Origin: a virus
Length of the DNA: 34,604 nucleotides
IMG/VR virus record: IMGVR_UViG_3300020395_000041
Span: 1-34,604 of that record
Reading direction: 5' to 3' (one strand)
Shown piece by piece: positions 1 to 34,604 of the stretch. Under the pieces are notes generated by a model that did not search any database, was not told the origin of the DNA, and saw only the letters and a program-made list of their open reading frames with translations. The first letter of the stretch is position 1. Each line of letters opens with the position of its first letter. The position numbers and the translations under genes were made by a program.

Positions 1-23
1 ACAAAATTCTTATTTACAGCCAT
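1..23 (-). CDS. Start of a tail-fibre-like virion protein (partial, cut by window edge)
   Basis: Only the first seven codons are in the window, reading MAVNKNF, and the frame runs off the left edge. A GGGGGAG purine tract lies upstream, rather far from the ATG. In marine T4-like phages, proteins that begin with this MAVNKNFV-type sequence are long tail-fibre-like virion proteins; this is from memory, not from a search. Its position directly behind the adhesin-like 801-aa gene on the same strand fits. The start call rests on a short stretch only, so confidence is moderate. Confidence 0.5.
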
Positions 24-69
24 TCGGGTTCACTCTCCCCCGCAAGTTTAATTAATCTTTATCTATTTA

Positions 70-2475
70 TCAAGTTTGGAGTCTAAGCACTACTTTTGCA
101 TCCCCAGTGCTTCCACCTTGCTGTTTTGAAACAACTGTAACACTTCCATCTTGCCATCCACTTCCACCACCACCGCCGCCTCCTAAAAAGGATCCCTTAC
201 CGCCTGTTGCACCATTACCACCACTACCACCATCATTACTACCTGCACCAGCAGTCTGCATTATATTATATCCTGCTTTAAATCCTCTATTAATATTAGC
301 AGTATTACTTACTTCAGTTCCATCAGATAAGAGAAATTTTACACTCTCAGCAATATCTTCACAAGGAGTTTGTCCTTGTTCAGCATAATGAACTCCTTTA
401 GTACATGCTATAGTGTACCCACCAGAATTACTACTTTCTTGAAGATCTCCTGGATATAAAACAGGTGCAGTATAAGTAGATCCAAAACTACCATTACCAC
501 CTATAGTTTGGGCAGGTAATTGATTAGCAGTAACTCCCCCGACAGCCTCCCAACTACTTCCATCCTGTCCTCCTATATCCACTCCTCCACCAGCTCCTCC
601 ATTCCCGGTAGCACTAGCAGCTCCCCCTTGTCCCACACAAGCCAGCAAAGCTGCCTTTTTATAAACAAAAGGAGTATTAACAGAATTTATTAAACCAGCA
701 ATAACATACTCTACATTTTTATCCATAGTAAATCTTATGCGGGAATATCCTCCTTCACCACCAGATTTAGATCCATTATCAGCCCCCTTTCCACCATAAA
801 GATCCATTTCTACATCAATATCTTTATCTGGTGAATAAAGAACATAAAACTGATTTATTCCATTATTATCAGTATCAGTTCCTTCTACCTCAAAAGTATA
901 TTCCCCATTATTCAAATTAATTGATGAATTACTAGCAGTATCAGTAGTTCCAATTGCTTCTATATTAATATTATTCTGATCTATAGAAGAAACAGTAACA
1001 AAGTTAACAACAACAGTCTGTGTTGTAGTAGGAAATGCAGTAGCCGATGTAATAGTACATTGACAAGTTTGAACCCCAACTACATCACTCCTGATAGTTA
1101 AAGTATTAGATGTAGTTCCTGAAACTACATTATTTCTCGTTGTAGTTACTTCACTTGAAGTAGTTGCGGTATATTTTAAATATCCATAACCATCACCCTC
1201 ATTCAACCACCCACTACCATCATTTAGTTGAGTAACATATGAAGAGTCCATATAACTACCACCACCACTCCCCGCTTCCCCTCCATGAGAATTATCTTGA
1301 CCATCTCCACCACCAGAACCGCCTGGTGTTCCACCACCACCGCCGCCTCCGCCGCCGCCATCACCATTTTTTGTAGTTCCTGCACTACCACTACTTAAAC
1401 TCGAAGGCGATTGTTCAAATTCAGCACCAACACCAGGATTTCTATCAAATCCACTATCTCCTGATCTATTAAGAGATCCACCGCCTCCACCTCCGCCGCC
1501 ACCAGCGACAAGAATTCGACTACCATCTAACGTCAAAAAGCTAGCAGCTCCACCACCACCTCCGCCACCGGACCAACCATTTTGACCTGCTCCGCCACCA
1601 TCGCCACCCGATGCATTACTATTGGGGTTAGTTCCAGCAGATCCTCCAGCAGAATGTCCTCCACTAGTTCCACCATTTCCTCTACTCCCAATCTCAAAAG
1701 CTAAACTTTTGGCACCATCGGGCATTGAAAATCTACCTGCTCTTCCTTGTGCTCCTGCTCCACCAGGTCCACCTGAATCATATCCCCCACTACCACCTTG
1801 AGCTCCTGCAAGTACCAACTCAATATTAGTTGCACTAGAAGGAACTGAAATTGAAGCAGGACTTGTATATGTATTCTCTATCGCTGCTGCAGTAGTTGAA
1901 TTAGTAGTAGTTGTACTAGTTACTGTTCCGTCGCTAATTTCCTCTCCATCCAAAAACCACTGAAAAGTTAAATCATCAGTAAAATAACTATCACTTAAAT
2001 CTGCTGTAAATCCAATAGTTGCATTAGTATTTAAAAGTGCTTGAACATTTGTAGGTTCTGCAATAATATCAATCGTAGGATTAACAGTAATCGTTGCTAT
2101 TCCAGAATTAAAAGGTTCATTATTTGCATTACCAGTTTCATAATAAGAAGGAATATAATCTACTTCCAAATAAAACTTTCTTTGATTATCAGTGGGAGTA
2201 ACTAAATTTTCTAATGTGAGAGTTGTAGTCGCACTTCCTGTAATAATGGTAGATGAATTATCATCATTATCCGATACTGCACCAACTCCTTGCTCATACC
2301 ACCGATAAGTAACAATCCCCGTATTATTTGCTGTAGTAGGAAAAGTTGCTGTACCAATACCTATTAAAATAGCAGTTCCTCCATTATTAACCTGAGATCC
2401 AGTAGGATCTGTAGTCAATGACAAAACCGGACCATTAAGATCCAGTTCTGTTTGTTTATCGTCGAATATTTTCAT
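70..2475 (-). CDS. Ig-like and glycine-rich tail adhesin-like protein (801 aa)
   Basis: Probably a distal tail protein or adhesin that contacts the host surface. The N-terminal part (about residues 15-130) reads as an Ig-like beta domain with the pattern W...G...(S/T)TLTL. A second Ig-like domain starts near 135 (FQWFLDGEEIS at 171-181) and seems to resume near 448-490 (SGTTSNTLTI). Between its halves sits a block very rich in glycine (about 200-435, with runs of 7-10 Gly). A second Gly-rich block covers about 555-790. Glycine-rich adhesins built from polyglycine helices are known in T4-like phages (gp38 type), but homology to those is inferred from composition only. The start ATG shares one base with the stop of the 1983-aa gene (TAATG), so the two are likely translationally coupled. 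Four cysteines fall in two pairs (471/473 and 691/705). Confidence 0.75.
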   Translation of the reverse strand: MKIFDDKQTELDLNGPVLSLTTDPTGSQVNNGGTAILIGIGTATFPTTANNTGIVTYRWYEQGVGAVSDNDDNSSTIITGSATTTLTLENLVTPTDNQRKFYLEVDYIPSYYETGNANNEPFNSGIATITVNPTIDIIAEPTNVQALLNTNATIGFTADLSDSYFTDDLTFQWFLDGEEISDGTVTSTTTTNSTTAAAIENTYTSPASISVPSSATNIELVLAGAQGGSGGYDSGGPGGAGAQGRAGRFSMPDGAKSLAFEIGSRGNGGTSGGHSAGGSAGTNPNSNASGGDGGGAGQNGWSGGGGGGGAASFLTLDGSRILVAGGGGGGGGGSLNRSGDSGFDRNPGVGAEFEQSPSSLSSGSAGTTKNGDGGGGGGGGGGTPGGSGGGDGQDNSHGGEAGSGGGSYMDSSYVTQLNDGSGWLNEGDGYGYLKYTATTSSEVTTTRNNVVSGTTSNTLTIRSDVVGVQTCQCTITSATAFPTTTQTVVVNFVTVSSIDQNNINIEAIGTTDTASNSSINLNNGEYTFEVEGTDTDNNGINQFYVLYSPDKDIDVEMDLYGGKGADNGSKSGGEGGYSRIRFTMDKNVEYVIAGLINSVNTPFVYKKAALLACVGQGGAASATGNGGAGGGVDIGGQDGSSWEAVGGVTANQLPAQTIGGNGSFGSTYTAPVLYPGDLQESSNSGGYTIACTKGVHYAEQGQTPCEDIAESVKFLLSDGTEVSNTANINRGFKAGYNIMQTAGAGSNDGGSGGNGATGGKGSFLGGGGGGGSGWQDGSVTVVSKQQGGSTGDAKVVLRLQT

Positions 2476-5400
2476 TAGGAGAAGTTTTGACCGCCTACGA
2501 TACCATAGAGACTGCTTCCTCCATCAAATGTCTTGAAGGAATATATATCAGATTTAGACGCTGAAGCTGTAACTATAGGAACTACTCCAGCAGGCCAATA
2601 AACATCAATACCATTATCATCTTTATCCTTGAAGGTATCAATACCAACACTTCTACTGCCTGTAGTATCCTGTACAATCTTCATCGTAAAGGAAGATGAT
2701 CCACTGGGAACATTAATAATCTTAAAGCTAGTAACAGTATCAGTTACCTCTAATGTAAAGGTTTGAGCTGAGAATAGATCAACAGTCACCACATTAGAAG
2801 AAATAGTAAGAATACCAACATTCTCGGAATAACTTTGAAGTCTAGTATGACCAACAACATCTAAATGTGCTGTTGGAACAGTGGTTCCTATACCAACTGA
2901 ACCTATACCACTAATGACCATCATCTTACCATCAGTAGTGACAGTTCCTTCACTGTTAGCAGATCCAACTTGGAAAGACTGCAAGACACTTGTGGTCCCA
3001 ATACCTATAGATGAAGCTTCAATAGCACCAGAGGAAACATTCTTGATTTCATAAGAACCAACAGCCGTTAATGCACCACCTACAGTAACGTCTTTAGAAG
3101 TAACTAATCCAACAAATTCAGAAGGACCATTTACATATAAACTAGTTGTTTCTGTACCAGCAGCACCAACTGTTAGAAGATATACAGGTGAAGAAGTTCC
3201 AACACCCACTGATCCACCATATCCAATATTAGTATTATAAGTAATGGATGATCCACCAGATACTACATTGGTCCAACCAGAAGAAGGAGCATTAATATCA
3301 GTCAATCCAGATCCATCACCAGTAAATGCCGTTGCTACAATAGATCCACTAAACTTAGATTCTCCAATTACACGTAATGCGAATCCATTTGCAGTTGTAC
3401 CAATACCAACTCCATCAGAATCAACAGCAACTAATGAAGATCCCGAACCAACTTGAAGTTTATTAATCCCAGGAGTAGTGGTAGCAATACCTACTTGATC
3501 AAATACAGCAACTCTAGAATCACTATCCAGACTTACATTTCCAAACTTACGCCATTCATTATTAGAAGTATAAATCCAACCAACAGTCCCTCCATCAGCA
3601 GGGTCAGAGAAATAATGAATATCTCCAGGATTACCTGCCAGAGAAGGTTTAGATCCTGCAAGAGTATGCTTTCTCGAAACTGTCTGATCGCCTTGAATAT
3701 AATATGACTGTGCTTCAATACCCTTGGAAGAATTAGAAGTTAGTTTATTATTAACAATAATAGGACCATTAAATTCAGAAGCAACTTTACTATCAGATCC
3801 ACCTTCAACCTTTATGGAACGACTGACATTAACTTCAGTAGCATCCGTAACATTTAATCCTGCTAAATCACCAATATCTTCACCAGTTACAGTAGTAACA
3901 GGTGTGTTAAAGATTTCTTCTTTACCAGTTGCAGAACTTAATCTCTTATTACCATTATAAGAAACACCTTCCGCATTCATCCCAGTATAGAATACTGCAC
4001 CAGCATCTCTCTTTATTGATTGAGAAAGAATTTCCTCTTCAGTAGAAAGTGAGCGATCTTGCTTATCTGGGAATGCAGTGGAGTAGTTACCTGGACCAAA
4101 TCCAACATACTCAAAAGTATGACCAGAAGCACGAATAATAGAATGCCTTCTAAGTTCAACAGGTTTCATAGAAACCCTTCTAAGTACTGATCCAGTAGTA
4201 TGAATACCCGCTTTACTTCCAAGTACACCACGGAAAGCAGTTACTGATGCATCACTATCAGCAACAGTAGTCTTAACTCTTAAAATCTCATCATCAATAG
4301 AAAGGAAGTCACCAATATTAATATCTAAATTAGCCAGATTAGTAATTGAAATACTCTGAGTTGTTTCATTAGCTACTGTTGCAGAAAGTGTAGTGGTAAC
4401 TCCAGCATAAGTTGGAACCATCCTACCATTTAGATTCTCTGCATTTTCAGTGATTACACCATCATTAGCAGCAAATCCTTCACGATAAGCATAAGGAGTA
4501 CCCGTCGCAGTTGCTACGGTTGTACCTACTCCAACATTTACTACAAATGTATTAAGATCAGTATTCTCAGTTACAACCCAATTACCATTGTAGATAGTAG
4601 AAGCAGTAGTAAATCCAGTGAAGTTAACCCTATGATCTACTCTTAATCCATGAGGATTGACTGAAGTAACAGTTGCAAGTCCTGCATTCTTATTATAAGT
4701 AAGAGTATCAATTCTTATTGCTTCACCAGTTAGATAGAAGTAAGAATTGGCAGCATTAGTATTACCAATACCTGTTGTAGTAAATCCAGTAATAGTAGTT
4801 GCAGTAGATACTGTAACGCTATTTCCTGCTCCGATAGGAACATCAGTAATTCTATAAAGAGTATTATATCCAGCATAAGATTCGGATCCTACACCTAAAA
4901 TCCTAATTGTATCACCAACGTTATTATAAATCTTATCAACAGTAAGAACTGCTGATGAATAACCTGTAGTAGTTCCAATACCAACATCAATTGAAAGTGT
5001 ATTACCAATACCATAAGCACTACCACCATCCATAATCTTAACAGCAGTAATAGTTCCACTACTATCAACGGTTAATTTAGCAGTAGCATTAGATCCAGTA
5101 ACAGAAGAACCAATAGAAACTAACTTAGCATTATAAAGATCTCCGGCACTACCTCCACCATAACCAGCACCACCATCAGTAATGCTCAATTTAGTCAAAC
5201 GATTAAGTCCATGATCAATATTAGTAGTGATAGTATGTGCTAACCCAGTAGTTCCTGTAATGTTAGTAATACCAACACCAATTGTTTGATCTCGGTCATA
5301 CTTTTCTAAAGTTTCCCTAGTAACACTATTCTTTACATTATCAACAACAACATCACCAATAAGATTAGATTCTACAAAACACTTCGTTCCTGCAGGATCT

Positions 5401-8400
5401 TCATTAGGGGTGTCTCTATCTGTTTGTGGATAAAGTTCTTTGACAGGTTGAGAGAACTCCTCACCTACAAAAGGAGAAACCGTAGGAGTATTAGATGCAT
5501 TAAGAAGAGTTAGATAGTAAACACCATCTTGCTCTCCAGAGACCCACTTCTGAGATTCTTCACTCCTATAAACATAATAAGTATTGTCATATCTCTTCCT
5601 CTTAAAGTATGGAAGAGCAGTAGTTCTCGAAGCAGTATCATTAGTAAATGTTCCAGGATCAGTAGTTAATCCAACAGTAAACTGCTTAGAACTACTAATA
5701 CCAGTAATAGTATATGTTCTATTATATCCAGACTTACTTGCTGCAGTAGTATTTTCAGTACTAGTAACATTAACTATCTCAACCTCTGATCCAACAGAAA
5801 GATGATGAGGAAGTTCTGTTGCTACACTAACTTCTGTACCATCCCAAGTTGCATCAGCAATGAAACTAAAATTCCTTTGCTGAGTATTATTAGATAAAGA
5901 CCCACTACCGAAATAAGTTTCAATCTCCCCTGTAGTAGATCCAATAGAAGAATTAGATTCTTGAACAATAAATCCATCACTTGGAGGTCTTGCAGTTCCA
6001 CCATCCTTAGGAAGAACGTATCTTGCACGATAGAGAGTATCAGCAGAGTTTCTATTATCAGTTTTTCTCTTAATATAAGATCTAGAAGTTGCATCACCTA
6101 GTCCAGTAGATCCTATTCCGGTAATAATATCAAATATTGCATTTTCAGTAGAAGCAGCAGCAACTTTAACATACCACTGACTTTGATCATCATCCCATTG
6201 AATTGGATGTCCAATATCACCAGAATTCTTATCTGATACTCTACTTACAACTTTTAAAAGCCCACCTTTATTGTTAATAGAAATTGCTTCACCATCTAAT
6301 GCATCATTTAGAGTCTTAGCAACCTGAATGTTAATATTAGTAGTAACTCCTGTTGCAGATGCATTACTATCAGTGATAGCATAGTAAACCGTATTTGGAT
6401 TTAAACCATCAGGGAGATGTGCATTATCACTTATAACCCTTATTGACTCACCATTAATAAAAGTATGAGCAGCAGTAAAAGTGATAGTATTTGAATTACC
6501 ACCATCACTACTATTTCCAATACTATTAATACCTGTTACACTTTGATTAACAGTATATATTTTTTCCGAACTATCCTGAGAACCAGGCATTACGATACGA
6601 GAACTGTATTCAGTCACAGTTCCAGCAGAAGAAACCAGTATTTTTAAACTGTCATTTTTTCTTGCACCAAATCTATAACCTTCTATAACATTTTCAGGTT
6701 TAGCCTCTTCATTGGTTTTTCCATACAAATAAAGATTAGCAGTAGAACCTACACCAATCGCAGAATATCCTGAAGGAAGAGTTTTTAATACATCAATTGC
6801 TTCAAATTCTACTGAACTTTCTGTAAGAGGAATAGTCTTAGGTGGAATAACATGAGTGATATACCCCGTATCATCCTGACTAAATGCAGTCCTCTTAAAT
6901 CCTTCTGCAATGAGTGCTTTGGCACCAAAGTTAGAGTTAGAGTTAGTAATTGAAGAATCACCACCACTATCTGCTACAAAATGTTCTGCATAACCAATAG
7001 CAAACACAGAAACAATCTGTAGTGTTGCATCATTGGAACATTTTATATGATAGTTTTTATATGAGGGTTTATAAACTGCTTTTGAATTGGTATGTAAATT
7101 AGATATAACAGTGGAATCATCATATGCTCCTGTTTTAGGAGTATCATTATTATAAAGAACAAATGCATTATTGTCCTTCTGAAGTCCAATACCAGTAAAC
7201 TGAGCAACAACCATTGAACGGAATCCAGTTGCCTTATCACCATCGGCATACATACCACACATACCATATACTGATCTCAACGAAATGTTGAACATATATG
7301 GTGAAGAAGATGTTACCGTATCAGAACTCAATGCAAGAGTAGCACCAGCAACTGTTGGAAGTGCTGTTTCTGGTGCATTTTGAACAGTATATGTAGCTTC
7401 AGTATCACTTGGTTTTGTAGCAACTACAAATTGTCCATCATATCCTTCTGCACTGATTCCTTCTACCCGGAATGGAGTATCTACCTGCAACCCATCTACA
7501 GCAGAAGTAGTAGTAACAGTAATAGTAGTAGTAGCAGTTACACCATCACCTGACTTAATACTTGAAATTCCAACAGATTGACCCGTTGAACCAACAATAC
7601 GATATTCATCAATCTTAGGTTGAATATCAATTCCTGCAGAGGGATAATCTGGAGAAATTGCACGACCAGAAGATTGACCATAAACGAGACCAACTTTCTC
7701 ATAATACATCTGCAAATCAGTACGATCTGCATCATAAGTTAAGAAATCATCATTAATACTAACATTATTAACCCCATCAGCATATTCAAAAGAAGTTAGT
7801 TTGTGATGGGAGAAATTAGGAACAAACTCATTAGCAGTATAATCAAGATAGCACTTTCCGTTGGGATCTGCGTCAAAAATAGAGAATTGCCAAAAATAGC
7901 ATCCACCAGTTACTCTGAATATGGCAGATCTTTCAATATTAGCGTTAGTTGGACTGGGAACATATTTTGGTCTTATTTTAGTCTTTCTTAAATCTAAACC
8001 AACAATAGAAGTACCACGAGGAACTATAACACCACCGAAAACACTGTTTAACTTATAAAGTTCGTTATTTGGAGAATCTAAGTCAAAATTAGAATTTAAA
8101 TCATATGGAGGAAGATCATTAGAAGTTGCACCACTCCTTAAATAATATTGATTTGCACCATAAGGAATATAACCAGGTCTATTATCTACCGTATGTTCAC
8201 CAGGATATAACAAGATTGTGGTTTTACCAAATCTATCATTATTCAATCCTTTCTGATATGAAAATCTTGAAGACTCAATCAATGCACGTTGAATAGTCTT
8301 AAAGGGACGAGTTAATGAATTCCCCTGATTTTCAATACTATCAGTCGCATCTAGGTCATTAGGATTGACGTAGAGAATATTTCCCCGAACTGACTTCAGA

Positions 8401-8426
8401 AAATTGTCTAATCTAGAGAGACCCAT
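2475..8426 (-). CDS. Giant tail-fibre / beta-helix virion protein (1983 aa)
   Basis: A very large structural protein, probably a tail fibre or baseplate-attached fibre. The N-terminus (about 15-90) carries the pattern NPNDLDATDS...PFKTIQRALIES...ILLYPGEH, which resembles the start of right-handed beta-helix (pectate-lyase-like) tail proteins. The middle is a long run of Ser/Thr/Gly-rich beta repeats, including a GGAGY...GGSAYGIGNTL segment that is also seen in two neighbouring proteins. The last ~350 residues repeat VGIGTT-type motifs (for example SVGVGTSSP, SIGIGTTS, SVGIGTTVP), typical of fibre shafts in marine phages. An AAGG ribosome-binding site stands before the ATG and a GATAAATA late-promoter-like octamer about 35 bases upstream. 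No chaperone or protease domain (S74 type) was recognised at the C-terminus. Confidence 0.8.
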   Translation of the reverse strand: MGLSRLDNFLKSVRGNILYVNPNDLDATDSIENQGNSLTRPFKTIQRALIESSRFSYQKGLNNDRFGKTTILLYPGEHTVDNRPGYIPYGANQYYLRSGATSNDLPPYDLNSNFDLDSPNNELYKLNSVFGGVIVPRGTSIVGLDLRKTKIRPKYVPSPTNANIERSAIFRVTGGCYFWQFSIFDADPNGKCYLDYTANEFVPNFSHHKLTSFEYADGVNNVSINDDFLTYDADRTDLQMYYEKVGLVYGQSSGRAISPDYPSAGIDIQPKIDEYRIVGSTGQSVGISSIKSGDGVTATTTITVTTTSAVDGLQVDTPFRVEGISAEGYDGQFVVATKPSDTEATYTVQNAPETALPTVAGATLALSSDTVTSSSPYMFNISLRSVYGMCGMYADGDKATGFRSMVVAQFTGIGLQKDNNAFVLYNNDTPKTGAYDDSTVISNLHTNSKAVYKPSYKNYHIKCSNDATLQIVSVFAIGYAEHFVADSGGDSSITNSNSNFGAKALIAEGFKRTAFSQDDTGYITHVIPPKTIPLTESSVEFEAIDVLKTLPSGYSAIGVGSTANLYLYGKTNEEAKPENVIEGYRFGARKNDSLKILVSSAGTVTEYSSRIVMPGSQDSSEKIYTVNQSVTGINSIGNSSDGGNSNTITFTAAHTFINGESIRVISDNAHLPDGLNPNTVYYAITDSNASATGVTTNINIQVAKTLNDALDGEAISINNKGGLLKVVSRVSDKNSGDIGHPIQWDDDQSQWYVKVAAASTENAIFDIITGIGSTGLGDATSRSYIKRKTDNRNSADTLYRARYVLPKDGGTARPPSDGFIVQESNSSIGSTTGEIETYFGSGSLSNNTQQRNFSFIADATWDGTEVSVATELPHHLSVGSEVEIVNVTSTENTTAASKSGYNRTYTITGISSSKQFTVGLTTDPGTFTNDTASRTTALPYFKRKRYDNTYYVYRSEESQKWVSGEQDGVYYLTLLNASNTPTVSPFVGEEFSQPVKELYPQTDRDTPNEDPAGTKCFVESNLIGDVVVDNVKNSVTRETLEKYDRDQTIGVGITNITGTTGLAHTITTNIDHGLNRLTKLSITDGGAGYGGGSAGDLYNAKLVSIGSSVTGSNATAKLTVDSSGTITAVKIMDGGSAYGIGNTLSIDVGIGTTTGYSSAVLTVDKIYNNVGDTIRILGVGSESYAGYNTLYRITDVPIGAGNSVTVSTATTITGFTTTGIGNTNAANSYFYLTGEAIRIDTLTYNKNAGLATVTSVNPHGLRVDHRVNFTGFTTASTIYNGNWVVTENTDLNTFVVNVGVGTTVATATGTPYAYREGFAANDGVITENAENLNGRMVPTYAGVTTTLSATVANETTQSISITNLANLDINIGDFLSIDDEILRVKTTVADSDASVTAFRGVLGSKAGIHTTGSVLRRVSMKPVELRRHSIIRASGHTFEYVGFGPGNYSTAFPDKQDRSLSTEEEILSQSIKRDAGAVFYTGMNAEGVSYNGNKRLSSATGKEEIFNTPVTTVTGEDIGDLAGLNVTDATEVNVSRSIKVEGGSDSKVASEFNGPIIVNNKLTSNSSKGIEAQSYYIQGDQTVSRKHTLAGSKPSLAGNPGDIHYFSDPADGGTVGWIYTSNNEWRKFGNVSLDSDSRVAVFDQVGIATTTPGINKLQVGSGSSLVAVDSDGVGIGTTANGFALRVIGESKFSGSIVATAFTGDGSGLTDINAPSSGWTNVVSGGSSITYNTNIGYGGSVGVGTSSPVYLLTVGAAGTETTSLYVNGPSEFVGLVTSKDVTVGGALTAVGSYEIKNVSSGAIEASSIGIGTTSVLQSFQVGSANSEGTVTTDGKMMVISGIGSVGIGTTVPTAHLDVVGHTRLQSYSENVGILTISSNVVTVDLFSAQTFTLEVTDTVTSFKIINVPSGSSSFTMKIVQDTTGSRSVGIDTFKDKDDNGIDVYWPAGVVPIVTASASKSDIYSFKTFDGGSSLYGIVGGQNFS

Positions 8427-8459
8427 CTTGCCTTGCTATCTATAGTTCTTGTTATGGAT

Positions 8460-8467
8460 TATTTATC
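8460..8467 (-). promoter_or_regulatory. Candidate T4-type late promoter (GATAAATA)
   Basis: Read on the minus strand, this is GATAAATA, seven of eight matches to the T4 late consensus TATAAATA. It lies in the 123-base gap before the 1983-aa fibre gene, so a start site about 10 bases downstream would leave a short leader with an AAGG site. It follows the terminator-like repeat, so it would restart late transcription. Confidence 0.45.
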
Positions 8468-8511
8468 ATCCAAGAAAAGGCATCTCTTTTTTCTTGCCAA
8501 ACCTTACGTGA

Positions 8512-8540
8512 GGAAAAATTGGCGCGGTTTTTTTCGCCCT
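8512..8540 (-). terminator. Terminator-like hairpin after the 66-aa gene
   Basis: On the minus strand GGCG (8535-8538) can pair with CGCC (8521-8524) around an A-rich loop, followed by AAUUUUU (8514-8520). The stem is short, and the plus strand also has a T-run after the hairpin (8540-8545), so it could act in either direction. It is one copy of a repeat also found at 30020-30080, where the hairpin is better formed. Confidence 0.5.
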
Positions 8541-8568
8541 TTTTTAGAATTAAACTTCATTTTTCCCT
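8512..8568 (-). repeat. Intergenic repeat, copy B (second copy at 30020-30080)
   Basis: On the minus strand this stretch has the same order of blocks as 30020-30080: GGGAAAA, TTTAATTC, TAAAAAAG, a GC patch, GAAAAAAAC, a second GC patch, then AATTTTTCC. The A-rich spacers are nearly identical while the GC patches have changed, as expected if the stem is kept. It begins inside the last codons of the 66-aa gene, just as copy A begins right at the gp33 stop. Confidence 0.65.
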
Positions 8569-8750
8569 GCCAGAGGATCAGCATAAACTAATCTCTCTTC
8601 AGGACATGTAGCACGTACTAATTCAAGAACATTCATAAACTCCTCAGTATTACTACACACCACCTCTTTAGTATCACCTTCATTTGAATACAAATAAAAA
8701 GATTTCTTTACTGGATCTACCACACACCTCATCAGATATTCATCTTCCAT
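8550..8750 (-). CDS. Small conserved-looking hypothetical protein (66 aa)
   Basis: I do not recognise it. The product is acidic, with three cysteines (C10, C32, C49), and looks like a compact alpha/beta domain: MRCVVDPVKKSFYLYSNEG, then a helix over EEFMNVLELVRATC. It stands alone inside the late tail cluster but has its own sigma70-like promoter (8772-8800) and a terminator-like repeat overlapping its 3' end. This suggests a separate, possibly early, transcription unit inserted between tail genes. No clear Shine-Dalgarno is seen before the ATG; a second in-frame ATG is absent within the next four codons. A role in virion assembly is not supported by anything in the sequence. Confidence 0.6.
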   Translation of the reverse strand: MEDEYLMRCVVDPVKKSFYLYSNEGDTKEVVCSNTEEFMNVLELVRATCPEERLVYADPLAGKNEV

Positions 8751-8771
8751 AAGATACTATCTTTTTCTCAT

Positions 8772-8800
8772 ATTATAACATATTTAACTAAAAAAATCAA
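8772..8800 (-). promoter_or_regulatory. Sigma70-like promoter for the 66-aa gene
   Basis: On the minus strand TTGATT (8795-8800), a 17-base spacer and TATAAT (8772-8777). The -10 box is perfect and the -35 matches four of six. The predicted start near 8765 leaves a leader of about 15 bases. The -35 overlaps the stop region of the upstream 257-aa gene. Confidence 0.6.
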
Positions 8801-9570
8801 CGGGTCCATGTGTTCTGACCACTATAATTAGGATTATCTGCTTTAGGATCAGGATAATCTTCCCAGGTCTCACCTTCATACTCAACAGTTAATGGATTAA
8901 TATCCTTCCTTTCCGCATATACATGGAAGAAACAATCGATAGGCATACCTCCATGTGCTTGAAGATATATCTTCTCATCATCCCATCTCTTTATAATAAT
9001 ATCCTGATGAGCACCGATTGGTTGAAGTTGTACAGAAATACTATCTACATGTACCAGGTCTTTCCAATAAGAAGGGAGTTCAATCTCTTTTCTATTTCTT
9101 ACTCTTCCTCTATGATAAACCCCAACCTCTGCACCTTCAATACATGCATGGGCAAGACGATATCCTTCTCGTGAGGGATGAGGAATATCAAATTTCTTAG
9201 GTAGACCATCTGCTACTATATGTCTTGCTTCTAAACGTCCAGTAGAAAGACAATCAACCGATCCTGTAACATATAAATCCCCAACAATATACTGATTTCC
9301 GACGACCTTCAAAGATTGTGGTAAAAGTCCTGAAACTCCAATAGAACTTTCAGGCATCAAACAATCAGGATCATCATTTCTACAAGGTGCTACCATTAAA
9401 GTAGCATTATTTCCAAAAATATCAGGATCATTAAAATCTCCAATATGAACTGGACCTTCTATAGCAGCCGATCCATTTATCTTTTCGGCTCCCTGTCCAA
9501 CTCCAGCACACTGTCCAGTTCCTAAAAGCAATTGACCGCCAATATTTACGTCATCAAAATTACTTGCCAT
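8797..9570 (-). CDS. Virion structural protein with a C-terminal domain shared with the 113-aa protein (257 aa)
   Basis: A probable tail or baseplate protein. The N-terminal ~125 residues are Gly-rich beta sequence (GGQLLLGTGQ, a DxDC patch near 67-71, NQYIVGDLYVTGSVDCLSTG). Residues ~130-240 form a distinct domain: HPSREGYRLAHACIEG, VYHRGRV, ELPSYW, SISVQLQPIGAH, IYLQAHGGMPIDC, ERKD. The same domain makes up nearly all of the 113-aa protein encoded at 33672-34013. Domains of this HP-x-EG-x-YxRG-x-LPxYW type occur at the ends of phage fibre and virion proteins; that is from memory. A strong AGGAGG ribosome-binding site sits seven bases before the ATG, next to the stop of the preceding gene, predicting high expression. 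Confidence 0.75.
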   Translation of the reverse strand: MASNFDDVNIGGQLLLGTGQCAGVGQGAEKINGSAAIEGPVHIGDFNDPDIFGNNATLMVAPCRNDDPDCLMPESSIGVSGLLPQSLKVVGNQYIVGDLYVTGSVDCLSTGRLEARHIVADGLPKKFDIPHPSREGYRLAHACIEGAEVGVYHRGRVRNRKEIELPSYWKDLVHVDSISVQLQPIGAHQDIIIKRWDDEKIYLQAHGGMPIDCFFHVYAERKDINPLTVEYEGETWEDYPDPKADNPNYSGQNTWTR

Positions 9571-9581
9571 TTTTTTCCCTC

Positions 9582-10235
9582 CTAAGGTTGAGTAGCAGGA
9601 CCACTAGTTTTAGTAAATTGTTTCAATAATTCCTGACCAGCATTCTTTGCATTTTTCACAGAACATGCACCAGTAACTCCATAAAATACACCAGAATAAG
9701 TTTGTAAAACCAAACCACCCACTAATTGACCCATCATGGGAGAAACAAGACGAAACATATTCTTTGCATCCACTAAAAATTTCTTAGATTTAATATCAAT
9801 ATTTTCACTGGCAGTCATTTTAATATTACCAATATCCGTACCTTTTCCAGTAGTGGACATCTCAATATTAAGAGCTTCCATTCTAATACTACCATTAGCA
9901 GCCTTAATAACAATATCTCCATTCTCCGAAAGAAGAATCATACTTATATTTTTTCCATCTTCTTTAGAAATCTTTTCGGGATCAAATCCACACTTAACCT
10001 GAAAATTTCCCGGACTAGTAGATGTAGTCCATCCTTCTCTAGGTCCAGATATATCTAATGATAATTGATGATCACCTTTAGGTGTAGCAAGTAATGCACC
10101 TGCTGTAACATCTCCTTGCTTATGAATATGACCAAAGCTTATAGAACCTTTATCATTTCCATATCTTATAGCAGTAAAATTCTTTTCTGCCTGAGGAGAA
10201 TCTCTCTTATTCTTTGTATTTGGTGCGGTTGCCAT
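9582..10235 (-). CDS. Beta-helix spike-like baseplate protein (217 aa)
   Basis: Likely a tail-tip or baseplate protein. The central part (about 95-165) has regular short beta repeats: SENGDIVIKAANGSIRMEA, then IEMSTTGKG, GNIKMTASENIDIKSKKF. This GDI-x-I-x-A-x-G-x-I pattern is that of the triple-stranded beta-helix in T4 gp5 C-terminal and VgrG spikes. The window's gp5 (16245-16853) has only the OB domain, so this protein may supply a separate spike part; this is inference. A glycine-rich, hydrophobic stretch (MMGQLVGGLVLQTYSGVFYGVTGA) follows, longer than a typical spike end. It sits three bases behind the 1358-aa gene on the same strand. Confidence 0.6.
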   Translation of the reverse strand: MATAPNTKNKRDSPQAEKNFTAIRYGNDKGSISFGHIHKQGDVTAGALLATPKGDHQLSLDISGPREGWTTSTSPGNFQVKCGFDPEKISKEDGKNISMILLSENGDIVIKAANGSIRMEALNIEMSTTGKGTDIGNIKMTASENIDIKSKKFLVDAKNMFRLVSPMMGQLVGGLVLQTYSGVFYGVTGACSVKNAKNAGQELLKQFTKTSGPATQP

Positions 10236-10238
10236 TTT

Positions 10239-13200
10239 TTAAATTAAATTATCCGGAGTTCCGGGAAGATTGAGTCTAGGATCATCACTACTAATATCAG
10301 TACCTTGTCTGAGGATAGCAGATGGAGGCGTAGTTACCTCAGCATCTATGCTTTCTTGTAGTGTATCATAAATCTGTACCAGTTGACCAGGTGTTTCATA
10401 ATATCCTGCATATTTAATGCCATCCTTATAAAATACTGCTCCATAATATGCACGTCCATCATAATATCCTGTCTGTTTAACACCAACAAGATCAGTCACC
10501 TGTATTAATTTATCAATATCTGGTACAATAGGATCTCTAACTACTTCCATTACTGGAATACCTTCAAAATTAATACCCGTATCAGAAATTACTCTAATAT
10601 TAGGAACTTGAGTAAACCCAAGACCCCCATCATCAACACATACTTTGTTTATTCTACCAAAAGGTCCACAATCACACAAGGAAAGTTGTGCTCCTCCCTC
10701 GTTAGGTTCTATTACTACTTGATCTACTGCACAATCATAATTAATTCCAGGACTTTTAACAATAACATCTTTTAATTTTAATCCTACAGGATATCCAGGA
10801 CCTTTAGGAGCATCAAATCCATTACCAGGATTCATACAAGTTACATCAGTAACAACTCCTTTACCATCCACCACTTGAGGACAAGGTGGTGGCATGAGTT
10901 TTGCAGAAACACCTACAGGATTAACTGACCAGGGCCTAAGAACTCCAGTTCCAACCCTTATCTTTTTACTAATAATTACCGCACCTACAGTAGGATTAAG
11001 TGAGAAAGTATGAGTTTCTGGAGCAGGAATATTATATAATTCCATTTCAAGTGTATGCTTCCCTTTCGTTACATTAAACGTATAAGTTCTTACATTTTCA
11101 AACACTTTTACAAATCCTATTTTTCTCCCATCAAGTCTAACAGTAAGAGTATCATCAGCAAGCATTTTTAAAGTATATTCACCAGAGTCTGGAAAATTAA
11201 CATTATTCCACTTCATCTTCCAACTCTTATCAAAAATGTCTACTGGATTAGTATGAAAAGGAGAAAATTCTCTTCCTAAAGGTCCACTTCTATAGCTTGC
11301 AAGTCTTGGACCTTCATATGTTACCCCATCCTTCTCAGTTCCTCCTACCAATGTCCCTTTAATAGAGGGTTTCCTAGAAGAAGGAACTATAAACTTACAT
11401 GTAGCACTATTAGAACCATTCTTTAAATCATAAAACCTTCCTCCCGTTGCTGTACATACAACATCCTTCCAATCATTATCCTTATACTCTTCCATCTCCA
11501 ACACAGACTCACCTTTAGTTCTCAATCTAACGCCATGTTTACTTTGAGGACTGGTCAATTCTACATCATATACTTGATTTACAGGCACATCTTTTACAAT
11601 AGTCTCATTTATCTGAGGACCATCTTGAGTTTTTGATATATCAATATTAAGTCCAGGTATTTTAATTCCATTACCAAAAGTTGCAGCACTAGAAATCTTA
11701 AAAGTAACATTCTTTCTAGTCTCTGGAAGAGGAGATAAATTAACCCAATCAGCAGTATTAAAAATCTTTTGATCAACTAATTTAGTTTCTTCAAATTTAT
11801 AATTATGTACTTCAACTTTTATAATTTTAGATCCTGCAGATAAAAAGAACTTATTTTCTCCTCTTCTTCTCGCTTTTAAATACCCACCAGAACCCTGTGT
11901 TAAATCCAATACTAACTGCCCATCTACCCAGAATTTGGCTTCATCATCTACTGCACCCTTCAACTTATAGTATCCATCATATGGAATATCTACAGTCCAT
12001 TCATTAGTAAAAATCCCACCTCCACCTGATGTATTGGGAGTATCATAAGGAGGAACAGGAGACATCGCATATTTATTAAGAAACTTATGCCATTTCTTAA
12101 ATCCTACCGGATGCCATTGAGCTTTTGCACCAGGAAATCTAGTTGTCCAAAAAGGATTAGGGGGACATCTACCTTCTGCTTTAGGTATAGGTTGTTGAGG
12201 AATAGGGGGTGAAGGTGCTTCAATGGTTAAAGCAACTCCCATAGGATTACTATTCCAGGAAGCCTTTTGAATAAACTCCTCTTCTGTATATTCTGTCTCT
12301 ATATTAATAGCCAAAGCCATAGGATTAATTCCTTTAATAGGGCTAAATCCAAATTTTCCACCCGGTCCTTTTTGTTCTAAATCAGCAGTAATATTATAAG
12401 TTCCTTGTTTTATAGAATACACATATCTAGATTTTCCTGTGGGTTTATCTGCATCTCCATCAACAAATCCCTCCTTTCTAAAAGAAACTTGATCGCCTAT
12501 TTTTAGATTTACATTATCATCTACTGCTACTTCAATAATATAATTACCAGTCACAGGAAAATTAACATTATTCCATACAATAACATTTGATCCTGCATAT
12601 GGATTATCCTCCAATTGAATCATAGTATCAAAAGGACATACTCCATATTCGTTTAAAAATCCACCTCTATTATAAACATTTGTTCTCCACAATTTTCTAT
12701 TTGCTTTATCAATATAATCAAGAGTATTAAAAACTGTTTTAAGTTCCTGAGTAACTTCTGAGCTACTCCCCTTCTGAACTACTCTTTGTTGCTGAAGATT
12801 TTTAGTACTTATTATCTGTAAATGAGCATTAGTATCTGTCCCATGGCCATCAAAAAAATCTATTTGCCCATACTTATTACTATTAGGACCATATACCGGA
12901 TTAACCTTAACAAGTTTAGGAGTTTTTTGAGTTCCTTCAAATCTAATAGGACCATACCCATCTTCACTTCTTTTAAAAACAGATTTACCATCAATAGTCC
13001 CATGTTCTTTAAACCGTCCTCCTTCCTTCTCCCTTTCTAAAACAATATCTTCCCCATCAGGATTAGGAATAATAATCTTCTCAATGGCTACTCCAGCATA
13101 TCCTGGATTATCATCGTGCCATAATTGAACAACAACTTCAGTCTCTACATTCCCCCCAACAGTTAAGAAAAATCCATTACTTTTCTTAATAAAATCTGCA

Positions 13201-14315
13201 CCTGCTATTTGAGTTTCTGCTTTAGGTCCATTCTTTTGAACAGTTCTTTTTCCAATAAAGGGAACATTAAATAATTCTATTTTAAGTTGATGCTTCCCTT
13301 CGGTTAGAGTCTTCTTAATAGGTTTAACTGTACCTTCATAATTGCTTAAATTAGAAACAAATTGATTATCAACATACAATTTAGATCTATTATCCTTAGT
13401 CCCTCTAAAGATATACTCACCATCATAAGGAACATCTAAATCCCACTCAAAAGTATACCATCTATTAGAAAAATCAGATCCTTTTGCATTTGAAGGAGGA
13501 ACAGGAGAAATAGCATATGAATTCTGGAACTCCTCCCATCTATGATCAGTTACTTTATGAAACGTCCTAGATGTTTTACCATTACCTGTTACTCTTAATG
13601 GTGCTTCTTTATGAGTCGTCCACCAAGGATTCTGTACTTTTCTCAATAAATCTTGATATTCTTTTACTTCCTCGTCAAAAGGAGAATTTGCAGCATCTGT
13701 ATACTTTTTAGGATTCCATTTACCAATCTTCTTACTATTATATAAATCATAATTATCTCCAAAATCCAGTTCCTCAGGAGCACAAGATTCTAAATCATAC
13801 TCTTCAAAATCTTCTTCATCTTCATAAGTTTGAAAAACAGTTATAGTAGATCCCAATGATGCTTTAGCAACTGCTCCTGCACCTACACCACACCTATCCA
13901 CTACTTCTACTTGTGGAGGAAATTGATATCCATGCCCACCATGCACTAAATCAAGTGCGATAACACTACCATCTCTATCAATAACAGGATTAGCCTGAGC
14001 ACCTACTCCTCCACCGCCTGCAATATTTACTACAGGTCCACCACATTCACCATCCATCTGTATACCTTTACAGGTATCGAATTCACTTTCTAAATCATCG
14101 GCATTTAATTTATTAACTTCATTTATATTAAGATATCTAATATTCTCTCTCGTCTGAAATATAAAGGTAGTTCCAGGATTTTTCTTAGCATAAACATTTG
14201 CATCATGAATACCAACCCCCGATATATATCCTCTATCAGTTGAAATATAACCAACTTTGACATCACATTTAGTAGATGGACCAAAAATATTAAATTTAGG
14301 CTTAGGAGTTGTCAT
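10239..14315 (-). CDS. Large virion protein with four PA14-like modules (1358 aa)
   Basis: A large tail/baseplate structural protein, possibly sugar-binding. Four modules with PA14-like features can be seen. Type A modules, near 229-352 and 720-845, share WWTT/FWTT, a W..F.N.YA(I/M)SPVPP stretch, then W..D(V/I)PYDG.Y and a VD.Q(F/L)V strand. Type B modules, near 575-650 and 1085-1165, share W(K)WNNVNFP.(T/S)G.Y, a DD..(N/T)(L/V) strand and a K.G.(Y/H) strand. The order A-B-A-B points to duplication of a pair. The N-terminal end (95-155) and the C-terminal end carry GGHGYQFPPQVEVVD-like and NPGNGFDAP / DGGLGFTQVPNIRV repeats. Cysteines are concentrated near both ends. PA14 domains often bind glycans, so a role in host surface contact or fibre attachment is plausible, but not shown. 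Confidence 0.75.
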   Translation of the reverse strand: MTTPKPKFNIFGPSTKCDVKVGYISTDRGYISGVGIHDANVYAKKNPGTTFIFQTRENIRYLNINEVNKLNADDLESEFDTCKGIQMDGECGGPVVNIAGGGGVGAQANPVIDRDGSVIALDLVHGGHGYQFPPQVEVVDRCGVGAGAVAKASLGSTITVFQTYEDEEDFEEYDLESCAPEELDFGDNYDLYNSKKIGKWNPKKYTDAANSPFDEEVKEYQDLLRKVQNPWWTTHKEAPLRVTGNGKTSRTFHKVTDHRWEEFQNSYAISPVPPSNAKGSDFSNRWYTFEWDLDVPYDGEYIFRGTKDNRSKLYVDNQFVSNLSNYEGTVKPIKKTLTEGKHQLKIELFNVPFIGKRTVQKNGPKAETQIAGADFIKKSNGFFLTVGGNVETEVVVQLWHDDNPGYAGVAIEKIIIPNPDGEDIVLEREKEGGRFKEHGTIDGKSVFKRSEDGYGPIRFEGTQKTPKLVKVNPVYGPNSNKYGQIDFFDGHGTDTNAHLQIISTKNLQQQRVVQKGSSSEVTQELKTVFNTLDYIDKANRKLWRTNVYNRGGFLNEYGVCPFDTMIQLEDNPYAGSNVIVWNNVNFPVTGNYIIEVAVDDNVNLKIGDQVSFRKEGFVDGDADKPTGKSRYVYSIKQGTYNITADLEQKGPGGKFGFSPIKGINPMALAINIETEYTEEEFIQKASWNSNPMGVALTIEAPSPPIPQQPIPKAEGRCPPNPFWTTRFPGAKAQWHPVGFKKWHKFLNKYAMSPVPPYDTPNTSGGGGIFTNEWTVDIPYDGYYKLKGAVDDEAKFWVDGQLVLDLTQGSGGYLKARRRGENKFFLSAGSKIIKVEVHNYKFEETKLVDQKIFNTADWVNLSPLPETRKNVTFKISSAATFGNGIKIPGLNIDISKTQDGPQINETIVKDVPVNQVYDVELTSPQSKHGVRLRTKGESVLEMEEYKDNDWKDVVCTATGGRFYDLKNGSNSATCKFIVPSSRKPSIKGTLVGGTEKDGVTYEGPRLASYRSGPLGREFSPFHTNPVDIFDKSWKMKWNNVNFPDSGEYTLKMLADDTLTVRLDGRKIGFVKVFENVRTYTFNVTKGKHTLEMELYNIPAPETHTFSLNPTVGAVIISKKIRVGTGVLRPWSVNPVGVSAKLMPPPCPQVVDGKGVVTDVTCMNPGNGFDAPKGPGYPVGLKLKDVIVKSPGINYDCAVDQVVIEPNEGGAQLSLCDCGPFGRINKVCVDDGGLGFTQVPNIRVISDTGINFEGIPVMEVVRDPIVPDIDKLIQVTDLVGVKQTGYYDGRAYYGAVFYKDGIKYAGYYETPGQLVQIYDTLQESIDAEVTTPPSAILRQGTDISSDDPRLNLPGTPDNLI

Positions 14316-14327
14316 GTTTAATATTTA

Positions 14328-16241
14328 TTAATCCTTTTTAATAATAACATCTGCAGCATCTTTCAAAGGTCCGACAAAAGGTTTAGCACCATCAGGAACT
14401 ATATCACTGACTTTATTCATCGCAACATCAGCTATTCCTTTAGGACTTGGTATTTGAGAATCTGGTAAAGAAGATCCTCCTGTTCCAAAATTATATAAAT
14501 CTGTCATTGCAGGAGTTGCAGGAAGTTCAAAAGGAAATACATTAGAAACTATATTCTTAAAATTTAATGCACTTGCAAGACTACTTTGAATCCCTCCTAA
14601 CATTGATAACTTATCCTTTAGAGAAGCACCCTTCCCATCATTACCTTGTTTATCTGGAGGAACATCACCCGGATCATTAATCTGAACTACCGTAAAAGTA
14701 GCATCATTATTACCACCTATTACATATAATAAATCACCCACTAGATAACCACTTCCTCTTTGATTCACTACTATACCACCACCATCAATAGCACCGGATA
14801 CTTTATCTAATGTAAAAGTACCAGCACTACCCCCAGCAACAGTAAGGACTTCCCCATCTTTATATCCACTACCAGCACTATTAATACTAATCGCACTTAC
14901 TGCACCACCAATTGTAGTAGTATCAACAGTACATCCCGAACCATTTCCACTACTTGTTGTGGATACATTAGAAGCATCACTATATCCCGTTCCACCAGAA
15001 GTTATAGTTACATGATCACTACTTGCACCACCAAATGTAACTGTAATATCCACAGTCAATCCACTACCAGTTCCTGATCCAGTTGTAGTAATACCAGGTC
15101 TTACATTACCAGTAAAAGCAGTTCCTACATTATTTTGTGTAATATAAGCACTACCTCCACGAACATAATCCCATGCCTCTTCATCAGTAATACTTATTAC
15201 ACCACCTTCCCCAGTAGCATCTCTCCATCTTGGTTTTGTTTTCTGATCCAATTCTCCTAATTGATCTCTAACATCTCCAATATAAGAATTAAGATTGTTT
15301 AAAATATTATTATTCATATTCTGTATATCTTCTTTGTGCAAACTTATCATCTCTCCAACAAATTCTTCAGCAGCACACATAGGCACCTTGGGATAAGTAA
15401 CTGTTGTAATCCCAGGAGAAATAGTTACTGTACCATTAGGATTAACATCCACTCTAGAGGGAGGTATAGGTATACTAGCTTGTTGCTGTGCTTTCTCTAC
15501 CAATCCTTTCAAACTAGTAGAACCTGAACCTTTAGTTAATGCTTTAGTTAAAATACTTTTTAATAATCCCGCACCCTTATTTGTAATACCATTATATCCT
15601 TTCAAAATATCTGCACCCATCATCTGAGATAAATCCCCAAATTTAAACCTTTCAGCCATAGGAAGTTGACCCACGGTTTTTGAAAGTTCACTCTGAAGAG
15701 TCTGAGTATTAAACTCCATCATCTTATTATTAATAATCTTCTGATACCCTGCCATCATATCAGAGGCACTCGACACTAATCCATCTAAATCAGTAGGAGG
15801 ACGACTAACTGCATCAATATAACTTCCTTGAGAAGAAAGAGCTTTATTAATAGACTTGGTAAGATTATCAGAAACTATTTGCATCCCTTTAATAGCCGAA
15901 TCCACATCCTCATCCGGTTTCATTAAAGGAATTTTCTTCATATATTCCTCATTCAATATAACATCAGCAGATGAAAGCAAATGTACTGCTTCACTTTCAA
16001 GAGTTGCACCACTTTCTGTTTTAGAAAAAGGTGAATTAGATTCGGCAACACGAGTGGCCAAGTTCTGCATAACATTAGAACCAATCATTTGATTCTTAAC
16101 TTCTTCTAATGCACCCGATGTTAAATCTTTAAACTCTCCAGATGATACTAAATTTTCAAACTGACCTGCAGCATTCTGCATATCAGCAAGCATCTGTTTA
16201 GTTTTTTCTGGAGGTAATCCAAACTTATCTTTATTAGCCAT
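14328..16241 (-). CDS. Virion structural protein, helical N-terminus plus GGxGY repeats (637 aa)
   Basis: I do not recognise a T4 counterpart. The N-terminal ~330 residues look largely helical (KTKQMLADMQNAAGQFENL, NNILNNLNSYIGDVRDQLGEL). Residues ~385-525 switch to Gly/Ser/Thr beta repeats with the recurring units ITSGGTGYSD, INSAGSGYKDGEVLTV and VNQRGSGYLVGDLLYV. Similar units occur in the 1358-aa and 1983-aa proteins. The C-terminus is again mixed, ending PFVGPLKDAADVIIKKD. It lies directly behind gp5 (three bases), so it is probably a baseplate hub or tail-tip component. The beta-repeat block is likely an inserted module. Confidence 0.65.
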   Translation of the reverse strand: MANKDKFGLPPEKTKQMLADMQNAAGQFENLVSSGEFKDLTSGALEEVKNQMIGSNVMQNLATRVAESNSPFSKTESGATLESEAVHLLSSADVILNEEYMKKIPLMKPDEDVDSAIKGMQIVSDNLTKSINKALSSQGSYIDAVSRPPTDLDGLVSSASDMMAGYQKIINNKMMEFNTQTLQSELSKTVGQLPMAERFKFGDLSQMMGADILKGYNGITNKGAGLLKSILTKALTKGSGSTSLKGLVEKAQQQASIPIPPSRVDVNPNGTVTISPGITTVTYPKVPMCAAEEFVGEMISLHKEDIQNMNNNILNNLNSYIGDVRDQLGELDQKTKPRWRDATGEGGVISITDEEAWDYVRGGSAYITQNNVGTAFTGNVRPGITTTGSGTGSGLTVDITVTFGGASSDHVTITSGGTGYSDASNVSTTSSGNGSGCTVDTTTIGGAVSAISINSAGSGYKDGEVLTVAGGSAGTFTLDKVSGAIDGGGIVVNQRGSGYLVGDLLYVIGGNNDATFTVVQINDPGDVPPDKQGNDGKGASLKDKLSMLGGIQSSLASALNFKNIVSNVFPFELPATPAMTDLYNFGTGGSSLPDSQIPSPKGIADVAMNKVSDIVPDGAKPFVGPLKDAADVIIKKD

Positions 16242-16244
16242 CGA

Positions 16245-16853
16245 TCAAGTATATCCTAAAGATTTTGCTACTTTCTGAGAAAGAGTAAATGATCCCCCAT
16301 TATTATTCACCGCTACTTCCTCCTGCAATTGTGTTGGAGACTTTGGTTTATTAACCCCCAAATCACTCTCTGGAGCCGTCTCTTGTGCCTTTCCTTTTGG
16401 TTTACATGACTCAGCATATCCACTTTGAGCTTTAAAGTTTTCTCCACCAGTCTTTCCAGTTTTCTGCTGAAGAGGAGTCTGGGCATTGTTTCCTAAAATT
16501 CCCATAATAACAGGCACTTGTTGCTGTCCTCCATCCATAAAGTATCCAAACACAAAATTACCTTGACGAATAGCAGGAGTTTGAAATGCCGCTGCTTGTC
16601 CTCCACCTGCGGTAACAGGATACATTAAAGTTGCCCAAGGAAGTTCCTCTGTCTCTAATATATCCTCCGACTGAGGATGAAGACCCATAATCCTCACCCT
16701 ATAACGATATGCCCAACCAGGTATATCAAACTTATTATCAAACTTATCGGGGTTTATATTTTCTCTCCAGCTACAATCATCCATCACCTGACCCATCCAC
16801 CAGTTAAAAGATTGGCCAAGTATACCTGAATTAAATAATGATCCTACTTCCAT
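16245..16853 (-). CDS. gp5: gp5-like baseplate hub protein, OB domain without lysozyme (202 aa)
   Basis: The counterpart of the N-terminal domain of T4 gp5, which sits under the tail tube and links hub and spike. The stretch NWWMGQVMDD (17-26), YRVRIMGLHPQSED (51-64), LPWATLMYPVT (71-81) and FVFGYFMDGG...VPVIMGILG (100-121) follows the T4 gp5 OB fold closely in order. T4 gp5 has about 575 residues, with lysozyme and beta-helix domains after the OB fold. Here, after residue ~125, only a low-complexity tail rich in Lys, Gln, Pro and Asn remains; no lysozyme catalytic region is seen. The gene lies six bases behind the 89-aa gene and three before the 637-aa gene. Cell-wall digestion, if needed, must come from another protein. 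Confidence 0.85.
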   Translation of the reverse strand: MEVGSLFNSGILGQSFNWWMGQVMDDCSWRENINPDKFDNKFDIPGWAYRYRVRIMGLHPQSEDILETEELPWATLMYPVTAGGGQAAAFQTPAIRQGNFVFGYFMDGGQQQVPVIMGILGNNAQTPLQQKTGKTGGENFKAQSGYAESCKPKGKAQETAPESDLGVNKPKSPTQLQEEVAVNNNGGSFTLSQKVAKSLGYT

Positions 16854-16859
16854 CAGACT

Positions 16860-17129
16860 CTACTCATCATAAACCCGACACTCAAATGAATCTGGATGGT
16901 TGTCACAATAGACTTCCAGTGTCTTATCCTGATGTCTCTGATGCCAGTCATTAATCTGTGCATCACTCTTATCAACTTCATCTTCACTATGAGCATGAAA
17001 TGCATCATTATGCATCTTTAAATCTTCTTCACTATACTCTAACATACCATGATTAATATGCTCTTTATGATCCTTTGGATCAATATAGACCTCATGATCG
17101 AGATCGTGTTCTGGAGTAGGAGTAGTCAT
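16860..17129 (-). CDS. Small His/Asp/Glu-rich hypothetical protein (89 aa)
   Basis: I do not recognise it. The product is strongly charged, with about a dozen histidines and many Asp/Glu (HDLDHEVYIDPKDHKEHIN, HNDAFHAHSEDEVDKSD), two cysteines near the end (C75, C84) and no hydrophobic segment. It sits between the gp27-like and gp5 genes with short gaps, so it belongs to the hub operon. The composition would suit metal binding or a small acidic assembly factor, but nothing decides this. A TCTAAATA late-promoter-like octamer lies about 21 bases before its ATG. Confidence 0.6.
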   Translation of the reverse strand: MTTPTPEHDLDHEVYIDPKDHKEHINHGMLEYSEEDLKMHNDAFHAHSEDEVDKSDAQINDWHQRHQDKTLEVYCDNHPDSFECRVYDE

Positions 17130-17150
17130 ACAATTAGTCCCTTACTTTAG

Positions 17151-17158
17151 TATTTAGA
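17151..17158 (-). promoter_or_regulatory. Candidate late promoter (TCTAAATA) before the 89-aa/gp5 genes
   Basis: Minus-strand TCTAAATA, seven of eight to TATAAATA. It overlaps the TAA stop of the upstream 515-aa gene. The same octamer overlapping or next to stop codons recurs at 23183-23190, 32634-32641 and 33451-33458. Confidence 0.4.
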
Positions 17159-18701
17159 CACCAGACAGAGGAATTCCGCCTCGTTGTCCACCTACTATAT
17201 TAGCATCTTTATAGTCATAATCACCAGGAATTGATGTATCTGTTAGGGGAACAACATTTGCTTTATTCACTTCCTCCTCTGTTGGTTTACCCTTACGTCC
17301 AAATGAATCTCTTACCAGATTCAATTTAGTCCATGTTCCTCCAGGTGTAATTAAATGAGCTAAGTCTGATACCAAATATTTACCACCCATATTCTTATTA
17401 ACTTCATCACTTTTAGTATTCGCTTTAAGTTGTGGAGAATCTAAAAATACTATATCACCTGCATGTACAGAAAAATCTCCAGGAATAGTGACTGTACTAG
17501 TAGCAGCAAACATAGAATTATATCTCATAATTGCCTGATTAAAAACTCTTGATGGATCAAAATTCTTTTCTTTAGATTCTTCAATTTGTTGCTCAGTAGT
17601 TTCTCCATCAGGTAAAGTTCCATCATCTTCAGTTAAAAATGTAAGTCTAGAAGTAGCCGCTTCCTTAAAACCAACACCCTTCTTACTCAATTCAGGATTC
17701 CATATATTTTGATTCTCTCCTGCCAACTCATAATACTTCTCCTGATCTTCTGCATCCAAATAATCTATTTTAAAATCACATGTGCGTTGATTAAATGTAA
17801 GACAACCAGTGGTAAAAGCACCCATCATCAATTTATTTTGAACATTAATAGATATATCTTCAGTATATTCTAATGCTTTTACATTATATCCTTTAGGTAT
17901 AAAATCTCCAGGAGTTCCAGTATATACAATTGATATAGATGGCTTCTGAGCCATTAACTTATCAATTGATTTAAAATAATATGCAATTGAAGTCTCAAAG
18001 AAAAAGAACCCTGCGGTATTACCGTATGATTGTGGGGTTTGAGGAACTGCCTTAACACACAAATTGTTTATAGCATAAAATGGTTTGTTATTATTTCCAA
18101 TAAAATTATAATTTTTTGCTCCTGTAGGTTCAATACGAATATTTTTCTTAGTAGCAAGATATTTTGAAGTCGTTAACAATTTATCAACATGCTGAGATAT
18201 TTTTCCTTTAAAACATTCCTGAATATGAGTTTTTTCATTCCTCAAATATTCTGGAGAACATAATTCTAATTGCCAATCTGATTGTACAGTAGTACTATTA
18301 ATATTAGTTACCTTATTAACTCTCATATCTAAATCCAATACTGAGCCCTGCCTATCTTTTACTTTTAAATGAACCGTTTCCGATCCAGTAATAGGTAGAC
18401 CATCAACTGCAGTCGTTGTATTCTTACAATTCGTACCAGTCTTTTGATTATTAGTTGAATTTCCAGTATCAGTATAAGTTAATACACATCTAATAGAATC
18501 TTGCAATATACTTTCATGATATTCTAATCGGACTAATGCATTAACCAAACTTACGCTATTATTCTTATCTTTATTAGAAAAAACATTTATCTTTTCAAGA
18601 TCAGCAGGTCTTGTAGATTCCCTTGCAAATATCTTCCTGTTTTTTCTCTTACTTCTTTTTTGTATCTGGTCAACCTGTCCTCCTGATCCTCCCCACGCCA
18701 T
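17154..18701 (-). CDS. Baseplate hub protein, gp27-like candidate (515 aa)
   Basis: Likely a hub protein. The N-terminus is basic (RSKRKNRKIF), followed by mixed alpha/beta sequence with EYHESILQDSIRCVLTYTDTG, TVHLKVKDRQGSVLDLDMRVNKV and WQLELCSPEYL. Near the end, TVTIPGDFSVHAGDIVFLDSPQL resembles the strand-rich domain of gp27/late-control-D type hub proteins. T4 gp27 has 391 residues, so this would be longer. Its place between the tape-measure-like genes and gp5 fits gp27, which forms the hub trimer with gp5. No motif is decisive, so no symbol is given. A near-perfect AAGGAGGT ribosome-binding site, overlapping the previous stop codon, precedes the ATG. Confidence 0.65.
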   Translation of the reverse strand: MAWGGSGGQVDQIQKRSKRKNRKIFARESTRPADLEKINVFSNKDKNNSVSLVNALVRLEYHESILQDSIRCVLTYTDTGNSTNNQKTGTNCKNTTTAVDGLPITGSETVHLKVKDRQGSVLDLDMRVNKVTNINSTTVQSDWQLELCSPEYLRNEKTHIQECFKGKISQHVDKLLTTSKYLATKKNIRIEPTGAKNYNFIGNNNKPFYAINNLCVKAVPQTPQSYGNTAGFFFFETSIAYYFKSIDKLMAQKPSISIVYTGTPGDFIPKGYNVKALEYTEDISINVQNKLMMGAFTTGCLTFNQRTCDFKIDYLDAEDQEKYYELAGENQNIWNPELSKKGVGFKEAATSRLTFLTEDDGTLPDGETTEQQIEESKEKNFDPSRVFNQAIMRYNSMFAATSTVTIPGDFSVHAGDIVFLDSPQLKANTKSDEVNKNMGGKYLVSDLAHLITPGGTWTKLNLVRDSFGRKGKPTEEEVNKANVVPLTDTSIPGDYDYKDANIVGGQRGGIPLSGV

Positions 18702-18716
18702 TAGATTAATACCTCC

Positions 18717-20582
18717 TTACTTTTTATATAGAATGTCTGCATCACTGCTTGATGATCCACCAGTAACAAAAATTGGAACATTCCGTTGATTGTTATCTAC
18801 ATCTGCAGATTGATTGTTACCACCACTATTATTAATGATGATATTATTAGAAGACTTAGAATCATAAGAGGCAGACTTATTAATAGATTGATTATTCCCT
18901 GCTTGTGTCTCTGCAACCTCTAGTAGACTAATATGGCGTAGATTTTCTTGATAATTTTTATCACTCCTATAAGGTGCCGCAAAAGTATTAAAATCAAGTC
19001 CAAGTAATCCTGGAACGAAACCTAACACTCTAAGTGTTCTTGATAAACCAGTTTTATCCCACTCTTCTTTTAATCTGACGAACCTCTTTAATTCTTTCTT
19101 CTGTGCTTTAATTCTTGATAAAGGCCATTTCATATATTGACCCATAAACCAAGCATCACTTCCAATTAATTTATTTTTTTCCCAAAAAGGACTAACTATT
19201 CTTGTATTGATTTGATTAAATAAAGCACCTAACCCCAGGTTAACCATGATAGTTCCTACTATCGTAACTATAGCATTTCCACCTTTTACTACTCTAAATT
19301 TCCCTGGTTTTAATTTTGGTGCAGGTGGTTTTTTAATCTTTAATTTTACCTGATTGCGAATTTTGTGTTTTAAATTTTTGGGGAATTGACTAGGAGTTTT
19401 ACCCTGTTGTATCTGCAACCTTTGTATTTTTTCTATTAGTTGGAAGGCTTTAACACTAGGTTTTCCTTTAGTTTGAGCTGAATCAATGAACCTAGTTTGA
19501 CGAATATCTGGCACCTTAAACTTACCCGAACCTTTGACGAATTTCTTCTTTATTTTATTTTGGTTGTCGAATATTTGTCCCTGCTGGTGCTCCTGTATCA
19601 GTTGAATATCTTTAGTAACCCTACCTCCTTTCTTTTCAGTAAGATCTTTTAATATTTTTTTATATTCATTCTTATCAAGGGTTCCAATTCTGACTGCACC
19701 TGCACTTTCCCCTGCGGAAAGAACTGGTTGTCTTACATTGCTGAAAGATTTTTTTATTGTCCTTCTTTCAAAGAACCGAGAGCTAAGTCTCTTTCTCTCC
19801 AGGATTTGCATCCTTGTTCTCCTTAGCAGATCCTTCTGCTTAGTCCTTGCTCTAATCTCCCGAGCTCTAGACTTAAGCACCGAATCTCCTCCCCCTCCTC
19901 CTCCCCTTGTACTCCCACTTACAGACTTTCCACCAAGTCCAGTAAGACTACCTAATCTAGCAGCAAGGTATAGAGACATCGACCCTACTACCCCTAAAAT
20001 ATTAAGTATATCAACTATAGCATTAGTTACAGTATCTAAAGCACCTAAACCTTTTGCACCAAATATACCCCCAAATACATCCCGAAATCCCCCATAAAGT
20101 TTATCCGTCCATCCTATAAAAGACACCAAACCATTAAGTATTTTCCCACCCCAATTAATTACAAAATCCGCAGCCCCTGCTAAGAAAGTTATTAACTTCT
20201 TCAATTGAGGAACTATACTTACAAGTCTTAGAGCAATAAATCCTAAAAATATAGTAAGAAAATAATTTTTTATCGTCTCCCAATAACTTCTTGCTTTAGC
20301 AGGAATCAACCTACCAAGCATTCCTTTACGTGCTCCAGCAATTTTTCTTGCACCTTCAAGAAACTTTTCTCTACGTTTAAACTCTTTCTTTTCTGCATCC
20401 TTTCTCGCATCTTCAGATTGTTCTTTTTGAAATCTTAACTTTCTCCGAAATACCCTATTAATATTAATTAACCCCTCACGAATAAAAGATAAATCTTGGG
20501 TTGTCCCCTGGGAGGCACCGATACTCTTACCTGAAACAGTAGAGACTTTTGTATTTAAAAGTTTTTGAGTATTAATAGCCAT
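18717..20582 (-). CDS. Tape-measure-like tail protein with membrane segments (621 aa)
   Basis: Probably inside the tail tube, either the tape measure or its partner. A charged helical N-terminus (FRRKLRFQKEQSEDARKDAEKK near 45-66) leads to a long hydrophobic stretch at about 105-140 (FLTIFLGFIALRLVSIVP) and another at 187-208. A Gly run (GGGGGGD) and a long Lys/Arg-rich middle follow, then a third hydrophobic segment near 452-472 and a Ser/Asn-rich tail. Tape-measure proteins typically combine helices with membrane-active segments used for DNA entry. T4 gp29 has 590 residues, similar to this and to the 557-aa neighbour, so which of the two is the true gp29 counterpart is open. Many lysines and arginines (pI clearly basic) are notable. 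Confidence 0.6.
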   Translation of the reverse strand: MAINTQKLLNTKVSTVSGKSIGASQGTTQDLSFIREGLININRVFRRKLRFQKEQSEDARKDAEKKEFKRREKFLEGARKIAGARKGMLGRLIPAKARSYWETIKNYFLTIFLGFIALRLVSIVPQLKKLITFLAGAADFVINWGGKILNGLVSFIGWTDKLYGGFRDVFGGIFGAKGLGALDTVTNAIVDILNILGVVGSMSLYLAARLGSLTGLGGKSVSGSTRGGGGGGDSVLKSRAREIRARTKQKDLLRRTRMQILERKRLSSRFFERRTIKKSFSNVRQPVLSAGESAGAVRIGTLDKNEYKKILKDLTEKKGGRVTKDIQLIQEHQQGQIFDNQNKIKKKFVKGSGKFKVPDIRQTRFIDSAQTKGKPSVKAFQLIEKIQRLQIQQGKTPSQFPKNLKHKIRNQVKLKIKKPPAPKLKPGKFRVVKGGNAIVTIVGTIMVNLGLGALFNQINTRIVSPFWEKNKLIGSDAWFMGQYMKWPLSRIKAQKKELKRFVRLKEEWDKTGLSRTLRVLGFVPGLLGLDFNTFAAPYRSDKNYQENLRHISLLEVAETQAGNNQSINKSASYDSKSSNNIIINNSGGNNQSADVDNNQRNVPIFVTGGSSSSDADILYKK

Positions 20583-20585
20583 AAT

Positions 20586-22259
20586 TTATAGTGCCAAAAT
20601 ACCTAAGGTCTTTATCTTCTGAGTGGATCTCATTACCCCGGCTTCAAATGGAGGAACCACTGGTGCAGCACTGGGAGTGACATTTCCCTGAACCCCCTGA
20701 GGATTTAAATTATTAATTACTTGGGTAGTAGGAATATTAACAGGAGCATTTATATCAAAACCCCTTTCCCTTAAAAGATCAGTCTTCTCATCAGCTAATT
20801 GGAGTCTTTTATTAAAATTACCTCTTAACTCCTGTGCTTCCTTTACATTTCCCTGACCCATAGTAGGAGTAACAGGATCAGGCATATCCTTAGTAAGTTC
20901 TGAAAGACCCTTCCAATCTATTCCACCTCCAATAAATGAAGCTCCAGGTACTCCTGGAGGACCATCAGCCCCATCCCCTCCTGGACTTCCTTGAGGACCA
21001 CCCTGTTCATTAGCAGTCTTTAATTCAGATAATTGACCATGCATAATACTCTGAGCAGCATTAATTGCTTCTAGATATCCTTCATCACCTGGTTGATAAG
21101 TCTTATCACCAAAAGTAAATGCCTCTCCAGTTCCCCCAAACTCTGCTTGATTCTGTGCTTTTAATCTACGAGCATAACGATTCAGTTGCCTGGCTCCACG
21201 TGAAGTAGGATTGGCCTTATAATCTGCCTCCATCATATCAAATTCTTCCTGGGAATGTCTACCTACCACACCACCAGTATTATATCTACCTCCCCTTGGT
21301 CTATTAGTTCCACCAGCAGCTGCATTCATTCCTGCAAGAGTATCTGCACCATACTTCTCAACGGCACCTTTAGACATAACAAACTCACCAGCAGTTAAGT
21401 TTGCAGGAACTCTATCTACCCCAGAAGGACCCGATACAAAACCCCCTTCAGCAAAGTTTTTACCTCGATTTCGCGTTGCAGCAGCATAAATTCCTGCTAC
21501 CGATGCTCCACCCACTAATGCTACCAACCAAGGATTAGCAGCTGCAAATGCTGCTAATGCTACCCCTATCGCTTTAATCCCCGGTATAGCTACAATAGAA
21601 CGAGCAACCAATCCTGTTATCATTCTCCCTAAAGAAGTTCCAAATAATAAAGCCCCTGCTACTATTGCTGGCCAAAAATTAGTAGTAAATTTAATAAAAG
21701 ATTCAATTTTTTTAGAATTTTTAGGATCTCCAATCCATTCTAATAATTTAAAAAGAACTCTTCCAAAAAATATAAGCTTTAAAAATTTAAATATCCTTTC
21801 CCACAAAGTTGCAACAGGTGCAAGTACTTTCTTGGTTATCGCCTTTACCCCAGTAAATCTATCTGTTTCTAAATCATCTTCTATCTTACTTCTTTTATCT
21901 TGTTCCTGTCGTATTCTTTCCTTACGAGCACCTTTTTTATCTGCCTTTTTCTGCAAAGTTAAAGTTATTAATATTCCACCAACTGCTTCTCTAATATCAG
22001 AAATTATTTGACCAAAACTTTCTGTTTGCGTATCTAAAGATTTAAATCCCTCCATTCCTTTAGGAGTAGAAATAATATTCTTAAGAAGAGTAATCTTCCT
22101 TTCGTTATTACTAACCCTTGTTTCTAAACTACTAGATCCCTTCTTAAAAGATTCAGCTGTTATAATAGATCTCTTACTACTCATTCCACCACCAAGCTTC
22201 TCTCTTTCTCCCCATAAGAAAGAAGATCCTTCTATTAGTTTTCTTCTAGAACTTGGCAT
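20586..22259 (-). CDS. Tape-measure-like tail protein with collagen-like segment (557 aa)
   Basis: A good tape-measure candidate. Residues ~273-295 carry GFVSGPSGVDRVPANLTAGE, a sequence type seen in many phage tape-measure proteins. The N-terminal ~130 residues are helical and charged; hydrophobic segments lie near 157-176 and 195-262. Around 410-440 there are about seven Gly-X-Y triplets (GSP GGD GAD GPP GVP GAS), a short collagen-like stretch. The reading frame overlaps the preceding 62-codon gene by 14 bases. The first ATG (22259) lacks a clear ribosome-binding site; an internal ATG at 22184 (MSSKRS) follows GGTGGTGGA and is an alternative start. Position directly after gp26 and its frameshifted partner is where tape-measure genes usually stand. 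Confidence 0.65.
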   Translation of the reverse strand: MPSSRRKLIEGSSFLWGEREKLGGGMSSKRSIITAESFKKGSSSLETRVSNNERKITLLKNIISTPKGMEGFKSLDTQTESFGQIISDIREAVGGILITLTLQKKADKKGARKERIRQEQDKRSKIEDDLETDRFTGVKAITKKVLAPVATLWERIFKFLKLIFFGRVLFKLLEWIGDPKNSKKIESFIKFTTNFWPAIVAGALLFGTSLGRMITGLVARSIVAIPGIKAIGVALAAFAAANPWLVALVGGASVAGIYAAATRNRGKNFAEGGFVSGPSGVDRVPANLTAGEFVMSKGAVEKYGADTLAGMNAAAGGTNRPRGGRYNTGGVVGRHSQEEFDMMEADYKANPTSRGARQLNRYARRLKAQNQAEFGGTGEAFTFGDKTYQPGDEGYLEAINAAQSIMHGQLSELKTANEQGGPQGSPGGDGADGPPGVPGASFIGGGIDWKGLSELTKDMPDPVTPTMGQGNVKEAQELRGNFNKRLQLADEKTDLLRERGFDINAPVNIPTTQVINNLNPQGVQGNVTPSAAPVVPPFEAGVMRSTQKIKTLGILAL

Positions 22260-22434
22260 TAGCGGATTTTTGTTTCTGCTTTAACTCTTCTTCTTCAAGA
22301 TGTTGTTGAAGAAGACCCACATAGATGTCTCGTTCCCAAGGCATCATATTTTCAATCTCTGTCAAGCTATATTTATGGTACTGCATTAAGGAGAAATTAA
22401 GTTTAAAGTAGCTCACCAGATTCATATGGGTCAT
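22246..22434 (-). CDS. 62-codon frame, likely made as a -1 frameshift extension of gp26 (hub/tape-measure assembly factor)
   Basis: The frame reads MTHMNLVSYF...SLTEIENMMPWERDIYVGLLQQHLEEEELKQKQ. The T-x-x-E-x-x-x-MPWERDIYVGLL pattern resembles small T4-like hub assembly proteins (gp51-type) and the second part of tail assembly chaperones; that is recall, not a search. No ribosome-binding site is visible before its first ATG (TTCGCGTAGCG) or before the second one (M4). Its frame is open back through codons CGC GTA GCG to a TTTTTTC heptamer in the gp26 gene, and is exactly the -1 frame. Production as a gp26 fusion (about 303 residues) is therefore likely. It ends inside the tape-measure-like gene. 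Confidence 0.7.
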   Translation of the reverse strand: MTHMNLVSYFKLNFSLMQYHKYSLTEIENMMPWERDIYVGLLQQHLEEEELKQKQKSANAKF

Positions 22435-22436
22435 CG

Positions 22437-23156
22437 CTACGCGAAAAAAGACGCTAATCCCTCCAATACCACATCACTTTCTACATTAGTTTCTGGATTC
22501 TTCACCTTCACAGTATGAGATAATTTAGGCATTGTCTCAAAGAACTTTTCAATCTCTTTAAACTGACCTGAATTCATAGAATCAAGAAAATCCTTAACTT
22601 CTTTTTTGCTACAATCTGCCGTAGCCCAAACTTCATCCTCATTATAAATTTTATCAATACAACTAGCAATTAAATCAAAAGATTGATCCATTTGATTAGA
22701 CTCATTAAAATCAAAATTATTCTTAATAAATTGATCCAATGAAGGATACCTCATCTCCATCATCAAATTCTCATCAAGTTTGATTTTATTAGTATGATTT
22801 TCAGTCTTTTGAACTTGTATATCATCTAAATTAAGTACAAGAGGAACCTCTGTCTTCTCATCATCAGGACATACAACCTTCAAATCAAGTTGTTCTCCAA
22901 CAGATTTACCCCTAATATTAAGAAATAAGTATTCAATATCAAATGTAGGAAGCTGTTCTACTTTAATTCCCTTAGTTTGTACACATGCTTTAAGTACAGC
23001 CTTAATAGCATTAGTAATCTGTTTAGTATCCTCACTTTCTAAAGCAATTACAAGAAGTTTTTCTTCTTTAACTAAAAATGGTCTATATTGTATTGTTTTT
23101 CCTGTTGAAGGAAGTTCCAACTCATAAGTTGGAGTAGCAATTTTTGGTAAAGGCAT
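22437..23156 (-). CDS. gp26: gp26-like baseplate hub / assembly protein (239 aa)
   Basis: A member of the T4 gp26-type baseplate family. It opens with MPLPKIATPTYELELPSTGK and TIQYRPFLVKEEKLLVIALES, then helices with ITNAIKAVLKACV, and LPTFDIEYLFLNIRGKSVGE (roughly 67-86), the typical signature of this family; the C-terminal half is acidic and helical. T4 gp26 has 208 residues. In T4 it is needed to assemble the baseplate hub. It stands 29 bases behind the gp54-like gene with a TCTAAATA late-promoter-like octamer in between. Its last codons carry the frameshift heptamer described at 22443-22449, so two products are expected: gp26 and a longer fusion. Confidence 0.85.
   Translation of the reverse strand: MPLPKIATPTYELELPSTGKTIQYRPFLVKEEKLLVIALESEDTKQITNAIKAVLKACVQTKGIKVEQLPTFDIEYLFLNIRGKSVGEQLDLKVVCPDDEKTEVPLVLNLDDIQVQKTENHTNKIKLDENLMMEMRYPSLDQFIKNNFDFNESNQMDQSFDLIASCIDKIYNEDEVWATADCSKKEVKDFLDSMNSGQFKEIEKFFETMPKLSHTVKVKNPETNVESDVVLEGLASFFA
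22443..22449 (-). promoter_or_regulatory. Candidate -1 frameshift slippery heptamer (T TTT TTC)
   Basis: On the minus strand the last gp26 codons are TCT TTT TTC GCG TAG. The heptamer T TTT TTC has the X XXY YYZ form in the correct phase for -1 slippage. After slipping, translation avoids the TAG and passes through CGC GTA GCG into ATG of the 62-codon frame. A 5-bp hairpin GUAGC/GCUAC (22436-22440 with 22408-22412) starts two bases after the heptamer; this spacing is short, so the stimulator is uncertain. Confidence 0.65.
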
Positions 23157-23182
23157 AATATCTATGACAATTCAGTGTGTTT

Positions 23183-23190
23183 TATTTAGA
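23183..23190 (-). promoter_or_regulatory. Candidate late promoter (TCTAAATA) before gp26
   Basis: Minus-strand TCTAAATA followed by AAAC, overlapping the TAA stop of the gp54-like gene. The gp26 ATG is 27 bases downstream, a fitting distance for a T4-type late start site. Confidence 0.45.
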
Positions 23191-24004
23191 AGAGATTTCC
23201 AAGTACTTGATTAATTTTACCACCAACAAACCTATCAGCCAAGGCTCCAACAAATCTATTTCCTGTTACATCACTAACTACATTACCTGCAGCAGCCGCA
23301 ATTCTATCCGGAATACCGCCTGCATTAAATATTGATTGTTGTAATGGATTTCCAATTATATCTCCAAGTATTCCACCCACTATAGGAATATCATCAAAAA
23401 CATCAAAAATAGTTGAAAGTGGAGACTTATAATTTCCAAGATCAGGCACATATCTAATATAAGTTAAAGAAACTGTACATCTCAATAAATTAGATCCTTC
23501 ATATGATATAGGCATAGAGCTTATAGCTATCGGATAACTCTTTATAAACTCATAAGATAATTTTTGTTGATGATCTTTCTCAAACTTAGTAACTTTTAAA
23601 CCATCCGACTGATATTCTACAGGATAACTCATCCGATAATTAAAATACTCAGATTTAGGATTTCCAGTGTCTTCATTAGTAATAAGAGCTATCCAGGACT
23701 CAAAGAATCTAATAGGTACATAATTTTTTGCATCAACATAAAAAGTTAGATCAATTCTATCATCAAATACTCTGCGGTAAGCACGTCTTTCAGTGACTCC
23801 TTGATAATCATTATTAACTTCAAAGGTAGCTAACTGTGATCCGGGAAGCACGGCTTCCGAACATAAAAGATTTAATTGATCCTGTTCACTACCAACCTTA
23901 CTTCTAAGTTCATTTGGAATCCCCAACTCTACTTCAAAAACAGAAGTAAGAGCAGGTCGAAGAAGATTCGATTTAATTTCAGATACTGTCCTTGTCTTAG
24001 GCAT
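23186..24004 (-). CDS. gp54: gp54-like tail tube initiator / tube-fold protein (272 aa)
   Basis: Probably the protein that starts tail-tube growth on the baseplate. It begins RTVSEIKSNLLRPALTSVFE, then LNLLCSEAVLPGSQLATFEV (near 44-63), VTERRAYRRVFDDRIDLTFYVD (about 70-91) and IRFFESWIALI. This order of motifs is shared by the T4 tube-protein fold (gp19/gp54 group). T4 gp54 has 320 residues. The C-terminal part is Gly/Ile-rich (IPIVGGILGDIIGNP) and probably inserts against neighbours. It is divergent from gp4, with 31 bases between the start codons. I chose gp54 over gp19 because of the length and the baseplate gene context; a tube protein (gp19) would normally sit next to the sheath gene, which is not here. 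Confidence 0.7.
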   Translation of the reverse strand: MPKTRTVSEIKSNLLRPALTSVFEVELGIPNELRSKVGSEQDQLNLLCSEAVLPGSQLATFEVNNDYQGVTERRAYRRVFDDRIDLTFYVDAKNYVPIRFFESWIALITNEDTGNPKSEYFNYRMSYPVEYQSDGLKVTKFEKDHQQKLSYEFIKSYPIAISSMPISYEGSNLLRCTVSLTYIRYVPDLGNYKSPLSTIFDVFDDIPIVGGILGDIIGNPLQQSIFNAGGIPDRIAAAAGNVVSDVTGNRFVGALADRFVGGKINQVLGNLF

Positions 24005-24005
24005 T

Positions 24006-24013
24006 TATAAATA
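24006..24013 (+). promoter_or_regulatory. T4-type late promoter (exact TATAAATA)
   Basis: An exact match to the T4 late promoter octamer in the 31-base gap between the divergent gp54 and gp4 genes. A start about 10 bases downstream would leave a leader of roughly 15-20 bases before gp4. It would drive gp4, the 158-aa gene, gp48 and gp53. A poorer match (TATATAAG, 24022-24029) faces the other way toward gp54. Confidence 0.6.
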
Positions 24014-24035
24014 ATTTTTACCTTATATATTATGT

Positions 24036-24476
24036 ATGGCCGAAAGCAAGAAGAGTTTATTCAAACCGACCAAACCTAAGAAATATAAAGGTAATCCAAA
24101 CAATATTATCTGTCGTAGTTCTTGGGAAAGAAAGTTTTGTAATTACTGTGATATTAATGAGAGTATTGTAGAGTGGGGAAGTGAAGAATTCTTTATACCC
24201 TACCGTGCTCCTGATGGTAAGGTCCGTCGTTACTTTCCAGACTTTATTATAAAGGTTAAAGAGAACTCAGGGGATCTTAAAACCTATGTGATTGAGGTTA
24301 AACCTAGAAAACAAACACGCCCACCTAAACCACGCAAAAAAATAACTCAATCATATCTCTATGAATGTAAAACCTATGCAGTCAATCAAGCAAAATGGGC
24401 GGCTGCATCTGAATGGTGTAAAGATCATAAAGTGGAATTCAAAATCATTACTGAAAGAGAACTAGGAATTCAATAA
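24036..24476 (+). CDS. gp4: gp4-like head completion protein, PD-(D/E)XK nuclease fold (146 aa)
   Basis: T4 gp4 (also called gp50) finishes the DNA-filled head before tail joining. The order of motifs matches: ICRSSWERKFC (25-35, E31), IVEWGSEEFFIPY (44-56), KVRRYFPDF (62-70, D69), YVIEVKPRKQTRPP (84-97, E87 and K89), then helix YAVNQAKWAAASEWC and FKIITERELG. E31, D69 and ExK at 87-89 form a PD-(D/E)XK nuclease-like site of the TnsA type. T4 gp4 has 150 residues, nearly the same length. Its stop shares one base with the ATG of the next gene, so they are coupled. Confidence 0.9.
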   Translation: MAESKKSLFKPTKPKKYKGNPNNIICRSSWERKFCNYCDINESIVEWGSEEFFIPYRAPDGKVRRYFPDFIIKVKENSGDLKTYVIEVKPRKQTRPPKPRKKITQSYLYECKTYAVNQAKWAAASEWCKDHKVEFKIITERELGIQ

Positions 24477-24952
24477 TGGCAAGAAAAACACTTAAACAAA
24501 GAAGAGAAAGAGACTTAGCACGTCTTCAAGAAGCCCAAGCAGAATTGGGTATTATAGAAGATAATGTAGAAAAAGAATTAGAACTAGAAAAAAATCCTAC
24601 AGCCAGAGTAGAAGAGTTAAAACGAAGAATTAAAGAAGAAAATACAACAGATCCTGAGGAGATAATGCTTACTATCATGGAGATCTTTACAATTGAAGTT
24701 CTCTACCCTGAACCAGGAAAGTTCTACACCTTCGTCTATAATGCTAAGACTCCAGACCTTACATATGATCAACACCCTTTAATTGCATGTATGGAATTAT
24801 TCAGATGGGGATTCCGAGGACTTAACTTTCATTGGCAAGGTTATAGAAATTATACCTGGGAGGAAGTATCAGGTAAACTACATGTAGTCGAATTTCAAGA
24901 ACTAGATGAACTCCTTGCTTTACAGTATGGAAAATTCCTCCTAAATAATTAA
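24476..24952 (+). CDS. Conserved-looking phage protein of unknown function (158 aa)
   Basis: I do not recognise it with confidence. The first ~65 residues are a charged coiled-coil-like helix (RRERDLARLQEAQAELG, ELELEKNPTARVEELKRRIK). The rest is a compact domain with PEPGKFYTFVYNAKTP (about 78-93), YDQHPLIACMEL (97-108), GLNFHWQGYRNYTWEEV (116-132) and VVEFQELDELLALQYGKFL. I recall similar P-x-G-x-x-Y-x-F-x-Y / YDxHPL / G-x-NxHW patterns in many contractile-tailed phages without a known role. It is coupled to gp4 by a TAATG overlap and is followed by gp48, so a role in head completion or tail assembly is likely. Confidence 0.65.
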   Translation: MARKTLKQRRERDLARLQEAQAELGIIEDNVEKELELEKNPTARVEELKRRIKEENTTDPEEIMLTIMEIFTIEVLYPEPGKFYTFVYNAKTPDLTYDQHPLIACMELFRWGFRGLNFHWQGYRNYTWEEVSGKLHVVEFQELDELLALQYGKFLLNN

Positions 24953-24963
24953 AAAATTATCTT

Positions 24964-26346
24964 ATGGCTGACTACGGTAGTCGAGAATACAGCAAACCTA
25001 TACTAATACCCGTCTCTCTTAACTCTAATAAAGTTAGTGAGAGAGGCAGTAATAAAGCGACTAACATTTATACCATAACCAATTCCGTAACTGGGGTTAC
25101 AAAAATATACGAAAAAGGAGTAGTTGGGATTAGCGATAGACACATTGGAACTATAAGTACTAGAAGTAATGCTTATACTGGACAAAATATAACACCTACT
25201 GGAAAAGCAACGCTTTCTCAAAAAGAATGGTTTCAATCTCCAAGGGCTCTACCAACAATCAAGGCACAAGCACAAGAAACTATCACTAAAGTCCTTGTAA
25301 ATGACAGAAAAGCAGACGATGGAACCCTGAGTGAATCTGAAATTACAAAAGCACAAACAGAAGCACAAACAATATTAAATACTACTCATACAACTCCTAC
25401 TGGAGAGATAAACGTAGAAGCAGCTTTCGGTACTGCTACTCAAAAGGAATTAGATAAAGCAAGTAAAGAAATTTCTAAAGCGGCTGAGGAAAAGGGTACA
25501 CGGAACAAGTTTGGTATCTATTCATTTCCTCAAGGTCTAGGTTCAAGTGGAAGAGATATAATGAAATTTACAATGTTAAAATATTCTCCTAAAAAGTTTA
25601 AAATAACAACTTCAGGCAGCCAGATAGGAGGATTTGAGAATAGAGAAAATGAGAATCTAAGAAGAATAGGATCTGTTTCTCTTCCAATCCCCGGCGGAAT
25701 TACCGATAACAATAGAGTAGATTGGGGTGAAGATAGAATGAATGCATTTCAAGCTCAAGCAGCAAGATTTGCATTTAATGCTATAACTCGTGGATTAAGA
25801 AGCAGTGCCGCCGATGCCGTAGACACAGCTAAAGCAATTGCCCAAGATCCTGCTACAAAAAATACTCTTGCCTCCTTCATTGCAGGTGAAGCAGCAGGAA
25901 CTGGATTTAAACTCTTTACCAGACAAACCGGTGCAGTTATAAATCCTAACATGGAACTCTTATTTAATGCACCATCATTAAGACCATTCGCTTTTACTTT
26001 TAGACTTGCTCCCAGAAATAATGAGGAATCAAGACAAATACTCAACATTATAAGATTTTTTAAACAAGGAATGGCACCTATTAGAACTAAAACTCAATTA
26101 TATTTAAAGAGTCCTCATACATTTCGTATCCAATATCTCCAACGAAATAGAGATAGTATTAGTTTAAATCAATTTAAAGAATGTGCATTACAAACTTTTG
26201 CAGTAGATTATACTCCTGAAGGTCAGTATGCAACATATAAAGATGGAGTAATGACCTCTTACCAAGTTCAAATGCAATTCCAAGAACTTGAACCTGTATT
26301 TAATGATGACTATGAGAATACTCCATCAAATTCAGTAGGTTATTAA
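24964..26346 (+). CDS. gp48: gp48-like baseplate tail-tube cap protein (460 aa)
   Basis: Likely the counterpart of T4 gp48, which caps the baseplate hub and seats the tail tube. The N-terminal half is variable and rich in Thr/Ala/Lys. The conserved-looking part begins around 190 (YSFPQGLGSSGRDIMKFTML) and includes RRIGSVSLPIPGGITDNN (near 233-250), a helical region with AAADAVDTAKAIAQD, NPNMELLFNAPSLRPFAFTF (about 325-344) and RNNEESRQILNIIRFFKQGM. The last lines resemble tube-fold strands (SPHTFRIQYLQ, ALQTFAVDYTPEGQYATY). T4 gp48 has 364 residues, so this is ~100 longer, mostly at the N-terminus. It is followed after one base by gp53, as expected for a baseplate operon. Confidence 0.75.
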   Translation: MADYGSREYSKPILIPVSLNSNKVSERGSNKATNIYTITNSVTGVTKIYEKGVVGISDRHIGTISTRSNAYTGQNITPTGKATLSQKEWFQSPRALPTIKAQAQETITKVLVNDRKADDGTLSESEITKAQTEAQTILNTTHTTPTGEINVEAAFGTATQKELDKASKEISKAAEEKGTRNKFGIYSFPQGLGSSGRDIMKFTMLKYSPKKFKITTSGSQIGGFENRENENLRRIGSVSLPIPGGITDNNRVDWGEDRMNAFQAQAARFAFNAITRGLRSSAADAVDTAKAIAQDPATKNTLASFIAGEAAGTGFKLFTRQTGAVINPNMELLFNAPSLRPFAFTFRLAPRNNEESRQILNIIRFFKQGMAPIRTKTQLYLKSPHTFRIQYLQRNRDSISLNQFKECALQTFAVDYTPEGQYATYKDGVMTSYQVQMQFQELEPVFNDDYENTPSNSVGY

Positions 26347-26347
26347 A

Positions 26348-27013
26348 ATGTCAGAATACTTCAGCAAACTTCCAGACTTTGAATATGTTAGTCGCCTTCC
26401 GGATGCTAAAATATCAGATTATATTACTGTAAAAAATCTCTTTAAAAGAGGTAAACTTGCTGATGACATTTTTCAAGACCTAGCAATCTTTACCAAATAT
26501 AAAATTAAAGGAGATGATAGACCAGATAATGTAGCTGCTGAAATATACGAAGACTCTGATCTAGATTGGGTAGTTCTTCTTTCTAATAATATTATTAACA
26601 TACAATCTGAATGGCCACTACCTCAAAGAGATTTTGATAGATATCTCTTAGAAACTTATGGAACATATGCAAAAATTAATAGTGCCCATCACTATGAAAC
26701 TATAGAAATAAAGAATAGTGCAGGTGTGGTTATAGTTCCCAAAGGATTGCAAGTAGAATCTGATTTTTCAGTTACTTATTTTGATTACTATAGAGACTCT
26801 CAAATAACAAAATCTAATACTGCAGTAGAAGTAACTAACTATGATTATGAAATAGATTTAGATGATAAAAAAAGAAATATTTTCTTACTTAAACCCAGAT
26901 ATTTAAATATCATCCGTGATGATTTAGAAGAAATGATGACATATAAAAAAGGTTCTACTGAATATATCAGTAAAACCCTTAAAATCGCAGAAAATATTAG
27001 ATTATATTCTTAA
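26348..27013 (+). CDS. gp53: gp53-like baseplate wedge protein (221 aa)
   Basis: T4 gp53 (196 residues) joins neighbouring baseplate wedges around the hub. The present protein has the expected N-terminal order: MSEYFSKLPDFEYVSRLP (1-18), TVKNLFKRGKLADDI, FTKYKIKGDDRPDNVAAEIYED (about 47-68), LDWVVLLSNNIINIQSEWPL (71-90), and RDFDRYLLETYG. The C-terminal half is variable and acidic, ending in a helix (SKTLKIAENIRLYS). Its stop codon abuts the stop codon of gp32 on the other strand with no base between. Confidence 0.9.
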   Translation: MSEYFSKLPDFEYVSRLPDAKISDYITVKNLFKRGKLADDIFQDLAIFTKYKIKGDDRPDNVAAEIYEDSDLDWVVLLSNNIINIQSEWPLPQRDFDRYLLETYGTYAKINSAHHYETIEIKNSAGVVIVPKGLQVESDFSVTYFDYYRDSQITKSNTAVEVTNYDYEIDLDDKKRNIFLLKPRYLNIIRDDLEEMMTYKKGSTEYISKTLKIAENIRLYS

Positions 27014-27922
27014 TTATTCCTCAGCTAATTTCTGGAAATAACTTAAAGCATCATCCTCATCTGAACTAGCAGATGCTACAGGAGCAGCAGCGACTGGTGC
27101 TTTACTCTTGAAATCAGGAGTAAATGATCCACGACCATCACTCTCGTTCTCCAACTCTTCGTCGAATACACGGCGAGTAACAGGTTTTGCACCTAAGACA
27201 TAATCAAGACGCTTCTTCAAATCCTCATAAGATTTGAATTGGTCAGGAGCAGTTACAGCAGCAAGAGAATACTCTTTATTCCATAGTGCTTCTAAAGCAT
27301 CTTCATCCTCTAGCAAAGATGATACTGCATCAAACTCTGACTTATCATAGTTCCAGTAACCATCCTTCTTGACGATCTTCAACTTAAAGTTTGCACCTTG
27401 CCAGAAATCAAAGGGATTGATTGGTGTTTCATCCTCAAATTCTGGTTGCATTGCTTCCATGATCTTATCAAAGATCTTTTTACCAAACTTGTAAAGGAAT
27501 ACTCCACCCTCATTCTGAGGATTGGCAGGATCTTTAACAACATAGATGTTTGCATAGTAAGAAAGCTTACGCTTCTGCTTACGAACAACATCCTTATCAG
27601 ATTCATTACCACTGTTCCAGAGTTCACGATTATGCTCTGAAACTGGATCCTTACCACCTGTAGTAGTTAAGGAATTTTCAATATACCAACCACCAGGTCC
27701 TTGGAATGCATGTGAATACATTTTTGCCCAGGGAAGATCTTCTCCTTCTGGTGCTGGTAAAAAACGTAGAACGGCATAACCGTTTCCTGATTTATCCACC
27801 TCAGGTTTCCATAGACGCTCATCTGCGCCTCCACCTGTTGTGTTCATCTTCTCTACTTCTTTGACTAACTTCTGGGTCAATGAACCAAGAGAAGACTGTT
27901 TCTTAAGGTCTTTAAAAGACAT
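27014..27922 (-). CDS. gp32: gp32-like single-stranded DNA-binding protein, without cysteines (302 aa)
   Basis: Coats ssDNA during replication, recombination and repair. The start MSFKDLKKQ is preceded by a GAGG ribosome-binding site; a longer upstream frame lacks support. The basic N-terminus (LKKQSSLGSLTQKLVKEVEK) suits cooperativity. The core reads GYAVLRFLPAPEGEDLPWAKMYSHAF, WYIEN, KLSYYANIYVVKDPANPQNEG and FLYKFGKKIFDKI, as in T4 gp32. The acidic tail (SSDEDDALSYFQKLAEE) would bind partners such as gp59. T4 gp32 holds zinc through one His and three Cys just after WYIE; here that stretch reads NSLTTTGGKDPVSEHNREL and the whole protein has no cysteine, so the zinc site is gone. A consensus sigma70 promoter lies just upstream. 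Confidence 0.93.
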   Translation of the reverse strand: MSFKDLKKQSSLGSLTQKLVKEVEKMNTTGGGADERLWKPEVDKSGNGYAVLRFLPAPEGEDLPWAKMYSHAFQGPGGWYIENSLTTTGGKDPVSEHNRELWNSGNESDKDVVRKQKRKLSYYANIYVVKDPANPQNEGGVFLYKFGKKIFDKIMEAMQPEFEDETPINPFDFWQGANFKLKIVKKDGYWNYDKSEFDAVSSLLEDEDALEALWNKEYSLAAVTAPDQFKSYEDLKKRLDYVLGAKPVTRRVFDEELENESDGRGSFTPDFKSKAPVAAAPVASASSDEDDALSYFQKLAEE

Positions 27923-27968
27923 TGGATTACCTCGGATTTTGTGAGATTTGGCTTGTGTGTACCTTCCT

Positions 27969-27997
27969 ATTATAAAAGATCTAAAGATTATTGTCAA
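27969..27997 (-). promoter_or_regulatory. Consensus sigma70 promoter for gp32
   Basis: On the minus strand TTGACA (27992-27997), a 17-base spacer and TATAAT (27969-27974): a perfect match to the host consensus. The predicted start near 27962 gives an A/C-rich leader of about 40 bases to the gp32 ATG. The promoter overlaps the 3' end of the 111-aa gene, whose stop codon is inside the spacer. Confidence 0.8.
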
Positions 27998-28316
27998 TCT
28001 GCTGTTTCATTAATCCAACTGCTTGAGACATCTGGTTAAAGAATACATTCATATCAATGTTACTGGGAAGTCCCATCATAGTAGCAGACTCTGTGAGATG
28101 GTCTTTCATTTTCTTTGCAGCAGGATCATCTGATAAACTCAAACGAGTATAAAGGACCTTTTGTTTTTCAAGAAGTCTCTCAAGAATATTAACATGATAT
28201 TGTTGATCTTCTGTAGACATAGTAGGAAACTTAAAGACATTGGTATAAACCTCCTCTTGGAGTTCACCAATTTCCGCCATTTCTGCACGAACTACATCCG
28301 ACTCGAAAAAACTCAT
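27981..28316 (-). CDS. Helical hypothetical protein between gp59 and gp32 (111 aa)
   Basis: I do not recognise a T4 gene. The product is predicted to be almost all helix (AEMAEIGELQEEVYTNVFKF, DQQYHVNILERLLEKQKVLYTRL, NVFFNQMSQAVGLMKQQIDNN), acidic at the start and without cysteine. It starts on the ATGA overlap at the end of gp59 and ends just before gp32, so it is translated with the ssDNA-binding and helicase-loading pair and may be a partner of one of them. In T4 the order is 33-59-32 with nothing between 59 and 32, so this is an extra gene in the cluster. Confidence 0.75.
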   Translation of the reverse strand: MSFFESDVVRAEMAEIGELQEEVYTNVFKFPTMSTEDQQYHVNILERLLEKQKVLYTRLSLSDDPAAKKMKDHLTESATMMGLPSNIDMNVFFNQMSQAVGLMKQQIDNNL

Positions 28317-28900
28317 AGCACTACTTTTTGTAAGATCTTTTTATAATGTGGTACATCTATATTTAGGAATGGGGAGTACTTTTGGATCTTTCGACTGACG
28401 GTTTCCCAGACAGGATCATTTAATTTTTTATCCCAATCCTTTCTATACTCCAGTATCCTATCACAGATTACCAGAGTTTCAAGTGAAGTATTCCCACCCA
28501 AATAACTCTTCAGAATAGGAGGGTGTCCAATAGAACAATCAAAAACTTCATCCACCTTCTTACCATCAAATAAAGTATTAACTTCTTCCTTAAAAACATA
28601 TGATAATGACTGAACTTTCTTCTGCCACTCTTGATATCTACTCTCTCCTTCCTTAATCATCTCACCAATCCACATAGTTTCAGGATCCGTGGAGTATATA
28701 AAATTTGATACAAAAAAATCTACTATTTCTTTATCATTCTTTTGTCGTGCAAACTTTTCAAACCAAAACCTATCCTTTCTCTTATAGAAGGCTGCATTAG
28801 TTGCTCTCGTCTTACCACGATACTTATGATAATCATAATGATCTTTAGTAAAGTGGTTTTTTAGAGCAAGATAACAACGATAAGCATCAGCAGGCATCAT
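28313..28900 (-). CDS. gp59: gp59-like replicative helicase loader (195 aa)
   Basis: Loads the gp41 helicase onto gp32-covered ssDNA at forks. The order MPADAYRCYLALKNHFTKDHYDYHKYRGKT (split here as MPADAYRCYLALKNH, FTKDHYDYHKY), AAFYKRKDRFWFEKFARQ (about 35-52), IVDFFVSNFIYS and TMWIGEM (near 70-80) agrees with T4 gp59, as do the helices of the C-terminal half and the end NIDVPHYKKILQKVV. T4 gp59 has 217 residues. It starts with a double ATG overlapping the stop of the oxygenase-like gene and overlaps the 111-aa gene by four bases, so it is part of a tightly coupled operon. Confidence 0.88.
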   Translation of the reverse strand: MMPADAYRCYLALKNHFTKDHYDYHKYRGKTRATNAAFYKRKDRFWFEKFARQKNDKEIVDFFVSNFIYSTDPETMWIGEMIKEGESRYQEWQKKVQSLSYVFKEEVNTLFDGKKVDEVFDCSIGHPPILKSYLGGNTSLETLVICDRILEYRKDWDKKLNDPVWETVSRKIQKYSPFLNIDVPHYKKILQKVVL

Positions 28901-29427
28901 TCTATAGAAGTATGGATATTACCAGATAGAGTTATTCTACCATCACATTTGTTTTTTGGCACATGATGATATAAATTACCCGGAAAAATTACTATTTTTC
29001 CTTCCTCAGCTTTAATCTTTTTACCACTAGTCGTAAACACTAAAGGAGAAGATCTTAGAGGTGCTTTTATAAAATAAACAAAAGCATACATTGCTGGAGA
29101 ATGAATATGCGTCGTAGTATAATCCCCAATATTATAATTTGATATCCATCTTTCCTTTACACTAAATTTTACTCCAATATGATGAAGATCTTTTCTAATG
29201 AGATTTAAGACCCAAGTAGTAAATAAAGAAATATTAGGAGATTCTATATTATTCAAAGTTTGGAGTGCTTTAACATTAGTATCAGATCTATCATATTCAT
29301 TAGATATATTTCTTGTCAAAGAAAATCCTATTAAATCTTTGATTAATCTTTCATTTAAAGATTGAGAATAAGGATATTTTTCTAGAATAATATTATGAAG
29401 CTCTCTACACTTTATATCAAGTATCAT
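28897..29427 (-). CDS. 2OG-Fe(II) oxygenase-like protein A (176 aa)
   Basis: The C-terminal half carries the double-stranded beta-helix signature of small phage 2-oxoglutarate/Fe(II) oxygenases: THIHSPAMYAFVYFIKAP (H107, H109), EEGKIVIFPGNLYHHVP (H154/H155) and GRITLSGNIH (R164). In the family the first histidine pair plus the distal histidine bind iron and the Arg binds 2-oxoglutarate; the second ligand is more often Asp, so activity needs testing. The N-terminal ~90 residues are helical and unlike its neighbour. It overlaps the second oxygenase-like gene by 11 bases and gp59 by four. Substrate unknown; such enzymes in phages may modify proteins, nucleobases or small metabolites. Confidence 0.7.
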   Translation of the reverse strand: MILDIKCRELHNIILEKYPYSQSLNERLIKDLIGFSLTRNISNEYDRSDTNVKALQTLNNIESPNISLFTTWVLNLIRKDLHHIGVKFSVKERWISNYNIGDYTTTHIHSPAMYAFVYFIKAPLRSSPLVFTTSGKKIKAEEGKIVIFPGNLYHHVPKNKCDGRITLSGNIHTSIE

Positions 29428-30001
29428 TTATATTAAATGCAAGAGTAATTCTTTCTTTATTAACAGTCTGTGGTTCTACATGATGGAACACCTGGGAAGG
29501 GAACATCACCATTGTTCCATCTTCTCCCTCATAACCACAACCATACTCATCAAATATAGTAGGATGATTATGATTCTTATAATATATTACACCTGAAAGG
29601 AATCCTGCATGATTATGTGTAGGATTATCATCTCCTTTATAAGCAAAGTTAGTCCAGATATCATACCCATCAAAGTGACCGTCCCATTTTCTTAATTTAA
29701 AATCTCTATTAAATCTTCCTGCACCCCAATACTTTGCGGTCAATCTTAATACCCATGCTAACCAAAAAGATTGTTCAATTAAATGAGGAGAGATAGAACA
29801 CTGATAGGAATTATGTGCCTTACCATCCATAGAAAGATACCCTACATTCTCATGGGCTTTCAGTGCTGCTAATGGACTATTCTTAAACTTTTTACTTTCC
29901 TTTACCCAACCATCAATCTCTTTCTGAATCTGTGTAGGTATCTTAGTCACCATTACAGGACATTCATCCTTCAATTTCTTCATATCTAATAAGTTTTTCA
30001 T
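29417..30001 (-). CDS. 2OG-Fe(II) oxygenase-like protein B (194 aa)
   Basis: A clear member of the same fold group as protein A, and a better match to the consensus: YDIWTNFAYKGDDNPTHNH (113-131), AGFLSGVIYYKN (132-143), YEGEDGTMVMFPSQVFHHVEP (157-177) and KERITLAFNIN (182-192). Candidate iron ligands are H129, H131 and H173/H174, with R184 for 2-oxoglutarate. The N-terminal ~100 residues hold helices and SWLAWVLRLTAKYWG-like aromatic sequence. The ATG lies right after an A-rich leader without a visible ribosome-binding site, 19 bases past terminator-like repeat A. Two adjacent homologous-fold genes suggest an old tandem duplication, though the sequences outside the core are very different. 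Confidence 0.75.
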   Translation of the reverse strand: MKNLLDMKKLKDECPVMVTKIPTQIQKEIDGWVKESKKFKNSPLAALKAHENVGYLSMDGKAHNSYQCSISPHLIEQSFWLAWVLRLTAKYWGAGRFNRDFKLRKWDGHFDGYDIWTNFAYKGDDNPTHNHAGFLSGVIYYKNHNHPTIFDEYGCGYEGEDGTMVMFPSQVFHHVEPQTVNKERITLAFNINDT

Positions 30002-30019
30002 TTTTTAAAAAAAGTAATA

Positions 30020-30080
30020 GGGGGAAAAAATTGCCGGAGTTTTTTTCCGACTTTTTTGGAATTAAAAGTCGATTTTCCCC
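30020..30080 (-). repeat. Intergenic repeat, copy A (second copy at 8512-8568)
   Basis: The minus strand shows GGGGAAAA, TTTTAATTCC, AAAAAAG, a GC patch, GGAAAAAAAC, a GC patch, then AATTTTTTCCCC, the same block order as copy B. Outer arms GGGGAAAA/TTTTCCCC (30073-30080 with 30021-30028) can pair over 8 bp. A second hairpin, CGACTTTT/AAAAGTCG (30064-30071 with 30048-30055), competes with the terminator stem for the same bases. Confidence 0.65.
30025..30051 (-). terminator. Rho-independent terminator after gp33
   Basis: Minus-strand RNA GUCGGA (30046-30051) pairs with UCCGGC (30033-30038) over six positions including one U-G, with a 7-base A-rich loop, followed by AAUUUUUU. The U-G pair would be a C-A mismatch on the plus strand, so the minus strand is the working orientation. 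It lies between the gp33 stop and the oxygenase-like gene B. Confidence 0.65.
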
Positions 30081-30341
30081 TCAGATAGGAAGTTTAGCAC
30101 GAGAACTACGCTTTAAAAAATTAAGTTCTTGTGCTTCATATTTAATCTTTTCCTTTAACGGTTTAGGAATAAGTTTAGGAACAGATTCCACATCAATACT
30201 ATTCTTATCACAAAAATAAACAATGGCATCAATATAATTCATCTCAGCATTTTGTAAAACGAGCGTTTCAATTTCATCTGCAAAGCGAGTAGGGCAAAAG
30301 AATTTGCTTTCCATCACCTTCTCTAATTCATTCTTCGACAT
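30081..30341 (-). CDS. gp33: gp33-like late-transcription co-activator (86 aa)
   Basis: In T4, gp33 binds host RNA polymerase and links the gp45 clamp to late promoters recognised by gp55. The matching part here is EIETLVLQNAEMNYIDAIVYF (about 24-44) followed by CDKNSIDVESVPKLIPKPLK and EKIKYEAQELNFL, which parallels T4 gp33's MSYLEATTAFLEENSIPETQ..FIPSGIIEKIQSEA. T4 gp33 has 112 residues; this one is shorter at the N-terminus. The ATG at 30341 was chosen over a longer TTG frame. The gene begins inside the end of the exonuclease gene (14-base overlap), has its own sigma70-like promoter and ends at a terminator. The TATAAATA-type promoters in the window are its expected targets. Confidence 0.8.
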   Translation of the reverse strand: MSKNELEKVMESKFFCPTRFADEIETLVLQNAEMNYIDAIVYFCDKNSIDVESVPKLIPKPLKEKIKYEAQELNFLKRSSRAKLPI

Positions 30342-31014
30342 TCTCTGTCCCAGTATTGTTAGATACAAATTCTTTAATATATCTTACTAATAACTTAATA
30401 TAATCCCCTTTATTTCTTTTGTCAAATACTTTTACTTCACCACCTGGTGTTACCATAATAGTGATTAATTTCTTAACAGGAATTTCAGTTAGTTCGTAGT
30501 AAGCAGCAGCATAAAATGTTTCTTGAACAAAATAATTCTCTAACCACTTCTCAGGTTTAATCTTTTCAGAGGTTTTAAAATCTATTACTGCTAATTCACC
30601 TTCATACTCCGCTATACAATCAACTCTACCAGCAAGACCTAAGTATTCTGAATAGAGAGTTCTCTCTATAGCGTGTATGTTATTTATCTTATCTAGATAT
30701 GGTGCCGCATGATGAAACATAAACTTAGTAGCGGGTCTAAATTCACTCCAATCTATCTCTTTATTCAACATATAAAGTTCTACTGCTTCATGAAAATCCG
30801 TTCCACGAGAAGTAGCCTTCTTAGTAATACGATTTGCTTCCTCAATACCAACTCTCTTTCGCCAGTCAATAAAGATCTGTCTGTTATAAAAGGAAGTAAC
30901 AGATGTAATAGAAGGAACCCACTGTCCATCAGGAAGATGATACAGTCGGCATCCAGGAGTTTCTTTCTTTTCTAATTCAAGATCACCCAAATGATTACAA
31001 TGTTGAAAAGGCAT
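30328..31014 (-). CDS. PD-(D/E)XK exonuclease, Cas4/MGME1-like (228 aa)
   Basis: A DNA exonuclease of the lambda-exo/Cas4/MGME1 group. Visible motifs: TSRGTDFHEAVELY (68-81), GLAGRVDCIAEYEGELAVIDFKTS (split as GLAGRVDCIAEY and LAVIDFKTS, catalytic D132, D145 and K147), then ENYFVQETFYAAAYYE (159-174) with the conserved Gln/Tyr of this group. No iron-sulfur cysteine cluster of the Cas4 type is seen. The N-terminal LYHLPDGQWVPSITSV matches MGME1-like proteins. It starts on a TAATG overlap with the oxygenase-like gene before it and overlaps gp33. Likely role: end processing in recombination-dependent replication, or breakdown of host DNA. Its 3' end carries the gp33 promoter. Confidence 0.82.
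   Translation of the reverse strand: MPFQHCNHLGDLELEKKETPGCRLYHLPDGQWVPSITSVTSFYNRQIFIDWRKRVGIEEANRITKKATSRGTDFHEAVELYMLNKEIDWSEFRPATKFMFHHAAPYLDKINNIHAIERTLYSEYLGLAGRVDCIAEYEGELAVIDFKTSEKIKPEKWLENYFVQETFYAAAYYELTEIPVKKLITIMVTPGGEVKVFDKRNKGDYIKLLVRYIKEFVSNNTGTENVEE
30397..30425 (-). promoter_or_regulatory. Sigma70 promoter for gp33
   Basis: Minus-strand TTGACA (30420-30425), 17-base spacer, TATATT (30397-30402): 11 of 12 consensus bases. It is within the end of the exonuclease gene. The predicted start near 30390 leaves about 49 bases before the gp33 ATG. Confidence 0.65.
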
Positions 31015-31616
31015 TAGTACATAAAAGACGTTATTGTTAATCTGGATTTTTCAATAGAACTTCCAAAAAAATTTTGTGCTCTATGATAATTCTTACAAGG
31101 AAAAATTAAACCTCTATTAAATTTATTAGCAACTATAGATGTTGGTGTAAAATATGAATTTAATTTCCTTCTTATTCTAGCATATTTGTATCGTTTTATC
31201 AAATTAAAAGGATCCTTAAAATATGATGACTGTATTTCTCCAAATGAATCTGGCCACAAATGCTCCTTCTCACCATTTACACCAAAATCACATATCTCCG
31301 TTCCAGAATTTACTGGAGGATCCAAAGACAAATAAATTATACAAATATAATTTTCATGGTCAATACCATCATCTTTATGATAAATCCCCGTTCCAAACTC
31401 TTTTTTTACTGATTGGAAAGTCGTAGCACCTATTTTTAAATTAGAATTCTGAGTAATGTTTTTTACTTTAGAAAAAATATTATTCTTAACTGATTCTGGA
31501 ACACGATTAGATCTACCTCCAGGATAATTAAATCTTTCAGTCACATACTTCTCATGAAGTGCAATATTTCTAACGACATAAGGATCGCTCAGAAAATTAT
31601 CGCAAACATAAATCAC
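31014..31616 (-). CDS. 2OG-Fe(II) oxygenase-like protein C, DUF6445-like (200 aa, GTG start)
   Basis: A third oxygenase-like protein, of a different subgroup. It has a canonical HxD...H...R set: GIYHKDDGIDHENYICIIYLS (H80, D82), FNRGLIFPCKNYHRAQNFFG (H178) and SRLTITSF (R192). The N-terminal VCDNFLSDPYVVRNIAL and YPGGRSNRVP are like phage and bacterial DUF6445-type proteins, as far as I recall. A less conserved, charged stretch lies between (EKEHLWPDSFGEI...FNLIKRYKYARIRRK). The start is a GTG overlapping the TGA of phoH (GTGA). It is probably an active oxygenase, but the substrate is unknown. Confidence 0.7.
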   Translation of the reverse strand: MIYVCDNFLSDPYVVRNIALHEKYVTERFNYPGGRSNRVPESVKNNIFSKVKNITQNSNLKIGATTFQSVKKEFGTGIYHKDDGIDHENYICIIYLSLDPPVNSGTEICDFGVNGEKEHLWPDSFGEIQSSYFKDPFNLIKRYKYARIRRKLNSYFTPTSIVANKFNRGLIFPCKNYHRAQNFFGSSIEKSRLTITSFMY

Positions 31617-32365
31617 AAACCAAGTTCCAATTTAGCTAGAATATATTCCTTCACTAATCCTGAGCGAACAATATCTTCTACTCCAAACTCAATAATATCT
31701 AACGAAGGCATAAGACGTAATACTCTCATGAAATCCATGATCCCATTTCGTTCATTCTGTTTAACTAAGTCTGACTGAGTGGCATCTCCACAAAACATAA
31801 TTTTAGAATGTTCACCAATTCTAGTTATTATGCTATCAAGTTCATGATAATTCAAATTTTGAAATTCATCTACAATCACAATGGTTCTATCAAAAGTAGT
31901 TCCACGTATGAATGAGGTGCTCCAAAAATCAATAGTTCCTTGTGCTTTCAAATTAGCATAAAGCATTTGGAAATCTGCCTCTGTTCGCATCTCAAACATA
32001 TATTTCACCATATGTTTGTAAGGGATTTGATAAAGAGAAGACTTATCTTCATGATCACCAGGAAGAAAACCTATTTCACGAGTAGCAACAAGAGACCTAA
32101 CGAGATAAATCTTTTCATAAGGAGTTTCTGGATCCAGAACCTCTTTAAGTGCATTATAGAGTGTAATAAAAGTCTTACCTGTTCCAGCACAACCATAAGC
32201 AACAATATTTTTACCCTCATTATATGAAGTATATAATGATTGTTGATTAGGGGTGAGAGCCTCAATATCTCTCATAAAATCAGTGTTTATTGGTTTCTTT
32301 CTTTTCATCTGCTTAGCCGTTAGTCCGACACCTATTGGTTGCTCAGTCTTTTTCTTTCTTGGCAT
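31613..32365 (-). CDS. phoH: PhoH-family ATPase (250 aa)
   Basis: A P-loop ATPase of the PhoH family, common in marine phages. It shows Walker A GCAGTGKT (58-65), Walker B TIVIVDEFQN (161-170) and the GDATQSDL stretch (193-200) that follows it in superfamily-1-like ATPases. Lys/Arg-rich residues open the protein (MPRKKKT). T-x-NQQSLYTSY (38-47) is the Q-motif-like region. The role in phage is not settled: links to phosphate stress, RNA metabolism and helicase activity have all been proposed. It sits in the nucleotide and recombination operon, two bases after the 80-aa gene. No signal for phosphate (pho box) control was seen. Confidence 0.92.
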   Translation of the reverse strand: MPRKKKTEQPIGVGLTAKQMKRKKPINTDFMRDIEALTPNQQSLYTSYNEGKNIVAYGCAGTGKTFITLYNALKEVLDPETPYEKIYLVRSLVATREIGFLPGDHEDKSSLYQIPYKHMVKYMFEMRTEADFQMLYANLKAQGTIDFWSTSFIRGTTFDRTIVIVDEFQNLNYHELDSIITRIGEHSKIMFCGDATQSDLVKQNERNGIMDFMRVLRLMPSLDIIEFGVEDIVRSGLVKEYILAKLELGL

Positions 32366-32367
32366 AT

Positions 32368-32610
32368 TTAAACAGGTCTTACTGTAGATCCAGGAGCTTT
32401 TGATGCTTTATACAACACGTCATTCCATCCTGGATGAGATTTTTTCAACTTATCATATACTTCCCCAACTTCTCCAACGGCAGCAACCCCCGCTTGCCAA
32501 TCTTTATCCCAATCAGGATTTTCTTTTCTCCACTCATCGTATGCCACCATTGACATAGAGAGTTCTTTCTGTTCACCAGTTTCTTTGTTAATAACAGGGT
32601 ATGTTGGCAT
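32368..32610 (-). CDS. Small hypothetical protein, FmdB-like N-terminus without cysteines (80 aa)
   Basis: The N-terminus MPTYPVINKETGEQKELSMSM resembles the start of FmdB-type small zinc-ribbon proteins (MPxYxxxC...G) and of phage relatives that lack the cysteines. Then come YDEWRKENPDWDKDWQAG, GEVYDKLKKSHPGWNDVLYKA and KAPGSTVRPV. No cysteine is present, so no zinc ribbon can form. It sits between thyX and phoH and is probably co-transcribed with them. A TCTAAATA octamer about 25 bases upstream suggests late expression as well. The function is unknown. Confidence 0.65.
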   Translation of the reverse strand: MPTYPVINKETGEQKELSMSMVAYDEWRKENPDWDKDWQAGVAAVGEVGEVYDKLKKSHPGWNDVLYKASKAPGSTVRPV

Positions 32611-32633
32611 ATCAATATAAAGTTATGTAATTT

Positions 32634-32641
32634 TATTTAGA
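32634..32641 (-). promoter_or_regulatory. Candidate late promoter (TCTAAATA) after thyX
   Basis: Minus-strand TCTAAATA followed by AAATTAC, overlapping the thyX TAA stop. It lies 24 bases before the ATG of the 80-aa gene. Confidence 0.4.
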
Positions 32642-33281
32642 CCCAACCAAGGGCTTCAGAAACAGTAGGAAATTCTCTTATAAAAACCTTCCGCACATTC
32701 TCTACCAAATCTATATGTTCTTTCTGCGTACCATGAGCAGACCTTAATTCAATATAATGTATCCATGATCGTACTGAACCAGTCATATACAATCTTGTAG
32801 GTGTAGCAAGAGGCAATACAAACCGAGCACACTCCTTTGCTATACCATCATGAAGCATCTCTTTATAAAGGTCTATAGATGCATCAAAATGTTTTCTCAT
32901 TTTCTTATTAAATTTCTCTACCGTAGCATCATCTATATCATCAATAGAATTCTGTCTGTTCTTTGTATCTTGTCTGCGAAGTTCAGGTAAGGGTATATCT
33001 TCTCTGATATAAGATACATCAGCATACCTTTGAGAGAACTCTTGATACGTAAAGGATCTATGTCTTAGTATTTGGGCTGCAAGACCTCTAGTAGTATTAA
33101 TCTCAACAGTCATGAATGCTTGCTCAAAGACACTCCAATGCCCATGTTGAATACAATACCTTAGAAGACCTGCAAACTTCTCATTGTCTTGGTTCTGGGG
33201 GTTACTAACACGAGCAACATATGCTATTGTCTTCTCCGCATCAGGAGTAACACTAACAAGTTTAATCTGGGTATCCGTCAT
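32637..33281 (-). CDS. thyX: ThyX, flavin-dependent thymidylate synthase (214 aa)
   Basis: Makes dTMP from dUMP using methylene-tetrahydrofolate, FAD and NADPH. The ThyX signature RHR-x7-S is present as RHRSFTYQEFSQRY (73-86). Also seen are the family's N-terminal part VSVTPDAEKTIAYVARVSNP and the C-terminal LPLATPTRLYMTGSVRSWIHYIELR (split as LPLATPTRLYMTG and SWIHYIELR), where substrate-binding Arg residues lie. The ATG at 33281 has a GAGG ribosome-binding site; the ten codons upstream are in frame but without one. The gene overlaps the previous 62-codon gene by 20 bases. Phage ThyX feeds DNA synthesis during infection and pairs with host ribonucleotide reduction. Confidence 0.93.
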   Translation of the reverse strand: MTDTQIKLVSVTPDAEKTIAYVARVSNPQNQDNEKFAGLLRYCIQHGHWSVFEQAFMTVEINTTRGLAAQILRHRSFTYQEFSQRYADVSYIREDIPLPELRRQDTKNRQNSIDDIDDATVEKFNKKMRKHFDASIDLYKEMLHDGIAKECARFVLPLATPTRLYMTGSVRSWIHYIELRSAHGTQKEHIDLVENVRKVFIREFPTVSEALGWV

Positions 33282-33438
33282 CGTCCTCAAAGACCTCATC
33301 GTAATCAGCAATTTGTGGAGTCATCTCCCTATAATTTTCATATCGATATGCATCCACATCTGAATACACTTCTGACTCTAATGCATCCACAAGGGATTTC
33401 ATATTTCTAATAATGAGTTTTAATTTTTCCTTATCCAT
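33262..33438 (-). CDS. Small acidic hypothetical protein upstream of thyX (58 aa)
   Basis: Not recognised beyond being a small acidic phage protein. It reads as a helix MDKEKLKLIIRNMKSLVDAL followed by an Asp/Glu/Tyr-rich tail (DEVFEDDDGYPD). I chose the ATG at 33438 rather than 33450: a GAGA ribosome-binding-like stretch precedes it, and the earlier ATG lies immediately after a TCTAAATA late-promoter-like octamer and would be excluded from that transcript. Its 3' end overlaps thyX, so it is coupled to it. The structured RNA described at 33460-33653 would form most of its leader in early transcripts. Confidence 0.65.
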   Translation of the reverse strand: MDKEKLKLIIRNMKSLVDALESEVYSDVDAYRYENYREMTPQIADYDEVFEDDDGYPD

Positions 33439-33450
33439 TTTGTTTCTCAT

Positions 33451-33458
33451 TATTTAGA
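33451..33458 (-). promoter_or_regulatory. Candidate late promoter (TCTAAATA) before the thyX operon
   Basis: Minus-strand TCTAAATA between the end of the structured RNA segment and the ATG at 33438. If used, it would produce a transcript of the thyX operon that lacks the structured leader. Confidence 0.35.
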
Positions 33459-33459
33459 A

Positions 33460-33653
33460 GGGTGGGAGGTAGGATTTGAGTATTCCTACAAGCACAGGGC
33501 ATTGCTACTCTGTAGTATTACTGTGCTGCATGTGTTCTATCTGGTTGGATAGTTCTTCCGAAGAAGCGAGCACCACCTCTAACACATCACCTTAACCAGC
33601 CTATTGCCAGCAAGTTTAATTCAGTCACTCCCCGTTACACCCGTCGATGCAAC
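33460..33653 (-). ncRNA. Candidate structured RNA or leader upstream of the thyX operon
   Basis: This ~195-base stretch has no gene on either strand, is richer in GC than its surroundings and directly follows a consensus promoter. On the minus strand several helices are visible: GTAGGA/TCCTAC (33484-33489 with 33469-33474); AGCACAG/CTGTGCT (33521-33527 with 33491-33497) with an inner CTAC/GTAG; ATGTGTT/AACACAT (33581-33587 with 33530-33536); CTTC(TTCG)GAAG (33555-33566), a C(UUCG)G tetraloop; CTATC/GATAG (33548-33552 with 33537-33541). The loop of the last can pair with CTGGTT at 33594-33599, giving a pseudoknot. GGGAG/CTCCC (33628-33632 with 33464-33468) and GGGT/ACCC may close the whole domain. 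No family was recognised; it may be a leader with a regulatory role or a free RNA. Confidence 0.6.
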
Positions 33654-33659
33654 AGATAT

Positions 33660-33688
33660 ATTATACACTACTTATGAAGCAGTGTCAA
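33660..33688 (-). promoter_or_regulatory. Consensus sigma70 promoter for the structured RNA / thyX operon
   Basis: Minus-strand TTGACA (33683-33688), a 17-base spacer and TATAAT (33660-33665), a perfect match to the host consensus. The -35 and part of the spacer lie in the last codons of the 113-aa gene. The predicted start is the G near 33653. Confidence 0.82.
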
Positions 33689-34013
33689 GCTGCTCTTCTG
33701 CCTTAAGGTCATCTATATCCTTTCTCTCACCAATTATCAAGTAATAACAGTCAACAGGCATATTACCATGTGACTGAAGATATACCTTATTATCTCCTAT
33801 TCTTTTAACAATAATATGTTGATGAGCACCAATTGGAGTCAGATGAACTGAAATAGAAGTTTCTTCTACCAAACCTTCCCAATAATTAGGTAATTTTATT
33901 TCATTCTGACTAATTAGTCTTCCCCTATAGAATACTGCATTCTCTGGGCCAACAAGAGATGCCAAATTTAAACTATAACCCTCAAGAGTAGGGTGATTAA
34001 TGTTCATTTTCAT
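33672..34013 (-). CDS. Stand-alone copy of the virion C-terminal domain (113 aa)
   Basis: Nearly the whole protein matches the C-terminal domain of the 257-aa virion protein (8797-9570). Matching blocks are HPTLEGYSL / HPSREGYRL, VFYRGRL / VYHRGRV, EIKLPNYWEGLV / EIELPSYWKDLV, SISVHLTPIGAHQHIIVKR / SISVQLQPIGAHQDIIIKR, VYLQSHGNMPVDCYY / IYLQAHGGMPIDCFF and GERKDID / AERKDIN. It lacks the N-terminal beta part. The ATG overlaps the stop of the upstream gene by four bases (ATGA), so it is probably made together with that structural protein, perhaps as its separate tip or cap. The last codons contain the -35 box of the promoter facing left. Confidence 0.8.
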   Translation of the reverse strand: MKMNINHPTLEGYSLNLASLVGPENAVFYRGRLISQNEIKLPNYWEGLVEETSISVHLTPIGAHQHIIVKRIGDNKVYLQSHGNMPVDCYYLIIGERKDIDDLKAEEQLDTAS

Positions 34014-34604
34014 AAGTCTAATCCTTGAGCTTCTATAGTTCTGTTAAGAGATTCAAGCCTATCCCTATCCTCAATAGAAGCACCTATTGTAGTTCTTGCT
34101 TGGAAAATCCTCATATTAAATTCGTCTCTCTCCTTTCTTAAAGCATTAGAGGCAGTAAGTTTAGTATTAAAATCAGTAAGACCTGCGGCAAAATCAGATT
34201 CTTTTGTATTTCTAGCATTTATTGCATTCGTCACTGCTGTATCTTCAGAAGAACAAGAAGGTAAACTATTATAAAGACCACTTGTTAAGTCGTCAACCCC
34301 CGTTTTAGTAGTTCCTTCTGCCTGATTAGGAGTAGAAGTCCATCCATCCATGTAATATATAACTCCAGCCCCAACTGGAGGTGCTACTACATCAGGAATA
34401 CCGTCAGAAGCATATCCTGATATTTCGTATTCAGGTCTCCAACTTTGAGGATTAGAAGTTAATCCTACATTATTATACTCTACAAAAGTTCCAATACCTA
34501 TTCTATCTCCATTCATAACTCCCAAAGTTTGAGGTGAGAAAGGATTAAATTCAAATTCAATTGCATAATCACTAGCAGTTACAATGCCTGTAGGATCATC
34601 TAAT
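34010..34604 (-). CDS. Virion structural protein, C-terminal part (partial, cut by window edge)
   Basis: The frame is open to the right edge, so the true start is outside; an internal ATG at 34516 is not taken as the start. About 197 residues are visible. The first part is beta-type sequence with GDRIGIGTFVEYNN, SWRPEYEISGYASDG and PPVGAGVIYYMDGW. The last ~85 residues are a charged helix, probably a coiled coil (KESDFAAGLTDFNTKLTAS, ALRKERDEFNMRIFQARTTI, DRDRLESLNRTIEAQGL). This looks like a fibre or baseplate protein that ends in a helical bundle. It is coupled to the 113-aa gene by an ATGA overlap. Confidence 0.6.
   Translation of the reverse strand, partial: LDDPTGIVTASDYAIEFEFNPFSPQTLGVMNGDRIGIGTFVEYNNVGLTSNPQSWRPEYEISGYASDGIPDVVAPPVGAGVIYYMDGWTSTPNQAEGTTKTGVDDLTSGLYNSLPSCSSEDTAVTNAINARNTKESDFAAGLTDFNTKLTASNALRKERDEFNMRIFQARTTIGASIEDRDRLESLNRTIEAQGLDL

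Follow-up and report, generated by a model that had tools for sequence, protein, structure and literature searches.

The DNA analysed here, a virus record from IMG/VR (IMGVR_UViG_3300020395_000041) of 34,604 nucleotides that we refer to as the window, encodes PhoH, ThyX, 2OG-Fe(II) oxygenases, a gp32-like protein, and structural proteins of T4-like cyanophages, and it comes from a T4-like marine cyanophage. On its minus strand, a promoter and a structured RNA precede an operon that includes thyX (Table 1). A preliminary description of this locus, made from the sequence, had reported that a gene-free segment upstream of the thyX operon contains a structured RNA with a promoter in front of it, called the RNA unexplained, and recognised no known family. 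When the whole 34.6-kb window was scanned against Rfam 15, a single match was obtained, to the manA RNA (RF01745), with a score of 146.1 bits (gathering cut-off, 55.2), an E value of 1.2e-38, and alignment to positions 1-192 of the 192-position model. This result identifies the segment, with near certainty, as a manA copy. The RNA therefore has a family, one published by Weinberg et al. in 2010 (PMC2864571), and much of the remainder of the description is borne out by the Rfam match, by covariation, and by an exact promoter. No ORF of at least 50 aa on the RNA strand overlaps 33460-33653.

The 3′ end of manA lies ∼10-20 nt before the first ORF on the minus strand with no terminator between them, and the late-type octamer that had been noted in this interval is CTAAATAA. 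The first ORF, a member of phrog_878, probably has its true start at ATG 33438. The order manA-phrog_878-thyX-phrog_385-phoH recurs elsewhere, one instance being AG-345-E15, a single-cell-derived marine virus. Upstream of manA, a 113-aa reading frame (33672-34013, minus strand) belongs to the same families (phrog_28536 and phrog_17490) as one at 8797-9570 on that strand; because the 113-aa protein aligns with the profiles over their C-terminal half alone, it appears to be a partial duplicate.

Table 1. Features of the manA locus, in window positions unless another locus is named
Feature	Position	Strand	Evidence
-35 box TTGACA	33683-33688	-	Sequence; promoter at same relative place in 126/130 loci
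-10 box TATAAT	33660-33665	-	Sequence; predicted start near 33653, foot of 5′ hairpin
manA RNA, complete model 1-192	33459-33651	-	Rfam RF01745 covariance match
5′ hairpin, 6-bp stem 33646-33651/33636-33641	33636-33651	-	Rfam alignment
Closing stem P1, GGGAG (33632-33628) with CUCCC (33468-33464)	33464-33632	-	Paired in 75/75; sequence nearly invariant
Central helix 33581-33586/33531-33536, three hairpins inside	33531-33586	-	99.3% of cells paired; 6/6 pairs altered on both sides
UUCG hairpin	33555-33566	-	Rfam alignment
Possible loop-loop contact, UGGU (33575-33572) with ACCA (33545-33542)	33542-33575	-	Both motifs in 75/75
7-bp helix 33521-33527/33491-33497	33491-33527	-	98.5% of cells paired; 7/7 pairs altered on both sides
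3′ hairpin 33485-33489/33469-33473	33469-33489	-	100% paired; 4/5 pairs altered on both sides
CTAAATAA, resembling a late promoter, between manA and the first gene	33450-33457	-	Sequence
Small ORF phrog_878, unknown function, 62 aa	33262-33450	-	phrog_878 E 1.9e-18, match from residue 5
thyX, flavin-dependent thymidylate synthase	32637-33311	-	PF02511 E 8.4e-48
Companion hairpin CCUAAGAUGCAA...GGGCAGAUGG, other loci	L041:1975-2008; L011:199-232; L086:6160-6193; ∼115 further viral loci	-; +; -

The manA family and its distribution

The main text of the original report already lists cyanophage manA upstream of nucleotide-synthesis and sugar genes and, like Rfam, classes the RNA as cis-regulatory (PMC2864571). 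A review of phage small RNAs restates this label (PMC12197685), and in the Rfam 14 paper manA appears solely as a structure update (PMC7779021). No statement on manA was found in the main text of a P-HM2 infection transcriptome paper in which intergenic reads were counted. The window copy resembles the published family in its full-length match, its helices, its T4-like marine cyanophage setting, and the nucleotide-synthesis genes nearby. It lies in a potential 5′ UTR with the gene on the same strand, and through thyX it fits the published context classes (mannose/fructose or nucleotide metabolism, ibpA-type chaperones, and photosynthesis); it differs in preceding phrog_878-thyX, a setting unnamed in the main text of the original report. 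Another structured RNA of marine cyanophages, wcaG (RF01761), has been reported beside manA in phage S-CREM1, and it had no covariance match in the window, where only RF01745 reached threshold.

We gathered ∼120 matching stretches from viral contigs together with the copies in 17 phage records, and ∼130 copies were compared. A sequence search of plasmids yielded no convincing homologue, and a scan of viral contigs with a longer manA pattern yielded no matches. Six matches were obtained in a pattern scan of bacterial genomes, of which three carry manA, two of these adjoining genes for phage-family proteins; the other three lack the promoter and RNA core and resemble chance matches. The single-cell genome of Prochlorococcus sp. 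AG-418-C09 has manA on a 189,106-base contig, the size of a T4-like phage genome, where it adjoins a gene for a phage-family peptidase (phrog_459). This copy probably belongs to a cyanophage that was infecting the cell or was sorted along with it, and not to the host.

Fold, promoter, and 5′ end

The minimum free energy of the segment was -59.2 kcal/mol (z -1.65), and 13 of 200 shuffled sequences were equally good. In an alignment of 75 homologues (A2) that was not fitted to structure, and onto which the Rfam structure was mapped through the window row, 91.0% of cells were paired and 35 of the 54 pairs were altered on both sides. None of 500 shuffles was as high, the covariation score was 0.362 compared with 0.144 in shuffles, and sliding the Rfam structure by 1-3 columns reduced the paired cells to 36-49%. 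The covariance score and the compensatory changes in these homologues show that the fold is far beyond chance. Such a density of long helices had been judged unlikely to arise by chance, a view that the E value and the compensatory changes sustain and that free energy alone does not. The alternative in which the fold arose by chance, leaving an ordinary promoter with an untranslated leader, can point to the modest z score; it is refuted by the full-length match and the massive compensatory change, and we regard it as exceedingly improbable.

The covariation among homologues that the preliminary description had proposed as a check was extensive in its named long helices, which are the helices of the manA family. 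The 7-bp helix 33521-33527/33491-33497, the 6-bp 5′ hairpin, the UUCG hairpin, and the closing stem are all present in the Rfam alignment of the window copy, as are six of the seven pairs proposed for helix 33581-33587/33530-33536 (33581-33586/33531-33536), one pair falling outside it. The proposed pseudoknot between CTGGTT (33599-33594) and AACCAG is contradicted by the homologues, in which 72.7% of cells pair; half of the homologues have CTAGTT (RNA CUAGUU), and this change disrupts the third pair in 37 of the 75 copies. The discoverers of manA mark a possible pseudoknot with a question mark (PMC2864571). A loop-loop contact between UGGU and ACCA is compatible with the alignment, which does not prove it, as both strands are invariant. 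Invariant loops and junctions of manA are seen in A2. In the P2 region, alternative AACU/RGUU pairs form in 100% of copies and show a degree of compensation, and the Rfam P2 pairs, favoured by the Rfam consensus, are found in 95%. A divergent subtype (AACCCTGTTGGAA...) with an altered P2 region occurs in S-SSM7, S-SSM4, and P-TIM40.

The TTGACA and TATAAT boxes upstream of the window copy are exact and are separated by a 17-nt spacer, as had been described. Across the family, a sigma-70-type promoter matching at least 10 of the 12 consensus bases lies just upstream of 126 of the 130 copies with enough upstream sequence, and at least 11 bases match at 120 of the 130, compared with 0.7% of control windows. 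This near-universal occurrence indicates that the promoter belongs to the conserved unit. A hairpin of at least 5 bp starts after the -10 box, mostly 5 nt on, in 120 of 130 loci, and the manA RNA is therefore predicted to start with a hairpin. In the window, the host sigma-70 polymerase would most likely act early in infection and start transcription at the base of the 5′ hairpin, at ∼33653. The stem of this hairpin is variable among homologues (41 distinct 5′ stems), and its loop is GACG in 92 of 120. At one exceptional locus (L104), a tRNA-Thr gene (9296-9369, plus strand) lies directly upstream of manA in place of the promoter.

A hairpin at the start of the transcript could block 5′-end-dependent decay, as would suit a reading of manA as a gene-independent 5′ module that aids any early transcript, for example by stabilising the mRNA or by binding a phage or host protein. 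This reading, which we consider quite unlikely, fits the strict co-orientation with the downstream gene and the indifference to that gene's identity described below. Against it, loops and junctions would not have to be invariant in a simple stabiliser, a genome could use a module of this type more than once but has a single copy, and the terminators and tRNAs that follow manA would cut it off from the mRNA.

Copy number, neighboring genes, and sites of manA

Exactly one manA was present in each of 42 phage records (42/42), 15 of which are annotated cyanophage genomes of 172-252 kb; S-PM2, Syn9, S-SM1, and S-SM2 contained none above the cut-off. The downstream gene was co-oriented with manA in 117 of 117 loci, and the upstream gene was opposite in 9 of 109. 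Among 124 loci, the gene that most often follows manA is gp32 (29), which is unnamed in the list given in the main text of PMC2864571; the other themes fit that list. After gp32 come talC transaldolase (19), the thyX operon (13), DUF6561 (9), hsp20 (8), phosphomannomutase-like genes (7), PurS (6), mannose-6-phosphate isomerase (3), and others that include unknown genes.

In the published reading, as given in the main text of PMC2864571, manA would be a cis-acting leader, here a candidate riboswitch that senses a nucleotide or sugar metabolite and controls phrog_878-thyX. The constant co-orientation of a close downstream gene, the manA-thyX-phoH arrangement in about 13 other loci, and the frequency of nucleotide and sugar genes downstream all agree with a ligand-sensing leader. 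We nevertheless find this reading doubtful, since there is a single copy per genome and the downstream gene is nearly independent of the RNA sequence. The downstream family can hardly be predicted from how similar two RNAs are: 20% of manA pairs that are at least 92% identical share this family, compared with 12% when labels are permuted, and of two copies that are 99% identical, one precedes a phosphomannomutase-like gene and the other gp32. A conserved 200-nt repeat could give rise to chimeric joins in metagenome contigs, which could exaggerate this variety of neighbors, but cultured phages show the same pattern, and the manA sites in isolates are non-homologous (after gp23; before talC, gp32, or purL/hsp20; after pstS; after ferredoxin).

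The sequences on the 3′ side of manA bear on the same reading, because the downstream gene is often set apart from manA by tRNAs, terminators, or promoters of its own, and no conserved expression platform was found there. At 43 of 121 loci, manA is followed by a hairpin that is terminator-like or conserved, compared with 8% after ordinary stop codons, and tRNA genes lie closely downstream in ten. In S-SSM7, manA directly precedes a tRNA-Gly gene (L130:2712-2782, plus strand), and a gene for tRNA-Asn, -Gly, or -Tyr lies just after it in the nine other loci. A TAAATA-type late-promoter-like motif was present within 90 nt downstream in 37 of 123 loci (30%), compared with 5.5% of control windows. 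Complementarity between the 3′ strand of P1 and the downstream DNA was not above that of shuffles. Sequestration of a downstream Shine-Dalgarno sequence by the CUCCC of P1 was considered and rejected on this ground and because such motifs follow manA in 18 of 90 cases, compared with 24% elsewhere.

A companion hairpin of ∼40 nt, with the form AGACCUAAGAUGCAACUC-loop-GAGUSGGGCAGAUGGUCU, lies 8-20 nt past the 3′ end of manA in 29 of 121 loci, about a quarter, and a T-run follows some instances. When viral contigs were scanned for this hairpin alone, 88 of the 89 newly fetched instances directly followed the 3′ end of manA, and the remaining one was cut by the contig end. The hairpin folds with a 5/3 internal loop and shows compensatory changes outside (GA/UC to AA/UU) and inside (ACUC/GAGU to ACUU/AAGU). 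It has no family match in Rfam and is previously undescribed. The window copy of manA is without it.

P-HM1 and P-HM2, which are listed under one species name, have manA at two different sites. In P-HM2, manA lies between a promoter and gp32; at the gp32 site of P-HM1, the promoter and ribosome-binding region are kept and manA is absent. P-HM1 instead has a promoter-manA-terminator unit after gp23, and the late promoter and Shine-Dalgarno sequence of the next gene are the same in P-HM2. These comparisons show that manA changed site between the two phages, both sites keeping their own promoters, and the loss of manA from a gp32 gene that kept its promoter is a further point against a ligand-sensing leader. 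Before gp32 in P-HM1, where P-HM2 has manA, a short AGTAATGCTGCATTGCAGTAAT stretch (L251:4198-4245) resembles part of a manA hairpin and is possibly a remnant of a lost copy. S-SSM7 and S-SSM4, which belong to different genera, have manA cores that are 94.9% identical at different genome sites. For the DNA polymerase gene of S-SSM7, the 40 best matches do not include S-SSM4, and the listed non-self ones are 67-75% identical. The manA identity across genera, taken with this result, suggests horizontal exchange of the RNA.

Proposed function of manA in cyanophages

Judging from sequence comparisons, we lean somewhat toward cyanophage manA being a self-contained RNA gene rather than a leader tied to one downstream gene. 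More specifically, and more tentatively, it may not be a riboswitch-type leader at all: the promoter and fold, often with a companion hairpin or terminator dedicated to them on the 3′ side, would make up an autonomous RNA gene, present once per genome, that phages exchange horizontally, that moves between sites, and whose product acts in trans in the infected cell. In support of an RNA gene are the promoter that accompanies nearly every copy, the single copy per record, the unrelated genes that follow near-identical copies, the non-homologous sites in isolates, and the change of site between P-HM1 and P-HM2 with promoters kept. The terminators or hairpins, tRNAs, and late-promoter-like motifs that follow manA, and the lack of P1-downstream complementarity above shuffles, point the same way. 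Against an RNA gene stand the orientations of the flanking genes, which are those expected of a leader, the cis-regulatory label given by Rfam and the discoverers, the short terminator-free gap in the window, and the recurring downstream themes (gp32, talC, thyX, purS, PMM, mannose-6-phosphate isomerase, and hsp20).

As an RNA gene, manA would be transcribed into a discrete RNA that folds as a multi-branched domain closed by GGGAG/CUCCC and functions as RNA, probably through a protein or ligand that it binds in trans, and its place in the genome would be largely incidental. In the window, the transcript probably continues into phrog_878-thyX, for which there is also a separate late-type promoter. 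GOLLD and ROOL are stand-alone structured RNAs of phages, some beside tRNA genes, and are not bound to one downstream gene; they are much larger than manA and belong to other families.

The cis-regulatory classification of manA dates from 2010, and no function has been found since then; the evidence presented here questions that label for the phage copies. If these copies are self-contained RNA genes, looking for a ligand that acts on a single downstream gene would be misdirected, and the family would be testable by deletion and complementation in cultured phages of Prochlorococcus and Synechococcus. P-HM1 and P-HM2, members of one species group with manA at two sites, would provide a natural pair for such tests.
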